From positions 3,658,001 through 3,722,000 of the forward strand of contig NZ_CP017279.1 in the NCBI RefSeq assembly GCF_001750725.1: a stretch of DNA of 64,000 bases. Reading direction: 5' to 3'. Below are positions 1 through 64,000 of this stretch, piece by piece. Position numbers and translations under genes: made by a program. The stretch comes from Enterobacter ludwigii (GTDB lineage: Bacteria; Pseudomonadota; Gammaproteobacteria; Enterobacterales; Enterobacteriaceae). Below the pieces are notes generated by a model. It searched no databases. It was given only the letters and a program-made list of their open reading frames with translations, and had not been told where the DNA came from. How positions within the stretch are numbered: the first letter of the stretch is position 1; the number at the start of each line of letters is the position of its first letter.

Positions 1-521
1 AGATCATCATCTGGTGCAGACCAGACGGTATGCAGGAAGTCATCAACAGACTTGGATTCCATAGCCCCTGAAGATATTTCCAGTTGAGACTGTGGATCTC
101 CCCGGTATTTGCACAGATGTCGGCGAACCTGAAAACCGAGCGCGTGATAGAGAGCGATGGCCCGGGTATTTTCGCGCATCACTTCCAGCCTCACGCTGGA
201 AAACTTTTTCTCTTTTAAGGAGGTAAACAGAGGAGTAATCATCTGTTTTGCCAGTCCCTGGCTCCGGTACTCGGGTAACACACCAAATGCGGCCAGACGC
301 GCTTTGTCCATTCTGCGGGTTACGATGGCTATTGCCGCCGGGTTATCATTGACCAGCCAGACAAACGAGTCTTCAAGACTGAGTCCTTCGGAAATGAAAC
401 GTAAGGCAAATATTTCTGGTGGCAACGCAAACGGTGTCAATGATTCACTAAAGCTGTCTGCAAGAATACGGCTCAACTCCGTAATGCTGCATTCAAGGGC
501 TGATACCGGAATAACGGTCAT
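1..521 (-). CDS. GNAT family N-acetyltransferase, C-terminus cut by window edge
   Basis: The reverse strand from 521 to the window edge encodes an open frame beginning MTVIPVSALECS. It carries a GNAT core: a FGVLPEYRSQGLAKQMI segment matches the acetyl-CoA binding motif A (R/QxxGxG/A), and ENTRAIALYHALGFQ matches motif B. Such enzymes transfer an acetyl group from acetyl-CoA to a small molecule or protein amine; the substrate cannot be told. The gene lies 61 bp downstream of a VOC gene on the same strand, so the two may be co-transcribed. The forward-strand open frame over the same bases is a shadow. The 3' end is not in the window. Confidence 0.8.
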   Translation of the reverse strand, partial: MTVIPVSALECSITELSRILADSFSESLTPFALPPEIFALRFISEGLSLEDSFVWLVNDNPAAIAIVTRRMDKARLAAFGVLPEYRSQGLAKQMITPLFTSLKEKKFSSVRLEVMRENTRAIALYHALGFQVRRHLCKYRGDPQSQLEISSGAMESKSVDDFLHTVWSAPDDD

Positions 522-582
522 AGATAAAGCTCTCCATTGCGGTTACCGGGAGCTACAGGGGGAAAATATGCTCCCTGTTTTC

Positions 583-1017
583 TCAGACAGTGAAGCTGAT
601 TTCTACAGAGCGGGCACTGCGATCACCCTCACCATGGTAAACAGCTTCGATGTTGTTAGCGTCCGGATCCAGAACAAAAGCGGCATAGTATCCGGGATGA
701 TAGGTTCGTTCGGCAGGTGCGCCGTTATCACGTCCGCCATGATTTAGTGCTGCATGGTAAAACGCGTTCACCGATTCACGGTCTGTGGCCTGAAAGGCCA
801 GATGGTGCCGTCCTGTAGGCACCCCTCCAGACTCCGAACTTTTTACGGACGAAATGACCAGTTCGTCAGCCCAGATATAATCGTCATCGGTGATAACCAC
901 GGGGATCTTAAGTTCCGCCAGAACAGCAGTGTAAAACGCTTTGCTTGCGTCAAAGTTGTTTACCACGAGCTGGATATGGTCGATAAGTCTGCCACGATGT
1001 AGCGTATAGTTATCCAT
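583..1017 (-). CDS. VOC (glyoxalase/bleomycin-resistance fold) family protein
   Basis: This 144-residue protein has the VOC pattern. An N-terminal IDHIQLVVNNFDASKAFY strand supplies the first metal-ligand histidine, a central GRHHLAFQA supplies a second, and FVLDPDANNIEAVYHG near the C-terminus carries the typical DPDxNxxE ligand motif. VOC proteins are small metal-dependent lyases, dioxygenases or drug-binding proteins; this one is of the generic PhnB/glyoxalase-like sort with unknown substrate. The start at 1017 is supported by AAGGAA upstream. It is followed on the same strand by the acetyltransferase gene, suggesting a two-gene unit. Confidence 0.85.
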   Translation of the reverse strand: MDNYTLHRGRLIDHIQLVVNNFDASKAFYTAVLAELKIPVVITDDDYIWADELVISSVKSSESGGVPTGRHHLAFQATDRESVNAFYHAALNHGGRDNGAPAERTYHPGYYAAFVLDPDANNIEAVYHGEGDRSARSVEISFTV

Positions 1018-1187
1018 GGTTCATTTCCTTATTCAGATTCTGTCAGTCAGGTCTGTACCTGTGAAACTCAACAGATGCACAACTCTACGTTATGCTTGTG
1101 TTGTTGAAAAAAAGTACGTTAAGTTTTGTGCGCTGCACCCGACAGGTATCAGAAAATCATTCCAGATTTGGTCTTGTACAGGAATTG

Positions 1188-1337
1188 CTATTCGCTTATG
1201 ACCAGGCTCTCAATTGCCAGTTGAAAGATAAATAGCAGGGATGAGATAAGAGCAAGCCATTTTACGGGGCGTAGTTTACGTTCAGGTATAGAGAGCGTGT
1301 GGAGTATGGCATGACGCTTCATTTTATTTAGTGGCAT
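1188..1337 (-). CDS. Small single-pass membrane protein, 49 residues
   Basis: An open frame of 49 codons starts at 1337 behind a strong Shine-Dalgarno sequence (AGGAGG, four bases before ATG). The product begins MPLNKMKRHAILHTL, has a basic stretch (PERKLRPVK), then one hydrophobic segment (about residues 28-42, WLALISSLLFIFQLA) and ends ESLVISE. A positive N-terminal half before one membrane segment predicts an inner-membrane protein with the N-terminus in the cytoplasm. I do not recognise the family. It stands alone upstream of the VOC/acetyltransferase pair on the same strand, 170 bp away. The near-perfect ribosome site is the main evidence that it is translated. Confidence 0.55.
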   Translation of the reverse strand: MPLNKMKRHAILHTLSIPERKLRPVKWLALISSLLFIFQLAIESLVISE

Positions 1338-1976
1338 GCTGCCTCCTGAAAAAGAGCCGCCTGCTCAGGCTGCTAAACAATGAAAAAAGAATTATTCCAC
1401 AAACAGGGCACTTATGAGCAAGGTTAGTTGCCATGGAGCTAACGTAACGGTTAAGGCGGTAAGAACAAGCCACAAGCGGCTAAACGTTTTCCTTCCGAGT
1501 TGACAGTTTCCTGCTGGGGAGCTGTTCGTTTGTTAGCCAGAACAGGTTAACGAATAAAATCAGTATATCCATATTAAATAAATGGTTGTTTAGCGTTTAT
1601 TTAAATAATGCCATTCGAATAATACACACTCAAATAATAAACAATGTGGAACTATCCAGTACCGCTAATTGATAGGCGCTCATGAGAACTGGAGAGATAA
1701 TTGCTTCTGATGAGCCATAAATGCAATTACATCCCGGTCAGGGAATTCCCGGGTTTAAGTAGCGTGATTAACCACCATAAATATTGATTGAACTCATTTA
1801 CCCGATTAGCGCCATTTTGATAGTCTCGACTTATCTCGTTGACTATCTATAGGATTTTTGCGTTGGAAATCTTTTTTTAACCCACTGAAAAATATCTCTT
1901 AAATATTTTTCATACATAAAAATTTATGGTCCGTTCAGTACGGATCCGATTTTGTATGGGTTAAAAAAGGTACGTT
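1338..1976. other. AT-rich intergenic stretch without a convincing gene
   Basis: About 640 bp separate the small membrane protein from the DUF1062 gene. No frame with a good start site was found. The last 150 bp are very AT-rich and contain a dyad, GAAAAATAT at about 1886 pairing with ATATTTTTC ending near 1912. This region probably holds the promoter of the DUF1062 gene and would suit H-NS-type silencing. Confidence 0.5.
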
Positions 1977-2585
1977 ATGAAAGTTACATGGACCGTCACG
2001 CCTGTGGGGTATCAGCGCATCGCGAAGCGATGCCCTTCATGCAACATTAAACGGGACTTCACGCCATCAGGTGCATTTCGGATTAATTCGCAAAAGAAGG
2101 TGCTGGACGTGTGGAGTATCTATAAATGCACACACTGTGATTACACCTGGAATATTTCCCTGTTTTCTCGTCTGCACGTCAGCAAAATTGACCGCCAGCT
2201 TTATCATCGGCTGATGAGCAACGATGCCGCCACGGTTCAACATTTTGCCTGTGATATCGCGACGCTGAAGCGGAACAACGCCGAGCTATCGGGTCGGCCT
2301 GATTTTACCGTTCAGGAGCGCTGGCCGGTAAGCATCACTGCCCACCAGCGGGTCCGCGTTAGTGTCAGGATTTCCCGTTCATTTCAGGTCAGCTTGTTGT
2401 CGATTTTGAAGCAGCAGCTCATGCTGAGCGCTGGTGAAATTCAGAGAAGGGTTGCAGCAGGGCATATAAGTGGCGTTACGCTGAAGTTGCTTAAATCGAG
2501 AAAGCTGAAGGCCGCGGAATATAAATTCCAGCTGTCTGCGGAAACGCTGTTCGCACGGCGCAAGATCGTTCTGACGCGTCGTTAA
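1977..2585 (+). CDS. DUF1062 domain protein with zinc-ribbon cysteines
   Basis: This 202-residue protein matches the DUF1062 family: an MKVTWTVTP start, a CPSC pair near residue 21 and a CTHC pair near residue 52, which together look like a four-cysteine zinc ribbon, then a mostly helical C-terminal half ending FARRKIVLTRR. The biochemical role of the family is unknown to me. AAAAAGG lies about seven bases before the ATG, supporting the start. A decayed copy of the last dozen codons and the downstream 60 bp recurs near 13.43 kb, so this locus has been duplicated or split by the insertion of the sucrose cluster. Confidence 0.75.
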   Translation: MKVTWTVTPVGYQRIAKRCPSCNIKRDFTPSGAFRINSQKKVLDVWSIYKCTHCDYTWNISLFSRLHVSKIDRQLYHRLMSNDAATVQHFACDIATLKRNNAELSGRPDFTVQERWPVSITAHQRVRVSVRISRSFQVSLLSILKQQLMLSAGEIQRRVAAGHISGVTLKLLKSRKLKAAEYKFQLSAETLFARRKIVLTRR

Positions 2586-2683
2586 AAATAAGAGTCTCAC
2601 CCCAGGGTTACCTGCGCCAGTATGGTAACGGCTTAAGGGATTAATGGGCATACCAGGGAAAGGTGAGCCTCTGCTTTTCATGC

Positions 2684-2706
2684 CCCGAGCCAAGAACCGG
2701 CTCGGG
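2684..2706. terminator. GC-rich hairpin between DUF1062 gene and cscR
   Basis: CCCGAGCC (2684-2691) and GGCTCGGG (2699-2706) form an 8-bp stem with a 7-base loop between two convergent genes. No clear T-run follows on either strand, so it may be a Rho-dependent or processing structure rather than a classic terminator. Confidence 0.35.
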
Positions 2707-2851
2707 CAGGAGTGATAAAAATATCGTGCGGAGGGTATGAGCGTCCGTCTGGCGTGTATTGGTGTGGGGAGCCAAGAGTGAGGCGGCCTGGTTTACCTGG
2801 CCGCGGGCATAGGGAGGGAGCAGCGTAAATGACGATTGCTTAACCGCTAGC

Positions 2852-3847
2852 TCAAAATGATTCTCGCAGCAGCCGGGGACTATCGACCAAAACTTTCTCA
2901 CGGTGGCTTTCGCCGTTAATAATGTGCAGCGTACTTAAGCGCCCAATCTCATAGTGCGGAAGCTGGACCGTGGATAGCGGAGGTAAAAACAAATTACCGA
3001 TCCCTACGAGGTTGTCGTACCCAAGAACCGCAATATCCTGTGGGATGCGGATCCCTCGCGTCAACAGCGTCTGATAGACCATAAACGCAATGCGGTCATT
3101 ACCACAGATCACCGAATCAAACTGCGGCTGCCCCCGCTCCAGATACGCCAGCAAAATGTCAGGAATATCACGGTAGTGCTCATCGCCATACTGCATATAG
3201 CAGTGCTCAAGCGTATCGGGATTGATATTGGCTTCCCGGCAGGCGCGGTCCAGCCCCTTACGGCGGCGAAGCGTCGCCAGATGATTGACAGGTAAATGCA
3301 GGCAAAGGGGGCGGCGGTATCCCGCCGCTAACAGCGCCTGTACAGCGGTATACTGCCCTTGTTCATCGTCAGGAATATAGCTGGCAACCGGTTCTCCCGT
3401 GTTCTCGCAGTTGGCCAGCACGCAGGGGTGCTCCAGTAATCTGGGCGAGATGTTCACCTCGCGCAGTCCCATGGTGGTGAAAATGATCCCCCCGGGCCGG
3501 TGCGCGAGCAGCAGGTCGACAATATCGTCAGGATTATCATCGGTAAACATGTTAACCACGAAGCTATTCCAGCCATACGCGCGGGCCGTTTCCTCGATAG
3601 ACAGCGTTATCTCAACCGAAAACGGGGTAGTGACGGTATCCAGCGCAAGCACGCCAATCGTTTTATTCCTGGAGCCGACGCGACGAACCTGCCGGGCAGA
3701 GAGGTCCGGCACATAGTTTAGCTGTAAGATAGCCTCCTGCACCCTGGACAGGGTTTCAGGCTTCACGCGTTTCGGATCGTTAAGCACCCGCGACACGGTC
3801 ATTAGCGATACGTTGGCCACTCTGGCCACATCTTTTAAAGACGCCAT
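2852..3847 (-). CDS. cscR: LacI-family sucrose operon repressor, CscR/ScrR type
   Basis: This 331-residue repressor starts MASLKDVARVANVSLMTVSR, a LacI-type helix-turn-helix over residues 1-25 with a hinge helix near residue 50 (YVPDLSARQVR). A periplasmic-binding-protein-like sensor domain follows, including TTPFSV, SYIPDD, CGNDRIAFMVYQ and GYDNLVGIG, all close to remembered CscR/ScrR sequences. It should bind the two palindromes in the divergent intergenic region and release on a sugar such as fructose or fructose-1-phosphate. It is transcribed away from the csc genes, as usual for this family. A truncated, roughly 85-90% identical copy of its C-terminus lies at 47.2-47.4 kb. Confidence 0.9.
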   Translation of the reverse strand: MASLKDVARVANVSLMTVSRVLNDPKRVKPETLSRVQEAILQLNYVPDLSARQVRRVGSRNKTIGVLALDTVTTPFSVEITLSIEETARAYGWNSFVVNMFTDDNPDDIVDLLLAHRPGGIIFTTMGLREVNISPRLLEHPCVLANCENTGEPVASYIPDDEQGQYTAVQALLAAGYRRPLCLHLPVNHLATLRRRKGLDRACREANINPDTLEHCYMQYGDEHYRDIPDILLAYLERGQPQFDSVICGNDRIAFMVYQTLLTRGIRIPQDIAVLGYDNLVGIGNLFLPPLSTVQLPHYEIGRLSTLHIINGESHREKVLVDSPRLLRESF

Positions 3848-4004
3848 AGCCTTCCATTAATCAAACTAAGTATCCAATCCTGATTTGCACGCAATCCACC
3901 GCTTAGCGGGCTGTGAGCACCTGTAAAAATTCTATTCTAGGCGTTGAACCCCGGGGAGTTGCAAGCCACGAAAATAAATTTGATCTTGATCTCAATGCAT
4001 ATAT

Positions 4005-4016
4005 GTTAACGTTAAC
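4005..4016. promoter_or_regulatory. Candidate CscR operator, upstream copy
   Basis: GTTAACGTTAAC is a perfect 12-bp palindrome centred on a CG step, the usual centre of LacI-family operators. It sits between divergent cscR and cscB, 63 bp (about six helical turns) from a second near-identical site, a spacing that would favour looping by a dimeric or tetrameric repressor. A partial CRP-like TGTGA half-site lies just downstream near 4019. Confidence 0.65.
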
Positions 4017-4067
4017 TTTTGTGATTAACATCGAATATCAACGCGAAATCAAGTGTAGAACAAAAAT

Positions 4068-4079
4068 GTTAACGTTACC
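4068..4079. promoter_or_regulatory. Candidate CscR operator, downstream copy
   Basis: GTTAACGTTACC repeats the upstream palindrome with one mismatch. It lies 34 bp before the permease start, where bound repressor would block the csc promoter or early elongation. Confidence 0.6.
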
Positions 4080-4112
4080 ATCTCAGCATATCATTCCTCT
4101 GAGATTACGTTG

Positions 4113-5351
4113 ATGAAAAAAAGGCCTTCCCAAAGCTATCTGCTGCTTAGCGCTCTGCTGTTCTTTTTCTTTGTGACCTGGTCCTCATCAAGCTCACTCC
4201 TTTCCATCTGGCTGCATCAGGAAGTGGGGCTGAAAGCGTCGGAAACCGGCATTATCTTTTCCGTGTTATCCGTATCCGCGCTCTTCGCTCAGGTTTGCTA
4301 CGGCTTTATTCAGGACCGGCTTGGCCTGCGTAAACATTTGCTCTGGTGCATTACGGCGCTGCTCATTCTCTCCGGCCCCGCCTACCTGCTTTTTAGCTAT
4401 TTGCTGAGCATTAATATTCTGCTGGGCAGCGTATTCGGCGGCTTGTTTATCGGGCTGACCTTTAACGGCGGCATCGGCGTTCTGGAGTCCTATACCGAGC
4501 GCGTTGCGCGGCAGAGTACCTTTGAGTTTGGTCGGGCCCGCATGTGGGGGTCGCTGGGCTGGGCTGTCGCCACGTTTTTTGCCGGGCTGCTGTTTAATAT
4601 CAACCCTGACCTTAACTTTCTGGTGGCCTCTTGCTCAGGGGTCATCTTCTTCTGCCTGCTGGCCCGCTTAAAGATCGCGGCTCCGGCAAGCATGGAAAAG
4701 CTTGAGATAGGCGCTAAAAAGGTCTCCCTGGATGATGCCCTGCGTCTGCTCACTCTGCCGCGCTTCTGGGCGCTAATATTCTTCGTGGTCGGCACCTGTA
4801 TTTACGGCGTCTACGATCAGCAATTCCCGGTCTACTTCTCTTCACAGTTCCCGACGCTGAAAGAAGGCAACGAGATGTTCGGCTACCTGAACTCCTTCCA
4901 GGTCTTTCTGGAGGCCGCGGGCATGTTTTGCGCGCCCTGGCTGGTTAACCGCGTTGGCGCCAAAAATGGCCTGATATTCGCAGGGATGGTAATGGCGCTG
5001 CGCATGATCGCTTCCGGGCTGGTGGAAGGGCCACTGCTCATTTCGATTACCAAGCTGCTCCACGCCGTCGAACTGCCGATACTGCTGGTCGCCATTTTTA
5101 AATACAACAGCCTGAACTTCGACAAGCGCCTGTCCTCCACCATTTATCTGGTGGGATTCGCCTGCACCAGCTCAATTATTGGCACCGTATTATCCCCGCT
5201 GGCGGGCTTTAGCTATGAGAAGTTTGGCTTCGCCCAGTCCTATCTGATCATGGGCATTATGGTGTTCTGCACCACGTTTATTTCCATTTTCCTATTGCGC
5301 TCAAATAAGTCCTCATCTGAGCCAACCTTTCTGCAGCAAAAAGCTGTGTAA
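4113..5351 (+). CDS. cscB: Sucrose:proton symporter of the LacY/CscB family
   Basis: This 412-residue inner-membrane protein has the twelve-segment layout of oligosaccharide:H+ symporters (MFS). Family marks include YGFIQDRLGLRKHL in the first cytoplasmic loop, FEFGRARMWGS, GVYDQQFPVYF, PWLVNRVGAKNGL and NFDKRLSSTIYLVGF, the last three being close to CscB of E. coli; the usual length is about 415. It should import sucrose, or small fructo-oligosaccharides, with protons. A TTG codon precedes the ATG directly; I chose the ATG at 4113. It is the first gene of the csc run and lies 20 bp before the invertase gene. Confidence 0.88.
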   Translation: MKKRPSQSYLLLSALLFFFFVTWSSSSSLLSIWLHQEVGLKASETGIIFSVLSVSALFAQVCYGFIQDRLGLRKHLLWCITALLILSGPAYLLFSYLLSINILLGSVFGGLFIGLTFNGGIGVLESYTERVARQSTFEFGRARMWGSLGWAVATFFAGLLFNINPDLNFLVASCSGVIFFCLLARLKIAAPASMEKLEIGAKKVSLDDALRLLTLPRFWALIFFVVGTCIYGVYDQQFPVYFSSQFPTLKEGNEMFGYLNSFQVFLEAAGMFCAPWLVNRVGAKNGLIFAGMVMALRMIASGLVEGPLLISITKLLHAVELPILLVAIFKYNSLNFDKRLSSTIYLVGFACTSSIIGTVLSPLAGFSYEKFGFAQSYLIMGIMVFCTTFISIFLLRSNKSSSEPTFLQQKAV

Positions 5352-5370
5352 TGTACCGAGAGTAAAGACG

Positions 5371-6807
5371 ATGACATCCTTATTAGAACTGGCTGAACGG
5401 ACGCTTGAAAAAGCACAATCCGCTATTAATTCGCGCTGGTATCCGCGCTATCACCTTGCCGCTCGCGCAGGCTGGATGAACGATCCTAACGGCCTGGTAT
5501 GGTTTGACGGTTGGTATCACGCGTTTTATCAACATCACCCTTATTCCCCTGAATGGGGGCCGATGCACTGGGGGCATGCCCGCAGCAAGGATCTGGTGCA
5601 CTGGGAACATCTGTCGGTCGCGCTGGCTCCCGAAGGCCCGGCGGATAAAGACGGCTGCTTCTCCGGCTCCGCCGTGGTGGACGGCGATACCCTGGCGCTG
5701 ATTTATACCGGACATAAGTTTCACGGTTCGCCAGACACCGACGACAATCTCTACCAGGTGCAGTGTCTGGCAACCAGCCGTGACGGCATCCATTTTGAAC
5801 GGCATGGCCTGGTGATTGATACCCCGCCAGGGCTGCACCATTTTCGCGATCCGAAGGTGTGGCGCGAAGGTGAGTTCTGGTACATGGTTGTCGGTTCCCG
5901 CGTGGAGAATACCGGCCAGGTGCGCCTGTACCGCTCCACCGATCTCCGCGAATGGCACGACGAAGGCGTGTTTGCCGAGGCCGAAGACGGCAAGGGTTTT
6001 ATGTGGGAATGCCCGGATTTCTTTACCCTGGGAGGGAAGCGCGTCCTGATGTTCTCCCCACAGGGCATGGCGGCGGAAGGGTATCACCATCGCAACCTCT
6101 TCCAGAGTGGCTACCTGCTCGGGGAGTGGCAGCCAGGCCAACCGTTTAGCCATAACGGACAGTTTATTGAGCTGGACCACGGCCACGACTTTTATGCTCC
6201 GCAAAGTTTCCTGACCCCGGATGGTCGCCGCATCGTCATCGGCTGGCTGGATATGTGGGAATCGCCGATGCCAGAACGGCAGGATGGCTGGGCCGGTATG
6301 CTCTCTCTGCCGCGCGAATTAAGCCTTACCGACGATCGTCGTCTGAGGATGAAGCCCGCCGAGGAGGTCACCGCCCTGCGCGGCAGCTATTATCCGATGC
6401 CGGTTCGCTGCCTGAATAATCAGCAAGTCCCCGTCGCGGCAGATGCCGAAGCGGTCGAAGTGCAGCTGGTATGGGATCTGAGCGCCTCTACGGCCGAACG
6501 GTTTGGCATGGCATTGGGCGACGGGCTGAGAATATATGTCGACGATCAGGCGAGGCGTCTGGTGCTGGAGCGTCGCTATCCGGAGTATTCGCTTGAAGGC
6601 ACGCGCAGCATTCCGCTGCCAGCGGATAACCTACTGTCACTGCGCATCTTTATTGACCGCTCATCAGTGGAGGTTTTTGTTAACGATGGCGAAGCTTGCT
6701 TAAGCAGCCGAATTTATCCGCAGCCGGGCCAGCGCGATATTTCACTGTTTGCCAGTCATGGCGCCGCCTCATTACATGACGCCGGATACTGGTCTCTGGA
6801 GAGATAA
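5371..6807 (+). CDS. cscA: Cytoplasmic GH32 sucrose hydrolase (invertase)
   Basis: This 478-residue protein has all three GH32 signatures: WMNDPNG with the nucleophile Asp near residue 37, FRDPKVW with the transition-state Asp near 156, and WECPDFF with the acid/base Glu near 213. A C-terminal beta-sandwich ends in the FIDRSSVEVFVNDGE motif typical of the family. Length and sequence match E. coli CscA. It has no signal peptide and so should split sucrose in the cytoplasm into glucose and fructose. It follows the permease by 20 bp, so the two form an uptake-and-hydrolysis unit controlled by CscR. Confidence 0.92.
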   Translation: MTSLLELAERTLEKAQSAINSRWYPRYHLAARAGWMNDPNGLVWFDGWYHAFYQHHPYSPEWGPMHWGHARSKDLVHWEHLSVALAPEGPADKDGCFSGSAVVDGDTLALIYTGHKFHGSPDTDDNLYQVQCLATSRDGIHFERHGLVIDTPPGLHHFRDPKVWREGEFWYMVVGSRVENTGQVRLYRSTDLREWHDEGVFAEAEDGKGFMWECPDFFTLGGKRVLMFSPQGMAAEGYHHRNLFQSGYLLGEWQPGQPFSHNGQFIELDHGHDFYAPQSFLTPDGRRIVIGWLDMWESPMPERQDGWAGMLSLPRELSLTDDRRLRMKPAEEVTALRGSYYPMPVRCLNNQQVPVAADAEAVEVQLVWDLSASTAERFGMALGDGLRIYVDDQARRLVLERRYPEYSLEGTRSIPLPADNLLSLRIFIDRSSVEVFVNDGEACLSSRIYPQPGQRDISLFASHGAASLHDAGYWSLER

Positions 6808-6854
6808 TTTCGCCGGGATCGGCTTTGCTTCTTACCCTATGAGATTTTTATTTC

Positions 6855-6882
6855 TGCCAGTCTCTGGCTGGCATTTTATTAT
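6855..6882 (+). terminator. Hairpin with T-rich tail inside the csc operon
   Basis: TGCCAG (6855-6860) pairs with CTGGCA (6868-6873), followed by TTTTATTAT. The 97-bp gap between invertase and first porin could therefore hold a partial terminator or an mRNA-stabilising stem that lowers porin expression relative to cscAB. Confidence 0.45.
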
Positions 6883-6903
6883 CTGGAATAATGAGAGAGC
6901 GAA

Positions 6904-8181
6904 ATGGATAAAATATTAACGCCTCACTGTCGCATTAAAGCAATAAATAAAAATATATTCGCTTCTGGAAAACAAACGTTGGCATTGATGCTGTCATTAT
7001 CCGCATTTTCTGCCGTCGCTGAAGAAACCAACGGCCAGCCAGGAAGCTATACGGGCAGCTATCAAAGCTATTTCCAGGATGAACCTGACGTTCAGGAAAA
7101 GCCTTCATCGCCTGTAAAAAAGGGAAATGCGCAATCGTCCCTTAGTGCTTCTTCGTCCCCTGTTGCTGCGGGAGCAGCGGCTGAATCTATGAAGTCGACA
7201 ACGCTACCCGAGGTAACGCAGAGTAAATCAGCCGGGGTAACAAAAAATCGTAAAGCGGATAATCCTGAGGACGTCAGCCTACTGCGCTTAAGGCAGGAAG
7301 ATCCGCCCGTTCACTGGAACAGTATCGGCCGTAACATGGAGGCTGGCGGCCTGCACGGCAACATCGGCACGCAAATAGAAATTGACGATGTGCGCTGGAG
7401 TAATAATAAGAAAAATAGCGGTAAATTCAAACTCGCTACCATTCAGGCATTTTTAAGACACGATGAGCTGCCCAACTGGTATTTTGGCTTCTGGAACGCG
7501 AGGGAAGACAGCTATAAAGGTCAATTCAGCAATCAGGACTACGGCGGCACCAATACGATCAATGAGTTTTTTGTTGGCCATATCTTTGAAACCTGGCGGG
7601 GTAATATCGGGACGGAAGTTATGGTCGGCTCCGAAACGGCAACTAAACGCTGGAAAAACCGCTTCAAAGTCTGGCAGGACATCCGCCTGACCAACAAATG
7701 GAGCCTGGCCGGGTACGCTTACGGCGAATTCCAGCCCCAGGGGAATGAGCCGGGAAATGGCGATCTTGAACAGTACATTTTCGAAATTGAGCCAGCCATT
7801 CAATACCGCGTGAATCCGGATCTCGGCCTGTATTTACGACCATATTATTACTATAACCGTCAGGAGCGTCAAAGCTGGGGCGATATTGTTGAAGAAGAAT
7901 GGAAAATCACCGCTGGGCTGTGGCGCAACTGGTATCCGCTGTTAACCTCCCTGTATTTTGGCGTCGGGCAGGACAAAATAGATAATGCCAGCAATGCCAA
8001 AGAAGTTTTTTATGACGGCCGATATAAATTTATTGGCGGCACCCTTAGCTATCCGATTTATGGCGAAGTTCGACTATATGGTGAATTCAAAGCGCAGTTC
8101 ACTAAAGAAACCGGACTCTGGACATCTACCGGACACTCATGGAATCCCTTTACCGTGGTTGGCGTGAATTATAACTTCTAA
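6904..8181 (+). CDS. Outer-membrane beta-barrel porin with long N-terminal extension
   Basis: This 425-residue protein has an extended signal sequence: a basic n-region, then a hydrophobic core (about residues 25-36, LALMLSLSAFSAVA) with likely cleavage before EET. Next comes a low-complexity Ser/Ala/Lys/Pro-rich linker (about 40-125). A barrel of alternating hydrophobic and aromatic strands ends in YNF, the terminal aromatic expected for BAM insertion. It is paralogous to the protein at 9702-10715 (shared RHDELPNWYFGF / HHDALPGWYLAF, then KVWQDIRLTNKWSLAGY / KLFTDLRVTDSLSFFNY). The barrel resembles monomeric OmpG/KdgM-like porins. ScrY sucrose porins also carry an N-terminal periplasmic extension, but of coiled-coil type. 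Its likely job is sugar entry through the outer membrane. Confidence 0.75.
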   Translation: MDKILTPHCRIKAINKNIFASGKQTLALMLSLSAFSAVAEETNGQPGSYTGSYQSYFQDEPDVQEKPSSPVKKGNAQSSLSASSSPVAAGAAAESMKSTTLPEVTQSKSAGVTKNRKADNPEDVSLLRLRQEDPPVHWNSIGRNMEAGGLHGNIGTQIEIDDVRWSNNKKNSGKFKLATIQAFLRHDELPNWYFGFWNAREDSYKGQFSNQDYGGTNTINEFFVGHIFETWRGNIGTEVMVGSETATKRWKNRFKVWQDIRLTNKWSLAGYAYGEFQPQGNEPGNGDLEQYIFEIEPAIQYRVNPDLGLYLRPYYYYNRQERQSWGDIVEEEWKITAGLWRNWYPLLTSLYFGVGQDKIDNASNAKEVFYDGRYKFIGGTLSYPIYGEVRLYGEFKAQFTKETGLWTSTGHSWNPFTVVGVNYNF

Positions 8182-8195
8182 CATTCAGGTGTATC

Positions 8196-9689
8196 ATGAA
8201 AAAATTAACGCTAGCGGCATCGGTCGCTCTGCTGGTGCTTTCGTTTGCAAATATGCCAGCCTGGTCGCAGCCGTCTAAAGAAACATTACAAAATAAAAGC
8301 ATTAGCCATATTAAAGATTTTTTCCCACGGGTCGAAGGCTCCTTTGTTGGCGACCCGATGCCGGTCTATAACGACGGTGAATTTGATATTTTTTATCTGA
8401 ACGATATCCGCGGCGGCAGCGACCTCGGGGTACACGCCATACATCTGCTGTCGAGCAGCAACTTATATGATTATCAAAACCATTCGGAAGTGATTCCCTA
8501 CGTTAACGACGTGGACGATCCTGAACTGCTGCTGGGAACCGGTTCAATGATTAAAGTCGGCGATACCTGGCATGCCTGGTACACCGCACACAATGAAAAC
8601 GTGTTCCCGGTTGAATCGATAATGCATGCCACCAGTAAAGATCGCCTTCACTGGGTAAAACATCCGCAGAATACTATTCTGCCGGGCGCTAGCTACCGGG
8701 GGAATGACTTCCGGGATCCGCATGTCGTTTGGGTTGAAGAAAAGAAAGAATACTGGATGTTAATTACCACCCGCAGCAACGGGCGCGGGGTGATTGCCCG
8801 CTACAGCTCAACCGATTTGGAAAACTGGCAGGACCGCGGCGTATTTTTTGATAACGACACCATTACCAGCAATGCCAATCTCGAATGCCCGACGCTAGTC
8901 TTCTTCAACGGACGCTGGTATCTCAGCTTTAGCGACCAATGGCCGTTGCGCCTGACCCAGTACCGGGTCGCCGACAATCCGGAAGGACCGTGGCAAAAAA
9001 TGGATAACTATGTGGTCGATGGATCGGGTTTTTACGCGGGAAAACTGGCGCTTAAAAACGATCGCCTGTTTGTCTTCGGCTGGATCCCGACCAAAGCGGG
9101 CACCCGCGACGGCGGCAACATTGACTGGGCAGGAAATCTGGTTGCCCATGAGCTCACCTCAGATAGCAACGGGCGGCTCAACAGCATCCTTCCCCAGGAG
9201 CTTCGCACGGTGATCAATAACAACCCTGGTCCGGTAACCCCCTTAACGAGCAGTAAAACGCTAAACATAGCAACGCAGTTCGGCCCGCTGCAGTCATCTG
9301 TCTATCCGCCATTGCCCAAAAAAGGAGAGCTAAGCGCGACGATAGACGTTCCCTCTGCCGGAATGGTGATGAGCTTTGGTCTGACCGACGACAGGGTGGC
9401 TGACGCAACGCTCAACGTTGTGTTCAACAGGAGCAAGGGGAAGGTTTATTTTTTCAACGCTCCGCTGGCGTCGATTCACCAGGCCAACGCTGAATCCTGG
9501 GTGGATGTTCCGCTCGATGAAAAACTTGAGCTACGCGTTCTGATCCAGGACTCGATTGCCGTCTTTTATATCAACGATAAGGCGGCATTCAGCACCCGGA
9601 TGTATTCCATGCAGAACAAGCCATGGAGCATTAGCCTGCCTCAAAGCGATAATTTTCACGCGACGCTGAAAATAAAAGAAATGATTTAA
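8196..9689 (+). CDS. Exported GH32-like fructan-active enzyme
   Basis: This 497-residue protein has a clear Sec signal peptide (residues 1-25, cleavage after AWS) and a five-bladed-propeller glycosidase body. The usual WMNDPNG is replaced by VGDPMPVYNDG near residue 52. The nucleophile Asp is kept there, the second Asp lies in NDFRDPHVVW and the acid/base Glu in LECPTLVFF. A C-terminal lectin-like domain ends IAVFYINDKAAFSTRMY. It should act on fructan or fructo-oligosaccharides in the periplasm as hydrolase or fructotransferase; the altered first motif makes the exact reaction uncertain. It sits between two porin genes with gaps of 14 and 12 bp, so all three are surely one transcript. Confidence 0.8.
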   Translation: MKKLTLAASVALLVLSFANMPAWSQPSKETLQNKSISHIKDFFPRVEGSFVGDPMPVYNDGEFDIFYLNDIRGGSDLGVHAIHLLSSSNLYDYQNHSEVIPYVNDVDDPELLLGTGSMIKVGDTWHAWYTAHNENVFPVESIMHATSKDRLHWVKHPQNTILPGASYRGNDFRDPHVVWVEEKKEYWMLITTRSNGRGVIARYSSTDLENWQDRGVFFDNDTITSNANLECPTLVFFNGRWYLSFSDQWPLRLTQYRVADNPEGPWQKMDNYVVDGSGFYAGKLALKNDRLFVFGWIPTKAGTRDGGNIDWAGNLVAHELTSDSNGRLNSILPQELRTVINNNPGPVTPLTSSKTLNIATQFGPLQSSVYPPLPKKGELSATIDVPSAGMVMSFGLTDDRVADATLNVVFNRSKGKVYFFNAPLASIHQANAESWVDVPLDEKLELRVLIQDSIAVFYINDKAAFSTRMYSMQNKPWSISLPQSDNFHATLKIKEMI

Positions 9690-9701
9690 CGGGATATTAT
9701 T

Positions 9702-10715
9702 ATGAAAAACCATCATGCCCTGACTGTTATTTTTGCTCTTCTGTTTCCGGCGCTGGCGAATGCAAGTATGAGCATCATGAAGGATTTGTCGGGAAAGGTT
9801 GTTGCCGTGGATCCGTGGTCATATCTGGATGAGGATGTGATGTGGACCTCAGCCCGCTCCTCTAATCCTACCGGTGGCCGCGTTCACGGACAGCTGAAAA
9901 TGAAATATGCCATCGAGGATAATAACTGGCGTAACAGCCATTTCCACAGCGGGAAGGATTCACTGACTTTTGTGCAGGGGGTTATGCATCACGATGCGTT
10001 ACCCGGCTGGTATCTGGCTTTCTCTGAGGGCAGAACCACCAACTATAACGGGACGTGGGAAGATCAGACTTACCTCAGCCAGAATCAGTGGACCCAGCTG
10101 ATTATCGGCCATGAATATTTCTACAAACGGCTGCGCTACGGCTGGGATGTTATGGGCGGAAGCTCGTCAATTGAGGACCGCTGGCAGGGGCGCATCAAGC
10201 TGTTTACCGATCTGCGCGTCACGGACAGCCTCTCCTTCTTTAACTACCTGTACCAGCAGGTTGACCACCGCCGCAGCGGCGGTTCACAAAATGACCGTGA
10301 CGTGCGTTCATTTCAGATTGAACCCGGTGTTCAATACATTATCAACAACACCACCGGGGTCTGGTTCCGCCAACAGTTCGCTTCCGCCATTTTAGACCGG
10401 GCGCAGTGGGGCGATATCGACGAAAAAAGCTGGAGCACCTCATTCGGCGTCTGGCACAACTGGGGGAGGCTATCCACAACGCTCAGCGGAGGGTACGGGC
10501 ATTATAAGAAAGATAATGCCCAGCCCGAGGATGGCGAAGTATTCCAGAATACCCGCAATCGCTACCTGAAGGTGTCAGCGAATTATCCTTTGACCTCCCG
10601 CTTCACGGTGTCCGGGGAAGTTACCGGCTCGTTGATAAAGCAGAGCGGAAGCTGGGTCACTAACGGCGATGCCATCGCTACCGATTATAAGGTGATGCTG
10701 GATTATAACTTTTAA
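9702..10715 (+). CDS. Second outer-membrane beta-barrel porin of the fructan cluster
   Basis: This 337-residue protein has a signal peptide (MKNHHALTVIFALLFPALANA), then alternating amphipathic strands to a C-terminal DYNF, the BAM signal. It is a diverged paralogue of the porin two genes upstream but lacks that protein's Ser/Ala-rich extension, so its barrel begins soon after the signal. It probably admits a different size class of fructan product, or supplements the first porin. The family is again best described as OmpG/KdgM-like; I am sure of outer-membrane location and less sure of the subfamily. Confidence 0.75.
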   Translation: MKNHHALTVIFALLFPALANASMSIMKDLSGKVVAVDPWSYLDEDVMWTSARSSNPTGGRVHGQLKMKYAIEDNNWRNSHFHSGKDSLTFVQGVMHHDALPGWYLAFSEGRTTNYNGTWEDQTYLSQNQWTQLIIGHEYFYKRLRYGWDVMGGSSSIEDRWQGRIKLFTDLRVTDSLSFFNYLYQQVDHRRSGGSQNDRDVRSFQIEPGVQYIINNTTGVWFRQQFASAILDRAQWGDIDEKSWSTSFGVWHNWGRLSTTLSGGYGHYKKDNAQPEDGEVFQNTRNRYLKVSANYPLTSRFTVSGEVTGSLIKQSGSWVTNGDAIATDYKVMLDYNF

Positions 10716-10830
10716 CAGATAGGTTTGAATGACCGGCGGGGCATGGATACGGTTAGGCTATAGCGCAAAACCTGACGTGCCCGCAGGTCGTGTATGTATA
10801 AAATTAGTTAATTATTATTGAGGAAAAGTC

Positions 10831-11781
10831 ATGAATATCTGGACGCTTGGCGATGCGGTGGTCGATCTTCTACCCCTTTCAGACATGCAGTATCAGGCCT
10901 GTGCAGGAGGAGCCCCGTTCAACGTTGCGGTCGGTACCGCACGCTTACGCAGCCAGAGCGGTTTTATCGGCCGGGTCGGTGACGACGACTTTGGTCATTT
11001 TTTAAAAACAACGCTGTCTGATTCAGGCGTCTCAACCGCAGGCCTTCAGCTGGATAGCCAGTACAGAACCAGCACGGTGCTGGTCTCGCTCAACGATGAT
11101 GGAGAGCGCGGGTTTACGTTTTTAACCAATCCTTCCGCGGATCAGTTTTTAACGCCCGACGGACTTCCAGAATTTAACGACGATATTCTGCACTTTTGCT
11201 CGCTGGCGCTGGTCGCCGAAGTTTGCCGCACTACGTTAGCCACCGCTATCGGCAAAGTTAAGCAGCGTGGGGGATTGCTGAGTTTTGATGTGAATTTACG
11301 CGAGCAAATGTGGCTCGATAAGCGTCACATGCTCGATACTGTGCGCCAATTTTCCTCACAGGCCGACATTCTTAAACTCTCGGAGGAAGAATGGTACTGG
11401 ATGACGGGCACGCACGATTTTACCCGAGCTCTTGACGCCCTTAAGGCATTCCCCGCGCAGCTAAAGTTAGTGACCTACGGCGCGCAGGGTGCCATGGTGC
11501 TCTGGCGCGACGGCGTCATCCATTTTAACGGTTATACCGTCGACAGTGTTGATACCACCGGGGCTGGCGACGCTTTTGTCGCCGGTTTGCTGGCCTGGAT
11601 TGCACAAAACGGGATGCCGGAGAGCTTTGAACAGCTCCACCAGGCCGTTGCTCAGGCCGGTGCCTGCGGTGCCCTCGCGACAACCCGCAAAGGTGCGCTG
11701 ACCGCTCTGCCGGATACCGACGCGCTTGATGCTTTTATTAGCCAATTTTCTCTGCCCGACTACGAGGTTAAAAACGTCTAA
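10831..11781 (+). CDS. cscK: Fructokinase, PfkB family
   Basis: This 316-residue sugar kinase carries CAGGAPFNVAVG near residue 28 (sugar-binding glycine pair), FIGRVGDDDFG, and the C-terminal VDTTGAGDAFVAGLLAW signature near 240 with the catalytic Asp. It closely follows remembered CscK/ScrK sequences (LKLSEEEWYWMTG; GALATTRKGALTALP). It phosphorylates fructose released by the invertase to fructose-6-phosphate in the cytoplasm. GAGGAAAAG precedes the ATG. A 115-bp gap separates it from the porin and a terminator follows, so it is the last gene of the csc cluster. Confidence 0.9.
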   Translation: MNIWTLGDAVVDLLPLSDMQYQACAGGAPFNVAVGTARLRSQSGFIGRVGDDDFGHFLKTTLSDSGVSTAGLQLDSQYRTSTVLVSLNDDGERGFTFLTNPSADQFLTPDGLPEFNDDILHFCSLALVAEVCRTTLATAIGKVKQRGGLLSFDVNLREQMWLDKRHMLDTVRQFSSQADILKLSEEEWYWMTGTHDFTRALDALKAFPAQLKLVTYGAQGAMVLWRDGVIHFNGYTVDSVDTTGAGDAFVAGLLAWIAQNGMPESFEQLHQAVAQAGACGALATTRKGALTALPDTDALDAFISQFSLPDYEVKNV

Positions 11782-11816
11782 ATACCATAGCTGCACGATC
11801 TCCATCCAGAAAACAG

Positions 11817-11849
11817 GGCCGGGCTAAGCTGGAATATTCGGCCTTTTTT
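11817..11849 (+). terminator. Terminator after cscK
   Basis: GGCCG (11817-11821) and CGGCC (11839-11843) close a loop and are followed by TTTTTT, marking the end of the csc transcript. Confidence 0.55.
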
Positions 11850-11941
11850 CCACTTTATCCTGGGAGCCGCACTCACAGGAAAATCACAGTCCGGCGTCTG
11901 CCGATGCATGGTTGTATTTTTCACTGGAAGAGGAAAGGGGA

Positions 11942-12244
11942 ATGATAGTCAGAACAGGACACGGCTGTGTTCCGCTAAAACATGCGCAAGGTTTTGCAAA
12001 ACACCTTGAGAACACGGGTGTGGAGCACATACCGGGAAACAGAGGTGCATTCGTGCGCAGTGAAACCCAGGGCGACTGGCCGCATTTCTTTCTGGCAAAA
12101 CGGTGGCAGGATCTGCAGTCGATCAAAGAATTTGCCGGAGAAAACTATCACATGGCGGTGACCTACCCGGACGATGAAGAGTTTGAGCTACTTTCCGAGC
12201 CTTACGTCTTTCAACATGTTGTGGAGACCGTTTCACCCCTTTAG
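11942..12244 (+). CDS. Antibiotic-biosynthesis-monooxygenase-like (ABM fold) protein
   Basis: This 100-residue protein begins MIVRTGHGCVPLKHAQGFAKHL and continues with FFLAKRWQDLQSIKEFAGENYHMAVTY. That is the ferredoxin-like alpha/beta layout of small ABM-type dimers, in which a strand, a helix and W-x-D-x2-S-x2-x-F motifs recur. Many such proteins are unassigned heme- or quinol-handling enzymes, and no substrate can be named here. The start is set by AGGAAAGGGGA directly upstream; an earlier in-frame ATG at 11912 has no ribosome site. Confidence 0.65.
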   Translation: MIVRTGHGCVPLKHAQGFAKHLENTGVEHIPGNRGAFVRSETQGDWPHFFLAKRWQDLQSIKEFAGENYHMAVTYPDDEEFELLSEPYVFQHVVETVSPL

Positions 12245-12410
12245 GCTTATTTCTTGGGTAATCTCCCGGTTACCCGATTTGCTACAGCATCCTTGTTATC
12301 GTAAAGGCTACACCTTCGCTCCCTGCGGTGGGTTTAGCGGGCCGACGCCACGCTATCCATTATCAAGGGGGCATGACGGGCTTCGACCTGAACACTGGGC
12401 TAGCGTTTAT

Positions 12411-12843
12411 TCAGATAATTTTGCGCTTCTCTAATCGAACGTCAGCATCATCAATATCCGTTTCATTACCCCAGCCGAGGTGCCTGTAAAACTGCACCGC
12501 ACGGCTGTTTTTAGCGCTAGGCAATTTGATGATGTTTAAACAGCTCTGTTTCCGCGGCGCTGACCAGCCCACGTCCTATCCCCTTATTCTCATAATCAGG
12601 AACTACACATGCGGAAAACAGACAGCCTTCATCCGTTAAAATCATTGAAAACCCAACGATTTTCCCGTTATCAACCGCCACCCAGGCGCAGGGGCCTTGC
12701 GCTATCATAGCGGCTATCGTGGCCTCGGTGATCCCCATCTGCTGCATCTCTTTACGGCTGAGATGATTCTCGGTCACCGAGGTTCTGACGTCGAAAATAG
12801 CTTCCACGTCTGAGGCATGGGCAAGTCTAAACTGAATTCCCAT
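12411..12843 (-). pseudogene. GNAT acetyltransferase broken by a frameshift
   Basis: From 12843 the frame [20 protein letters not shown] reads as a normal GNAT protein through CVVPDYENKGIGRGLVSAAE (acetyl-CoA motif) to KHHQIA, where it meets TAG at about 12519. One frame over, the sequence continues at once with SAKNSRAVQFYRHLGW, the expected motif B and C-terminal strand, ending at TGA 12411-12413. The simplest reading is a small deletion at about 12517-12523 in an otherwise intact gene of about 145 codons. Residual activity is unlikely because motif B is lost. Confidence 0.75.
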
Positions 12844-12890
12844 TAGGTTTGCTTCCTGCAGGATTGAAATGGTGTGTAAGGGCCTACGCG

Positions 12891-13325
12891 AGTGTATTTT
12901 GTCAGCCCCGCTTACAGGAATTGACCAGTCGGCTGATTGCGCTAGGCGTAAAGGTACGATTCGGTATCCATCCAGTAGCCGGGCGTTTACCGGGACATAT
13001 GAACATGCTGCTGGCGGAAGCACAAGTCTCCTACGATATAGTGCTGGAGATGGAGGAGATTAATGACGACTTCAGTGATACCGACGTGGTGCTGGTCATC
13101 GGCGCCAACGACACCGTTAACCCTGCTGCACAGGAAGATCCCGGAAGCCCCATCGCAGGTATGCCGGTACTGGAAGTGTGGAAAGCACAGCAGGTGGTGG
13201 TGTTCAAACGTTCGATGAATACTGGCTACGCAGGCGTACAGAACCCCCTGTTCTTTAGAGAAAATACCACTATGCTGTTTGGTGATGCAAAAGCGAGCAT
13301 AGAGGCGATACTTGCGCAGCTCTAA
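12891..13325 (+). pseudogene. pntB: 3' fragment of pntB (NAD(P) transhydrogenase beta subunit)
   Basis: The frame contains [20 protein letters not shown], then [26 protein letters not shown] and [18 protein letters not shown], the NADP-binding domain III at the C-terminus of PntB. Only about 145 of about 460 codons remain; the transmembrane part and most of the protein are missing. Its 5' end butts against the divergent acetyltransferase gene, so no promoter of its own is expected. The remaining frame is still open to its natural stop, which suggests fairly recent capture. A full pntAB should exist elsewhere in the genome. Confidence 0.85.
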
Positions 13326-13748
13326 TTAATTGATTAGACGTACTGGATGCATTGCAGAGGGTGATGGAAGAGTACATCACCACCTGAAATTTTGCTCGAG
13401 TCAGAATCAGGGTATTACATTGAATATCAACACTGTTCGCCCGGCGCAAGATAGTTCTGACACATCGTTAAAAGTAAGAAGCTCATCCTGAGGTCGGTTG
13501 TGCCAGTAGGGTAATGGCTTAACAGAAGGACAGATTCAAGATGAGCTTCAGGTGAATTACATTGCCTGTGACATAAGCTAAAGGCAGTGATGAAACTTAG
13601 GGTAAAGTATGAATGAGCATGTGGTTCTAAAATTTCTTGATTAGCTGGATATATTTTTCGGTACATATCACATTCGGTAGTAAAGATGCATTTTTCTGCA
13701 CACCTAGGATACCCAGACAGTCTTCAATAAATGAATGGGCTTATCATC
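13326..13748. other. Gap with only the DUF1062 gene-end relic
   Basis: No gene is seen between the pntB fragment and the truncated VOC gene. The only recognisable content is the relic listed separately at 13432-13525. Confidence 0.5.
13432..13525 (+). repeat. Decayed second copy of the DUF1062 gene end
   Basis: The bases CTGTTCGCCCGGCGCAAGAT start a stretch that aligns to 2549-2640 at roughly 75-80% identity, covering the last dozen codons (LFARRKIVLTHR, stop) and about 60 bp beyond it (TGCCAGTA, GGCTTAA). The two copies are direct repeats flanking the csc cluster and the gene fragments at 11.9-13.4 kb. Confidence 0.7.
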
Positions 13749-14093
13749 ATGATTTCTCATCTTGACCATCATGTTCTGACTACCCGCGCTCGGCAGGCTT
13801 GTGTCGAGTTCTATCGCGACGTGCTTGGTATGGAAGTGATTCTGTTCGGTGCAGACAGAACGGCACTTAAATTTGGGCAGCAGAAAATCAACATCCATGA
13901 ATATGGCAGGGAAATCGAGCCAAAGGCACATCTGCCAGTGCCCAGATCTTTGGACTTATGCTTTATCGTCCGGTTACCAATGGCAGAACTGCTTACCCAC
14001 CTCAGAACTCACAACGTTGCTATTGAAGAAGGGCCTTCAAGAAGAATTGGCGCGTGTTGGAGTATTGAGTCCGTGTATCCTCGCATAATGTGA
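13749..14093 (+). pseudogene. VOC family gene lacking its last strand
   Basis: From MISHLDHHVLTTRARQ the frame gives a VOC protein with the first His ligand (LDHHVL), a FYRDVLGMEVI helix and a DLCFIV strand. After RIGACWSIESVYPR it ends IM-stop, where family members continue with DPDGNxxE, which supplies the last metal ligand. About 15 residues are therefore missing and the protein is probably inactive. The break lies just ahead of the promoter region of the galactoside operon, so it may mark the junction where that operon was inserted. Confidence 0.6.
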
Positions 14094-14167
14094 AGCAGTT
14101 CACGCTCGTCTCGCCGCAGCAGATTATTACTGGTTGATAGCGAAACATTTATGACTCCTCGTAATGC

Positions 14168-14183
14168 GAAACGGTAACGTTTC
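14168..14183. promoter_or_regulatory. Dyad upstream of the galactoside operon
   Basis: GAAACG-GTAA-CGTTTC is a perfect 6-bp inverted repeat about 45 bp before the permease start. It may be an operator for a repressor such as a LacI/GalR member, or part of the site of the AraC-type regulator encoded at the operon's end. Confidence 0.45.
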
Positions 14184-14228
14184 TCGTGTCTCTGCAACAA
14201 GATTCCTGTGTGAGAAAACGAGGGTATC

Positions 14229-15452
14229 ATGAATAAAAATTACTCTATGAGCTGCTTGTTCTTCCTGTTTTTCTTTATCGGCTGGGGCTGCTGCTACCCC
14301 TATCTGTCGCTGTGGCTGACCGAAACCATCGGTATCAGCTATACCGACGTTGGTCTGGTTTATTCGTTTACCGCCATCATCGCGGTTTGCGTGCAGCCGC
14401 TGTTCGGTTTTATCTCCGACAAGCTGGTCTACCGTAAACACCTGATGTGGATGCTGGCCATCATCATCACGCTGTTTGCCCCTTGGTGGATCTACGTTTT
14501 CGCCCCGCTGCTGAAGTACAACGTTATTCTCGGCGCGCTGGCGGGCGGGGTGTATATCGGGATGGCCTACGGCGCGGGCTGCGGTATCTGTGAAGCCTAT
14601 ATTGATAAAGTCAGCCGCGCCTCCGGCTTCGAGTTTGGCCGCGCGCGCATGTTTGGCGGTATTGGAGCAGCCATCGGCACTTTTGCCGCCGGCAAGCTCT
14701 ACGGTATCGATCAGAACATGATTTTCTGGCTGGCCAGCGCCGCTGGCGCCTGCCTGCTGCTGATAGTCTGGAAAACCAAGGTGGATACCTCCGGCACAGC
14801 CGGTCAACAGCAAATGAAAACCACCCCCGTCACCTTTCACGACGCGGTGGCGCTGCTGAAGCTGAAAAAGTTCTGGTTTTTCGCCATCTATACGATCGGC
14901 GTCGGCGCGGTCTATGAAACCTACGACCAGCAGTTTGCCATCTACTACAGCCACTTCTTTGAGAGCAAAGCGCGCGGCGCGGAAGTCTTCGGCTATCTGA
15001 CCACCGGGCAGATCTTCCTCGATGCGGTAGTCATGTTCTTCGCCCCGTGGTTCGTCAATAAAATCGGTCCGAAAAACGCCCTGCTGTACTGCGGCATGAT
15101 CATGAGCCTGCGCATCATCGGCTCGGCCTGGGCGATTGGCCCGGTTTCCATCAGCCTGATCAAACTGCTGCACGGCTTCGAGAGTTCGGTGCTGCTGGTG
15201 GCCGCGCTGAAATATATCGCCGCCAACTTCAATCCGCTGCTTTCCGCCACCGTTTATCTGATTGGCTTCCAGTTCGCCAAGAGCTTTAGCTCTATTTTCC
15301 TCTCCACCGGGATTGGCCATATGTATCAGAGCATGGGTTTCACCAGCAGTTACATCGTGCTGGGCGGCATCGCCCTGTGCTTCACCCTGCTCTCCTTTAT
15401 CACATTGGATAAGGCGCGATTTTTCGCCCTGCAGACCGCAACCACACACTAA
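14229..15452 (+). CDS. LacY-family galactoside:proton symporter
   Basis: This 407-residue twelve-segment permease shares the LacY-family marks: GFISDKLVYRKHLMW, CGICEAYIDKVSR (counterpart of the LacY Glu126 region), FEFGRARMFGG (Arg144 region), YETYDQQFAIYY and WFVNKIGPKNALLYCG, with a charged LLHGFES segment in the last third. It should import a beta- or alpha-galactoside with protons across the inner membrane. The following GH42 gene begins 18 bp after its stop, so the imported sugar is probably lactose, a galacto-oligosaccharide or a related beta-galactoside. It is a diverged paralogue of CscB in this window. Confidence 0.85.
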   Translation: MNKNYSMSCLFFLFFFIGWGCCYPYLSLWLTETIGISYTDVGLVYSFTAIIAVCVQPLFGFISDKLVYRKHLMWMLAIIITLFAPWWIYVFAPLLKYNVILGALAGGVYIGMAYGAGCGICEAYIDKVSRASGFEFGRARMFGGIGAAIGTFAAGKLYGIDQNMIFWLASAAGACLLLIVWKTKVDTSGTAGQQQMKTTPVTFHDAVALLKLKKFWFFAIYTIGVGAVYETYDQQFAIYYSHFFESKARGAEVFGYLTTGQIFLDAVVMFFAPWFVNKIGPKNALLYCGMIMSLRIIGSAWAIGPVSISLIKLLHGFESSVLLVAALKYIAANFNPLLSATVYLIGFQFAKSFSSIFLSTGIGHMYQSMGFTSSYIVLGGIALCFTLLSFITLDKARFFALQTATTH

Positions 15453-15469
15453 TGACACGAGGTAACCGC

Positions 15470-17479
15470 ATGTCTGATTTATATTACGGTGTCGCTTATT
15501 ACGACGAATATATGCCGGAGGATCGCCTTGCGCAGGACATCGCGTTGATGCGAGAGACAGGCATCAACGTGGTGCGCATCGCAGAATCTACCTGGAGTAC
15601 GCTGGAGCCGCAGGAAGGCGAATATCATTTCTACCACATCGACCGCGTGCTGAACGCCATGCACCAGGCGGGGATCGCGGTGATTATCGGTACGCCGACC
15701 TACGCGGTACCGGCATGGCTGGTGGCGAAGCACCCTGACATTCTGGTGACCACAGCCGAAGGCCAGCAAAAGTACGGCCCGCGGCAGATTATGGACATCG
15801 TGAACCCCACTTTTCGCCGCTATGCAGAGAACATTCTCCGCACATTGATGGCCCATGTGCAGAATCATCCGGCGATTATCGGCTGGCAGTTGGATAACGA
15901 AACCAAGCACTACGACAACGTCGGGCGCTATATGCAGGAAGGCTTTGTGCGCAGCTTGCAGGAAAAATATCCCAGCCTCGATCGGTTGAACCGCGACTTC
16001 GGCCTCGACTACTGGAGCAACCGCATCGACAGCTGGGATGACTTCCCGCCGGTAGAAAACACCATCAATGCCAGCCTCGCCTGCGCGTTCTCGCGCTATC
16101 AGCGCCAGCAGGTCACTGAGTATCTGGCGTGGCAGGCAGAGATCGTGCGCGAGTACGCGCAACCGCACCAGTTCGTCACCCACAACTTTGATTTCGAATG
16201 GCGCGGCTATTCGTTTGGCGTCCAGCCGCGCGTGGACCACTTTGCTGCGGCCAAAGCGCTGGATATTGCTGGGGTCGATATTTATCACCCCAGCCAGAAG
16301 CATTTAACCGGACGAGAAATTGCCTTCGGCGGCGCCATTACCCGCGGGCTAAAAGGCGGCAATAACTACTTCGTGCTGGAAACCCAGGCGCAAGGCTTTG
16401 CCCAGTGGACGCCATTCCCCTGCCAGTTGCGGCTCCAGGCCTTTAGCCACGTGGCGTCGGGCGCGGCGATGGTCTCGTACTGGCACTGGCACTCTATCCA
16501 CAATTCATTTGAAACCTACTGGAAGGGGCTGCTGAGCCATGACTTTTCCCGCAACGCGACCTGGCAGGAAGCGACCACCATCGGCGCTGATTTCGCCCGA
16601 CTATCGCCTCAGCTAGCGGGGCTGCGCGCGGAAAACGACGTGGCGCTGCTGATTAACAATGAAGCCATGGATGCGCTCAATCAGTTCCGCCCCGGCGACG
16701 CGCAGGGCAACGTCTATAACGATATTTTCCGCCGCTTCCACGACGCGCTGTATGACCACAATATCGCACTGGATATCATCAACGACGTCACCGAGGTGAC
16801 GTCGCGCTATAAAACACTAATCGTACCCGGCCTGTACGCCGCCGATGATGGTCTGCTCACGCGGATTAACCGCTACGTTGAGCAAGGAGGACGGGCGCTG
16901 ATTGGCTTTAAGTCAGGCTTCAGCGATGAAAATGTGAAGGTGCGCAGCAGCGTGCAGCCGGGTATTCTGCACAGTGCATGTGGCGTCACCTACAGTCAGT
17001 TCACCCTGCCGGAGGACGTGACCGTTGCCGCCTGTACTTCGACCCTGGACTGCCGCGAACACAACGCCGCCGAGCTGTGGATGGAGCTGTTAACGCCTGC
17101 GCCGGGTACCCGCATGCTGCTGCGCTATCAGCATCCGGCCTGGAGCGAGTATGCGGCGGCGACCGAAGCGGACTACGGCAAAGGCCGGGCGCTGTACGTT
17201 GGCTTCCTGCCGCACAAGGCGCTGATTAGCCAGCTGTTTGACACCCTGACCGACGGGCTGGAACTCCGTTCGCGCTCGTCAGCCTACCGCTATCCGTTAA
17301 TTACTAGGACCCTGCGTAACCGCGACGGCAAACGCATTCACTTCCTGTTTAACTACAGCGGCGATAGTCAAGAGATGCTCGCCGAAACCAGCGGCACCGA
17401 GCTGTTAAGCGGTAGAACGGTGACGCTCGGCGAGCCATTGCGTCTCAAAGGCTGGGAATTTAGTATCATTGAAAGTTAA
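15470..17479 (+). CDS. GH42 beta-galactosidase
   Basis: This 669-residue protein begins MSDLYYGVAYYDEYMPEDRL, the GH42 N-terminus. It has WQLDNETKHYD near residue 143 with the acid/base Glu, VLETQAQGFAQWTPF near 307 with the nucleophile Glu, a trimerisation domain (VIVPGLYAADDGLL) and a C-terminal sandwich. It has no signal peptide, so it acts in the cytoplasm. The start at 15470 is preferred over an upstream in-frame ATG at 15452 because GAGG lies just before it. GH42 enzymes often prefer galacto-oligosaccharides or galactan fragments to lactose. It forms an operon with the permease before it and the regulator after it. Confidence 0.92.
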   Translation: MSDLYYGVAYYDEYMPEDRLAQDIALMRETGINVVRIAESTWSTLEPQEGEYHFYHIDRVLNAMHQAGIAVIIGTPTYAVPAWLVAKHPDILVTTAEGQQKYGPRQIMDIVNPTFRRYAENILRTLMAHVQNHPAIIGWQLDNETKHYDNVGRYMQEGFVRSLQEKYPSLDRLNRDFGLDYWSNRIDSWDDFPPVENTINASLACAFSRYQRQQVTEYLAWQAEIVREYAQPHQFVTHNFDFEWRGYSFGVQPRVDHFAAAKALDIAGVDIYHPSQKHLTGREIAFGGAITRGLKGGNNYFVLETQAQGFAQWTPFPCQLRLQAFSHVASGAAMVSYWHWHSIHNSFETYWKGLLSHDFSRNATWQEATTIGADFARLSPQLAGLRAENDVALLINNEAMDALNQFRPGDAQGNVYNDIFRRFHDALYDHNIALDIINDVTEVTSRYKTLIVPGLYAADDGLLTRINRYVEQGGRALIGFKSGFSDENVKVRSSVQPGILHSACGVTYSQFTLPEDVTVAACTSTLDCREHNAAELWMELLTPAPGTRMLLRYQHPAWSEYAAATEADYGKGRALYVGFLPHKALISQLFDTLTDGLELRSRSSAYRYPLITRTLRNRDGKRIHFLFNYSGDSQEMLAETSGTELLSGRTVTLGEPLRLKGWEFSIIES

Positions 17480-17499
17480 CGGCAACGGGCGGAGGAGTT

Positions 17500-18369
17500 A
17501 TGGAGTTAGATATCAAAGCGTTTTTGCACTTCTCACCATTGATAAAAACCTTCACCTTCAACGCCTGGGTCGTCGCTGGCTTTACGCCTATTACTCGCGG
17601 TTCAAAGCTCGACTACTACATCAACCGCCCGCAGGGGATGAAGGGTTATATCATCAACCTGACCCTGCGCGGCCAGGCGCGCGCGAAGGCGGGAGAAGGG
17701 GCGCTGCTGTTTGGCGAAAACGAACTGCTGCTGTTTCCGCCTGGCGTGCCACACCACTACGGGCGCGATGAGCACAGCGAACATTGGGACCACCTGTGGA
17801 TCTACTTTATTCCACGTCCTTACTGGGTCGACTGGCTGAAGTGGGACCACACTACCCATAGTATTGGCAAAACCACGGTCAACGATCCCCAGCAGCAGGC
17901 GCTACGCGATCTTTTTTATGAGGTTATCCATCACCACAATGATACCGCCCCGCTCGCCGAAGCGCTGGCGATGAACGCGCTTGAGAGGCTCATTTTGAGC
18001 TGCTTCCAGCTACAGCCGATCAGCAACCGCCATGCCCACGACCCGCGCATCAACGCCATCTGTGATTACCTGAACGAAAATATTGCCCAGGAGATGAAAA
18101 TTGAGACGCTGGCAGCGATGGTTTTCCTGTCGCCTTCCAGACTGGCGCACCTGTTTAAGAATGAGTTAGGGCAGACCATCTACGCCTGGCGCGAGATGCA
18201 GCGGGTGAGTCGGGCAAAGTGGCTACTGCAGACCACCACGCTGCCGCTGAATAAAGTAGCGCTGTCGGTCGGCTATAGCGACCCGGTCTACTTCACGAAG
18301 GTGTTCCGCAAACACAACGGCATTCCGCCGGGGGAGTACCGCAAGCGCTATGCGGCGATGAAGGGCTAA
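17500..18369 (+). CDS. AraC-family regulator of the galactoside operon
   Basis: This 289-residue protein has an AraC-type cupin sensor in its first 150 residues (LLFGENELLLFPPGVPHHYG) and two helix-turn-helix units at the C-terminus (IETLAAMVFLSPSRLAHLFK and LNKVALSVGYSDPVYFTKVF, then the PPGEYRKR signature). It is co-transcribed with the permease and beta-galactosidase, 20 bp downstream behind GGAGGAGTT, so it is very likely their activator. The sensor half resembles AraC itself in layout. A terminator follows. Confidence 0.88.
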   Translation: MELDIKAFLHFSPLIKTFTFNAWVVAGFTPITRGSKLDYYINRPQGMKGYIINLTLRGQARAKAGEGALLFGENELLLFPPGVPHHYGRDEHSEHWDHLWIYFIPRPYWVDWLKWDHTTHSIGKTTVNDPQQQALRDLFYEVIHHHNDTAPLAEALAMNALERLILSCFQLQPISNRHAHDPRINAICDYLNENIAQEMKIETLAAMVFLSPSRLAHLFKNELGQTIYAWREMQRVSRAKWLLQTTTLPLNKVALSVGYSDPVYFTKVFRKHNGIPPGEYRKRYAAMKG

Positions 18370-18379
18370 AAACATCAAC

Positions 18380-18402
18380 GGCTCCCATTCGGAGCCATTT
18401 TT
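18380..18402 (+). terminator. Terminator after the galactoside operon
   Basis: GGCTCC (18380-18385), a five-base loop and GGAGCC (18391-18396) are followed by ATTTTTAAT. Confidence 0.7.
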
Positions 18403-18773
18403 AATCCTGCCGCATCGTGTTCATTTTTATAATAATGAATCATTGTTATGAAAAGTCTTGTGATCATAAATATTGATATCCGAAATGCATTGATGACGTG
18501 CTGCGGTGAGCGTTATAGTAATGAAATGCTGTTTGCCGCGTCGGTAAAACTTAATGACTTAGGTTTTAATGCAGCAGCACTTTCCAGCGCAGCGGCATAT
18601 TCCGCCAGTGAACCTTTATTAATATCGAACAGACTTGCGTAAATGGCATTTCCTCACTGGTGTACGTGACTCAACAAAGGCCTGACGGCTTGTCTCTTTA
18701 CTGACCTGTACGGGTTATCTGTCAGGAGATTCAATTCTGTTTTCTCACAGGAGCTCTGTCATAGCTGAAAAAG
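18403..18773. other. Gap without a convincing gene, ahead of IS remnants
   Basis: A 64-codon frame at 18448 begins MKSLVIINIDIRNAL but has no good ribosome site and no recognised family. The stretch is probably decayed DNA at the left margin of the island. Confidence 0.4.
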
Positions 18774-18974
18774 TTAACTTCCGGAAAAACAAACCGGAAC
18801 CGACTTAATCGTGGTGGTGTTCGCGCAGCCAATAGTGTCCTGTATATTATCGCGAAGGGTAGATTACGGAAAGACGCGAGAACACAGGAATATGTGGCAA
18901 AGCGGGTAGCAGAAGGTTATTCTAAAATGGAAGCACTGCGTTGCCATAAGCACTATATTTCGTGTGAAGTCTAA
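18774..18974 (+). mobile_element. IS110-family transposase C-terminal remnant
   Basis: An open frame without a start reads LTSGKTNRNRLNRGGVRAAN, then SVLYIIAKGRLRKDARTQEY and a tail ending KHYISCEV-stop. This is the C-terminal transposase_20 region of IS110-family elements (the NRGGxRxAN and TxxYxxxR features). Only about 66 codons remain, so the element is dead. Confidence 0.75.
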
Positions 18975-19110
18975 ACGCTGCTGCTAAATCAAAATCGGAA
19001 GATCAACAGTACCCAAATAATGACTTCACTCTTAGAAGGGCGTCCAGGGCAGCCAGTACTGCTGCGACACTAGGCAATGGGTCTGTCGAGCCAATAATCT
19101 GGCACCGAGC

Positions 19111-19323
19111 ATGAGCCGGCGTGGCAGCTACAAGAATAATGCTTTGGCTGAATCGTTCCTCAGTTCGCTGAAAAAAGAACGGATCAGAAAACGTATCTAT
19201 AATACCCAAGATCTGGCCCGGACCGATATCTTCGATTATATTTAAGTCTTCTATAATCGATCCCGGCGCCTAAGTCATCTCATCGGCGTCAGCCCGGAGG
19301 CCTTCGAACAGGCCTCGTTGTGA
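19111..19323 (+). mobile_element. IS3-family transposase remnant with internal stop
   Basis: The frame MSRRGSYKNNALAESFLSSL, KKERIRKRIY and ARTDIFDYI, then TAA (19243-19245), then VFYNRSRR and GVSPEAFEQASL-stop matches the C-terminal integrase core of IS3-group OrfB (the AESFxxxLKxE glutamate of the DDE triad). The catalytic core upstream is missing and a nonsense codon breaks the rest. With the IS110 piece it marks where an integrase would be expected in a complete CP4-like island. Confidence 0.8.
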
Positions 19324-19376
19324 GGACAGAATTTTTCTTTGGGGGTAAACCCACACTTATCACTGAATAGCCTGTT

Positions 19377-19811
19377 TTATTTCGCAAATGTCACAGGCAC
19401 AGTTAGCATATCGATATCTTTCACTTCCGTGCTGTAGATGTGCTGCTTGCACGCCGGACAGCATCGAAAACCATAATATTCATACTGGCATAGTACGCAG
19501 AAATAATATTTTTTTGAGGGCTCAGCGGAGGCTGAATCATCACGTTCCAGCATTGCATTAACTGCCTGCTCAAAGGCTGATATCGGTTTGTCCTGAGAAA
19601 TAACCCGGTATTCACAACGCATTAAATTGCGTTCGTCAGCATCTTCCATGTCATGTTCGAAATAACCGCCGCTATCATGCGTCCAGTGCAGACGCAGGGG
19701 ATTGTTGCAGGAGCGGCAGTACTAGGGCCCCCTTGAACGCGGAGACAGGTCCCGGATGTAAGTGACTTCGCCCTTGTGGTCAAGGCCGGTACGAATGGTG
19801 CGAAATTGCAT
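19377..19811 (-). pseudogene. Zinc-ribbon protein interrupted by an amber codon
   Basis: Starting at 19811 the frame reads MQFRTIRTGLDHKGEVTYIR, then GP, a TAG codon at 19722-19724, and continues in the same frame with YCRSCNNPLRLHWTHDSGGY through to FCVLCQYEYYGFRCCPACKQ and the stop at 19377. Three CxxC pairs suggest two zinc ribbons. The single nonsense codon splits a 144-codon gene; a GTG- or ATG-started C-terminal piece from 19649 could still be made. Such zinc-ribbon genes commonly accompany alpA in P4/CP4-like elements; their function is unknown. Confidence 0.65.
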
Positions 19812-19862
19812 GGTGTCAATCCTGTAATGATGTCCAGATAGCAAGCGGCAGATAACGTAGGC

Positions 19863-20255
19863 TCATTCGGTGCAATGTTCGGTACTGTGCTCACCGGTAC
19901 GGCAACTCAGGCAAAACCGTTCACCGTTGTAGTGGCTATTGCAGCCAGAACAATGCCATTCCGCCTTGCGCACCAGCGGTAAGACATCCGGCACATAGCG
20001 ACACAGCATGCGCACCCGCCTGGCTTCCTTAGGCTTAGGGAGTACATACGGACAATGGTGGCGTCCGTTCTCCGTCAGGTCTTCCCATGTGTGTTCAAAC
20101 CATGGGAGGTTAGTACTCCATTCAGGGTGGAATACCAGCGCACTGCCGCAGAGATGGCAGGTGTAGCGGTCGTAAGGATGAAGCTGTGCATTGACCGCGC
20201 CCGTGAGACGCTTATTACCATCAAGCGCGATAAAAGATTTGGCGTAAATCGTCAT
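19863..20255 (-). CDS. Zinc-ribbon protein of P4/CP4-like elements
   Basis: This 130-residue protein has a CHLCGSALVFHP ribbon near residue 33, a His-rich middle (WFEHTWEDL, HHCPYV) and a second four-cysteine group (WHCSGCNSHYNGERFCLSCR) near 105. It resembles the putative zinc-ribbon proteins often encoded beside alpA and Gp2-like genes in enterobacterial islands. The gene order here (zinc ribbons, alpA, Gp2-like on the minus strand) supports this. No catalytic residues are visible, so a nucleic-acid-binding role is only a guess. Confidence 0.6.
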   Translation of the reverse strand: MTIYAKSFIALDGNKRLTGAVNAQLHPYDRYTCHLCGSALVFHPEWSTNLPWFEHTWEDLTENGRHHCPYVLPKPKEARRVRMLCRYVPDVLPLVRKAEWHCSGCNSHYNGERFCLSCRTGEHSTEHCTE

Positions 20256-20372
20256 AATATTGGTTCTTTGGCGGATGACGCGCAGGGCTAAGCCGTCCCA
20301 AGAAGAGCATCAGTGCAGGTCATACGACTGATGAAGTTAAATCAGGTGGGAGATGTGATTGCGTTCGATAGA

Positions 20373-20579
20373 TTACTGACGGGACTGCGCGATGCGTTGC
20401 TGTAGCCAGGCTTCCACTTCGCTCTGAAGCCAGCGGGAGCTTCTGCCCAGCTTAATGGGCTTTGGGAACTCACCCAATGAAATGAGCTTGTAGAACCACT
20501 TGTCCGTAAGTCCCGTTAGCTTCGTGATGAACCGCATATCCACCAGTTGGTCATCGAGCAAAGAAATTTGTTCTGTCAT
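20373..20579 (-). CDS. AlpA-family excisionase-like regulator
   Basis: From MTEQISLLDDQLVDMRFITK the 68-residue product has the winged MerR/AlpA helix-turn-helix: LTGLTDKWFYKLISLGEFPK, then PIKLGRSSRWLQSEVEAWLQ. AlpA controls integrase expression and excision in CP4-57/P4-like elements. GGAAGA precedes this ATG; longer in-frame starts exist at 20594 and 20648. With no integrase seen in this window, its partner has probably been lost or lies outside. Confidence 0.85.
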   Translation of the reverse strand: MTEQISLLDDQLVDMRFITKLTGLTDKWFYKLISLGEFPKPIKLGRSSRWLQSEVEAWLQQRIAQSRQ

Positions 20580-20686
20580 GGTGCTGTCTTCCATTGTGGG
20601 ATTACCCTGAGCTGGTGGTTGATCGCTCGTTACCACCAGCCCTTCCACATCAATGGGTTGATACGTAAAAAAGTGCAGAATGTAGG

Positions 20687-21265
20687 TTACAACGTGCGAG
20701 GACGCCCCAGTCCGCTCGGCGGCGGTACCTCACTGGCTCCGTAGTGATAGTGACCGTGTTTTTGCTCTTCTTTGGCGAGATAGCTGATAATGTAGCGCAG
20801 GTTATCGATGGCTTCGGTATCATCGTAGTTCACTGGCTTATCAATACTGACGTCATAAGTGGACTTGTATTCGCAGCGGTTGTAATAGCCTTCTCGTTGC
20901 GTTATTTCCCGCCATATTGTTCCGACTCTCTCAGCTATTGGGTAGGTAGCCTGGTTAAGGTGCCTGTCGAGATAGAACACGATATGGGCATGGCAGCCGT
21001 GGTCTACAGAGTTCTCGAGTACCCAGAAATTCCCAGCCAGATTTGTGTGTTGCAGGGTGCGCTCAATCAGTACACGAACTTCTCGCTCTGTTTCGTTCCA
21101 TGAATGACGTTTATAGCGCTCTGTACCTTTCTGATAGAACAGGTCGAGTCTGAGTGCCTGTATTCGGGAGTATCGGTTCAGTAGCTGATTCAGGTGGTCA
21201 TTGAGTAGAGAAAGTAGAAACCAGTTCATCGTGTATCTGGAATTAAAAGGGTAGGGTGTGTGCAT
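20687..21265 (-). CDS. Inovirus Gp2-like / YagK-YfjJ domain replication protein
   Basis: This 192-residue protein contains RIQALRLDLFYQKG, then HIVFYLDRHLN and YIISYLAKEEQ, the pattern of the YagK/YfjJ C-terminal (inovirus Gp2-type) domain. Its HIVFYLD core recalls the HUH of rolling-circle nucleases, although only one of the two histidines is plain. AAGGATAA just before the ATG at 21265 decides the start; the longer frame upstream lacks one. It lies upstream of alpA on the same strand. It is a hallmark of satellite or prophage remnants in enterobacteria. Confidence 0.75.
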   Translation of the reverse strand: MHTPYPFNSRYTMNWFLLSLLNDHLNQLLNRYSRIQALRLDLFYQKGTERYKRHSWNETEREVRVLIERTLQHTNLAGNFWVLENSVDHGCHAHIVFYLDRHLNQATYPIAERVGTIWREITQREGYYNRCEYKSTYDVSIDKPVNYDDTEAIDNLRYIISYLAKEEQKHGHYHYGASEVPPPSGLGRPRTL

Positions 21266-21680
21266 TGATTTATCCTTTGTCAGGTGGAGTACAAAGGATT
21301 GGGATGAGATGTAATTTTTAAGAGAAGTGGGGATACGGCAGATAAAGGGAACCGTGTATCCAGGGGAATACAGGCAGGGTTGCTTGTTGGAGAAGGTGCT
21401 ATGAACAGGGTGGTATAGAAACAGGGAGTCCCCTTTAATTATACTAAAAACCCAAATGTTCATATCTGCTGTTGAGCGATTCTAATGAGGTGAACAGAGG
21501 GGATTCATAGAGTAAAAACCACAGGAATAACGCAGTAAAATGTCAGAGTGTTATCACAATAAAATCAGCAGGATATCAGTTAAAAATCAGTCATTCTTCA
21601 GGTCTGTGACTCGCCTCCATCTACCAAAAAGATGTCCATGTTAATCTCTTTTCGGAAGCCAGAATCAGAGGGATGAGACG

Positions 21681-22598
21681 ATGTTGCATTACGATATGAT
21701 CCGCTACGAGATAATGTACTTAAAAACGCTTGATGGGTTTTTAAATACTGATCACTCGTTACTGTGCAGTACTTATGATACGCCGGATCAGTTTCGACAT
21801 TTGATCTCTCAGATACTTGAACGGCATTTTTCTGGCGATCAGGACAGAATCAAAGCTGCGCGGAAAACACTTAAAGAATGGGCCGACCTGCAACTGATTG
21901 ATAAAGATTATTTTGATTGTTTCAAAGGTACACCAAGAGCATCGTGGTTTGCTCACCATTATATTTTTGAATATCCAGTATTACCTGCAGGGTTGACACT
22001 TGGTGGGTTGGGGAATGACGCCGGTTGTTCAGGTGGTTTTAATTCTCTTTTAATGGACGATAATATCTTCACCAATTTTGATTTCTCTAATTTGAATATC
22101 GATTTGGATGATATTGATTGGGATCTGATAACAAATCCACAGGCCACTGCTTCGAAAAAACCGAAACGCGTTTTCTCCCGATTTTATCTGAACGCGGGAG
22201 CTTGTACCGCTCTGTACAACCCCTCCCCGGTAACTGAGCGTGAACTCATCAATGGTGTGATGAGATACATTGATGAAGCTCCATGCTCACTTGGAGATAA
22301 GATCTCTTATTTCAAAAAACTGCATGAGCGCTGGCTTGAGCAATATGATTTTTTTCTGACAGATTTTGACTGGATGTCACGTGATGATGAAACTCAGTTA
22401 GTTTATCTCTGGGACTATCTCAAAGGAAAAGGACGAATAGCGGGTTATCTTCGCCCTTATAATACGTCTATGCGTTATGACATGATTATTGCGGCTATAG
22501 ATGTGTGGAACGTCCAACCTGAAGAGAAGCTGGAGTTTATTGAGAAGATGAAACATGCCTGGCAAGCGGCGAAATCTTATCGGCGATCTGCTAAATAG
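21681..22598 (+). CDS. Unrecognised 305-residue cytoplasmic protein
   Basis: I do not recognise this protein. It starts MLHYDMIRYEIMYLKTLDGF after AGAGGGATG. It has a helical N-terminal part (DQFRHLISQILERHF; RIKAARKTLKEWADLQLIDK), then a very acidic low-complexity middle (NFDFSNLNIDLDDIDWDL, about residues 132-150) and a helical C-terminal half (DKISYFKKLHERWLEQYDFF; EKLEFIEKMKHAWQAAKSYR). No signal or membrane segment is present. It is the first cargo gene after the P4-like set and points away from it. A role tied to DNA or protein mimicry through the acidic patch is conceivable but unproven. Confidence 0.6.
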   Translation: MLHYDMIRYEIMYLKTLDGFLNTDHSLLCSTYDTPDQFRHLISQILERHFSGDQDRIKAARKTLKEWADLQLIDKDYFDCFKGTPRASWFAHHYIFEYPVLPAGLTLGGLGNDAGCSGGFNSLLMDDNIFTNFDFSNLNIDLDDIDWDLITNPQATASKKPKRVFSRFYLNAGACTALYNPSPVTERELINGVMRYIDEAPCSLGDKISYFKKLHERWLEQYDFFLTDFDWMSRDDETQLVYLWDYLKGKGRIAGYLRPYNTSMRYDMIIAAIDVWNVQPEEKLEFIEKMKHAWQAAKSYRRSAK

Positions 22599-22944
22599 CG
22601 TTGTGATCTCAGTGGTTTCTTCGTCTGATTTCTCAGTGCTGTTATGAATCTGAATCGACTAGGGTTCTCTAACTACTCCCTCTTGTCCCGTTACGTACAG
22701 AGTACATAGCTGAGGTATGAAAATTAGAACGATTAATTCTGGCTCGAAGCGTGCAGGCTAGCTGATCTGAAGGTCCGCAATGAGCGAAAAACGGACTTTC
22801 AAATCCGAACCGGTTCAATTGATTAACCTTGGTTGTCAGTTAAGCCATCGTTAACATGAATCCGATCGGAAATTCCTTATCGAATTTTTTACAAATACGC
22901 AGTGGCAAGAAAGATAGATTCTGGCTCATGACAAGCAGAGTGGT
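22599..22944. other. Gap between convergent genes
   Basis: No gene, terminator hairpin or repeat that I can support is visible here. Confidence 0.4.
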
Positions 22945-23853
22945 TCATTTGTATAAAGAGACTTCGCCTTCAGGACGCGTTTTGAACCTGCGATGCATCC
23001 ACAGGTATTGCTCAGGGGCACGGAGAATTTCACGCTCGATGATCTTGTTCATATAAGCTGCTGCGGCGACCTTGTCTTCCCCTGGATAGCCTGACAACGG
23101 ATTGCTGATATACATGTGATAACCTTTTTTATCGCTACGTCGAATCATGCTAAGTGTGATCAAGTGTGCACCAGCTAGTTTTGACAGAGCATACGTTCCG
23201 TTCGTCGTGGCTGCTTTTTTTACCGAGAAAAAAGGTGCAAAAACGCTTCCTTTAGACCCATAATCCTGGTCTGGTGCAAACCAAACGGCTTCACCTGCTT
23301 TTAGCGCATGAACAAAACCTGATAAATTACGTCGATTAATCATAGCCTTATTTGAACGCATACGCCCTTTTGTCTGTACCCATTCCATTAATGGATCATT
23401 GTGTGGGCGATACGTTGCCATCATAGGATGGCATAACCCCATTACTCTTCCACACAACTCAAGGGACATAAAATGAATCCCGACAACCATTACTCCTCTT
23501 GTCGCACCGGTCAGGTTTTCAAGCCCTTCGACATCAAACCATTTTTTGACTCTCGCATCGCTCCAGAACCAAGCCATTCCTGTTTCCATCAGTCCCAGCC
23601 CGAGAGAAACAAAGTTTTTATTGACCATCTGACTCCGGGCAAACGGTGTCATCTCGGGAAAGCACAGTTCGATATTTCTAATCGTAATTCCTTCCCGACG
23701 TTTCAGAAAGGGTCTGGATATTTTTCCAAGGCCAGAACCCAGAATATGTAAAACCGGGTAAGGAAGTTGAACGAGAAGCCACAGCAGACCCAAACCAGAC
23801 CAGGTAAGCCAGTGGCGAGGATGAAGTAAATTATGAGTAAAAGTCTGTGCCAT
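22945..23853 (-). CDS. Lipid A late acyltransferase, LpxP/LpxL type
   Basis: This 302-residue protein follows LpxP closely: LLHPRHWLTWSGLGLLWLLV with a single N-terminal membrane anchor, FLKRREG, VVGIHFMSLELCGR holding the HX4E catalytic motif near residue 133, MMATYRPHNDPLMEW, FAPDQDYGSKGSVFAPFF and a PEQYLWMHRRFKTRPEGE end. Enzymes of this kind add a secondary acyl chain to Kdo2-lipid IVA at the inner membrane; LpxP adds palmitoleate in the cold. AAGGAAATTT precedes the ATG. Inside an island it is probably an extra copy beside chromosomal lpxL/lpxM, and its neighbours include cold-shock-like genes. Confidence 0.88.
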   Translation of the reverse strand: MAQTFTHNLLHPRHWLTWSGLGLLWLLVQLPYPVLHILGSGLGKISRPFLKRREGITIRNIELCFPEMTPFARSQMVNKNFVSLGLGLMETGMAWFWSDARVKKWFDVEGLENLTGATRGVMVVGIHFMSLELCGRVMGLCHPMMATYRPHNDPLMEWVQTKGRMRSNKAMINRRNLSGFVHALKAGEAVWFAPDQDYGSKGSVFAPFFSVKKAATTNGTYALSKLAGAHLITLSMIRRSDKKGYHMYISNPLSGYPGEDKVAAAAYMNKIIEREILRAPEQYLWMHRRFKTRPEGEVSLYK

Positions 23854-24055
23854 AAATTTCCTTAATGCTAATGAAGGTTATAACGCAAAAGGAAAACAAT
23901 GAGGCAATTCGTCTTTGGCGATACATTTTGTTTGAGGCAATTTAAATTCATCTAAATTCAGAAAAAATAATTTTGCAATGACTGGTAAAGAATTTAAAGA
24001 GTCAGGAATGAATTGTAAGCCAGCAAAGTTATTCTATTATAAATCCATGATTTTA

Positions 24056-24328
24056 TCATTGATACTCAAGAAATTGTCTTCTTGATTCATCATCATCAAG
24101 GTACTCAAAAGAAAGAAGGCGAATTTTGGTAAGTTTATAAAACCACTCACAATCGTTTCGTTGAATAATTTCGCCTGGTTTGAAACATATCCCGGATGCC
24201 ACCCGGATAATCGCATATTTACCATTACTAAACCTGACCCGGTGAATACAGAAAGGTTGACCGGCCTGCCCGTGACAGCTGCTTGACAGGATATGTCCTT
24301 CAATAAAAACAGATTTTTTAGATTTCAT
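24056..24328 (-). CDS. Small protein of unknown function
   Basis: This 90-residue product begins MKSKKSVFIEGHILSSSCHG and is rich in beta-forming residues (HRVRFSNGKYAIIRVASGI). It has a FKPGEIIQRNDCEWFYKLTK segment and an acidic tail (EYLDDDESRR). GAGGG seven bases before this ATG favours it over one two codons earlier. I do not recognise the family. It lies between the acyltransferase and a small zinc-ribbon gene, all on the minus strand. Confidence 0.55.
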   Translation of the reverse strand: MKSKKSVFIEGHILSSSCHGQAGQPFCIHRVRFSNGKYAIIRVASGICFKPGEIIQRNDCEWFYKLTKIRLLSFEYLDDDESRRQFLEYQ

Positions 24329-24407
24329 TATCATACCCTCGACAACTGCAGTACAGGAGGAACGTTGTCATTTTCCGACATCACTGACGTTAAGTGGCAG
24401 AAGCTGA

Positions 24408-24584
24408 TCAGCCGCCGATACACCAGCATTCTGAAGGTCTGAACAACAGTCCGCAGGCAGGGCACTCAAGAACCGCATCTTTTCTTAGTTTACCTGCTTT
24501 CTGATCGGCTCTGTGCGCGCATACCGGGCAGGCAACATGAACCGGTCTTTCTTTAAAATACCTGAGCCCATTTGTATAAGACAT
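24408..24584 (-). CDS. YnfU-like small zinc-ribbon protein, copy 1
   Basis: From MSYTNGLRYFKERPVHVACP the 58-residue protein carries CPVC near residue 19 and CPAC near residue 41, a compact four-cysteine zinc ribbon, with basic spacing (KAGKLRKD) between the pairs. This is the pattern I associate with YnfU-type proteins. The start at 24584 follows AGAGAATT. A second copy with the same plan lies on the other side of the giant glucan synthase gene at 33729-33893. Function unknown. Confidence 0.6.
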   Translation of the reverse strand: MSYTNGLRYFKERPVHVACPVCAHRADQKAGKLRKDAVLECPACGLLFRPSECWCIGG

Positions 24585-24737
24585 AAATAATTCTCTGAGG
24601 AATATAGTAGTTATTATACGCTTTAATATAAAAATAGCTGGCATGAGTTATGTTAAGTTGTGTCTGAATCAGGATATCAGATATTGAAAATTGAACGTCT
24701 CATTTATGGTATACTACCCTTCCGTGAGAAATTTAAG

Positions 24738-24971
24738 ATGAAATCAGAAGACACCCTTGACTGGTATCCGGCACAACTACCGCCTGTGAAAATTATTCTT
24801 GGCGAAGCCGTGCTGGCTGTGGGTAAACAGGGCCGACCGATTAATACCCGCACCTTGCTGGAATACCTTCAGGTCATGCAGGACAAACAAAAAAGGCGGG
24901 ATGACAAAATCGCCATGCAGACTGCGATTAATGTTCTCAGGGATAATCAGCGCATTAACCGCAGACGTTAA
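24738..24971 (+). CDS. AriR/YmgB/YcgZ-like two-component connector
   Basis: From MKSEDTLDWYPAQLPPVKII the 77-residue product has the pattern LGEAVxxxxxxGRPINTRTLLEYL, then a charged helix (KQKRRDDKIAMQTAINVL). This matches the layout of YmgB/AriR and YcgZ, small dimeric helical proteins that act through the Rcs phosphorelay on biofilm and acid-resistance genes. The assignment rests on pattern, not on long identity. It converges on the glucan synthase gene with 19 bp between stops. A second protein of the same plan lies at 59040-59234. Confidence 0.5.
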   Translation: MKSEDTLDWYPAQLPPVKIILGEAVLAVGKQGRPINTRTLLEYLQVMQDKQKRRDDKIAMQTAINVLRDNQRINRRR

Positions 24972-24990
24972 CGCACCTCCGGGATCAGTG

Positions 24991-27900
24991 TCAGTTCTGA
25001 ATGATCTCAACCGTGTGGTTTTGTCCATCATCCTTCAGCGGTATTCTGTCATCAGGGAGGAGAACACCATCCAGCGTCACGCAATATTCTGCATCGCCGC
25101 GTGAAACACTAATCTGATAATGGCTTTCACCATATTGATATGCCATAGAAAAAGACGACCACTCATCCGGTAACCTGGCATGAACACTAAAGTCAGTGCC
25201 GGAACGTTTTATCCCCAGTAATTCCTCGGTAAGTAAACGCCAGGCCCAGCCTGCGGAACCGGTATACCAGCTCCACCCTGCACGTCCGATATGGGGAGCG
25301 ACGCTGTAGACATCAGCACTCATGACATAAGGCTCAGCTTTATAAATCCCGACAGAGTCCGCATTCAGGGTATGATTTATAGGGCTGAGCATTGACCAGA
25401 GTTGCCAGGCGCGTTCGGCATTCCCCATTCGGGCAAAGGCCATCACTGCCCAGATGGCGCCATGCGTATACTGCCCTCCGTTTTCCCGCACGCCGGGCAG
25501 GTACCCCTGTATGTAGCCCGGATTTGGACCGTGTCCGTCGAAAGGAGGCGTTAACAGTTTGATCAGCCCTCCTTCGTTATCCACAAGGTGCTTATCCAGC
25601 GCCTGCATGGCCTTTGCGCACCGTCCCGGGCTCGCGGCGCCGGACAATACAGACCAGCTCTGCGCAATCGCATCAATCCGGCAGTCCTGTGAGGTTTTCG
25701 ATCCCAGGGGAGTACCATCGTCAAAATACCCGCGGCGGTACCATTCCCCATCCCAGGCGTGGGCTTCGAGATTACTTTGCAGGCGCAGAGCCTGTGAACG
25801 GCACATCGCGGCGACGCTTTCATCCAGCCTGCGCTCCGCCAGCGCTGCAAACCGCTGCAAAATGTCGTACAGGAAGAAGCCCAGCCAGACGCTTTCACCT
25901 TTGCCTTCGATACCCACCCGGTTCATCCCGTCATTCCAGTCACCAGCCCCCATCAGCGGCAGGCCATGCTCCCCGAAGCGAAGTCCATAGTGAATAGCTT
26001 TGACGCAGTGTAACCAGAGTGTCTCTTCGGTGCCGCTGATGACCGGCGTGTCATAGACAGACTCTTCACCAGGCTGAAGCGAGCGTCCCTCCAGATAAGG
26101 AATGCGTATTTCCAGTGCATCCATATCCCCCGTCGTTTCAACATAGTGGCAAACAGCAAGCGGCAGCCAAAGATAGTCATCGGAACAGCGGGTACGCACA
26201 CCGTTGCCGTGTGGCGGGTGCCACCAGTGCTGCACATCTCCCTCGATAAACTGCCGTGATGCACAGAGTATTATCTGTTCACGCATCCGGTTCGGAGCAG
26301 CGTGGCTCAGAGCCAGCGTATCCTGCAGCTGATCGCGAAAACCAAATGCACCGCCAGACTGATAGTAGCCACTCCGGGCCATAAGACGGCAGGCGACCGT
26401 CTGATACAACAGCCAGCCATTAACCAGTAAATTTACGGACGTGTCGGGGGTGTTAACTACGATTTTATCGAGCACATTGTGCCAGTGATTATGAATCCGG
26501 TTCAGCTCCTGGCGGACCGTATCCTCGTTCATGTAGCGGGCCAGCGTCTCCTGAGCACAAACATCATTCTCCTCTGCGCCGAGGATAAAAATAAACGTCC
26601 TCTGGTCCCCGTCAATTAATGTAACCGCCGATTGCACCGCTCCGCAGGGATCCAGACCGGCCCCCGTCTTACCAGAAAGCTTTTGCAGTTTCATGGCCGA
26701 AGGGGCGTGAAGGGAACCATTACGGCCAATAAACTCCCGGCGGTCCCCTGTCAGAGAACAGTCATTACCGCTGACGGCAAAAAATGCAGTTCGGCCGCCA
26801 CCATTATCACCATAAAAGTTATTCGCAAGCACCCCGCAGCCGGCGGGCGTTCTGGCCACATGTGTCACAATGTGAGGGGCTGAGCGCGTTCGTGTTTCTC
26901 CGAGCGTCCACTCTACATAGCCTGTGACGGAAAGTTGACGTGTCCGTCCCGAAGAGTTACTGAGCGTCAGGAGCACCAGTTTAACCGGATCTTCTTCAGC
27001 AACCAGGACCGTCAACTCGCTGTCTATACCACTCTCACGATGGGCAAAAACGCTGTAGCCAAAACCATGGCGGGTCAGGTAATCACCGTGTCCGCGAACA
27101 GGTAAAGCCGTCGGCGACCAGCACTCCCCGCTCTCTTCATCGCGCAGGTAAAATGCCTCGCCGCTGCGATCGCTCACCGGATCGTTCTCCCACGGCGTCA
27201 ACCGGTATTCATGGGCATTCTCATACCAGGTATAGGCCTGCCCTGCCTCTGAGATCACGCTGCCAAAACGGGAATTTGCCAGTATGTTCGACCAGGGAGC
27301 CGGTGTAAGCGCATTTTCCCGAAGGACGATCTGATACTCCCGCCCATCCTGAGAAAATCCACCGTACCCATTGAAATGGCATAACTGACTGGTATCAGGG
27401 CTCCAGTCCGTATGTTGATTACGCTCGCGCACAGCACGCGGAATGAATGCCCTTGCCGGCGATTTCAGGGTATGAATACGCTGGTTAAGCTGCTCAATAA
27501 TACCCCCTGCGCGGTCATCAAGATAAAGACAGGCCACGCTCATCAAAAGCAACTTATCCTCAGCGGAGAGATGCTCACCGTTGCGGACAAAAAGCCCGCC
27601 CTTTTTATCCAGCAGACTGGCTTCAGACCCGGCATAAATTAACTCCATAATCTGATTTTGTAATCCCTGCTGGTAGCCGCCGGGGCTGTTATTCAGGATA
27701 ACCAAATCAACATTCAACCCTTTCTGTCTCCAGTAACGATGTGCCTGAATCAGTGTGGTCACTGAGGTGATACTTTCCTCGCTGGTTATACTCAGCAGCA
27801 CTATCGGCAGATCCCCTGAAATTGCCCAGCCCCACAGTCCGGACTGGCCACGCCGGTTGCGGCCGATCGCCTGTCCTTCGGCGCGCAGCTCCTGGACAGG

Positions 27901-30900
27901 GTAAAGCACAGCGCTGGCGAGACAATTGAACAACGTGGCATCATCTTCACTGGCGTTCATCTGGCGCAATACCACCAGACTGTGAGACCAGGCCAGTTCA
28001 AAGACGCGATCGGCGATAGGGTAATCGCGATATTTCTCCAGCAACGCCAGGCTCTGCTGACGGGTCTCGCTGATGCCATAAATGATATCAATCGTAACCG
28101 GCTGCCCCGGCTGCAGAATGATGGCGTTGCGAATTGCCAGTATCGGATCCAGCACCGAGCCCGACGTGTTGCTTAGCATCCCTCCCGTCTCTATTGCCTG
28201 GGCATTCTCAGGGTTTCTGCCACGTCCAATAAACCTTGCCCTGTCCGTTTCAAACGACACGTTATGTCGGTTATCGCCATGCACCACCATCATGTGAAAC
28301 AGGCAAGGGCCCGGTTCATCCGGTGAGCGCGGGCGCCGGTGGCAAAGAATAGCGTCACGCTCAGGAGCCAGCTCAGTCTGAATAAACAAATTGCTGAATG
28401 CCGGGTGTGCCAGATCGCTGGCATCAGGTGCCAGTACCACTTCAGCATAGGTTGTCAGCTCCAGAGAGCGAGGCTTGCGACCACGATGAATCAGTGTGAG
28501 CCGTCGCAATTCAACATCATCCTCCGGAGAGATCACCACCTGAGTTTTGACGCTGAGTCCCCCGAAGCTGCATCTGAATTCTGCCCCCGCATCGGTGAAC
28601 AACACTTCCTCGTCTTGTCCGCTGGTGTAGCCTGTCGGTTGCCAGGTATTGCTCCACACATCTCCCGTCTGGGTATCGCGGATGTAGCAGAATGCTCCCC
28701 AGTTATCACGGGTGGTATCACTGCGCCAGCGCGTTAGTGCAATATCCTTCCAGCGACTGTAACCACCGCCCCCCGCAGTCAACATCAGATGATAATGGCC
28801 GTTGGACAGCAGTTGAATATCCGGGGCGGGAGTATCCACGCTATAGAAAATACGGGGTTCATAGCGGACGGGTTTGACCCTGCCCTCATGAGATTCAAAA
28901 TGACGGCGCGGACTGTACAGATCGACCGCATCCGGCACGCGCTCCTGTAACAGCAGACTCGCTGACCGGAATACCGTGCTGGACATAAAGCGTTCAGTCA
29001 TGGGGGCGTCAAGCAGCACATGAGCCAGCGCCTGAAATGCCATACCCTGGTGATGCGCCATCCAGGACTGTACCACCGCATAGAGCTGACCGGTTGCAAG
29101 ACGTGAGGGGGTATAGTCCAGCGCTTCATAAAAACCGTATTCTCCGCGTGCACCATTTTTTTGCAGCCTGAACAGGTTCTCACAGGCTCTCTGTGGGGAA
29201 ACCATCAGGGCCAGCAGCGTGGCGTAAGGAGCAACAACCATGTCATCGGCAAGTCCCCTGCGCAGACCGAGCCCCGGTACGCCAAATGCCTGATACTGAT
29301 AATTATGCTGAACATCAAAAGCATGATAGCCAGACTCTGAAACACCCCATGGTACCCCGCGTTCTTTCCCCCAGTGAATCTGGCGCATAACCGCCGACTG
29401 ACTCATTTCATCGAGCAAGCTGCCGGGCCAGGTGGGCATCACTAGATTCGGCATCAGATATTCAAACATGGATCCGCTCCATGACATCAGGGCAGTTTCA
29501 TTATCAATCGTGGTAAACAATCGACCCAGCGCGTACCAGCTTTTAAGAGGCAGCTGATTAGTCGCAATGGCAAGAAAACTGGTCAGGCGGATTTCAGACG
29601 GCAGGAGATCGTAGTGGCTCTTGTCAGGCATATTGGTGTCACAGTTATAACCGACGCTGAGCAGACTGGTTGCTTCACTGTACAGAAAGGCGAAATCCAT
29701 CCGGGCATGCTCATCCAGCCGCTGTTCCAGCTCGGTGATAATATTGAGTCGCATTCGGGCCTGCTCCGCCACTGACGCCGGAGCCATTCCTGTACCGGTT
29801 AATGTCGGACGGGCAAGCTCGCTCAGCGTCGGCAGCGTCTGTTCATTCCAGGATGCAGGCAACCAGCCAAGCAACAGAGACCACTCATGGCAAAGCTGAA
29901 CCAGTTGATGCTCCAGATGTCCAGCCCAGCGCATCTGAAGAGGAGATCCCTGATGACATGCGCTGGTCAGATGGTTGCACTGGGTGCGCATGCTTTTCAG
30001 TTCGCTGAAAAGCGCCTGCGGAGAGAGCGACACCGCGTTCAGGCAATGCTTGCGCAGCAGTCTCAGGCTGTCAGGTGGGTTCTTACCCCACTGTTTTTCC
30101 AGAATATCCAGCGTATCGTTCAGTCCTGCCAGTATCTGTTGGTTGCTTAAAACAGGCTGATGACGCATGGCGGACAGACCTGCACGCAGGGTCAATAAAT
30201 GCCCGGCCATATTGCCGCTGTCGACGCTGGAGATATAGCGTGGACTTAGGGGGACCAGCGTACGGGTGTCATACCAGTTGTAGAGATGGCCCCGGTAGTG
30301 CTCCATTTTATCCATCGTGTCGAGCGTGAGCGACACGCGCCGGAGCACCTCTCCGCCAGGCAGGTAGCCAAAGTCCCATGCCGTCAGGTTAGCCATAAGT
30401 GAAAGACCAATATTGGTAGGAGAAGTTCGGTGTGCCACCGTCGGTTGTGGTATTTCCTGATAATTATCAGGCGGAAGCCAGTTCTCTTTTGCTGTGGCAA
30501 ATGTTTCAAAAAAAGCCCAGATTTCACGGCTTGTCTGGCGTAACAGCTGTTTTTGTTCCTGGTTAGGCGAAAAAACCTTACGCACGGGCTGGCGACTCAG
30601 CCAGCTCATCAGCAGTGGTGCCACACACCATACCAAACCGATCGGTAACGCAATCCCCAGCAGCTGTGGGGCAAATTGTCCGGTCAGTATTGTCAGCGCC
30701 ACGCCACCGGCAACGTTCAGCCACATCGCCTGATAAAAACGTGCAACAGTGGGTCTGGCCTGACTGCTGTCCTGGCTGTGGCTGACCCACTGGCTGAGGT
30801 GACGCCTGTTTATCCCCAGTCGCCATAGCGTCACGGCGATCGCTTTCAGCGAATATCCGGCTTCGTGCGGCAGTATCGCAAAATTAAGGCTGATACCTGA

Positions 30901-33573
30901 CAGACGCTTTAGCGCGCCCGCCCCCACCAGTAACAGATGCGGCTTCACGCGGCGACGCAGAGGTTTATGCAGAAGGTCGTGGCTAATGCAGAGGATGGTT
31001 GGCAACAGCCATATCAGCAACAGTATGCCCAGCCAGTAAACCGGATTGGGTACCCAAAGCAGAGTGAAGAACAGCAATACCAGTAAGGAGGGGGCGACCA
31101 GACTGCGACGTAGATTATCGAGTAATTTCCAGTAAGAAAGCGCGGTCAGCGGATTCCTGCCCCGGGTTCCATCGGCTTTTCTGACGCGTGGTTTCAGCCA
31201 GTTAAGTAGTTGCCAGTCACCCCGGATCCAGCGTGAACGTCGTGCAACATCCGACAGATAATTATTAGGATACTGTTCGTACAGTAATACCTCGCTCAGC
31301 AGACCCGAACGTGCATAGCATCCTTCAAGCAGATCGTGGCTGAGTACCAGATTTTCTGGGCAGATGTTGGTAGTGGCCTGCATAAAAATATCAACATCGT
31401 AAATCCCTTTGCCCACAAACGAGCCTTCCCCAAAGAGATCCTGATAGATATCCGAAGACATCATCGAATAAGGGTTATTGCCCGGTACGCTGCTGCGCAG
31501 GGCTGCGTAACGCCCCTGACCGTTGCGTGGTATCTCCTCCGCAAGACCGGGCTGTAAAATACCGAATCCTTTGACAACCCTCTGGCGTACCGGATCATAC
31601 TCAGGCGTATTCAGCGGATGCGCCATCGTCGCGACGAGTTTGTGTGCCGTATCGCGCGGGAGCACCGTATCGCTGTCCAGGGTAATGACGTATTTTATGT
31701 GACCCGGTAAAAGGTGGGCAGGCATCTCTGCAACGCTGACGAATTGCGTTCCGGGATGGCGCAACCAGCTGTTCAGTAACGCCAGTTTTCCCCGCTTGCG
31801 TTCATAGCCCATCCACGCTCCTTCCGAGGGGTTCCATTCAGGCTGGCGATGTAACAGATAAAAACGTGGTCGGCCGGAGGGGTAGCGGCGATTAAGCGCC
31901 TGCGTATCGGCGATAGCCTGTCTGAGCAGCGCGTGACTTTCCGGCGAGGGTTCATTTTCAGAATCAGCAAAATCAGTGAGCAGCGCGAACCTGAGATTTT
32001 CGTTTTCATTCCCTAACCAGCAGACTTCAAGACTGGTGAGGAGCTGGCTGAAACTTTCGTGGCTGGTCAACATGCAGGGAATGACTAACATGGTGGCACT
32101 GTCAGCGGGAATCCCGGCTGAAAAATCCATCCCCGGCAAGGGTCGAGGAACGCGAAAACGGGTGGTTGCATCACTGAGTAAATCGCTCATTAACTGAGTC
32201 AAAGCGATAATCAGAGGCAATATCACCGCGATCAACAGCCAGTCTGTGCCCTGCATGGCGGTTTCGTGCAATATTGCTGCGGTCGCTGCGGTTGTCAGCA
32301 GCGTCAGGCTTCCAATCCATGACAGCAGGGTTATTCTGTTGAAACTGTGCCGCAAGCGTAGGAGCCTTGAGGCGTCTGCCAGGAGATGAATATCCAGCGC
32401 CTGTCGACCTTCGCCCGCAAGATAATAACCAACATGATGTTCCGGTGTATCGGGCGCTTTTTCCTCTGAAAACGCCAGCACTTTCTCTGCAACCTCAGGC
32501 TCGCTGAGACCGCTGTCTCTGGCCAGAACCTCCACTACGTGCCGGTAATGATCCCGGGTATTGAAGTGCATCCGGGGATAGATGCCGGCAGGATCATTGC
32601 GTAATGTCTGTTCGACAACGCTTATCGTTTCGGCGAAATCAGCCCAGTCCGTTTCACTCAATAATCGCAGGCCCGCAATGCTGTTACTTACGGACAGCTG
32701 GCTGGCGGCAAGCTGCTGATTGAAACTATGTATGAGAACGTCAGTGGTGATCCCCTGTTCCCGAAGGCACTGATCAACCCAGGTCAGAGGTAACGACAGC
32801 GCGTTGCCATGCCCCTGCAGGCGCCGCACCAGCTCTGCGACAAACGCACTGGTTAACGGAGGCCGGGAGCGCGCCATATCGGCAACCACCATGATTAAAT
32901 CACCAGGCGCACTCTCTGCGCATTCGACAATCCTTGTTATCCACGTATCGGCAAGGTTTCTGTCTTGCTGCGCTTTTATCACTTCCATACTGATACGACG
33001 AAGATTTTCAATCAGCGCCAGGCGCAGCATTCCCGGTAACGCCCAGACTTCACCCAGCGTCAGCGGCGTCACCTGTTGATAGGCAGTGAGATAGCTGGTC
33101 AGGCTGGCGGCATCCCAGCGGCCATCGCCGTGAGCAATAGCCTCTGATGCAATATGATAAATTCGTGGGCAATTCAGCGGCGATACCAGCGACGGAAGAC
33201 CTTTGCCAAAGCTTTTCGGCAGATGCTGGCGGACAGTGCGGATTTGTTCCTCAATCAGATAATAATTGTCCAGCAGCCATTCACCAGCGGGCATGATACT
33301 AGTCTTTTTACCCGCGTTAAGCTCATAGCAGTTTTGGGTAATGACGGCCTCATTGTCGCCAAGCCGTTTCAGAAGATAATAAGGATGCTTATCCGGTGAT
33401 ACTTTATGAGTCCGCGCCAGCTTCTGGCCGTAGCGTTCCATCTGGACGGTCGAAAAGAGTTCTGACCGCGGCGAGCTTTCACCGGCAGGATCGTTCGCCG
33501 AAAACGTTATGTTTTCGGCAGCATTCATCAGTATACGGGAGCGGTTAAACCACGCTCTGGGGATCATTTTCAT
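24991..33573 (-). CDS. ndvB: Cyclic beta-1,2-glucan synthase, NdvB/ChvB type
   Basis: This 2860-residue inner-membrane protein equals the length of Brucella Cgs and Agrobacterium ChvB. The first 400 residues are cytoplasmic, followed by paired membrane helices at about 410-465. A GT84 core follows: YVITLDSDTVLPRD (about 630) with the metal-binding DxD, then RWIRGDWQLLNW (about 795). More membrane helices occupy about 835-1010. A glycoamylase-like domain covers about 1330-1530 (SWSGSMFEYLMPN; SWMAHHQGMAFQAL). Two GH94-type sandwich/phosphorylase regions follow, the last with GAGDWNDGMNRVG (about 2540) holding the catalytic Asp. Such enzymes self-prime, elongate from UDP-glucose, trim by phosphorolysis and cyclise; the glucan goes to the periplasm. 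The ATG at 33573 lacks a strong ribosome site, and 33528 is an alternative. No Cgt exporter gene is nearby. Confidence 0.95.
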   Translation of the reverse strand: MKMIPRAWFNRSRILMNAAENITFSANDPAGESSPRSELFSTVQMERYGQKLARTHKVSPDKHPYYLLKRLGDNEAVITQNCYELNAGKKTSIMPAGEWLLDNYYLIEEQIRTVRQHLPKSFGKGLPSLVSPLNCPRIYHIASEAIAHGDGRWDAASLTSYLTAYQQVTPLTLGEVWALPGMLRLALIENLRRISMEVIKAQQDRNLADTWITRIVECAESAPGDLIMVVADMARSRPPLTSAFVAELVRRLQGHGNALSLPLTWVDQCLREQGITTDVLIHSFNQQLAASQLSVSNSIAGLRLLSETDWADFAETISVVEQTLRNDPAGIYPRMHFNTRDHYRHVVEVLARDSGLSEPEVAEKVLAFSEEKAPDTPEHHVGYYLAGEGRQALDIHLLADASRLLRLRHSFNRITLLSWIGSLTLLTTAATAAILHETAMQGTDWLLIAVILPLIIALTQLMSDLLSDATTRFRVPRPLPGMDFSAGIPADSATMLVIPCMLTSHESFSQLLTSLEVCWLGNENENLRFALLTDFADSENEPSPESHALLRQAIADTQALNRRYPSGRPRFYLLHRQPEWNPSEGAWMGYERKRGKLALLNSWLRHPGTQFVSVAEMPAHLLPGHIKYVITLDSDTVLPRDTAHKLVATMAHPLNTPEYDPVRQRVVKGFGILQPGLAEEIPRNGQGRYAALRSSVPGNNPYSMMSSDIYQDLFGEGSFVGKGIYDVDIFMQATTNICPENLVLSHDLLEGCYARSGLLSEVLLYEQYPNNYLSDVARRSRWIRGDWQLLNWLKPRVRKADGTRGRNPLTALSYWKLLDNLRRSLVAPSLLVLLFFTLLWVPNPVYWLGILLLIWLLPTILCISHDLLHKPLRRRVKPHLLLVGAGALKRLSGISLNFAILPHEAGYSLKAIAVTLWRLGINRRHLSQWVSHSQDSSQARPTVARFYQAMWLNVAGGVALTILTGQFAPQLLGIALPIGLVWCVAPLLMSWLSRQPVRKVFSPNQEQKQLLRQTSREIWAFFETFATAKENWLPPDNYQEIPQPTVAHRTSPTNIGLSLMANLTAWDFGYLPGGEVLRRVSLTLDTMDKMEHYRGHLYNWYDTRTLVPLSPRYISSVDSGNMAGHLLTLRAGLSAMRHQPVLSNQQILAGLNDTLDILEKQWGKNPPDSLRLLRKHCLNAVSLSPQALFSELKSMRTQCNHLTSACHQGSPLQMRWAGHLEHQLVQLCHEWSLLLGWLPASWNEQTLPTLSELARPTLTGTGMAPASVAEQARMRLNIITELEQRLDEHARMDFAFLYSEATSLLSVGYNCDTNMPDKSHYDLLPSEIRLTSFLAIATNQLPLKSWYALGRLFTTIDNETALMSWSGSMFEYLMPNLVMPTWPGSLLDEMSQSAVMRQIHWGKERGVPWGVSESGYHAFDVQHNYQYQAFGVPGLGLRRGLADDMVVAPYATLLALMVSPQRACENLFRLQKNGARGEYGFYEALDYTPSRLATGQLYAVVQSWMAHHQGMAFQALAHVLLDAPMTERFMSSTVFRSASLLLQERVPDAVDLYSPRRHFESHEGRVKPVRYEPRIFYSVDTPAPDIQLLSNGHYHLMLTAGGGGYSRWKDIALTRWRSDTTRDNWGAFCYIRDTQTGDVWSNTWQPTGYTSGQDEEVLFTDAGAEFRCSFGGLSVKTQVVISPEDDVELRRLTLIHRGRKPRSLELTTYAEVVLAPDASDLAHPAFSNLFIQTELAPERDAILCHRRPRSPDEPGPCLFHMMVVHGDNRHNVSFETDRARFIGRGRNPENAQAIETGGMLSNTSGSVLDPILAIRNAIILQPGQPVTIDIIYGISETRQQSLALLEKYRDYPIADRVFELAWSHSLVVLRQMNASEDDATLFNCLASAVLYPVQELRAEGQAIGRNRRGQSGLWGWAISGDLPIVLLSITSEESITSVTTLIQAHRYWRQKGLNVDLVILNNSPGGYQQGLQNQIMELIYAGSEASLLDKKGGLFVRNGEHLSAEDKLLLMSVACLYLDDRAGGIIEQLNQRIHTLKSPARAFIPRAVRERNQHTDWSPDTSQLCHFNGYGGFSQDGREYQIVLRENALTPAPWSNILANSRFGSVISEAGQAYTWYENAHEYRLTPWENDPVSDRSGEAFYLRDEESGECWSPTALPVRGHGDYLTRHGFGYSVFAHRESGIDSELTVLVAEEDPVKLVLLTLSNSSGRTRQLSVTGYVEWTLGETRTRSAPHIVTHVARTPAGCGVLANNFYGDNGGGRTAFFAVSGNDCSLTGDRREFIGRNGSLHAPSAMKLQKLSGKTGAGLDPCGAVQSAVTLIDGDQRTFIFILGAEENDVCAQETLARYMNEDTVRQELNRIHNHWHNVLDKIVVNTPDTSVNLLVNGWLLYQTVACRLMARSGYYQSGGAFGFRDQLQDTLALSHAAPNRMREQIILCASRQFIEGDVQHWWHPPHGNGVRTRCSDDYLWLPLAVCHYVETTGDMDALEIRIPYLEGRSLQPGEESVYDTPVISGTEETLWLHCVKAIHYGLRFGEHGLPLMGAGDWNDGMNRVGIEGKGESVWLGFFLYDILQRFAALAERRLDESVAAMCRSQALRLQSNLEAHAWDGEWYRRGYFDDGTPLGSKTSQDCRIDAIAQSWSVLSGAASPGRCAKAMQALDKHLVDNEGGLIKLLTPPFDGHGPNPGYIQGYLPGVRENGGQYTHGAIWAVMAFARMGNAERAWQLWSMLSPINHTLNADSVGIYKAEPYVMSADVYSVAPHIGRAGWSWYTGSAGWAWRLLTEELLGIKRSGTDFSVHARLPDEWSSFSMAYQYGESHYQISVSRGDAEYCVTLDGVLLPDDRIPLKDDGQNHTVEIIQN

Positions 33574-33728
33574 AGCATTGCTCTGATGCGACGTTAGCGC
33601 GCAGGAGCAGTTGCGAAATCAGTTCAGAAACGTTCTCTCAGGATGGGCGTCAGGCATCAGGGATTTAACAGCTGCCGGAATCTAACATAAGTATAGGACA
33701 TGAGCTCTGTTCTGCGGTTTTGGTCGAG
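33574..33728. other. Upstream region of the glucan synthase gene
   Basis: About 155 bp upstream of the glucan synthase start probably carry its promoter. I see no strong dyad or clear sigma-70 pair. Confidence 0.35.
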
Positions 33729-33893
33729 CTAGCGTCGGGAGATAAACAGAGCCTTACATCCGGGGCAAAGCATGGTCTGGTTGAGCCGGATTTTTGACAA
33801 CGGTTGTACTGATTTTAAGCCACAAACAGGACAGGCAGCTGTGGCAGTAGACGCACTGCTGAAGAATTTCATTGCGTAATTGATAACAGACAT
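33729..33893 (-). CDS. YnfU-like small zinc-ribbon protein, copy 2
   Basis: This 54-residue frame begins MSVINYAMKFFSSASTATAA, then CPVCGLKSVQPLSKIRLNQT and LCPGCKALFISRR. The two CPxC pairs are 21 residues apart, with a basic link as in the protein at 24408-24584 (CPVC-x18-CPAC). AAAGG nine bases before the ATG at 33893 supports it; another ATG at 33899 is too close to that site. The two copies flank the glucan synthase gene on the same strand. Function is unknown; zinc binding is inferred from the cysteines. Confidence 0.6.
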   Translation of the reverse strand: MSVINYAMKFFSSASTATAACPVCGLKSVQPLSKIRLNQTMLCPGCKALFISRR

Positions 33894-33974
33894 AACCATT
33901 AACCTTTCAATGAATGAGCTTCACCGTACCACATGTGGTTAAGTTTTAATCTATCTATTTTGACACACTGAAAA

Positions 33975-34187
33975 TCAGGAAAGATAAATGTTCGCAGCCA
34001 CAGGCCCCCTGAGACCGTTTATCCGGCAAAATTCTATGCGCCTTCCACGGATGAGTAATTCTGATTCGCGGGAGTTAACGGATGAAATGTGAAGCAGAAC
34101 GTCTTTTCTTCCATCAGATGGGATGATGAGGCCTTTACCACTAAGAATGTCAAAGCTTTTGACAATTCCTGTCATTTTATGGGACAA
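33975..34187 (-). CDS. Divergent cold-shock-domain protein with TTG start
   Basis: This 70-residue CSD protein aligns through [20 protein letters not shown] and [11 protein letters not shown] to [10 protein letters not shown]. The RNP1 motif, normally KGFGFI, reads GKGLII, and RNP2, normally VFVHF, reads VLLHI, so nearly all nucleic-acid-stacking aromatics are gone. AAGGA lies six bases ahead of a TTG at 34187; the next ATG, four codons in, has no ribosome site. It may have altered or lost single-strand binding, or act as a partner for the canonical CSD protein encoded divergently at 34454. Confidence 0.7.
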
Positions 34188-34453
34188 GTCAATTCCTTAT
34201 TAAAAACTCGTAAAGACTATACATTGAAAATGGCATTCAGCCATTTTTATTTTCCCAACAGGACCTCTGGACGGCTAAAATATAATTTTCTTATAACGAT
34301 TCCTTGTGCCTTAATGAATCCCATCAGTTCGATGCACTAATGAAAGTTAGATATTTTCCGGGCAGTTCTCATTACCAGGCGCTATCGTTGATATCCCCTC
34401 TTTTTGAGTCCATACGTTTACTATCAATACAATGATGCATAACTGGAGTCAGT

Positions 34454-34672
34454 ATGACCTATAGAATTACAGGCCTGGTAAAATGGTTTAACGAAGACAA
34501 AGGTTTTGGCTTCATCTCTCCTCTTGATGGCAGCAAAGATATCGTTGTCCATTTTCCTAAGCTTAATGTCGACAACTTTAAAACTTTATTTGAAGGACAG
34601 AAAGTTGAATTCGCCATTCAGATCGGAGACAAAGGTCCTGCTGCTGCAAACGTAATACTTTGCGATAAATAA
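34454..34672 (+). CDS. CspA-family cold-shock protein
   Basis: This 72-residue protein is a near-canonical Csp[21 protein letters not shown] (RNP1 intact) and [10 protein letters not shown] (RNP2 with V for the first F), ending [17 protein letters not shown] proteins melt RNA structure and act as RNA chaperones in cold or stationary phase. TGGAGTC precedes the ATG. A 266-bp leader separates it from the divergent CSD gene; long leaders are usual for cold-inducible csp genes, though I see no clear cold box. Confidence 0.88.
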
Positions 34673-34940
34673 ATCAATGTGGGTTTGCGATAACGATGAA
34701 GGATTATCCCTGAGTAGACAGACCCATAACTTAAATCAGTGGAAAATCGTTTATTCTTAATATCTGATTAGCATACTTTTCACAATTATGAGTGCGCTGA
34801 CCGATGTTATGAAGTGCAGGACTAATGCATAAAAATTTTAAAAGCACAAGCTAACCGCAAGTTAAATAAGAAGTGCGTAATGGCTTTGACCTTAATGGCA
34901 TCTGCCAGTTAACACCCACAAGAGAACAGGGTAATAGAAT

Positions 34941-35168
34941 ATGATTAAAGTCCTTGTTTTCTTTAATGCTGAATCCTGTAAAGTCATGACCGTTCTGGAA
35001 GGTATATCCTCTATCAGGCAGGAATATCCAAACGGTGAAGATACACATCTTCGGATTATGTCTGCAGGTTTTCCTTCCTTAACTGGCGATCATGGCATTG
35101 TTTACGTGGCTACTGACAGGGAGTTAACGTCACAGGAGATATTTGATGCGGCCAGGAAATATTTATAG
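34941..35168 (+). CDS. Small protein of unknown function
   Basis: This 75-residue product, MIKVLVFFNAESCKVMTVLE then IMSAGFPSLTGDHGIVYVAT and LTSQEIFDAARKYL, has an alternating strand-helix plan that could be a small alpha/beta fold. I do not recognise it. ACAGGG lies about ten bases before the ATG and a good terminator follows, both favouring a real gene. Confidence 0.5.
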   Translation: MIKVLVFFNAESCKVMTVLEGISSIRQEYPNGEDTHLRIMSAGFPSLTGDHGIVYVATDRELTSQEIFDAARKYL

Positions 35169-35257
35169 CATTTTTGTTATGCTCTCTGATTCACGTTTAA
35201 TTGCATGCTTACCCTATTTATCAGAATCGAACAAAAAATGAGTTAAAAAAATTTATG

Positions 35258-35283
35258 GCCTGCTAACAGCAGGCTTTTTTTTT
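35258..35283 (+). terminator. Rho-independent terminator
   Basis: GCCTGCT (35258-35264), loop AAC, AGCAGGC (35268-35274), then nine Ts: a textbook terminator for the small gene before it. Confidence 0.85.
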
Positions 35284-35695
35284 ACATTTGAAAAAAATAC
35301 AGGTGTCTATCCCCTGTGTGCCATCTTGCCATTTGTGAAAAAACTTACTAAGCGGCGGCGCTAATTCACTAAATGTCTCTCCTGATTTAAAACTCATCAG
35401 GTATGACTGAAGCAATAAGTTATGAGGGTATAAAAAGGCTCTTCGGATGACTCCTGGCATCATCGTTTTAAGTACCTTTAAAAATGCATGGACATTTCGT
35501 AGGGGTTAGAATTTAGTTCTTGCACATTCTTCTTGATTTTGTCTTGCGATAAGAGATTTATATCAGTAGTCTAAACCTCGTTAATAACAATATGTACCAA
35601 TCGGATTAAAATGCTCAGTAAGAGAAATCGGGTTGATGAGCAACCGTCGATATTGGTATTTGCTGAACAACGAAAAAATTTTTAAAGGTCTCTTT
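35284..35695. other. Gap ahead of the H-NS-like gene
   Basis: No gene is supported. The last 150 bp are AT-rich and probably hold the promoter of the H-NS-like gene, with possible autoregulation by that protein. Confidence 0.4.
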
Positions 35696-36100
35696 ATGTC
35701 AGATGCTCTTACACAGTTAAACAATATCCGTACCTTACGCTCTCAGACTCGTGAAATGTCATTAGATGTGCTGGAAGATATTCTGGAAAAGTTTAAAATT
35801 ATTCTTATAGAACGACGAGAAGAAGAGACATTACGTCTTGCAAATGAAAGTCAGCGCCGCGATAAACTGGAAACACTTCGTCAGATGATGCTTGATGAGG
35901 GTATCGACCCCTCCGAACTTATGGCTGCTATTGGCTCTCCGGGTAAGTCTAAAAGGACGCGCTCCCCCCGCCCGGCGAAGTATCGATATACTGACGAAAC
36001 TGGAGAGTCAAAAACATGGTCAGGTCAGGGGCGAATGCCGAAGCGGATCTCAAATCTGATTGCTGAAGGTGGGGAATTAAAAGATTTTGAAATCAGCTAA
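35696..36100 (+). CDS. H-NS/StpA-family nucleoid protein
   Basis: This 134-residue protein begins MSDALTQLNNIRTLRSQTRE, followed by a coiled oligomerisation region (LEDILEKFKIILIERREEE) and the C-terminal DNA-binding domain AKYRYTDETGESKTWSGQGR, with the minor-groove QGR motif. AAAGG precedes the ATG at 35696; the longer frame upstream is less likely. H-NS family proteins silence AT-rich acquired DNA. Islands often carry such paralogues, which may silence the cargo or spare the host cost. A strong terminator follows. Confidence 0.88.
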   Translation: MSDALTQLNNIRTLRSQTREMSLDVLEDILEKFKIILIERREEETLRLANESQRRDKLETLRQMMLDEGIDPSELMAAIGSPGKSKRTRSPRPAKYRYTDETGESKTWSGQGRMPKRISNLIAEGGELKDFEIS

Positions 36101-36104
36101 AAAA

Positions 36105-36130
36105 AGCCGGGTATAACCCGGCTCTTTTTT
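36105..36130 (+). terminator. Terminator after the H-NS-like gene
   Basis: AGCCGGGT (36105-36112), loop ATA, ACCCGGCT (36116-36123), then CTTTTTT. Confidence 0.88.
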
Positions 36131-36519
36131 GTATAGGCCGCAAGTTGCCTTAGAGAATAGTCGAGAAACATTTAGTTCCGTCGATGTAGCCGAGGCGCTG
36201 TTTAAAATCACAGTGCTGCTTAAGGGACAAACCGGTTATCTTGCAGATCGTTACAGCGAGCGAAAAGAGAGCCATCAGGAGCTTTCATTCCGAGTCAATC
36301 AGGACAAAAAATAACGTATGTTCTTCGTGAATCCATACTGCATGAGCTTAACAACGTCCGTTATTGGCACTCAGCAGACATCTTTTAGTTCTGCGCTGCA
36401 CAATTTCCTTTACGTGTTAATCTAAAATTCCAAATAATTTCAGATAGATATTATCTCCGTGAATCCCTGCCTTCCTGACTGGAAAGCGGGTTTTTTATTT
36501 TTCACGCTGAGACTACTGT
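36131..36519. other. Gap ahead of yfjP with a terminator-like hairpin
   Basis: No supported gene; a 61-codon frame at 36129 lacks a ribosome site. Near 36463-36497 the motif CCTGCCTTCC...GGAAAGCGGG is followed by TTTTTTATTTTT, a terminator-like structure just before yfjP. Confidence 0.45.
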
Positions 36520-37395
36520 ATGAATAAACCTGACGGCCTTCAGGCCTTTGAACAACCGCTCGCGTCGCTTCCGCGCATGCTTCGCCAGCTTATTCTTGAA
36601 CGTATCCAGAACCTGACCCATTACGAGCCGGTGATTGGCATCATGGGCAAAAGTGGTGCTGGTAAATCCTCTCTCTGCAACGAACTTTTCCGGGGCGAGG
36701 TGTCCCCGGTGAGTGACGTGAACGCCTGTACTCGCGACGTACTGCGCTTCCGATTGCGCAGCGGTCGTCACAGTCTGGTGATTGTCGATTTACCGGGGGT
36801 AGGTGAAAACGGACTACGGGATCAAGAATACCGTGCTCTGTACTGTCGTATGCTGCCGGAGCTGGACCTGGTGCTGTGGGTCATTAAGGCCGATGATCGG
36901 GCACTAACCGTGGACGAGCAGTTCTGGCACGGTGTGATGCAACCTTACAGGCAAAAGGTACTGTTTGTGATTAACCAGGCTGACAAAATCGAACCCTGTC
37001 ATGAATGGGATACTCTCACCAGCAAGCCTTCACCGCACCAACTGGGAAATCTTAAAGCGAAGCAGGCTGCAATTATGGCAATGTTTAAACCGCATCATCC
37101 GGTCTGTGTGGTGTCCGCCAGGACTGGATGGGGCATTGAGGATATGGTGGCAAACATGATGTGTTGTCTGCCTGACCGCGCCGCCAGCCCGGTGGTGACA
37201 CAACTGCAAGGGAGACTCTGCACAGAGCCGGTAAAGTCGCAGGCCCGTGACAGTTTCGGTGACGCTGTGGGCCGTGTTTTCGATACGGCTGAGTCATCGT
37301 CATTCCTGCCTGCGCCATTGAAAACGGTGATTCGTAGCGTGCGTGATGCGGTGGTGTCGGTCGCACGGGCCGTCTGGGACTGGATATTCTTCTGA
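36520..37395 (+). CDS. yfjP: YfjP-type GTPase of CP4-like islands
   Basis: This 291-residue GTPase has G1 GIMGKSGAGKSSLCNELF near residue 40, G3 VIVDLPGVGENG near 88 and G4 FVINQADKIE near 148, with an amphipathic C-terminal end (AVVSVARAVWDWIFF) that could touch the membrane. It belongs to the YfjP/YkfA/YeeP group of Era/EngA-like GTPases found in almost every CP4-like element; its cellular role is unsettled. It begins the conserved right-hand block of the island (yfjP, yfjR, yfjQ, ardB, radC, yfjZ, ypjF). Confidence 0.9.
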   Translation: MNKPDGLQAFEQPLASLPRMLRQLILERIQNLTHYEPVIGIMGKSGAGKSSLCNELFRGEVSPVSDVNACTRDVLRFRLRSGRHSLVIVDLPGVGENGLRDQEYRALYCRMLPELDLVLWVIKADDRALTVDEQFWHGVMQPYRQKVLFVINQADKIEPCHEWDTLTSKPSPHQLGNLKAKQAAIMAMFKPHHPVCVVSARTGWGIEDMVANMMCCLPDRAASPVVTQLQGRLCTEPVKSQARDSFGDAVGRVFDTAESSSFLPAPLKTVIRSVRDAVVSVARAVWDWIFF

Positions 37396-37638
37396 TATCG
37401 CAATTTTCTCTGCGAATGATGAACTGGTTGTTAATGATTTGTTGATTGTGGACATGTCCTTTCCAGTGCGTTTTATCATCAATTAAATCAGGCGAAGCAT
37501 CATTGTCTGTCAGACGAGCGCCCACAAGGCTGGACTGCTCATAAAAAATAGTTCCGATGTTGTCCATACCCTGTCCACTCCTTCCTTTAAAGTAATCAGT
37601 ATTAATTCAGAGAGTTAACTTCTCAGGAGAAATCTTTC
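37396..37638. other. Short gap between yfjP and yfjR
   Basis: Nothing beyond a probable promoter for the regulator gene is seen. Confidence 0.35.
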
Positions 37639-38355
37639 ATGACGCTTCAGGAGCGGCGACATGACCGGCTTGCTGTCAGGTTGTCGTTGATTATCAGCCG
37701 CCTGGTGTCCGGTGAAACTCTGTTTATTCGCAAACTGGCAACTGAATTTGGGGTGTCAGAGCGCACGCTGCGTCGTGACTTTCGGGAACGTCTGATGTAT
37801 CTCGACCTGGATTATTACCAGGGGCAGTGCAGTCTGCGCTCGGATATTCACAGTACGCGGCAGGAAATAGATATTCTGACCTTTGCTCACCGCACGGGGC
37901 TGGCCGGGGTTTTCCCTGGCTTTGACCGGCGACTGATCAGCAGCCTGCTGGACTGTGATGATCGACCCTGTCTGGTATGGCATCAGGACAGACCTCATCC
38001 CCCGGCAGGAAAGCTCTGCTTCTACAGGCTGGTCAGAGCTATTTCGGGATGTCAGCGCATCACCGTTCTGACTGAAGGGGAGCGTCATGAGGCCATCGCA
38101 CCTTACCGGCTAATCGCTCTTGACGGTTACTGGTATCTTGTCGCTGAACATAACAGGCAATTACGTGTCTTCCGGCTGGATGAGATTCATCTGGTAAGGC
38201 CATCGCGGGAAACATTTATTCGCAGTGAGCTTCTCTATCAGCTGTCGGAGGACAAACATTTTATCTCTGCCTTACCTCATTTCCGTTTTATTCAGCAGTC
38301 GCTGAATTCATTTTCTCCATCAGAAAGTCGGGGGCAATCCGGACAAACTGATTAG
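37639..38355 (+). CDS. yfjR: YfjR-like DeoR/WYL regulator
   Basis: This 238-residue regulator has a DeoR-type winged helix near residues 25-55 (LFIRKLATEFGVSERTLRRD) and a WYL-type domain (YRLIALDGYWYLVAEHN near 155), which senses ligands such as nucleotides or nucleic acids in related proteins. It matches YfjR of CP4-57 in its N-terminal half (QERRHDRLAVRLSLIISRL). It lies between yfjP and secreted-protein genes and may control the island's right-hand block. Confidence 0.85.
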   Translation: MTLQERRHDRLAVRLSLIISRLVSGETLFIRKLATEFGVSERTLRRDFRERLMYLDLDYYQGQCSLRSDIHSTRQEIDILTFAHRTGLAGVFPGFDRRLISSLLDCDDRPCLVWHQDRPHPPAGKLCFYRLVRAISGCQRITVLTEGERHEAIAPYRLIALDGYWYLVAEHNRQLRVFRLDEIHLVRPSRETFIRSELLYQLSEDKHFISALPHFRFIQQSLNSFSPSESRGQSGQTD

Positions 38356-38390
38356 AGATGGTCTCCACAATTGAATGTAAGGTTAATCTA

Positions 38391-38843
38391 ATGAAAAAAT
38401 TGAAATTAATGTCTTTACTGCCAGTCATGTTTTTTCCCTTACTTATCGCAGGTAATGCTCACGCAGCACGTCCTTATAGCGGGTTCCTGCCTGCGGCAGT
38501 GAATAATAAAAGTGGGAATATATTCTGGTGTGATGCCCACCGACAGGTCAGTAAACTGTGTACAGCGACGGAAGTGGATTCAATGGGATGGTTTATTGTT
38601 GTTCGCTCGAAACCTTCCAGAGATTGTCCGGGGGGAATATGGGGGTGGATCACTCCCAGTAAAGACGATGTGGCAACAGGGTATACCATTACGCCAGGTA
38701 AAGAATTCAATCTCACCATGAAGGATATGTGCAGTCCCGATATGAAAGTAACGTTCCGCCCGAATAAAAAGGACCCTCGTTATGACGATCTTGTCGGGAT
38801 TTATGCCGGGAAAGAAGCGTTTCGCTACAAACAAATAAAATAA
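38391..38843 (+). CDS. Secreted protein of unknown function, 150 residues
   Basis: From MKKLKLMSLLPVMFFPLLIA the protein has a standard Sec signal peptide cleaved after NAHA. The mature part, ARPYSGFLPAAVNNKSGNIF onward, has four cysteines (WCDAHR, KLCTATE, RDCPGG, DMCSPD) that could form two disulfides in the periplasm. AAGG precedes this ATG; the longer upstream frame would bury the signal. No family is recognised. It is paired with another secreted protein 71 bp downstream. Confidence 0.65.
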   Translation: MKKLKLMSLLPVMFFPLLIAGNAHAARPYSGFLPAAVNNKSGNIFWCDAHRQVSKLCTATEVDSMGWFIVVRSKPSRDCPGGIWGWITPSKDDVATGYTITPGKEFNLTMKDMCSPDMKVTFRPNKKDPRYDDLVGIYAGKEAFRYKQIK

Positions 38844-38914
38844 TCCAACTGTTTTTTCATTACTTTATTGTTTTAAACAACAAAAGCTTTATTACATGAT
38901 TTGAGGACAACATT

Positions 38915-39388
38915 ATGCGACTGCCTTACGTAATATTTACATTAGCTATGCTGGCTTCTGTATCAACAGCACAGGCTATTCCCAATATGTGGACGAGTGG
39001 TTTTGGGATGGGCGTGACCGAATATATCATTACCAGCCCGGAGAAGGTGGTGTTTAATCTGAACTGTACTGGCAATCCGGATGCGCAGAATATTCTGCAA
39101 CACGGTGTTGATCTCACTCTGCCTGATGGAACATCAGTAAGTTCTCATGACGACGGGACGGAAATAACGGTGGTCATGGATAACAGTCAGTTCTCATTAC
39201 CTTCATCCCTCGGCTGGAGGAATGGCGATAATGCCTGGGTGTCATTTATTGACGCACTGGGGCAGGCAGCAAATTTCGATGTTTATGTCAGCGATAAAAA
39301 AGTAGGCACTTTCAGTCCGGGTCTGAAGAATACGCAAAAAGAGCTGTCTGACCTCAGTGAGTGCCGGACCACACACTACAGCGATTAG
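38915..39388 (+). CDS. Secreted protein of unknown function, 157 residues
   Basis: MRLPYVIFTLAMLASVSTAQA is a clean Sec signal peptide. The mature chain is beta-rich (VTEYIITSPEKVVFNLNCTG; VDLTLPDGTSVSSHDDGTEI) with two cysteines (LNCTG and SECRT). Length and position recall yfjT of CP4-57, but I am not certain. GAGGACA precedes the ATG and a strong terminator follows. With its neighbour it forms a two-gene exported pair inside the island's conserved block. Confidence 0.65.
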   Translation: MRLPYVIFTLAMLASVSTAQAIPNMWTSGFGMGVTEYIITSPEKVVFNLNCTGNPDAQNILQHGVDLTLPDGTSVSSHDDGTEITVVMDNSQFSLPSSLGWRNGDNAWVSFIDALGQAANFDVYVSDKKVGTFSPGLKNTQKELSDLSECRTTHYSD

Positions 39389-39442
39389 TTAATTACATTT
39401 CAGTCCTCTCCACCTCGCAACACACCAGCACCAGATAGCAAC

Positions 39443-39475
39443 AGGCCATGCTCCTTCGGGAACATGGCCTTTTTG
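39443..39475 (+). terminator. Terminator after the secreted-protein pair
   Basis: AGGCCATG (39443-39450) pairs with CATGGCCT (39463-39470), with an inner TCC-TTCG-GGA tip, then TTTTTGTTTTT. Confidence 0.85.
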
Positions 39476-39507
39476 TTTTTATTTCATTATCAGATAAGGA
39501 GTTAGCT

Positions 39508-40329
39508 ATGCGATTAGCCAGCCGCTTTGGTCGTATAAACCAGATACGCCGTGACCGGCCTCTGACCCACGAAGAGCTGATGAGTCATGTCCCCAGTGTG
39601 TTCGGGAGTGACAAGCATGAATCTCGTTCAGACAGGTACACCTACATCCCGACCATTACCATCCTCGAAAGCCTGCAGCGCGAAGGTTTTGAGCCGTTCT
39701 TTGCCTGCCAGACAAAGGTTCGCGACCAGAGCAAGCGGGAACACACCAAACACATGCTTCGCCTGCGTCGTGCCGGTCAACTGACCGGACATCAGGTGCC
39801 GGAAATCATTTTGCTCAACAGCCATGACGGCTCATCAAGCTACCAGATGCTGCCGGGGCTGTTTCGAGGCGTCTGTACCAACGGCCTGGTCTGCGGTCAG
39901 TCATTCGGAGAAGTGCGGGTACCGCATAAAGGGAATGTCGTCGAGAAGGTGATTGAAGGGGCTTACGAAGTGCTCGGTGTGTTTGACCGGGTTGAGGAGA
40001 AGCGCGATGCAATGCAGTCACTGGCACTGCCAGAACCAGCCCGTAACGCCCTGGCGAATGCCGCGCTGAAGTATCGCTTTGGTGAAGACCACCAGCCGGT
40101 CACGGTATCGCAGTTACTGACCCCTCGTCGCCGGGAGGACTACAGCGATGACCTGTGGACCGTATACCAGCGCGTGCAGGAGAACCTGATGAAAGGTGGA
40201 TTGTCAGGGCGAACCGCTCAGGGGAAAAGCAGCCGCACCCGTGCTGTTACCGGTATTGATGGCGATGTGAAGCTCAATCGCGCCCTGTGGGTAATGGCAG
40301 AAAACATGCTCGATTTTTTCGGGCGTTAA
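39508..40329 (+). CDS. yfjQ: YfjQ-type DUF932 protein
   Basis: This 273-residue protein, MRLASRFGRINQIRRDRPLT onward, agrees almost residue by residue with remembered YfjQ (same length), including SYQMLPGLFRGVCTNGLVCG and GIDGDVKLNRALWVMAENML. DUF932 proteins are phage/plasmid-associated and their role is not known. AAGGAGTTAGCT directly before ATG 39508 rejects the longer frame starting at 39448, which would run through the terminator hairpin. Confidence 0.92.
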   Translation: MRLASRFGRINQIRRDRPLTHEELMSHVPSVFGSDKHESRSDRYTYIPTITILESLQREGFEPFFACQTKVRDQSKREHTKHMLRLRRAGQLTGHQVPEIILLNSHDGSSSYQMLPGLFRGVCTNGLVCGQSFGEVRVPHKGNVVEKVIEGAYEVLGVFDRVEEKRDAMQSLALPEPARNALANAALKYRFGEDHQPVTVSQLLTPRRREDYSDDLWTVYQRVQENLMKGGLSGRTAQGKSSRTRAVTGIDGDVKLNRALWVMAENMLDFFGR

Positions 40330-40359
40330 ACAACAGTTCCGGCATAAGGAGATAGTTTA

Positions 40360-40803
40360 ATGAATACACATAACCTTCAGTTCGCTGAGCAGGCAGCAAT
40401 TACTGCCTCAGTCGTCCCTGACGAGTTACGAATTGGTTTCTGGCCGCAGCACTTTGGCTCTATCCCGCAATGGATAACGCTTGAGCCTCAAATCTTTGCC
40501 TGGATGGACCGCCTGTGTATCGATTATCACGGCGGTATCTGGAACTTTTCGACGCTCAGTAACGGTGGCGCTTTTATGGCTCCCGAGTCAGAGCAAGATG
40601 AGAAGTGGACATTGTTCAACAGCATGAACGGCAATGGCGCAGAGCTTACCAGTGAAGCAGCAGGGATAGTCGCCTGCCTGATGGCATACAGCCACCATGC
40701 CTGTCGTACCGAATGCGACACGATGACTGAGCATTATTATCGCTTACGCGACTACGCGCTGAACCATCCGGAGTGCAGCGACATTATGCATCTTATCGAC
40801 TGA
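40360..40803 (+). CDS. yfjX: ArdB/KlcA-family antirestriction protein
   Basis: This 147-residue protein has the antirestriction family core: MDRLCIDYHGGIWNFSTLSN, then GGAFMAPE and a C-terminal helix. ArdB/KlcA proteins relieve type I restriction without being DNA mimics. It lies between yfjQ and radC exactly as in CP4-57-like elements. It would help the island enter or survive in hosts with restriction systems, two of which (Mrr and HNH type) are encoded next door. Confidence 0.88.
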   Translation: MNTHNLQFAEQAAITASVVPDELRIGFWPQHFGSIPQWITLEPQIFAWMDRLCIDYHGGIWNFSTLSNGGAFMAPESEQDEKWTLFNSMNGNGAELTSEAAGIVACLMAYSHHACRTECDTMTEHYYRLRDYALNHPECSDIMHLID

Positions 40804-40815
40804 GGAATACCTGAC

Positions 40816-41358
40816 ATGAATACCGCATTATCCCCGGTGTCATTACAGCCTGAACTTTTCCAACTGACGGTTATGGCCCAGCATGGTTTCCTGCTCCCCG
40901 CGACCTCCGGATTGACACCCTATGCCCAACGGACCATCCGCCGCGCTATCAACCTGCTGGATAAATATCTGCGCCAGCCTGGCATATCCTTTACCTCAAG
41001 TACGGCAGCACGTGACTGGCTTCGGTTACATCTGGCAGGACAAGAACGGGAAGTGTTTATGGTGCTCTATCTTGATAACCAGCACCGTTTATTGGAGAGT
41101 GAAACGCTATTTGCCGGTTCGATTAACCATGTCCAGGTCCATCCTCGAGAGGTAGTGAAGTCAGCGCTTCGCTTCAATGCTGCAGCTGTTGTGCTGGCGC
41201 ATAACCATCCATCCGGTGATCCGGAGCCCAGTCAATGTGACCGCAACATTACGGGCAGGCTTGAAGAAGCGCTGGCACTGGTTGATGTGAACATACTCGA
41301 TCATCTGGTTGTCGGTTCAGATGGCATTGTGTCGTTTGCAGAGCGAGGCTGGATATGA
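40816..41358 (+). CDS. yfjY: RadC-like JAB/MPN-domain protein (YfjY group)
   Basis: This 180-residue protein has the JAMM metal site AHNHPSGDPEPSQCD near residue 134 and ends HLVVGSDGIVSFAERGWI, the RadC family C-terminus. It lacks the helix-hairpin-helix of full-length RadC, as usual for YfjY/YkfG/YeeS. GAGGAAT supports ATG 40816; a shorter start at Met20 would give the more usual 160 residues. Its function, despite the name, is not established DNA repair. Confidence 0.88.
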   Translation: MNTALSPVSLQPELFQLTVMAQHGFLLPATSGLTPYAQRTIRRAINLLDKYLRQPGISFTSSTAARDWLRLHLAGQEREVFMVLYLDNQHRLLESETLFAGSINHVQVHPREVVKSALRFNAAAVVLAHNHPSGDPEPSQCDRNITGRLEEALALVDVNILDHLVVGSDGIVSFAERGWI

Positions 41359-41368
41359 GGGCACTTCA

Positions 41369-41710
41369 ATGAAATCTACTGATTCAGAGAACGATTCATT
41401 TCTCAAGTGGAGTCTGAATCGTAATGTGACACCTTGCTTTGGCGCTCGTCTGGTACAGGAGGGAAACCGACTGCACTATCTGGCTGACCGGGCCAGTATC
41501 ACCGGTAAGTTCAGCGAAGCAGAATGTCTTAAGCTGGATTTGGCATTCCCGCATTTTATCAGCCAGATGGAATCGATGCTGACTACTGGTGAAATAAATC
41601 CTCGCCATGCCCACTGTGTCACCCTGTACCACAATGGTTTCACCTGCGAAGCCGATACCCTTGGCAGTTGCGGCTACGTATACATCGCCGTTTACCCCAC
41701 TCATTGTTAA
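41369..41710 (+). CDS. yfjZ: YfjZ/YeeU-family type IV antitoxin
   Basis: This 113-residue protein, from [20 protein letters not shown], carries [20 protein letters not shown] and [11 protein letters not shown], nearly identical to YfjZ. YeeU-type antitoxins do not bind their toxin but stabilise MreB and FtsZ bundling, countering CbtA. GAGGG lies just before ATG 41369, 10 bp after radC. It is paired with the toxin gene 20 bp downstream. Confidence 0.92.
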
Positions 41711-41730
41711 CTACTTTCACAAGAGCAAAT

Positions 41731-42072
41731 ATGAAAACTCTACCTGCAACAACTCCGCAGGCGGCGACGCTATGTCTGTCGCCTGTGGCAGTCTGGCAAA
41801 TGCTGCTTGCTCGCCTGCTGGAACAACATTATGGCCTGACGCTAAACGACACGCCGTTCAGTGATGAAAAGGTAATTCAGGAACATATCGATGCCGGTAT
41901 ATCTTTGGCCGATGCCGTTAATTTTCTGGTAGAAAAGTACGGGCTGGTTCGTATTGATCGCAGGGGATTCGACTGGCTAGAACAGTCCCCATATCTGCGG
42001 GCAGTCGATATTCTGCGGGCGCGACAGGCAACTGGTTTATTGAAAAGAAATCGTATTAGCGCGGCACGGTGA
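41731..42072 (+). CDS. ypjF: YpjF/CbtA-family cytoskeleton-targeting toxin
   Basis: This 113-residue toxin has [20 protein letters not shown], then [20 protein letters not shown] and a C-terminal [12 protein letters not shown], as in YpjF and CbtA (YeeV). These toxins bind FtsZ and MreB, block polymerisation and make cells round up. The gene is intact and paired with its antitoxin, so the module is probably active and may help maintain the island. Confidence 0.92.
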
Positions 42073-42132
42073 ACATTGGGAATAGCCTTCCTGATTCACA
42101 CTGCAGCTTTCCTTACTTATTTACTCATTCCA

Positions 42133-42164
42133 AAAAGCACCTGCCGATGCTGGTTGGTGCTTTT
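42133..42164 (+). terminator. Terminator after the toxin gene
   Basis: AAAAGCACC (42133-42141) and GGTGCTTTT (42156-42164) form a 9-bp stem ending in Ts, closing the radC-yfjZ-ypjF transcript. Confidence 0.75.
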
Positions 42165-42184
42165 ACTTATATGGACGAGATATC

Positions 42185-42304
42185 ATGCAAATAGAAGCTG
42201 TAATTTTTACTGGGCACATTATCGCAAGTACAATCCGGGAATGCTGGGCCGTCGTTGTTGATGGTTTTGACGCATGCGGCGAACAAGCTTATGATCCAGC
42301 TTAA
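42185..42304 (+). CDS. Possible 39-residue ORF
   Basis: A short frame starts MQIEAVIFTGHIIASTIREC after GGACGAG and ends just before the nuclease gene. CP4-like islands often have small DUF-type genes here; it may instead be a degraded remnant. There is no family support. Confidence 0.25.
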   Translation: MQIEAVIFTGHIIASTIRECWAVVVDGFDACGEQAYDPA

Positions 42305-42330
42305 TTTCTTTTCCTCATGAAGGGACGGGT

Positions 42331-43338
42331 ATGGGCAACAGAATGTGGATGATCCGCGGTGACGGCGGCAAGCTCTATGACGATTTTCGCGATAAGCAAA
42401 TTGTAGGCATCGGTTGGTCTCAGCTGGCTCCATTAGTCAAACCCGGCCTGTCCCGAGCTCAGTTACTCGCCTTATACCAGGAGGCAGATCCATTAGCAAA
42501 ACTGGGAACTGCGCGTTCTGGTGCATCGCAGGTCTGGCGTTTTGTGAACGAAATCCAAAAGGGTGATTGGGTTATTACCTATTCGCCAGCCAACCGTACT
42601 TATTTGCTAGGCAAAGTTACTTCAGATTTCCAATATCATCCTGAATGGGTGGAAGAGGGGATGGGAATCGCTCGACAGGTTAAATGGAATACTCAAGAAA
42701 TTGATCGCGATCGACTGTCTGTTGCTACCAAGAATACATTGGGTTCTACGCTGACGGTTTTCCAGCTTCCAGAATATGCGCTAGAAGAGCTTTTGCAGGA
42801 TAAGAAACCCACTGTAGATGTGATTACACAGAATCCAATTGCGATGGATGAAGATGAGGTCGTTTCTGATCCGCTTCGCGATGTGGAGTCGTTGGCGCGT
42901 GAAGGTATTAAAGATCGAGTTAATGGACTCGATCCGAAGGAGATGGAGTATCTGGTTGCAGGAGTTTTACGCAGCATGGGATATAAAACACAGGTGTCTC
43001 CTGTGGGTCCAGATCGTGGGAAGGATATCATCGCATCACCTGATGGATTTGGATTTGAGAATCCACGTATCGTCGTTGAGGTAAAACATCGCAGGGAGCA
43101 AATGGGGAGTCAGCAGATTCGCAGCTTTATCGGCGGTCGCCATAAAGACGATCGCGGGCTTTATGTCAGTACGGGGGGCTTTACGAAAGATGCTCGCTAT
43201 GAAGCCGATCGTTCGACGATACCTCTGACGCTCTGGACGCTTGATGATCTCGTCCGTGCGCTTATTGAGAACTATGAGCAAGTCGATATCGAGACCAAAC
43301 TTTTGGTCCCTCTGAAGAAAACTTTCCTTCCTGCCTGA
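42331..43338 (+). CDS. Mrr-type restriction endonuclease
   Basis: This 335-residue protein has an N-terminal domain (GGKLYDDFRDKQIVGIGWSQ; KGDWVITYSP) of the kind that reads modified bases or binds nucleic acid in EVE/PUA-like Mrr proteins. Its C-terminal Mrr catalytic domain is of PD-(D/E)xK type: SPVGPDRGKDIIASP (Asp about 232), then VVEVKHRREQMGSQQIRSFI (Glu and Lys about 250). Such enzymes cut DNA carrying foreign methylation. AAGGGACGGGT precedes the ATG. It is the last gene before the leuX-like junction, and so is island cargo at the attachment end. Confidence 0.85.
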   Translation: MGNRMWMIRGDGGKLYDDFRDKQIVGIGWSQLAPLVKPGLSRAQLLALYQEADPLAKLGTARSGASQVWRFVNEIQKGDWVITYSPANRTYLLGKVTSDFQYHPEWVEEGMGIARQVKWNTQEIDRDRLSVATKNTLGSTLTVFQLPEYALEELLQDKKPTVDVITQNPIAMDEDEVVSDPLRDVESLAREGIKDRVNGLDPKEMEYLVAGVLRSMGYKTQVSPVGPDRGKDIIASPDGFGFENPRIVVEVKHRREQMGSQQIRSFIGGRHKDDRGLYVSTGGFTKDARYEADRSTIPLTLWTLDDLVRALIENYEQVDIETKLLVPLKKTFLPA

Positions 43339-43498
43339 ATCTTGCTTTGATAGCCATATCGGTGTTCTACTGGTATGGCTTTATAACCACTTGCAATGTC
43401 TATTTTTCGTACGGATTTTAACTTGTGGGTACAAGTGCGGGTATAACTATTTATTCCTGTTTATAAACAATATTGATATCAGTCTAATAGGTGTGCAA

Positions 43499-43515
43499 TT
43501 CGAGTCCGGCCTTCG
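43499..43515. repeat. Attachment-site remnant matching the 3' end of tRNA-Leu (leuX)
   Basis: TTCGAGTCCGGCCTTCG equals the T-loop to acceptor part of the enterobacterial leuX tRNA, followed by CACTCA instead of the genuine GCACCA. No tRNA lies upstream in the window, so this is the far end (att copy) of an element integrated at leuX. It falls between the Mrr gene and the HNH gene and marks the right border of the island. Confidence 0.75.
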
Positions 43516-43518
43516 CAC

Positions 43519-44394
43519 TCACCCCCTATAAACCTCCCTCCGATGCCATTCCACAAACCCTTCCCCTGGATAATTCCCTTTCACCATCGGCAGTGCTATC
43601 TGCTTCCCGGCGAAATCCCAGAACAGTCTTCCTACAATCCCATGCCCGTTACCATTTACCGCCTCTGACACCAGAACCCGCAAACTGTCATCCAGCCCAA
43701 TCGATCCTTTATCAAACGCCTTATGATGAATTGCACACAGCGCCAGCCCATTCGGGATTTCACACGGCCCGCCAAACTGTTTCCACTTGATATGCGCGGC
43801 TTCAAGCGCAACGGAGGTGTTATCATGTCGCATGTTGAATCCGCAGATTGCACATTCATAGTTATAGGCGCGAAGCACATGCTGGCGAAACAACGGATCG
43901 CGAACCTTACGGATCTGTTGAATATCAAAACCCATCTCATCTGCGATCTCTTCCTGGATGCTTTCCGGGAAATGCGCCTCAAGGATCTTCTGTGCCAACG
44001 AGCCGATCAGCTTCTTGTTCTTTCTCAATAGCGCATAGTGTTCTTCATCAAAACCGCCAGCGACCTTATGTTCAACAAGCTCTTTTACCGGTGGTTGTTT
44101 GCTGCCAGTGGTGGAACAGATTTCACTGTTCTCAAGATCCCAGAATCCATCCCCTTTGAGCCGCCAGAAGGGCATGTTCGGGTAATGTTCTTTCCTGTCT
44201 GGACCAAAGCGTTCTAACAGGCTTAGCAGTTGAGCGTGTACCTCGGTACCGTAGTCAAACAGACGTGCATGCCCCTGCTGATAGTTCGCCAGCACGTACA
44301 GAAGCAATAAGGGTTTATGTGGCGCACGTTGTTCGCCCTTGCGCCAGATGGTGATGTTGGCAATTGCCTGTTCGAGTGTTTTGCTGGAAGCCAT
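43519..44394 (-). CDS. HNH restriction endonuclease with sulfur-binding-type N-terminus
   Basis: This 291-residue protein, MASSKTLEQAIANITIWRKG onward, begins like the SBD domain of ScoMcrA-type enzymes (RAPHKPLLLLYVLA), which recognise phosphorothioate DNA, and ends with an HNH nuclease: CAICGFNMRHD, ALEAAHIKWKQFGGP and NGLALCAIHHKAFDKG, carrying zinc cysteines and the catalytic histidines. It would cleave incoming modified DNA. Its gene stops three bases from the leuX-like junction. Its start region lies about 150 bp from the LexA box of symE, so divergent SOS control is possible. The ribosome site at 44394 is weak. Confidence 0.82.
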   Translation of the reverse strand: MASSKTLEQAIANITIWRKGEQRAPHKPLLLLYVLANYQQGHARLFDYGTEVHAQLLSLLERFGPDRKEHYPNMPFWRLKGDGFWDLENSEICSTTGSKQPPVKELVEHKVAGGFDEEHYALLRKNKKLIGSLAQKILEAHFPESIQEEIADEMGFDIQQIRKVRDPLFRQHVLRAYNYECAICGFNMRHDNTSVALEAAHIKWKQFGGPCEIPNGLALCAIHHKAFDKGSIGLDDSLRVLVSEAVNGNGHGIVGRLFWDFAGKQIALPMVKGNYPGEGFVEWHRREVYRG

Positions 44395-44542
44395 CGCGTT
44401 ACGGAAGAAGGTAAATAATTGCGATGATGCTCGCAAAACCCAGACCAATCAACCCACAACGAACAAAAACATGGCCTTAGCGCACACAACACTATTTCCT
44501 GAATCCCCCTCGCAAATTCCAAATTTACCCCACGCCAAACCG

Positions 44543-44558
44543 CTGTATTTATATTCAG
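44543..44558. promoter_or_regulatory. LexA (SOS) box and promoter of symE
   Basis: CTGTATTTATATTCAG fits the LexA consensus CTG-N10-CAG with an AT-rich centre. A TATAAT -10 element follows at 44564-44569, so LexA would overlap the -35 region. It lies 137 bp before the symE-like start; E. coli symE is itself LexA-controlled. Confidence 0.75.
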
Positions 44559-44694
44559 CCTGGTATAATACGCATCAGAAATAACGCCGAACGGCAGAGT
44601 GAGTTTCACAGGAATTATTTACAACGAGACGCGATATGAAGGTGCTGCAACACCCCCATACCGCTAACCACTACCAACTTACAAGGAGTTGAAA

Positions 44695-45147
44695 ATGGCT
44701 GCGCCGAATTTTATGCCAGAGTTTACGGTTTGCAAAACAGAATCAGACGCTTTCACCGGCATGATTGAAAACCGCGAGCTGGTACGCAAAAACAGCACCC
44801 GCCGACTTCACGGCAACCAGACCAGTGCCGCGCCTGTTCACCCCCGCGCAGAAACGCCAGAAGCAAGCTCCGCCTGCTGTGAACTCTATGCCCGGATAGA
44901 TAATAAATATCTTCCGCTGGGGGGAGACTGGCTAACACGAGCAGGGTTTATCAGCGGTATGCCGGTTAAAATCCGGGTGATGAAAGACTGTATTGTGATC
45001 ACGCCGCAGCATACAAGAGAATTATGGGGATGCCTGGAAGGGATGAGTGTGGTGAATATCAATAAACAAAAAGTCGCTCAGTGGTTAAAAACATTTCCAG
45101 GAGCGTTAAATGATACGGGCGATATCCCGGTGATTAAACGCGGGTAA
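44695..45147 (+). CDS. symE: SymE-family SOS-induced toxin
   Basis: This 150-residue protein has a variable N-terminal half and the SymE swapped-hairpin (AbrB-like) core: YLPLGGDWLTRAGFISGMPV, then IRVMKDCIVITPQ. SymE condenses the nucleoid or acts as an SOS-induced RNA-binding toxin, and its translation is blocked by the antisense RNA SymR. AAGGAGTTGAAA directly before ATG 44695 is a strong ribosome site, the expected target of an antisense RNA from the opposite strand. It is longer than the E. coli protein (about 113), with an extra C-terminal helix (NINKQKVAQWLKTFPGALN). Confidence 0.85.
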   Translation: MAAPNFMPEFTVCKTESDAFTGMIENRELVRKNSTRRLHGNQTSAAPVHPRAETPEASSACCELYARIDNKYLPLGGDWLTRAGFISGMPVKIRVMKDCIVITPQHTRELWGCLEGMSVVNINKQKVAQWLKTFPGALNDTGDIPVIKRG

Positions 45148-45204
45148 ACGTGACGGAATCCGCTTTCATATTATCCTGAGGCGTCTTAATACCTGATGCG
45201 TGAC

Positions 45205-45238
45205 GGCGGTATAGTCGTTAAGGCTATACCGCCTGTTT
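45205..45238. terminator. Bidirectional terminator between symE and yjhP
   Basis: GGCGGTATAG (45205-45214) and CTATACCGCC (45224-45233) form a 10-bp stem between convergent genes; TGTTT follows on the plus strand. Confidence 0.75.
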
Positions 45239-45242
45239 CAGG

Positions 45243-45989
45243 CTATCGGGCAATCAATGCAAACACCCCCCAGCCAAAGTACTCTCGTGTGTAGGTGACG
45301 TGGCGTTTGGGCGCAATTGTCAGCTCCGCGCGAACTTCTTGTGCAAAGTCATCGTCAGGGTTTTCCGCCAGCCAGCGACGCAGGGTCATCCATTTCGCCG
45401 CTTCGTATCTGTCCCAGCCTTCCTGATCTGCCAGGACCATTTCCACCAGGTCATAGCCCTGTGCGTCGAACGAGGCGACCAGGTCGGGCAGGGTGAGAAA
45501 GTCTGCGATGGATGAGACGCCGCAGGCCTGGGCTACCTCATCGCTCGCAGGAACCTGACGCCAGTAGGGTTCGCCGATGAGTATCATCCCGCCAGGCCGG
45601 AGGCTTTTTGCCAGCAGCGCCATTGTTCCGGCGACGCCGCCGGCAATCCAGGTGGCGCCCACGCAGGCCGCTACATCACATTTTTCATCTGCGACGTATC
45701 CGGCCGCGTCGTCATGAATAAAACGCACGCGCTCGCTGACGCCGAGTTCGTCAGCACGGCGCGTTGCCTGTTCGGTGAAAAGTCGGCTCATGTCGATGCC
45801 GGTGCCGGTAATGCCATGATCGCGCGCCCAGGTGCAGAGCATTTCCCCCGAGCCGCTGCCGAGATCGAGAATGCGTGTGCCTGGCTTCATGCGTAACACG
45901 CGGCCCAGCGTGGCGTACTTTTCCGGGGTGAATGGGTTATGAATGCGGTGTTCGCTTTCGCTGACGGTAAAAATACGTGGGATATCCAT
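45243..45989 (-). CDS. yjhP: YjhP-type SAM-dependent methyltransferase
   Basis: This 248-residue protein, MDIPRIFTVSESEHRIHNPF onward, has the class I methyltransferase fold: motif I ILDLGSGSGEMLCTWARDHG near residue 38, GTGIDMS, motif II-like CDVAACVGATWIAGG and RPGGMILIGEPYWR. Length and sequence match YjhP of the E. coli KpLE2 element. AAGGAGAGG places the second of two adjacent ATGs (45989) at proper spacing. It lies 10 bp downstream of yjhX in one operon. Its substrate is unknown. Confidence 0.88.
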   Translation of the reverse strand: MDIPRIFTVSESEHRIHNPFTPEKYATLGRVLRMKPGTRILDLGSGSGEMLCTWARDHGITGTGIDMSRLFTEQATRRADELGVSERVRFIHDDAAGYVADEKCDVAACVGATWIAGGVAGTMALLAKSLRPGGMILIGEPYWRQVPASDEVAQACGVSSIADFLTLPDLVASFDAQGYDLVEMVLADQEGWDRYEAAKWMTLRRWLAENPDDDFAQEVRAELTIAPKRHVTYTREYFGWGVFALIAR

Positions 45990-45999
45990 CATCCTCTCC

Positions 46000-46275
<276 letters not shown>

Positions 46276-46333
46276 TCATCATGTGCAAAATGTGCAAACA
46301 CACAGCGGTGTCCGCATTCGATTTCGGCGCATT

Positions 46334-46395
46334 GATAATCAGTCCGGCCTGAAAGGTCGGGGAGCTGATTATCGGATGATGACATTCTCCAGCAT
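46334..46395 (-). promoter_or_regulatory. Leader of yjhX: 8-codon ORF and long hairpin
   Basis: On the minus strand, GAGG stands five bases before an ORF (46395-46369) encoding MLENVIIR. Its stop codon sits inside the left arm of a 40-base hairpin. GATAATCAG pairs with CTGATTATC (46365-46373 with 46334-46342) and an inner CCGACCT/AGGCCGG stem completes it. A ribosome stalled on the ORF would keep this hairpin from forming, as expected for a translation-sensing leader. Confidence 0.5.
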
Positions 46396-46545
46396 CAAAG
46401 CCTCGGGTTGAGTTGAGAGGTATTTACGGGGTGAATAATATCACCTGTTTATTTTAAGGGAATGGTCGGGTGGGAAAAGTGTGATCCAGGTGGAAGCTCA
46501 GGCAGCGCCATCAACGGATCGTAGAACCGGATGGCGCGATGTAAA

Positions 46546-47118
46546 TCAGCTGAGATCGTGCAGCGCTTTATCCATGGCCGGAGCGAGACTGAAATCACTA
46601 AACTCGACGGCTAAGCCGCTGCGTTCGGGCGTGCAGCACATGACACCGACTTTCACTGGCCCCAACGGAAAATGGCATAAACGCAACAAAGGCCACGACA
46701 GCCCGTCTGCTGAGTACTGTAACCGCAACGCGTCTCCCTTGCGGGTCAGGCGAAGCCAGAACTCCCGGGGGTTACCCGGGAAGATTCCGGTTGCCCAGTC
46801 GGAGGCCTGTAACGTCAGTACGCTGCCAATGGCCGGCGCGCCATCATTGTATTCAATCCCGGCCTTGAGCCAGTGTTGCTCGTCCGACATCAGCATGATC
46901 CCCGCCTGGTCATAGAGCGTGCTGAAATCAGCGCGGATGTTAGTCTGAAACGTGAAATCACCCGCCGCGTCAGTCGCGTAGATGTGGCCCGAGAAACGCT
47001 CGAATCCGTACCACGTATGGCGCCAGAAATCGGTGTGGTCGTCTGTCACGACCGATAACGTGTTGTTCTCGCTATGCCATTCGGCAGGTTCGTTTATCCA
47101 GTAAAATTCGTTTTGCAT
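46546..47118 (-). CDS. DUF1349 (concanavalin-like) protein
   Basis: This 190-residue protein shows the DUF1349 pattern: FRHTWYGF-type aromatic strands, DQAGIMLMSDEQHWLKAGIE and a C-terminal VGVMCCTPERSGLAVEFSDF. It is a beta-sandwich of the concanavalin/lectin type, probably sugar-binding and cytoplasmic (no signal). It lies directly downstream of a truncated cscR copy on the same strand, which suggests an ancestral sugar locus at this site. Its function is not known. Confidence 0.8.
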   Translation of the reverse strand: MQNEFYWINEPAEWHSENNTLSVVTDDHTDFWRHTWYGFERFSGHIYATDAAGDFTFQTNIRADFSTLYDQAGIMLMSDEQHWLKAGIEYNDGAPAIGSVLTLQASDWATGIFPGNPREFWLRLTRKGDALRLQYSADGLSWPLLRLCHFPLGPVKVGVMCCTPERSGLAVEFSDFSLAPAMDKALHDLS

Positions 47119-47168
47119 AATGTCCCCAGGTGACTGTCAAAAGGTCGTCGGTATGCGGCCTCTCTTGC

Positions 47169-47416
47169 TCAACAGGATTCGCGCCTGAGCCAGGGGCTCT
47201 CGACCAGCACCTTATCCCGGTGGGTGTCGCCATTGATAATGTGCAGGGTACTTAAGCGCCCAATCTCATAATGCGGCAGCTGGACCGTGGATAACGGGGG
47301 TAAAAACAAATTTCCGATGCCGACAAGATTATCGTAGCCAAGAACAGCAATATCCTGTGGGATTCGGACCCCCTGCGTTAACAGCGTCTGATACACCATG
47401 AAGGCAATACGGTCGT
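47169..47416 (-). pseudogene. 3' fragment of a second cscR-like repressor
   Basis: The reading frame DRIAFMVYQTLLTQGVRIPQ, then DIAVLGYDNLVGIGNLFLPP and SPWLRRESC-stop repeats the last 80 or so residues of the LacI repressor at 2852-3847 with about 85-90% identity at the protein level. Similarity stops abruptly at 47416, where unrelated DNA begins. The helix-turn-helix and most of the sensor are missing, so it cannot repress. It sits between guaD and the DUF1349 gene. Confidence 0.88.
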
Positions 47417-47466
47417 AAACTTACAGGGAGTCACGGTGATGCCACAGACGGTGCCGCTGTATGATC

Positions 47467-48846
47467 TTACTGAACTTTCACGGCTTTTCCGTCTACCCAG
47501 ACACGGCTGATGTTATTTCGCCTGGCGTTAAAGATGATTTTTTGCAGTTTATCTTCAGGCTGGTCTTCAGCAGGATGAATATAAATATCGCTTCCTGCAG
47601 CCCGGGTATCGATAACGATGGCATCGAACTGGTATCCGACCTCCAGCTTTCCTACAGGCAGCTCAAGCACGCCACCCGCACCGGCTGTCGCCAACCAGAA
47701 TGCTTCCTTGAAGCTGACTGCCGAGCCTGGTCTGCCGCGGTGTTCCGGTTTGATACGGGCATCGACGCCATCATTCAGGGCTTTACTGGCGGTGATGGCA
47801 TGGCGACAGGCATCAAAAACCGAGGGGCTATGGCCACCGGCAATATCGGTGCCTAACCCGACGTTCAGACCACGGTCCAGCATTGCTCGCAGAGGGAATA
47901 CTGCATTGGCAAAATAGAAATTTGAAAGGGGGCAGTGCGCGACGCCAGCCCCGGTTTTCTTAATCAGGTCAGCATCGTCATCTTCAATGTGGTTTGAATG
48001 CGCGAGGATGGTTTTTTGGGTCAACAGGCCAAAATCACGCAGCGCCACGGTGTCCGTTTTCCCCAGGCGTTCTTTGACGTAACCATGTTCCCAGTCACTT
48101 TCTGAGCAATGGGTTTGCACGTGGCAGCCTGTTTCTCTCGCCACTGTGCCCAGTCTTTTCAGCAGGTCGTCCGTGCAGGAGGGAATAAACCGCGGGGTGA
48201 TAACCGGGAGCACACGTTTTGCCGTATTGCCGGGTAACTCTGCGACAGCGCGAATAAATGCACGCGTTTCCGCCTCGGCCGATGCCGCCGTTTCGTCCCG
48301 ATAATAGTCAGGGCACTGAGAGGGATCGTCCATCGCGACGCGGCCCACCAGGGCGCGCTGCCCCTGGGCCAGGCATATGCGGGCCAACTCGACGCTGCTT
48401 TCAGTGTGCAGGGTGGCGAAGTAGACGGCGGTGGTGGTGCCGTTCGCCAACAACGCGCTGACCAGTTCCGTATAATTTCGGCGGGCAAAATCGACGTCGG
48501 CGTATCGGGCTTCCAGCGGGAACGTGTAGTCATTCAGCCACTTCTCAAGCGGTTTATCCAGCGCCTTGCCCATCTGAGGCCACTGCGGGGCGTGGACATG
48601 CAAATCGATCAGGCCGGGCAGAAGATACTGGTCAGAAGAGAGTTCAGTGAGCTTACCCGCTTTACGGGCGGCGTCACGTACGTGCCGGAACGCGTCATCG
48701 TTATGTTGAATAATATCCACAATGGTACCGCTACCGTCGATACAGAACAGCGTGTCGGTGAAGTGAATCACATTTTCCTTTGATTTCGCCGTATAGCCCT
48801 GCGCGCTAACAACCCGTTGCCAGGGGAATGCGTGGTAGGTATTCAT
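47467..48846 (-). CDS. guaD: Guanine deaminase
   Basis: This 459-residue amidohydrolase has LPGLIDLHVHAPQWPQMG near residue 75 (zinc HxH), TTTAVYFATLH, VQTHCSESDWEHGYV near 240, ILAHSNHIEDDD, AHCPLSNFYF and GLGTDIAGGHSPSVF near 330 (metal Asp), all as in GuaD. It converts guanine to xanthine and ammonia in the cytoplasm. AAGGAC precedes ATG 48846, which I prefer to a start six codons earlier. No purine permease is adjacent, so it appears to be a lone salvage gene. Confidence 0.93.
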   Translation of the reverse strand: MNTYHAFPWQRVVSAQGYTAKSKENVIHFTDTLFCIDGSGTIVDIIQHNDDAFRHVRDAARKAGKLTELSSDQYLLPGLIDLHVHAPQWPQMGKALDKPLEKWLNDYTFPLEARYADVDFARRNYTELVSALLANGTTTAVYFATLHTESSVELARICLAQGQRALVGRVAMDDPSQCPDYYRDETAASAEAETRAFIRAVAELPGNTAKRVLPVITPRFIPSCTDDLLKRLGTVARETGCHVQTHCSESDWEHGYVKERLGKTDTVALRDFGLLTQKTILAHSNHIEDDDADLIKKTGAGVAHCPLSNFYFANAVFPLRAMLDRGLNVGLGTDIAGGHSPSVFDACRHAITASKALNDGVDARIKPEHRGRPGSAVSFKEAFWLATAGAGGVLELPVGKLEVGYQFDAIVIDTRAAGSDIYIHPAEDQPEDKLQKIIFNARRNNISRVWVDGKAVKVQ

Positions 48847-48908
48847 CTGTTTGTCCTTTTTCACGATTATGCTGAAGGGAAAATATCCCGGATGGCAGTA
48901 GGATTTTT

Positions 48909-49355
48909 TCAGGTCGCAGGATCCTGAACTATCCAGACCCCCGTGTTCTGCCTGATATCCGGTTTAATGGCGCCCTGGCGCTGGTTGTAGACAAAGGTGC
49001 CGGTGCTGTCGCTAAGGCAGACGAGCGTGAGGGTAAACAGCGTCGTCTGGCCCTGAAAATCCTCCTCTGCTTCCAGAACGCCTACGCTGTGTGCCAGGCC
49101 TGTTTGGCTTTTAAAAACTTCATAACGGTATTTCCCTTGCACCTTATTGCCTGTGCGCAAGATATGGCTGGTATACGTATCGTCAGTGAACTCCAGCCGG
49201 AGCAGGCTATCGGCATTAGGGTTTTGCACAGACCATAGCGGACCCGTTTTATTGATAAAGATTTTGCCGGAGAGCGTCTCCGGTACGTTGCAGGTCGCCT
49301 GAGCAAATAGCGGAAGCGCCAGCAGTGCTGAAAGTAATGTTATCCTGAGTTTCAT
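48909..49355 (-). CDS. Secreted protein of unknown function
   Basis: From MKLRITLLSALLALPLFAQA the 148-residue product has a Sec signal peptide cleaved near residue 20 (FAQA|TC). The mature chain is beta-rich with two cysteines (TCNVPE, LVCLSDS) that could form one disulfide. Features include FINKTGPLWSVQNP and GTFVYNQRQGAIKP. The start at 49355 places the hydrophobic core correctly; the longer frame would bury it. I do not recognise the family. It lies 62 bp upstream of guaD, with no obvious link. Confidence 0.6.
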   Translation of the reverse strand: MKLRITLLSALLALPLFAQATCNVPETLSGKIFINKTGPLWSVQNPNADSLLRLEFTDDTYTSHILRTGNKVQGKYRYEVFKSQTGLAHSVGVLEAEEDFQGQTTLFTLTLVCLSDSTGTFVYNQRQGAIKPDIRQNTGVWIVQDPAT

Positions 49356-49757
49356 CTTATTTGTCCATATCTTTGCCGGAGGAGAGGTAGGGTATCTTCC
49401 GTGCATTCATTTTTTATTCGTTAAAAATCCTGGCACAAAAATGAAATACATCAATAAATCGAAAGGTTAATAAGATGGCGAAAGTTGAGGCTATTAAAAA
49501 GATAGCAATGATTTATTCCGCTGGGCATGCTTTATAAGCCGAAGGGTGGATGCGGTAATGTGTCTGGCAGGGCATGATTAAGCAAAATGGCGAAATGACT
49601 GTTGTCTTATTGTCGGTTTGAATAGCTTTTTTATCGCGGCATTTTTCATATACTTCGTGTTGTGGTGAATCCCCCTGTGCGGTGGGGCATAATTTATAGG
49701 TTAACGTCATTATGCGGGCTTTGCTCACCGGGAGGCACCCGGCACCACACTGTTCTA
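49356..49757. other. Gap without a convincing gene
   Basis: A 106-codon minus-strand frame (49513-49833) covers much of it but has low-complexity composition and overlaps the membrane protein gene. I see no ribosome site and treat it as spurious. Confidence 0.4.
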
Positions 49758-50096
49758 TTAAACGTTTATAAAAGAAGGTAGATATAACATCGCCACGACC
49801 CATATGAATAAGCCAGGAATTTTCAAAGGCCACGGCTCAAGGATAGCTATGCAAGCAAATGCACCTACCACGAGCAGAGGGCCTGATAACACGTTCAGGA
49901 TCCCACCTAAAGTAAGTATCTTTCCTGGCAGTAATCTATTGAGTACTAATGAAATAATGTAAGCACTCATAGTAATGATGGAAAAGGCGATTGTTTTATC
50001 ATGCCATGTGTCGAATTCAATCCAGCAAAGACTATAGGCAAAAATTAAATATGAGCAAAGAAGCAGGTTTATAATTGGGATGGTAAACTTACTCAT
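49758..50096 (-). CDS. Small multi-pass membrane protein
   Basis: This 112-residue protein has about four hydrophobic segments: IPIINLLLCSYLIFAYSLCW, then IAFSIITMSAYIISLVL, ILNVLSGPLLVVGAFACIAI and IPGLFIWVVAMLYLPSF, with short polar links. AGGGTC precedes the ATG. It follows the 55-residue ORF at 50137-50304 on the same strand and probably shares its transcript. No family is recognised. Confidence 0.55.
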   Translation of the reverse strand: MSKFTIPIINLLLCSYLIFAYSLCWIEFDTWHDKTIAFSIITMSAYIISLVLNRLLPGKILTLGGILNVLSGPLLVVGAFACIAILEPWPLKIPGLFIWVVAMLYLPSFINV

Positions 50097-50136
50097 ATGA
50101 CCCTGCCGTAGTGTTTGTTTTTTGGTTTTTCTATTG

Positions 50137-50304
50137 TTATTTTCTCAGTCTTGCGTGTATATCTGTGTCCGTGTCAACGATACCATAAACCCGATATCCA
50201 TAATCTTGCGGTGCAGATAGCCCTCCCTTTATAAGTCCAGTCACGGTATCAGACGAGGAGATTATATTATATAATCTCCTCGCTATATCTTCTACGTCAG
50301 CCAT
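50137..50304 (-). CDS. Small ORF of 55 residues spanning a perfect palindrome
   Basis: The frame reads MADVEDIARRLYNIISSSDT, then VTGLIKGGLSAPQDYGYRVY and ends DIHARLRK, from an ATG behind AAAGAGA. Its codons 8-17 lie on a 12-bp inverted repeat (50254-50282). It is 40 bp upstream of a membrane-protein gene on the same strand. It looks like a genuine soluble peptide or the tail of a larger domain, but no family is recognised. Confidence 0.45.
   Translation of the reverse strand: MADVEDIARRLYNIISSSDTVTGLIKGGLSAPQDYGYRVYGIVDTDTDIHARLRK
50254..50282. repeat. Perfect 12-bp inverted repeat, 5-base loop
   Basis: CGAGGAGATTAT (50254-50265), ATTAT, ATAATCTCCTCG (50271-50282). No T-run follows on either strand, so it is not a typical terminator; a regulator site or mRNA hairpin near the start of the small ORF is possible. 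Confidence 0.7.
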
Positions 50305-50477
50305 AGTATCTCTTTAAATCTGTTATAAAGAGTAATATCAATGTGATATTAATGCAATTAAAGCAATTTATATAATCTACACAAGAAATTAAGAATTATT
50401 AGGGGCATTAATATTATCTTAAATGAGACAATAAGCGGTTTCATGCCAATCCCACGCACTCCACCGCTCAAACTAAC

Positions 50478-51482
50478 TTAACTAAACACCGGCACCCCCA
50501 GCCCAACCTTCACCTCCTTCAGCGTCCCCTGCGTCACTCCCTGCGCCCGTTCGGTCCCGCGCTTCAGCATCGCCATCAACTCCCCTTTATCCTGCATGTA
50601 CATCGCCCTCCGTTCCCGCATCGGTGCAATCAGCTCCTGCAGGCACGCCTCCAGCTCGTTCTTGCATGCCCGGTCACCCAGTCCGCCCACCTGATAATGC
50701 GCCTTCATCGCTGCCACTTTCGCTTTGTCCGGATGAAACGCGTCGAGGTAGGTAAACACCACGTTTCCCTCAATCTGCCCCGGGTCGCTCACCTTCAGGT
50801 GGTTCGGGTCGGTGTACATGGCACTGACCGCACGGTGAATCGTCTCTTCACTGGCAGAAAGGTGCAGGGTGTTGCCCAGCGATTTCGACATCTTGGCGCT
50901 GCCGTCGATGCCGGGCAGGCGACCGGTGTCGCTGAGCATCGCTTTGCAGTGGCGCAGCACCGGGGCAGGCAAGAGGCTGTTCATCTTGTGCACAATCTCA
51001 TTGGTCTGCTCAATCATCGGCAGCTGGTCGTCGCCGACGGGGACGCACTCGGCTTTGAACGCAGTGATGTCCGCCGCCTGGCTGATGGGGTAGGCCATAA
51101 AACCGACCGGCAGCGAGCGGGCAAAGCCTTTCTGCGCAATCTCGTTTTTCACCGTCGGGTTACGCTCGACGCGGGCGACGGTGACGATATTCATATACAA
51201 CATTGTCAGCTCGGCGAGAGCGGGCAGGGCGGACTGCAGGCAGAGTGTCGTCAGGTTCGGGTCGATGCCGGCGGCGAGGTAGTCGGCGAGCACTTCAGGG
51301 ATGTTGTCGCGGATTTTTTGCGGGTTGCTGCCGTTGTCGGTCAGCCCCTGCAGGTCGGCAATCAAGACATACTGGTTATGCGTCTGCTGTAGCGCCACGC
51401 GCTGGCGCAGCGAACCGACGAAATGGCCCAGGTGCAGCGGGCCGGTTGGGCGGTCGCCGGTGAGGATGGTTTGAACGTTCAT
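50478..51482 (-). CDS. trpS: Tryptophanyl-tRNA synthetase, auxiliary type
   Basis: This 334-residue class I synthetase has GDRPTGPLHLGHFVGSLR near residue 9 (HIGH-type motif), an aminoacyl-adenylate site QAADITAFKAECVPVGDDQ, and GIDGSAKMSKSLGN near 192 (KMSKS). It charges tRNA-Trp in the cytoplasm. The sequence looks distinct from the housekeeping trpS, which in enterobacteria lies in the dam-gph-trpS cluster, and no such neighbours occur here; it is therefore probably a second copy. AAGGAG precedes the ATG. It is preceded by a Trp-Trp leader peptide and alternative hairpins, so expression should rise when charged tRNA-Trp falls. Confidence 0.92.
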   Translation of the reverse strand: MNVQTILTGDRPTGPLHLGHFVGSLRQRVALQQTHNQYVLIADLQGLTDNGSNPQKIRDNIPEVLADYLAAGIDPNLTTLCLQSALPALAELTMLYMNIVTVARVERNPTVKNEIAQKGFARSLPVGFMAYPISQAADITAFKAECVPVGDDQLPMIEQTNEIVHKMNSLLPAPVLRHCKAMLSDTGRLPGIDGSAKMSKSLGNTLHLSASEETIHRAVSAMYTDPNHLKVSDPGQIEGNVVFTYLDAFHPDKAKVAAMKAHYQVGGLGDRACKNELEACLQELIAPMRERRAMYMQDKGELMAMLKRGTERAQGVTQGTLKEVKVGLGVPVFS

Positions 51483-51530
51483 AAAGACTCCTTAATGTGC
51501 AATTGCCGAAAGGGGTCTTAGAAATGTGAA

Positions 51531-51599
51531 AGCCGCCTTTCGGCGGCTATCTGAAAATGGGGAAAACTACTCCGTGCCGCCTTTAAGAAGGCAGCCACC
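51531..51599 (-). promoter_or_regulatory. Trp attenuator ahead of the auxiliary trpS
   Basis: Read on the minus strand, four segments are visible. Segment 1 is GCTGCCTT (51595-51588), just after the Trp codons. Segment 2 is AAGGCGGC (51583-51576). Segment 3 is AGCCGCC (51548-51542) and segment 4 is GGCGGCT (51537-51531), followed by TTCACATTT. Pairing 1:2 is eight base pairs including one G-U; 2:3 pairs GGCGGC with GCCGCC; 3:4 makes a GAAA-capped terminator stem. A ribosome stalled on the tandem Trp codons would mask segment 1 and favour 2:3 read-through. Confidence 0.78.
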
Positions 51600-51636
51600 A
51601 GCGGTTTACGGTGAGCACGGCGTGGTTTATGTTCAT
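51583..51636 (-). CDS. TrpL-like leader peptide of the auxiliary trpS
   Basis: A 17-codon ORF encodes [17 protein letters not shown] with tandem Trp codons at positions 13-14, ending in TAA exactly at the first attenuator hairpin. It lies about 100 nt before the synthetase start. The composition (two adjacent rare-amino-acid codons near the end of a short ORF) is the hallmark of ribosome-mediated attenuation, as in trpL of the trp operon. The ribosome site is weak (GGTAACTTT upstream). Confidence 0.75.
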
Positions 51637-51681
51637 AAAGTTACCGTACCACGTCTGGCGCAAAAAACAAAAGGGCACGTC

Positions 51682-52107
51682 ATGCTGCAATCACTCAACC
51701 ATCTGACCCTCGCGGTCAGCGACCTGCAAAAAAGCGTTACCTTCTGGCACGAGCTGCTGGGGCTGACGCTGCACGCCCGCTGGAATACCGGGGCCTATCT
51801 TACCTGCGGCGATCTGTGGGTCTGCCTGTCGTACGACGAGGCGTGCCAGTATGTGCCGCCGCAGGAGAGCGACTATACCCATTACGCGTTTACCGTTGCG
51901 ACGGAAGATTTTGAACCGTTCTCGCACAAGCTGGAGCAGGCAGGCGTTACCGTCTGGAAGCAGAACAAAAGTGAGGGGGCATCGTTCTATTTTCTCGACC
52001 CGGACGGGCACAAGCTGGAGCTGCACGTGGGCAGCCTCGCCGCGCGGCTGGCGGCGTGCCGGGAGAAACCCTATGCCGGAATGGTGTTCACCTCAGACGA
52101 GGCTTGA
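51682..52107 (+). CDS. fosA: FosA fosfomycin glutathione transferase
   Basis: This 141-residue VOC-fold enzyme begins [20 protein letters not shown]. The metal ligands His7, His in YTHYAFTV (about 64) and Glu in KLELHVGS (about 110) are all present, as are the fosfomycin-binding WNTGAYL and the potassium-loop area ([13 protein letters not shown]). It opens the epoxide of fosfomycin with glutathione, using Mn2+ and K+. AAGGG precedes the ATG. Chromosomal fosA is typical of Enterobacter and Klebsiella. It is divergent from the trpS leader, with only 45 bp between, and its 3' end overlaps the LacI gene by 15 bp. Confidence 0.92.
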
Positions 52108-53100
52108 TGTCCGTACCTTCAGCCTGCCCGCCAGCGTCACATGGGTGGCGGCATCTTCCTGATTGCACAGGTACTCCACCGCCAGCCGTCCGAGTTCGCT
52201 GTAGGGGAGCTGGATACTGGTCAGCGGTGGGGTGAGTTGCTCGGAGATCTTCTGGTCGTCGTAGCCCGCCAGCAGCATATCCTGCGGGATGCGCACGCCG
52301 TTTACCGCCAGCGCCTGATAGCAGCCGATCGCCAGCCAGTCGCTGGCGCAGAAGATGGCGTCCGGGCGTTCGTCCAGCGCCAGCAGAGAGGTGGTGGCGG
52401 TAAAGGATTCGCTGAACTGCCAGTTGGTCTGGCGCACCAGACTCTCGTCACAGGCTAAACCGGCCTGCTGTAAGGCGGCCTGATAGCCGGCCAGCCGCTG
52501 GCGGGAGGCCTCCATCCAGCTCTCGCCGGTGATGTGGGCGACACGCGTTGCGCCGCAGGCGATCAGGTGTTTGGTCACCTGGAAGGCGTTGGCGTAGTCG
52601 TCCGGAATAAACGACGGCAGCAGCGGCGAACCGGGGTCGCGCTGATTGAGCAGCACCAGTGGAATGCGGGTGCAGTCCTGAAAAGCGGTCATGTCGACAA
52701 GCGTGGTAACGGGGGAGGCGAGGATGATCCCCACGCAGTTACGCTTCTCCAGCTGGCGGATAATGTTCAGCGCCAGCTCTACGTCATCACCGTAGTCGTA
52801 CACCGTCAGCAGCGCTTCGTTGCGCCATGCGGCTTCCCGCGCCTGGCTGATGGCATCGATAAAGGGATCAAAGCTTTGCAGGGAACTGACCAGCAGGGCG
52901 ATTTCCTCCTGGTTGCGCGGGGCGTGAATGGCAGGCAGGCGGTCATAACCGAGCTCGGTCGCCACGCCGATCACCCGCTGGCGGGTCTCGTCACTGAGCT
53001 TGATGTTACGGGACTGGTTGAGCACCAGCGATACCGTCGCCTGCGACACCCCCGCCGCCCGCGCAATATCGTTCATCGTGACTTTTGTTTTTCGCTTCAT
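52093..53100 (-). CDS. LacI-family repressor of the GH5/GPH sugar locus
   Basis: This 335-residue regulator has an N-terminal helix-turn-helix ([20 protein letters not shown]), hinge, and a periplasmic-binding-like sensor with [32 protein letters not shown] and [20 protein letters not shown]. It is divergent from a glycosidase and a GPH-type transporter and probably represses them, responding to a glucoside or xyloside. A palindrome lies between the genes. Its 3' end overlaps fosA tail-to-tail. Confidence 0.88.
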
Positions 53101-53242
53101 CCGTCCTCTCCCTCTCGCGACACCGCATCATACCCTAACTGTTCGCTTACGCGCCGTCGATCACGTTTCTTATTCGCGCCTGCATGAACTTTGTGAAGGC
53201 TGTCGCTTTTCGGAGCGTCATGAATTGCGCATTTATCCCGCA

Positions 53243-53258
53243 GCTAATATTTATTAGC
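53243..53258. promoter_or_regulatory. Candidate operator in the LacI/GH5 intergenic region
   Basis: GCTAATA-TT-TATTAGC is a perfect 7-bp inverted repeat, 28 bp before the GH5 start, well placed for control of the transporter and hydrolase genes by the divergent LacI protein. It lacks the common CG centre, so another regulator is possible. Confidence 0.5.
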
Positions 53259-53285
53259 TAAATATTATCAGTAAGAGGACGCGTA

Positions 53286-54374
53286 ATGAAAGAGCAGTGG
53301 AGCAGGGAGCAGGCACAGGCGTGGTATCAGCAAAAAGGCTGGCTGTGTGGGTTTAACTATTTACCGTCGACGGCGGTGAACTGGACTGATATCTGGCAGG
53401 AAGAGACCTTCGATGCCGATACCATCGATCGCGAACTGGGCTGGGCGGCGGAGGCGGGCTACAACACCCTGCGCATCAACCTGCCGTTTATTGTCTGGGA
53501 ACACGACCGCGACGGCCTGATGGCGCGCATCGACGCGTTTCTGGCGATGGCCGACAGCCACGGGTTCAGCACCATGCTGACCCTGATGGACGACTGCGGT
53601 TTCTCCGGCGATGAACCGTATCTGGGGCCGCAAAAGCCGCCGGTGCCGGGCAAGCACAACAGCCAGGCGGCAGCGAGCCCGGGGCGCGATAAAGTCTGCG
53701 ATCCCGACTGCTGGCCGCAGATTGAGCGCTATATCCGCGACGTTATCCGCCAGTTCCGCGACGATGAGCGCGTACTGCTGTGGGATCTGTATAACGAGCC
53801 GGGCAACCGCGGCATTTTTGCGACCGGTACGCAGGAGGTGCAGTACGACGCGAAGCTGGAGACCTGCGCGCATGAGCTGATGAAGCTGGCGTTCCGGTGG
53901 GTGCGTGAAGAGGATCCCACTCAGCCGCTCACCGTCTGCGCGTGGCGTCTGCCGGCGGAAGAGGAGGGCGAGACGTTTTATCAGCATCCGCTGGATCAAA
54001 CCGCGCTGGCACTATCCGACGTGGTGAGCTTCCACGCTTACACCAACACCGGACGTATGACCGCGATTATCCAGCAGCTGCAGGCGCTTGGGCGGCCAAT
54101 CTTCTGCACCGAATGGCTGGCCCGCCACGTGGGCAGCACCCTCGAGGAGCAGCTCCCGCTGATGTACACGGCGAAGGTCGCGCCGTATCAGTGGGGGCTG
54201 GTGCGCGGTAAAACCCAGACGTGGCTGCCGTGGCCGGTGGTGATGAAGGAGTCTACGGACTATTGCCGCCTCTGGTTCCACGACGTCTTTGAGGAGAACG
54301 GTATCCCGTTCTCGCGCAGTGAAATGGCCTTAATGAAGAAGCTCCGTAAGATCGCCCCGAAAGCGCAGGGCTAA
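53286..54374 (+). CDS. Cellulase-family (GH5-like) cytoplasmic glycosidase
   Basis: This 362-residue TIM-barrel enzyme has GYNTLRINLPFIVWEHD on an early strand, VLLWDLYNEPGNRG near residue 170 with the acid/base Glu after Asn, and GRPIFCTEWLARHVG near 273 with the nucleophile Glu, the clan GH-A plan. It has no signal peptide, so it must act on an imported oligosaccharide or glycoside. It lies 45 bp upstream of a GPH symporter gene, which probably supplies that substrate. The family might also be GH2/GH39-like within clan A; substrate unknown. Confidence 0.8.
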   Translation: MKEQWSREQAQAWYQQKGWLCGFNYLPSTAVNWTDIWQEETFDADTIDRELGWAAEAGYNTLRINLPFIVWEHDRDGLMARIDAFLAMADSHGFSTMLTLMDDCGFSGDEPYLGPQKPPVPGKHNSQAAASPGRDKVCDPDCWPQIERYIRDVIRQFRDDERVLLWDLYNEPGNRGIFATGTQEVQYDAKLETCAHELMKLAFRWVREEDPTQPLTVCAWRLPAEEEGETFYQHPLDQTALALSDVVSFHAYTNTGRMTAIIQQLQALGRPIFCTEWLARHVGSTLEEQLPLMYTAKVAPYQWGLVRGKTQTWLPWPVVMKESTDYCRLWFHDVFEENGIPFSRSEMALMKKLRKIAPKAQG

Positions 54375-54419
54375 TAATATCGACCCGGCGGCCTGCCGCC
54401 GGGCAACCAGGTACGCACT

Positions 54420-55814
54420 ATGGCAATGACAATGAAAATACCGTCTCGCGAGTTGTGGTCTTATTTTGGTTATGGATTAGGTCAGTGTTTTAGCTTTGGT
54501 TTAGTGGGTTCGTTTATTAACTATTTTTACACCGACGTGCTCGGGATTTCGGCGCTGGCGGCGAGTACCATCTTCCTGATTGCCCGCGCGTGGGATGCGG
54601 TTCACGACCCGCTCTTTGCCAGCATAATGGACACCATTAACACCCGGTTCGGCAAGTTTCGCCACTTTTTGCTGATCGCCCCGTTACTCATTACCGGCGT
54701 CACGCTGCTGTCGTTCTATAAAATCGAAGCGGATATGACCACCAAAATTCTCTACGCCGGGGTGACGTACATTCTGTGGGGAACGCTGTACGCCATCTCT
54801 GATATCCCGTTCTGGTCGATGTCGTCGGTGATGACTAACGACTCCGGGCAGCGCACCCGCGCGGTGACGGCGGCCATGCTGGGGGTCAACGCCGGGATCG
54901 CCTGCGCCAACATTTTCTTCCCGAAACTGACGGCGTTCTTCGCCCAGTACAGCAACGACAAAGGCTATTTTATGGCGGCGCTGGTGATGATGCTGGTCGG
55001 CCTGCCGCTGATGCTCAACGGCTTTATGCAGATTAAGGAGCGTGTGCCGCCGAGTCCGGAAAAGGTGACGATACGTGACACCTTCCATAACCTGCGCCAG
55101 AACAAGCCGCTGTTTATCGTTCTGCTGTCGTTCTTCTTCTGCGTGTTCCATAACGTGGCTGGCGGCCTCTACATCTACTTCTTTATCAACAACATGGGTG
55201 ACGGCAGCCTGCAGATGGCGATCGGCGTGATGGGGATTATGGCGGCGGTAGTGTGTCTCGTCGCCCCGATGCTGACGCGCAGGATGCAGAAGCGGAAGCT
55301 GTTTATGATCCTCTGCGGGCTGGATGTCGCGGTACGCGTGGTGATGTGGTTTGTGGGCTATCAGCAGACGGCGATGCTGTTTATCCTGCTTGGCCTGAGT
55401 ACGCTGTTTGTGATGATGTCCAACATTCTCACCTCGTCGATGATTGCCGACACCATTGAGTATGCGGAGTACCACACCCACAAGCGCTGTGCGGCGATCA
55501 CCTTCTCCGGACAGACCTTTACCGGCAAGATGTCGGTGGCGGTCGGCGGTGGGCTAATCGGCGTGTTTCTGACGATGATCGGCTATGTCCCGCAGGCGCA
55601 AACCCAGAGTGACGGCGTGCTGTCGGGGCTGTTCTTTGGTATCTGTCTGCTGCCCGCCATCGGCTCGCTGATCCGGCTTGGGTTTATGTCGCGCTTTACC
55701 TTTACCGAGGAGAAGCATGCGGAGATTTGCCGGTTGCTGGCGGAACGTCAGCACGAGAAAGCGCAGCAACGTGAGGGCGAGGAAAATCTGGCGCGCCCGG
55801 CCACGGTGAATTAA
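54420..55814 (+). CDS. GPH-family (MelB/YicJ-like) sugar:cation symporter
   Basis: This 464-residue twelve-segment permease begins with LWSYFGYGLGQCFSFGLVGS and has the GPH motif DAVHDPLFASIMD near residue 60 (conserved Asp residues of the MelB cation site), DIPFWSMSSVM near 127 and EYAEYHTHKRCAAI near 345. It imports a sugar or glycoside with Na+ or H+ through the inner membrane. It follows the GH5-like gene in one operon under the divergent LacI regulator. The C-terminal tail is long and charged. Confidence 0.9.
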   Translation: MAMTMKIPSRELWSYFGYGLGQCFSFGLVGSFINYFYTDVLGISALAASTIFLIARAWDAVHDPLFASIMDTINTRFGKFRHFLLIAPLLITGVTLLSFYKIEADMTTKILYAGVTYILWGTLYAISDIPFWSMSSVMTNDSGQRTRAVTAAMLGVNAGIACANIFFPKLTAFFAQYSNDKGYFMAALVMMLVGLPLMLNGFMQIKERVPPSPEKVTIRDTFHNLRQNKPLFIVLLSFFFCVFHNVAGGLYIYFFINNMGDGSLQMAIGVMGIMAAVVCLVAPMLTRRMQKRKLFMILCGLDVAVRVVMWFVGYQQTAMLFILLGLSTLFVMMSNILTSSMIADTIEYAEYHTHKRCAAITFSGQTFTGKMSVAVGGGLIGVFLTMIGYVPQAQTQSDGVLSGLFFGICLLPAIGSLIRLGFMSRFTFTEEKHAEICRLLAERQHEKAQQREGEENLARPATVN

Positions 55815-55819
55815 ACATT

Positions 55820-55847
55820 AACGCCTGCATGGCAGGCGTTATGGCTT
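55820..55847. terminator. Terminator between the GPH gene and the VOC gene
   Basis: AACGCCTGC (55820-55828), ATG, GCAGGCGTT (55832-55840), then ATGGCTTTT. It lies between convergent genes and probably serves both. Confidence 0.75.
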
Positions 55848-56234
55848 TTACTCTCCTGTGAGCTCAATCCGGTTGCCGTCCGGGTCCGCAATCACCGCCT
55901 CATAAAACCCATCCCCGGTCATGCGGGGGGCGCTGAGCAGGGTGCCGTTTGACTGTGCCTGCGCCGCCATACGGTCCACATCAGCCTGACTGCCGACGTG
56001 AATGGCGATATGCGCCCAGCCAATAAACTCCAGATGAGCCGGGGCGTCGGGCAGGTCCGGCACCGTCATCAGTTCAAGGGTTGGCCCGCCATCCAGGGTA
56101 ATAAAATGTGACGCAAAGCCCGGGCGATTTTTGCTGAGGTAGCGTTCATTACGGCGTCCGCCAAAAACCGTTTCCCAGAACTGTACCTGTGCATCAAGGT
56201 GTCGGGTCCAGAGTGCAACATGGGCAATGTTCAT
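55848..56234 (-). CDS. VOC family protein
   Basis: This 128-residue protein, from MNIAHVALWTRHLDAQVQFW, has the first His (IAHVAL), the internal FIGWAHIAIHV strand and the C-terminal FYEAVIADPDGNRIELTGE ligand motif. It resembles lactoylglutathione-lyase-like VOC proteins with unknown substrate. The longer upstream frame overlaps the start of the divergent DeoR gene and has no ribosome site. It shares a 93-bp divergent promoter region with that regulator, which may control it. Confidence 0.85.
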   Translation of the reverse strand: MNIAHVALWTRHLDAQVQFWETVFGGRRNERYLSKNRPGFASHFITLDGGPTLELMTVPDLPDAPAHLEFIGWAHIAIHVGSQADVDRMAAQAQSNGTLLSAPRMTGDGFYEAVIADPDGNRIELTGE

Positions 56235-56327
56235 TGTTATCCTCGCGGTGAGTGCTGATTGACAGAGCGCGCGCAGTGCAACATTATGCGCTTTGATGCT
56301 CGGTTTTGTTATTTTAAAGGACTTATA

Positions 56328-57098
56328 ATGCTCGATTATGCTGCTTTCCCGGAGCAACGACAAGCGCTGATCCGTCAGATCCTTCAGGAGAGCGGAAGGG
56401 TGGTGTGCACCGAACTGGCGACACAAATGAAGGTCTCCGAGCACACCATTCGCCGTGATTTACATGAGCTTAGCAAAGAGGGCTTCTGTAAAAAGGTCTA
56501 CGGTGGCGCGGTACTTCAGCTGCCGGATGCGGGAACATTTAGCCGCCGTGAGCAGGAAAACAGTGCACAAAAAGCCACAATCGCGCAGAAAGCGGCAACG
56601 CTGATCAAAGCAGGTGGCTGTATCTTTATGGATACGGGCACCACCAACCTGGCGCTGGCGAAAGCCCTTCCTGCCGAACTCGGCGTGACGGTGGTGACCA
56701 ACTCCCCGGCCATCGCGACCGCGCTGCTGCAACATCCGCTGTGCGAGGTGATCATCACCGGCGGGCAGATCCAGCGGGCGTCCGGCGCGACGGTGGGTGC
56801 CACGGCTGCAAGCCAGCTTGAGGGGATTATCTTTGATCAGGCCTTTATCGGTGGCTGTGCGATGGATCCTGAGATGGGGCTGACCGGCTTTGATTTTGCC
56901 GACTGTGCGTTCAAAAAAGCGGTGATCGCCCAGAGCAACCAGACCATCGTGGCGTTGACTGCTGACAAGCTTCCCGGCGTGGCGCGCTTTGTCGTGGCAA
57001 AGAGCCGGGACATTGATGTGCTGGTGGTGGACGCGAATATTAAACAGGACGTTATCGACGCGTTTGCGGCGCAGGATGTTCGCATTGTGTGCGCCTGA
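56328..57098 (+). CDS. DeoR-family transcriptional regulator
   Basis: This 256-residue regulator has the DeoR winged helix (VVCTELATQMKVSEHTIRRD near residue 25, then LHELSKEGFCKKVYGGAV) and the C-terminal phosphosugar-sensing domain (IFMDTGTTNLALAKAL; TGGQIQRASGATVG). AAAGGA seven bases before ATG 56328 decides the start. It is divergent from a VOC gene. Such proteins usually sense a sugar phosphate and repress a nearby pathway, but none is obvious here beyond the VOC gene. Confidence 0.9.
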   Translation: MLDYAAFPEQRQALIRQILQESGRVVCTELATQMKVSEHTIRRDLHELSKEGFCKKVYGGAVLQLPDAGTFSRREQENSAQKATIAQKAATLIKAGGCIFMDTGTTNLALAKALPAELGVTVVTNSPAIATALLQHPLCEVIITGGQIQRASGATVGATAASQLEGIIFDQAFIGGCAMDPEMGLTGFDFADCAFKKAVIAQSNQTIVALTADKLPGVARFVVAKSRDIDVLVVDANIKQDVIDAFAAQDVRIVCA

Positions 57099-57161
57099 GG
57101 ACTTTGACCGGTAAAACAGGCTACACTCTGGTTTTGAGCGCTAAATGCTGAGGACATAACA

Positions 57162-57764
57162 ATGCACTACACACTGAAAGAAGGCGATAAGGATAAAGCG
57201 GAAGGGTCAAACGGCGCGGGCGCGCTGCAGCAAAAACTGCTCGAGTCCCGCTCGATTGTTATCTCCGGTGAGATCAACCAGGAACTGGCGCAAAAAGTCA
57301 TTACCCAACTGATCCTGCTGCAAAGCGTGAGCAACGATCCGATCAAGCTGTACATCAACAGCCAGGGTGGCCACGTGGAAGCGGGTGATACCATCCATGA
57401 CTTCATCAAGTTCATCCGTCCGGACGTACACATCATCGGTACCGGCTGGGTGGCGAGCGCCGGGATCACCATCTTCCTGGCGGCGAAAAAAGAGCATCGC
57501 TACTCTCTGCCCAACACCCGCTTTATGATCCACCAGCCGCTGGGTGGCGTGCGTGGTCAGGCGACGGATATTGAGATTGAAGCGCGCGAGATCATCCGCA
57601 TGCTGGATCGCGTGAACAAGCTGATTGCGGACGCCACCGGCCAGCCGCTGGAAAAAGTGAAAAAAGACACCGACCGCAACTTCTGGATGTCTCCGGCAGA
57701 AGCGCTGGACTACGGCATTGTGGGTAAACTGATTACGCATTATGACGATCTGAAGCTGGATTGA
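57162..57764 (+). CDS. ClpP-like serine protease paralogue
   Basis: This 200-residue protein follows ClpP: LYINSQGGHVEAGDTIHDFI, then GWVASAGITIFLAA with the catalytic Ser in place of the usual QAASMGA, RFMIHQPLGGVRGQATDIEI with the catalytic His, and KKDTDRNFWMSPAEALDYGI with the Asp region. It differs enough from housekeeping ClpP, and lacks the adjacent clpX, to be a second paralogue. It may act alone or mix into ClpP rings. It lies between a DeoR regulator and roxA with its own promoter gap of 63 bp. Confidence 0.85.
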   Translation: MHYTLKEGDKDKAEGSNGAGALQQKLLESRSIVISGEINQELAQKVITQLILLQSVSNDPIKLYINSQGGHVEAGDTIHDFIKFIRPDVHIIGTGWVASAGITIFLAAKKEHRYSLPNTRFMIHQPLGGVRGQATDIEIEAREIIRMLDRVNKLIADATGQPLEKVKKDTDRNFWMSPAEALDYGIVGKLITHYDDLKLD

Positions 57765-57879
57765 TCCCTCAGGGCCGGACGTTTGCGCCGGCCTTCTCCT
57801 CTCGTTTGACCCATGACAAGTTCCCCCTGGACCGTCTCCCCTATAATCGCGCCTGTTTACCCTCTCACTGGTGCTACCC

Positions 57880-59001
57880 ATGGCGTATCAACTGAACCTG
57901 AACTGGCCGGAATTTCTTGAAAAATACTGGCAGAAACAACCCGTAGTGCTGAAAAATGCCTTCCCTGATTTTGTCGACCCGATTACCCCGGACGAACTGG
58001 CAGGGCTGGCGATGGAGCCTGAAGTCGATAGCCGTCTGGTCAGCCATTCCAACGGTAAATGGCAGGCCAGCAATGGGCCGTTTGAGCACTTCGATGGCCT
58101 GGGCGAAACCGGCTGGTCGCTGCTGGCGCAGGCGGTGAACCACTGGCACATGCCTGCAGCGGAGCTGGTGCGCCCGTTCCGCGTCTTGCCAGACTGGCGT
58201 CTGGATGACCTGATGATCTCCTTCTCTGTCCCTGGCGGCGGCGTGGGCCCGCATATCGATCAGTACGATGTGTTTATCATTCAGGGGATGGGAAGCCGCC
58301 GCTGGCGCGTGGGTGACAAGCTGCCAATGCGCCAGTTCTGCCCGCATCCGGCACTGCTGCACGTTGATCCGTTTGAGCCGATCATCGACGAAGATCTGGC
58401 CCCGGGTGATATCCTCTACATTCCACCTGGCTTCCCGCACGACGGCTTTACCCACGAAACGGCGCTCAACTACTCCGTCGGTTTCCGTGGGCCGAACGGC
58501 CGCGATCTGATCAGCAGCTTTGCCGATTACGCGCTGGAAAACGATCTGGGCGGCGAGCACTACAGCGATCCGGATCTGACCTGCCGCGAACACCCTGGAC
58601 GCGTGGAACAGTACGAGCTGGATCGTATTCGCCAGATGATGATCGACATGATCAGCAAGCCTGATGATTTCACGAAATGGTTCGGTAGCTTTGTCTCGAC
58701 GCCGCGCCATGAGCTGGATATTGCCACCGCAGAACCGCCGTACACGGCAGAAGAAGTGCGTGATGCATTGCAGGGTGGCGAAACGCTGTCTCGCCTGAGC
58801 GGTCTGCGCGTGTTGAATATCAACGGCAGCGTCTTCATCAACAGCGAACTGCTGGAAACGGTAGATGCAAAGGCTGCGGACGTGCTGTGTCGCTACACGG
58901 AACTCGGCCAGGCTGAGCTGGGCGAGGCGCTGAACAATCCGGCGTTTATTGACGAACTGACCGGACTGATTAACCAGGGCTACTGGTTCTTCGACGAGTA
59001 A
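57880..59001 (+). CDS. roxA: 50S ribosomal protein L16 arginine hydroxylase RoxA (YcfD)
   Basis: This 373-residue JmjC/cupin oxygenase equals E. coli YcfD in length. VGPHIDQYDVFIIQ near residue 125 supplies the iron-binding His and Asp, and IPPGFPHDGFTHE near 187 the second His. It uses Fe(II) and 2-oxoglutarate to hydroxylate Arg81 of ribosomal protein L16. The C-terminal winged-helix domain (AEEVRDALQGGETLSRLSGL) is present. It starts MAYQLNLNWPEFLEKYWQKQ at 57880. A strong terminator follows. It is a core gene and anchors this end of the window to the ordinary chromosome. Confidence 0.95.
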   Translation: MAYQLNLNWPEFLEKYWQKQPVVLKNAFPDFVDPITPDELAGLAMEPEVDSRLVSHSNGKWQASNGPFEHFDGLGETGWSLLAQAVNHWHMPAAELVRPFRVLPDWRLDDLMISFSVPGGGVGPHIDQYDVFIIQGMGSRRWRVGDKLPMRQFCPHPALLHVDPFEPIIDEDLAPGDILYIPPGFPHDGFTHETALNYSVGFRGPNGRDLISSFADYALENDLGGEHYSDPDLTCREHPGRVEQYELDRIRQMMIDMISKPDDFTKWFGSFVSTPRHELDIATAEPPYTAEEVRDALQGGETLSRLSGLRVLNINGSVFINSELLETVDAKAADVLCRYTELGQAELGEALNNPAFIDELTGLINQGYWFFDE

Positions 59002-59006
59002 CGGCT

Positions 59007-59035
59007 GGCGGCGTTTAGCCAGGCTAAACGCCGCC
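59007..59035. terminator. Terminator between roxA and the AriR-like gene
   Basis: GGCGGCGTTTAGCC (59007-59020), A, GGCTAAACGCCGCC (59022-59035): a 14-bp perfect stem between convergent genes. Confidence 0.85.
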
Positions 59036-59039
59036 TCGT

Positions 59040-59234
59040 TCAGACCAGCATATTACAGGCTTTCCAGTAATTCAGGAGCCGCTCATCGTCGCGCTCCTTC
59101 TCTGCTTTTGTTTTCATCGCCTGCGCCAGATTTTCACGCGATAGCTCGTGGCCTTTTTGCACAATGTCTAAAACCGCTTCACCAAGAGCCAGTGAAATTT
59201 CTGTACGATTATTACGAATATTACGAATCGTCAT
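59040..59234 (-). CDS. AriR/YmgB-like small connector protein
   Basis: This 64-residue product reads MTIRNIRNNRTEISLALGEA, then VLDIVQKGHELSRENLAQAM and a charged helix ending WKACNMLV. The LGEAVxxIxxxGxxLSREN core matches YmgB/AriR and YcgZ proteins, small Rcs-linked regulators of biofilm and acid resistance. It shares the plan, though little sequence, with the product at 24738-24971. GAGG lies upstream of the ATG. The assignment is by pattern only. Confidence 0.6.
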   Translation of the reverse strand: MTIRNIRNNRTEISLALGEAVLDIVQKGHELSRENLAQAMKTKAEKERDDERLLNYWKACNMLV

Positions 59235-59463
59235 TAATGCCTCCTCGTTGGTTGCGATAATGTAATTATGAAATAAAAAATAAACTGCGAGAATAATTCA
59301 TCTTATTCTTATTTTTTCATTATGCTTCGCTATGCCTCGCGGTAGTCATAATATCCTGTTGTGTCAATGATGTTTCAAAATGCTAATAAGCGCCCGTAAG
59401 CCAAATTTATGCGCTACAGTTAATTCCGTGCAACGGCCAAATAACCAAAACGGGAGAATTATT

Positions 59464-59697
59464 ATGGTAGATAAAAACGCAATTATGGATCACGCTCAGG
59501 TTGTCGCCAGCTGCGGAACACACGTCGGTGTTGTGGACCATCTGGATGGTGAGCGCATCAAGCTTGCGAAAAGCGATCCGGAATCCGGTGGGAAGCACCA
59601 CTTTATACCGCTCGGTTGGGTGGACAAAGTGGATGATAATAAAGTTGTCCTGACCAAAAACCATAAAGAGGTTTTTGCTGAGTGGCAGCAAGCATAA
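59464..59697 (+). CDS. DUF2171 domain protein
   Basis: This 77-residue product, MVDKNAIMDHAQVVASCGTH then VGVVDHLDGERIKLAKSDPE, HHFIPLGWVDKVD and KVVLTKNHKEVFAEWQ, fits DUF2171, a small PRC-barrel-like beta fold seen in stress-related proteins of enterobacteria. GGGAGAATTATT precedes ATG 59464, which rules out the longer frame. Its role is not known. It has its own promoter region and stands alone. Confidence 0.85.
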   Translation: MVDKNAIMDHAQVVASCGTHVGVVDHLDGERIKLAKSDPESGGKHHFIPLGWVDKVDDNKVVLTKNHKEVFAEWQQA

Positions 59698-59835
59698 ATA
59701 TATCTCTTTAACTGAAATATATTTCTTCGCTCCGGCTCAGACCGGAGCGTAATACGTTTTATGCCCAGTGATTGCTGCCACCACCAATGAATGGTACTGT
59801 TTCGTTTGTCCTTTCCCCGATGCAGGCACCGTCAT

Positions 59836-60789
59836 ATGCTCCAGCGTGAAAATAGATCAGCGAAACGCCTGTTTTTTGTTGAGGATTTTCAGATATTCGG
59901 TGAGCGCTACGGCATCGACTACCGGTTCCCGCAGTTAAAAGATGCGCAGGTCAACAACCGCGCCGTGCTGCAGGGGAATGTGGAAGAGATGACGCTTTCA
60001 TCCGGCATTTCACTGACCCACTCCAACGTTCGCGTTTTACAACCTTACGAAACCACCTCTCGCCATAGCAGCCCACTCTATATGCTGGTGGTGCTGGAAG
60101 GGGGCGTCACGATCGCGCTTAATGGCGTTGAATATGTCGTACGATCCGGCATGGCCTTCAGCTCCCGCCTTAGTGAAGAGCAGATAATGTGCGCGCGTCA
60201 CGATGCCGACAGCACGCTGAAAACGCTCTCGTTTGGTCTGTTCCCACACGATGCCAGGCGCGAGACCCTGCTTGAGTCACTGCTCCAGGAATGGCAAAGC
60301 CTGAATGCGCCCACCCTGGTCTGGCACGTTCCTGAGTTTGTCCTTGCGGGGATCCAGCATGCTCAGCAGCAGGGTCTAAGCGCGTTATCCCGTCAGCTGT
60401 TGCTGGAAGGGCTGATGTATCAGCTTCTGGGCCAGGGTTTGGCGCAGCGCCAGCAATCCTTCCCGTGCCGGCCTGAGCATGCGCGTCTTGAACGCGTGCG
60501 CAGCAGGCTGGAACAGTTTCCGGAGCAGGATCATACTCTTGCGCAGCTGGCCGCCCTCGCCGCCATGAGCCCGAGCAGCCTGCGCAGCAAGTTTCGTCAA
60601 CGCTACGGCTGCACCCTTTTTGATTACCTGCGTGAATGTCGGCTCGCGCTGGCGCGTCGCTATCTGCTTGAAGGCTACAGCGTGCAGCAGGCGGCGTGGA
60701 TGTGTGGCTATCAGCACGCCACCAATTTCGCTACCGCGTTTCGTCGCCATTACGGTATTGCACCGGGCGACATGTGCAAACGCCGCTAA
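59836..60789 (+). CDS. AraC-family regulator of the siderophore receptor
   Basis: This 317-residue regulator has a variable N-terminal sensor (VLQPYETTSRHSSPLYMLVV; NGVEYVVRSGMAF) and the AraC double helix-turn-helix at the C-terminus (HTLAQLAALAAMSPSSLRSK; YSVQQAAWMCGYQHATNFAT, then HYGIAPGDMCKRR). It resembles PchR/FoxR-type activators that sense a ferric siderophore and switch on the receptor gene next door. Its stop is 139 bp before foxA. ATG 59836 is the likely start; the frame is open back to 59791. Confidence 0.85.
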   Translation: MLQRENRSAKRLFFVEDFQIFGERYGIDYRFPQLKDAQVNNRAVLQGNVEEMTLSSGISLTHSNVRVLQPYETTSRHSSPLYMLVVLEGGVTIALNGVEYVVRSGMAFSSRLSEEQIMCARHDADSTLKTLSFGLFPHDARRETLLESLLQEWQSLNAPTLVWHVPEFVLAGIQHAQQQGLSALSRQLLLEGLMYQLLGQGLAQRQQSFPCRPEHARLERVRSRLEQFPEQDHTLAQLAALAAMSPSSLRSKFRQRYGCTLFDYLRECRLALARRYLLEGYSVQQAAWMCGYQHATNFATAFRRHYGIAPGDMCKRR

Positions 60790-60891
60790 CCTACTTTCTC
60801 TCTTCGCGCGAACGCAACCCGTGCGCTTTAGCACCGCGCATACGTATCCTGGCGGCGCGCATAGCTGTTTGCCCTCTCAAAAAGGTAATAA

Positions 60892-60910
60892 TTCTTATTA
60901 ACAATAAGAA
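60892..60910. promoter_or_regulatory. Iron/siderophore operator ahead of foxA
   Basis: TTCTTATT-AAC-AATAAGAA is an 8-bp inverted repeat, extended outward by AAAGGTA and TACCTTT arms, 18 bp before the foxA start. Its AT-rich dyad resembles a Fur box; the outer arms may be read by the AraC regulator. Confidence 0.6.
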
Positions 60911-60928
60911 ATACCTTTGGAGAGGGTT

Positions 60929-63019
60929 ATGTTTGCTAAATCACGTCTGGCACTGCTGGTGGGATGGGTTACCGGTAGCGTCGCTTTTCCTTTACTGGCG
61001 CAGGATGCCCAAAAAACGGACACCGTTGTGGTCACGTCGCAGATGCAATCTGCTGCCACCAAGCTTGAAACGCCGGATATAGAGACTCCGCAGTCGGTCT
61101 CTATCGTTACCCGTGAGCAGTTTGAAGAGCAGGGCGCGACCAGCGTGCGCCAGGCGGTGAGTTACACGCCGGGGGTTTACAGCAACCAGATTGGCGCGTC
61201 AAACCGCTTCGACTACATGGTGCTGCGCGGTTTCTCCGACGGCAGTCTGGATAACGTCTACCTCGACGGCCTGAAGATGATGGGAGACACCAACTCTCAC
61301 AGCTCGCTGGTGGTGGATCCCTGGTTCCTCGACAATATCGAGGTGGTGCGTGGCCCGGCCTCCGTGCTGTACGGCCGTTCATCGCCGGGCGGTATCGTGG
61401 CGCTGACCTCCCGCAAGCCGTCGTTCGATCCGGGTGGGGAGATTAAGCTATTTGCCGGGAACAATAACCAGCGCGGGGCGATGTTCGACGTCACCGGCCC
61501 GGTTGATGATAACGACCGCGTGGCGGTGCGCCTCAGCGGGATGACCCGCTATGCCGATTCCCAGTTTGATCCGCTGAAGGAAGCGCGCTACGCGCTGATG
61601 CCGAGCCTGACCTGGCGCATCACTGATAACACGCGTCTGGATCTGATGGCCTATCTGCACCGCGATCCGGAAGGGGGGAGCCACTCCGGCCTGCCTTATG
61701 ACGGCACCGTGGTGCCGCATAGCGGTAAGAAAATCACCAACACCTTCTTTGAAGGTGAGGATGATTACGACAAGTACGATCGTCGGGAAAACATGGTGGG
61801 CTACAACATTGAGCATATGTTCGACAGCGGCTGGACGGTGCGCCAGAAGCTGCGCTATCTGCACACCAAAGTGGAGCTGAATCAGGTATATGCCGCGGGC
61901 TGGCTGAACGATACCGAGCTCAACCGCGGCTATTCCGGTTCTGACGAGAAGATGAATGCCATCACGCTGGATAACCAGGTCGACGGCAGTTTCGATACCG
62001 GAGCAGTTAACCACCGCGTGCTGATCGGCCTGGATTATCAGGACCGTACCAATAACGTGACCGGCTACTACGGCGGTTTCCCGCCCATCGACGCGTTCCA
62101 CCCGGTTTACGGTGCGAAACCGGATTACATCACCCAGTACAGCAAGGAAAAACATAAGCTGCGCCAGACCGGGTACTACCTGCAGGATCAGATGTCCATT
62201 GACCGCTGGCGCCTGACGCTGGGCGGGCGTTATGACCAGGTAAGCGTGTCGAACGTTGATAACGTTAACCATACCCGCAGCGACCTGGATAAGAACAACG
62301 TCAGCAGCCGCGCGGCGTTGCTGTATCTGTTTGATAACGGTGTCGCGCCGTACGTCAGCTACTCCACGGCCTTTACGCCGACCAGTTTCGCCGATGAGCA
62401 GGGCAACATTCTGGACCCGATGAAAGGCAAGCAGTGGGAAGCGGGCGTGAAGTATGAACCCGAGGGGATGAACAGCCAGTTCAGCGCCTCGGTGTTCCGC
62501 ATCAACCAGAAGAATATCGCCACCAAAGAGGAGCCGACCGATCCGTACCGTTCCATCGGTGAGATCGAGTCCGAGGGCGTTGAGCTGGAAGCGGTGGGTC
62601 AACTGACCGACAGCCTGCGCATGCAGGCGGCGTACACCTATACCGACATTCGCTACAAGAAGAGCAGCCCGGAAGAGGAGGGCAAGCGCGCCGTCTATGC
62701 GCCGCGGAATATGGCCAGTGCCTGGCTCAGCTACGACGTGAAAACGGGCCCGCTGGACGGCCTGACCGTCGGCTCCGGCGTTCGTTACGTCAACGGCATT
62801 ACCAGCGATCGCCAGAACACCCATACGCTGCCGTCGTATACGCTGGTGGATATGGTGGTGGGGTATGACCTGTCGAAGGTGGGGCTCACGGGCATGAGCG
62901 CGCAGCTGAACGTCAATAATCTGACCGATAAACGCTATGTGGCGGCGTGTAACTCGCTCTCCTACTGCTATTTCGGCGCGGAACGCAGTATCGTTGGCAG
63001 CGTTTCATGGACGTTTTAA
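60929..63019 (+). CDS. foxA: TonB-dependent ferrioxamine/hydroxamate siderophore receptor
   Basis: This 696-residue outer-membrane receptor has a signal peptide (about residues 1-24, ending PLLA), a TonB box near DTVVVTS, a plug domain (QSVSIVTREQFEEQGATSVR; VEVVRGPASVLYGRSSPGG) and a 22-strand barrel ending IVGSVSWTF. It resembles FoxA, which imports ferrioxamine using TonB energy; FhuE-like alternatives are possible. GGAGAGGG sits right before ATG 60929. The AraC gene upstream and the dyad between them support iron and siderophore control. Confidence 0.88.
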   Translation: MFAKSRLALLVGWVTGSVAFPLLAQDAQKTDTVVVTSQMQSAATKLETPDIETPQSVSIVTREQFEEQGATSVRQAVSYTPGVYSNQIGASNRFDYMVLRGFSDGSLDNVYLDGLKMMGDTNSHSSLVVDPWFLDNIEVVRGPASVLYGRSSPGGIVALTSRKPSFDPGGEIKLFAGNNNQRGAMFDVTGPVDDNDRVAVRLSGMTRYADSQFDPLKEARYALMPSLTWRITDNTRLDLMAYLHRDPEGGSHSGLPYDGTVVPHSGKKITNTFFEGEDDYDKYDRRENMVGYNIEHMFDSGWTVRQKLRYLHTKVELNQVYAAGWLNDTELNRGYSGSDEKMNAITLDNQVDGSFDTGAVNHRVLIGLDYQDRTNNVTGYYGGFPPIDAFHPVYGAKPDYITQYSKEKHKLRQTGYYLQDQMSIDRWRLTLGGRYDQVSVSNVDNVNHTRSDLDKNNVSSRAALLYLFDNGVAPYVSYSTAFTPTSFADEQGNILDPMKGKQWEAGVKYEPEGMNSQFSASVFRINQKNIATKEEPTDPYRSIGEIESEGVELEAVGQLTDSLRMQAAYTYTDIRYKKSSPEEEGKRAVYAPRNMASAWLSYDVKTGPLDGLTVGSGVRYVNGITSDRQNTHTLPSYTLVDMVVGYDLSKVGLTGMSAQLNVNNLTDKRYVAACNSLSYCYFGAERSIVGSVSWTF

Positions 63020-63031
63020 GTCAGTGACAGT

Positions 63032-63059
63032 GCCGGGCGGCGGTGACGCCTTGCCCGGC
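63032..63059. repeat. REP-like hairpin downstream of foxA
   Basis: GCCGGGC-GGCG-GTGA-CGCC-TT-GCCCGGC forms a GC-rich stem between convergent genes, in the style of enterobacterial REP units. It may end transcription or protect mRNA ends. Confidence 0.6.
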
Positions 63060-63085
63060 CTGGTGGAGGAGGGCATCAGGCCGCA

Positions 63086-64000
63086 CTACTCCTCCATCGC
63101 AATCACAATTGCCTCACCCATCTTCTTCAGCGCCTCGCGATGCTTCTCCGTTGGCGGTAACGCAACGTTGATCCGCAGGCAGTTGCGGTACTTGCCGGAC
63201 GCAGAGAACAGCGACCCGGCTGCCGCCTGGATCTTCAGCCGGCACAGCTGCTTGCTGACGCACACCATGTCGACATTTTCCGGTAACTCCACCCACAGCA
63301 AAAAACTGCCCTGCGGGCGCGTCACGCAGATCTCCGCCGGAAAGTACTGCCGCACCCAGCAGGTATAGGTTTCCATATTCTGCTGATAAATCTGGCGCAT
63401 ACGGCGAACGTGACGATGATAATGGCCGTCGCGAATAAACGCCGCCACCGCCATCTGCGTTCCCGGCACGTTAAAGCCGCCTGCGGCGTATTTCATGTGC
63501 ATCACCCGGTCGTAATAGCGCCCCGGCACAATCCAGCCGACGCGCAGGCCCGGTGCCACGGTCTTGGTAAACGAGCTGCACAGGAGTACGCGGCCATCAA
63601 TGTCCATGGAGTGAATGGTGCGCGGGCGCGGGTATTCCGCCGCCAGCTCGCCGTAAATATCATCCTCCACGATCACGATATCGTGCCGCTGGGCAAGAGC
63701 CAGCACCTGCTTCTTCCGCGCTTCCGGCATGATAAAACCCAGCGGGTTATTGCAGTTGGGCACCAGGATCACCGCTTTAATGGGCCACTGCTCCAGCGCC
63801 AGCTCTAACGCTTCAATGCTGATCCCGGTTTCGGGATCGGTGGGAATTTCGATGGCTTTGATGTTGAACCCGCGCAGCATCTGCATGGTGCCGTGAAACG
63901 ACGGGGATTCCACGGCCACAATATCGCCCGGTTTGCATATCGAGAGCAGGGCAATCGACAGCGCGCCGTGGCAGCCATTGGTGATGACAATCTCATTCGC
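63086..64000 (-). CDS. MocR/GntR-type aminotransferase-like regulator, N-terminus cut by window edge
   Basis: The frame is open from the stop at 63086 to the window edge. It reads IVITNGCHGALSIALLSICK, then PGDIVAVESPSFHGTMQMLR, VPNCNNPLGFIMPEARKKQV, IVEDDIYGEL and CSSFTKTVAPGLRVGWIVPG, the last with the PLP-binding Lys. This is the fold-type I aminotransferase domain of MocR proteins. The upstream winged helix would lie beyond the edge; a plain aminotransferase is the alternative. About 305 residues are visible. The shorter GTG-started frame from 63919 would cut into the conserved N-terminal part and is not the real start. Confidence 0.88.
   Translation of the reverse strand, partial: ANEIVITNGCHGALSIALLSICKPGDIVAVESPSFHGTMQMLRGFNIKAIEIPTDPETGISIEALELALEQWPIKAVILVPNCNNPLGFIMPEARKKQVLALAQRHDIVIVEDDIYGELAAEYPRPRTIHSMDIDGRVLLCSSFTKTVAPGLRVGWIVPGRYYDRVMHMKYAAGGFNVPGTQMAVAAFIRDGHYHRHVRRMRQIYQQNMETYTCWVRQYFPAEICVTRPQGSFLLWVELPENVDMVCVSKQLCRLKIQAAAGSLFSASGKYRNCLRINVALPPTEKHREALKKMGEAIVIAMEE

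Follow-up and report, generated by a model that had tools for sequence, protein, structure and literature searches.

The gene for an auxiliary tryptophanyl-tRNA synthetase (TrpRS) of Enterobacter ludwigii, trpS2, is probably controlled by a ribosome-mediated attenuator that senses the charging of tRNA-Trp and regulates this backup gene mainly by hiding its Shine-Dalgarno sequence. The locus lies in a window of 64,000 nucleotides (contig NZ_CP017279.1, positions 3,658,001 to 3,722,000), in which a 17-codon leader precedes trpS2, a second TrpRS gene, on the minus strand (Table 1). The leader with tandem Trp codons ahead of trpS2 is a real feature of the locus. Downstream of it are a conserved helix able to sequester the Shine-Dalgarno sequence (segments 5 and 6, 5:6) and a conserved alternative partner for segment 5, formed by segment 3, its loop and segment 4 (34:5).

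The leader AUG probably provides, with its A, the first nucleotide of the transcript, which would make the leader a leaderless mRNA. When Trp-tRNA is ample, the ribosome would reach the leader stop and cover segment 2, hairpin 3:4 would form and segment 5 would pair with the trpS2 Shine-Dalgarno (segment 6), turning trpS2 off; if the leader is untranslated, 1:2 would form and trpS2 would likewise be off. We infer that a ribosome stalled at the Trp codons would cover segment 1 and leave segment 2 free to disturb 3:4 via 2:3, and perhaps also 2:5, after which the loop and arms of 3:4 would hold segment 5, the Shine-Dalgarno would be free and the backup TrpRS would be made. As the leader peptide carries two Trp residues, production of the spare enzyme is probably restricted to times when charged tRNA-Trp is scarce. 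Where a lineage has a U-run behind 3:4, termination may contribute.

Table 1. Features of the trpS2 leader locus, numbered by position in the window
Feature	Position	Strand	Evidence or remark
trpS2, auxiliary tryptophanyl-tRNA synthetase, 334 aa	50478..51482	-	ATG at 51482
Segment 6 (AAGGAGTCTT), trpS2 Shine-Dalgarno region, can be sequestered by segment 5	51484..51493	-	Swap test, opening cost
Segment 5 (AAGACCCCTTTCGGC); partners: 3-loop-4 (GCCGAAAGG, 51544-51536) or segment 6	51505..51519	-	34:5 and 5:6 swap tests
Segment 4 (GGCGGCT); 3:4 hairpin loop GAAA at 51541-51538	51531..51537	-	3:4 swap test
Segment 3 (AGCCGCC)	51542..51548	-	Pairing tests
Segment 2 (AAGGCGGC), sharing the last base of the leader stop	51576..51583	-	Pairing tests
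Leader ORF, stop TAA	51583..51636	-	WW leader in 77/80 relatives (best 80 of a larger set)
Segment 1 (GCTGCCTT), begins at the last base of the second Trp codon	51588..51595	-	1:2 swap test
Tandem Trp codons TGG TGG, putative sensor	51595..51600	-	Group representatives: first Trp 25/26, second 26/26
Candidate fosA promoter inside the leader ORF: TTTACG 51605-51610, 17 nt, TATGTT 51628-51633	51605..51633	+	Read from the sequence
Predicted extended -10, TACGGT with TGG before it, 6 nt upstream of the leader ATG	51643..51648	-	Conserved spacing
Candidate -35, TTTGTT, weak, 17-nt spacer	51666..51671	-	Sequence
fosA (FosA/FosA2 family), divergent neighbour, outside the switch	51682..52107	+	ATG at 51682; adjoins in 8/81 loci (window plus best 80 of a larger set)

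Conservation of the leader

The minus-strand leader with tandem Trp codons claimed in the initial annotation is present in the window. Among the relatives of the locus (the best 80 of a larger set), 77 have a leader with two adjacent Trp codons (WW) and 1 further relative has a single Trp codon; the 2 without a leader are both Acinetobacter, in which this enzyme type is the only TrpRS over the cut-off. A chance leader is ruled out, as the background of the same loci predicts about 2 short ATG ORFs with WW per 80 x 330 nt. The residues before WW are variable, with 70 distinct peptides among 79 (the window and 78 of the best 80). One genome (L116) retains only a remnant of trpS2, and both Trp codons there read Arg. 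The annotation had held that its reading would fail if the Trp codons or the stems were not conserved in orthologous loci; leader and pairings are both kept. No Rfam family, including the Trp_leader model RF00513, matched the leader site at the gathering score, and at E values up to 10 the interval 51380-51760 gave four weak matches only, all to unrelated families and none to a T-box family; a known Rfam family was therefore rejected as the identity of the leader.

In 43 of 77 relatives a -10 scoring at least 7 stands precisely 6 nt ahead of the leader ATG, compared with 1.2% of 17729 background ATGs. Because this element lies only 6 nt upstream of the AUG, its position suggests a leaderless leader mRNA that starts at the A of the ATG. 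A strict consensus promoter scan of the window locus found no promoter on either the leader or the fosA side.

Pairings of the leader RNA

Structure tests used 79 sequences, the window and 78 relatives, after the two leaderless Acinetobacter rows had been dropped; alignment A1 holds 40 of the 79 and alignment A2 holds 34. The sequences fall into 26 groups assigned from record titles and leader similarity, some of the titles being doubtful (L041 Chryseobacterium, L018 Serratia, L021 Providencia). All complementarities listed in the annotation are present, namely 1:2 (GCTGCCTT/AAGGCGGC), 2:3 (GGCGGC/GCCGCC) and 3:4 (AGCCGCC-GAAA-GGCGGCT), and the leader, whose folding it had suggested, folds over 155 nt at -52.4 kcal/mol (z -3.9 versus 200 dinucleotide shuffles). 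The two pairings of segment 5, with 3-loop-4 or with the trpS2 Shine-Dalgarno, had been missed, as had the absence of a proper U-run behind 3:4.

Cognate partners were compared with permuted partners among the 26 group representatives over 20000 permutations. No permutation equalled the cognate pairing for 3:4 (z -10.0, 0/20000), 5:6 (z -8.4, 0/20000) or 34:5 (z -6.4, 0/20000); 1:2 followed (z -3.8, 1/20000), and support for 2:3 was weak (z -2.2, 361/20000). Cognate preference is thus higher for 5:6 and 34:5 than for 1:2 and 2:3. For 1:2, 3:4 and 5:6 taken together, 40 rows from Enterobacterales gave a covariation score of 0.194, versus 0.106 when shuffled (0/500). Within this order both-sided changes occur in 3 of 9 pairs of 3:4 and in 4 of 9 pairs of 5:6, the latter with 86.9% of cells paired; in 34:5, 5 of 9 pairs are invariant and 1 has a both-sided change, and no pair of 1:2 has one. 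Counts of both-sided changes in Enterobacterales were unexceptional, being reached by 44/500 shuffles for 1:2, 3:4 and 5:6 combined, by 435/500 for 34:5 and by 364/500 for 2:3. At the level of sequence, leader conservation and stem covariation support the claim that an auxiliary TrpRS gene is preceded by an attenuator of the ribosome-mediated kind, with Trp codons.

Folding calculations back the stall model in part. The predicted cost of opening the Shine-Dalgarno is 6.5 kcal/mol without a ribosome, 4.7 with a stalled ribosome and 6.6 with a ribosome at the stop; a stall at the second Trp codon, compared with the stop, lowers this cost by more than 0.3 in 64 of the 79 sequences and shifts it in the opposite direction in 11. 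At equilibrium the Shine-Dalgarno is predicted to be mostly closed even in the stalled state. When the RNA is cut before segment 6, stalling lowers 34:5 at equilibrium (a mean of 5.1 pairs, versus 7.5 at the stop). This speaks against the stall model in its simple form, which consequently has to invoke co-transcriptional kinetics. If the stalled RNA is folded with its Shine-Dalgarno constrained to be open, 2:5 averages 8.8 pairs and 34:5 averages 5.2. However, 2:5 has no cognate preference (14197/20000 permutations were as good) and was rejected as a conserved anti-sequestor, although its conserved arms limit that test.

Alternative explanations

The annotation ascribed to the locus the full logic of trpL, which is unsupported as written, since the window holds no terminator-like site and the part common to 26/26 groups is the Shine-Dalgarno switch. 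By the tool rule there were 0 such sites in the window, 3:4 is followed by no proper U-run (GGCGGCTTTCACATTTCT), the tail in the window's genus is TTTCACATTTCT, and a terminator-like U-run is absent in 7 of 26 groups. Classical transcription attenuation, with 3:4 as intrinsic terminator, 2:3 as antiterminator and the segment 5 pairings incidental, would account for the trpL-like geometry of 1:2, 2:3, 3:4 and the leader stop, and 57/79 loci (the window and 78 of the best 80) pass a lenient hairpin and T-run rule. This rule was passed by 11/11 trpL controls, which were the ones that exceeded the Rfam cut-off, and by 55/69 leaders outside the Enterobacter group, but by only 2/10 within it; it was passed by 0/14 loci in seven groups (Pluralibacter-like, Moritella, three Photobacterium, Pseudoalteromonas and Marinobacter), yet 34:5 and 5:6 are kept there, with pairing energies all within the general range. 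By a terminator formula, 65/79 loci score above 0, and individual leaders of Klebsiella, Kluyvera, Rahnella, Cedecea and Aeromonas score as high as the trpL controls (36-62); we place more weight on the lenient rule. Given also the stronger cognate preference of 5:6 and 34:5 over 1:2 and 2:3, we regard purely classical attenuation as improbable. Nevertheless, with 57/79 hairpins passing, termination outside the window's genus may matter more than our preferred model holds. A mixed attenuator, in which termination and Shine-Dalgarno sequestration act together with a balance that varies by lineage, would fit both the U-rich tails in Klebsiella, Kluyvera, Rahnella and Aeromonas and the presence of 5:6 and 34:5 in 26/26 groups. 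It has no clear application to the window's genus, with its tail, and we judge it the less likely reading, though one of some weight. The output shared across lineages is probably translational, as the segment 5 pairings covary across 26 groups and the U-run is absent in the window and in 7/26 groups.

The annotation had suggested that this may be an antibiotic-response locus with fosA; on such a reading the leader would control trpS2 and fosA jointly. The divergent fosA start is indeed 45 bp from that of the leader, the predicted promoters overlap, and the features of TrpRS2 described below make reduced indolmycin binding plausible. However, fosA is the divergent neighbour in just 8 of 81 loci (the window and 7 of the best 80 relatives of a larger set), 8 others have a Trp-permease-type gene as neighbour (L023 was identified by NCBIfam and the rest were joined to it by clustering), and the leader and trpS2 stand next to many further genes. 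Moreover, tRNA charging is not a target of fosfomycin. On these neighbour counts we rejected a fosA-centred antibiotic locus, which we consider very improbable; fosA looks like a local neighbour only. Still less probable, if slightly, is a leader peptide acting in trans as a small protein with the RNA stems secondary. A Trp leader peptide has trans functions in Sinorhizobium meliloti (PMC7298713), but apart from WW the peptides here are poorly conserved and the codons after WW build an RNA stem. In one relative (L003), possibly a ninth fosA neighbour, the fosA start codon looks altered.

The auxiliary TrpRS and its distribution

The closest solved relative of the trpS2 product is 2a4m, named Tryptophanyl-tRNA synthetase II (E 1.5e-110), whereas the 5v0i and 8i1w chains, which we take to be E. 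coli TrpS, match at E 2.2e-25; the product is thus closer to TrpRS II than to the housekeeping E. coli type. The claim that the controlled gene is a second TrpRS is borne out by another TrpRS, 27% identical, at a different place in this genome. Where E. coli TrpS has His45, Gln is found in 80/80 relatives (the best 80 of a larger set), in the window protein and, in the alignment, in 2a4m. Both 2a4m and 1yi8 are presumably TrpRS II of Deinococcus radiodurans, the likeness being at the level of the protein (enzyme type and this Gln). In Bacillus, H43, the counterpart of His45, governs indolmycin sensitivity (PMC4899734), so that reduced indolmycin binding by TrpRS2 is plausible from its sequence.

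Among 34 genomes tested, all 32 with the leader (one with a single Trp codon) have another TrpRS over the cut-off; the 2 Acinetobacter without it have the TrpRS2 type alone. TrpRS2 was found in 41 of 295 genomes of a family sample, with a WW leader in 41/41. This sample is not independent, since model R1 derives from sequences of this kind and some of its genomes belong to species already represented in the set of 80. In 14 other genomes of the class sample (TrpRS of 36-69% identity by tblastn; the L140 gene is incomplete, lying at the end of its contig), no WW or two-Trp short ORF lies within 330 nt upstream. A class-wide model search matched 7 of 369 genomes and, beyond the element's own locus, gave 7 weak matches in 6 genomes (L104-L110); these have no TrpRS2 match by tblastn, were rejected as further switches and are read as ordinary hairpins. 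The Pseudoalteromonas luteoviolacea relative (L079) looks unlike an indolmycin-cluster gene: of its two listed neighbours, one has the beginning of a glutamate synthase and the other is a protein of no recognised identity. In other strains a TrpRS gene lies inside the indolmycin cluster (PMC5069768). Two Salmonella 'plasmid' matches (H5, H6) are small linear records, taken for chromosome pieces.

Comparison with known attenuators

Like trpL (RF00513), the element has a leader ORF with tandem Trp codons, mutually exclusive segments 1-4 and a stop at segment 2. Unlike trpL, it would control a synthetase gene, segments 5 and 6 would act on the Shine-Dalgarno, the start is predicted to be leaderless and the window shows a poor U-run or none. 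In Streptomyces coelicolor the attenuated TrpRS gene is one of two in the genome, and Vecchione and Sello reportedly worked on attenuation of Streptomyces trpRS1. The pheST operon senses Phe, not Trp, encodes a housekeeping enzyme and uses a transcription terminator. In one comparative study (PMC1262725), TrpRS genes of Streptomyces are predicted to be under attenuation, as here; by their description, those attenuators are classical and belong to Actinobacteria, whereas ours has a Shine-Dalgarno switch and belongs to Gammaproteobacteria. The annotation's view that enterobacteria offer no established case stands for trpS, within the literature searched, but the same text states attenuator control of pheST, likewise an aminoacyl-tRNA synthetase operon of enterobacteria.

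Bacillus subtilis rtpA (anti-TRAP) differs in being under T-box control as well and in having a regulator protein as its target. We know of no 34:5/5:6 switch in rtpA. The likeness is in the control of translation by tRNA-dependent ribosome stalling (PMC11255114), as proposed here. Sinorhizobium meliloti trpL resembles the element in its RNA start, which coincides with the leader ORF's ATG (PMC7298713), as predicted here; it belongs to an alphaproteobacterium and controls trpE(G) by transcription attenuation.

Tentatively, and with slightly less than even confidence, we suggest an undescribed family of RNA regulators in Gammaproteobacteria, with a leaderless Trp leader ORF, a segment 5 exchanged between 3-loop-4 and the Shine-Dalgarno, and an auxiliary TrpRS with Gln at the indolmycin-determining His. 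A literature search, with most subscription papers outside its scope, found no report of this element in the texts it covered. If the Shine-Dalgarno model is true, enterobacteria, Aeromonas and some marine gammaproteobacteria would have a backup TrpRS that is switched on when tRNA-Trp charging fails, with an output that is translational and not purely terminator-based. This would be consistent with the suggestion, made in one report, that Salmonella trpS2 may substitute for trpS (PMC3487940); in another, trpS2 is listed beside trp genes as 2-fold up in biofilm (PMC2805695). The leader could then be used to report on how well tRNA-Trp is charged, and species that carry trpS2 would be predicted to tolerate TrpRS inhibitors inducibly. 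A Leu-rich short ORF ahead of a sodium-dependent transporter gene in two genomes (L114, L115) suggests that switches of this build may respond to further amino acids as well.

A conserved leader in front of trpS2

Judged by its sequence, the conserved element upstream of trpS2, the gene for an auxiliary TrpRS (TrpRS2), is genuine: a Trp attenuator of that enzyme that would act through the ribosome and is probably of the translational kind. Re-reading of the window bore out the initial annotation, which had placed a short ORF with tandem Trp codons (the WW leader) before trpL-like stems 1:2, 2:3 and 3:4. A further segment 5 can pair with 3-loop-4 (34:5), with segment 2 (2:5) or with segment 6, the trpS2 Shine-Dalgarno region (5:6). 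The window leader RNA was 3.9 standard deviations more stable than shuffles. No Rfam family matched the leader region at the gathering score, and up to E 10 there were only weak matches, all to unrelated families.

Positions of the leader, its neighbors and other Rfam matches in the window
Feature	Position	Strand	Remark
Leader ORF	ATG 51636, TAA ending 51583	minus	read from sequence
Tandem TGG codons	51600-51595	minus	read from sequence
trpS2	starts 51482	minus	3' of leader stems
fosA	starts 51682	plus	divergent to leader
cspA thermoregulator	34323-34729	plus	Rfam match
STnc100 sRNA	49630-49787	plus	Rfam match

A scan of genome contigs gave at least 80 relatives, the best 80 of which were listed (62-98% identity). 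The WW codons proved conserved across these loci, with a short WW ORF upstream in 77 of the 80, where the background frequency in these loci predicts about 2. Superficieibacter L022 keeps a single Trp codon, and two Acinetobacter loci have no Trp-codon leader. Positions before WW are variable (70 distinct peptides among 79 leaders). TrpRS genes were counted in 34 genomes, comprising that of the window and 33 that carry listed loci; 32 have two TrpRS over the cut-off, and in both Acinetobacter the TrpRS2-type enzyme is the sole one to exceed it. These two genomes, of one genus, also lack the leader, which is suggestive, though no proof, of a leader that serves the auxiliary role of TrpRS2.

We also searched 295 family genomes with R1, a covariance model that spans WW through the start codon. 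R1, which was trained on such leaders (some family genomes being of the same species as among the 80 listed relatives), matched at E<=0.001 in 40 of the 295, and TrpRS2 was present in 41. The two occurred together in 39 genomes, with the match directly 5' of the gene (gap of <=60 bases in 38, 168 in the remaining one) and a WW leader ORF on reading the DNA in all 39 (30 newly read, 9 among the earlier loci). Both genomes with TrpRS2 and no R1 match (G608 and G667) have a WW leader ORF. In G447, with a match and no full gene, the downstream sequence aligns only to trpS2 residues 235-333, and the leader (L116) has Arg at both Trp positions. Two genomes (G528 and G630), whose trpS2 leader is identical to that of Hafnia alvei L040, have a second R1 match (L114 and L115) before a sodium-dependent transporter gene, preceded by a Leu-rich short ORF with a GTG start (VQAVNLQLSLLLLII). 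These transporter leaders contain both 34:5 (-23 to -24 kcal/mol) and 5:6 (-12.1 kcal/mol) and may be a version of this switch that responds to a different amino acid.

Covariation of the pairings

Segments were extracted and duplex energies computed for 79 leaders (the window and 78 loci). Covariation of 3:4 was borne out by a swap test of cognate versus permuted partners, with one representative for each of 26 groups and 20,000 permutations (z -10.0, 0/20000); the same test gave z -8.4 (0/20000) for 5:6, -6.4 (0/20000) for 34:5, -3.8 (1/20000) for 1:2 and -2.2 (361/20000) for 2:3, with no cognate preference for 2:5 (14197/20000), and dinucleotide shuffles were passed at the 0.05 level by 24/26 groups for 34:5, 23/26 for 3:4, 13/26 for 5:6, 8/26 for 2:3 and 6/26 for 1:2, figures which, since the groups share ancestry, are not independent probabilities. 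In an alignment of 40 Enterobacterales rows, 93.8% of cells in 1:2, 3:4 and 5:6 were paired; 55 cells had changed on both sides versus 19.8 when shuffled (0/500), and the covariation score was 0.194 versus 0.106 (0/500). Seven pairs had both-sided change, a number reached by 44/500 shuffles; none of them was in 1:2. On Enterobacterales rows 34:5 was 98.1% paired (score reached by 3/500 shuffles) and 2:3 was 98.8% paired (0/500), each with one pair changed on both sides, as many as 435/500 and 364/500 shuffles, respectively, also reached. The RNAalifold consensus regained 1:2, 3:4 and 5:6.

Terminator or Shine-Dalgarno switch

The output of such a leader could be a terminator at 3:4 or sequestration of the Shine-Dalgarno region by 5:6. 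The window tail 3' of hairpin 3:4 reads TTTCACATTTCT, and a terminator scan of the window found none there. A lenient rule is satisfied by 57 of 79 hairpins overall, by 2/10 in the Enterobacter group and by 0/14 in seven other groups; the controls, 11 trpL leaders of these genomes that exceed the Rfam cut-off, all satisfy it. By contrast, each of the 79 leaders pairs in both duplexes, at -5.9 to -18.9 kcal/mol for 5:6 and -17.6 to -31.5 kcal/mol for 34:5. We conclude that the output common to these leaders is probably sequestration of the Shine-Dalgarno region, any termination being a lineage-specific addition. The predicted cost of opening the Shine-Dalgarno region is 6.5 kcal/mol on ribosome-free RNA, 4.7 when a ribosome sits on one or the other Trp codon and 6.6 when it is at the stop, an attenuator-like pattern that is small in size and reversed in 11/79. 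When RNA cut before segment 6 was folded, stalling did not favor 34:5 and lowered it; two forms are therefore candidates for the open state of the switch, 34:5 with 2:3, and 2:5.

Transcription start and surroundings

A strict promoter scan found nothing. In 43 of the 77 relatives with a leader among the matches listed, a TGnTAnnnT-like element scoring >=7 precedes the leader AUG by exactly 6 nt, a score and spacing seen at 1.2% of 17,729 background ATGs. With normal -10 spacing this element would place the start at the AUG itself, making a leaderless start probable. A start at the AUG is described for Sinorhizobium meliloti trpL (PMC7298713).

The suggestion of an antibiotic-response unit with fosA did not hold, as fosA is the divergent neighbor only in the window and 7 of the 80 listed relatives. 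Upstream tandem neighbors in eight of the 80 (Klebsiella, Raoultella, Hafnia and Edwardsiella) form one protein cluster, whose L023 member is a tryptophan permease (NF007789, 795.6 bits); the remaining neighbors are diverse. From gene order, the leader is an element that travels with trpS2, not fosA. The sRNA isrQ, an Rfam family, is divergent beside the leader at two Salmonella loci (L122 171-332 and L016 2668-2828, both minus); the leader's first 4 bases lie antisense to the annotated 5' end of isrQ, and the two therefore diverge from one promoter region. On E. coli plasmid NZ_CP182337.1 (L124), fosA lies beside 78 bp (3001-3078) matching leader region 51636-51559 and adjoining an annotated IS1A transposase gene, which is consistent with a putative fosA promoter inside the leader ORF. 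Copies of trpS2 with a WW leader also occur on E. coli plasmids: Klebsiella-like near IS26 (L125), and Enterobacter-like near IS3000, beside an incomplete VOC-family gene at the fosA position (L123).

The TrpRS2 enzyme

That trpS2 encodes a second TrpRS was confirmed: another in the same genome is 27% identical to its product, and both exceed the TIGR00233 cut-off. Among solved structures, its nearest relatives are chains of TrpRS II, 2a4m and 1yi8 (E about 1e-110, against 2.2e-25 for E. coli chains). Where E. coli has His45, the window protein and 8 aligned relatives have Gln, as do 80/80 listed relatives by motif. The Bacillus counterpart of this residue, H43, governs sensitivity to indolmycin (PMC4899734), and tolerance of TrpRS2 to the drug is plausible. 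The E. coli Gln152 position is Pro in the window protein and 8 aligned relatives.

Published studies offer hints. Salmonella trpS2 (STM4508) is listed next to trp genes with a 2-fold increase in biofilm (PMC2805695), and among genes coregulated with SPI-2 (PMC2639726); transposon insertions in trpS are tolerated by Salmonella strains, in which, the authors propose, trpS2 may take its place (PMC3487940). Attenuators are predicted before trpS in Streptomyces, and a pheST attenuator is cited for gammaproteobacteria (PMC1262725). In a plasmid collection, 90 records matched TrpRS at E<=1e-60, 23 of them from Staphylococcus.
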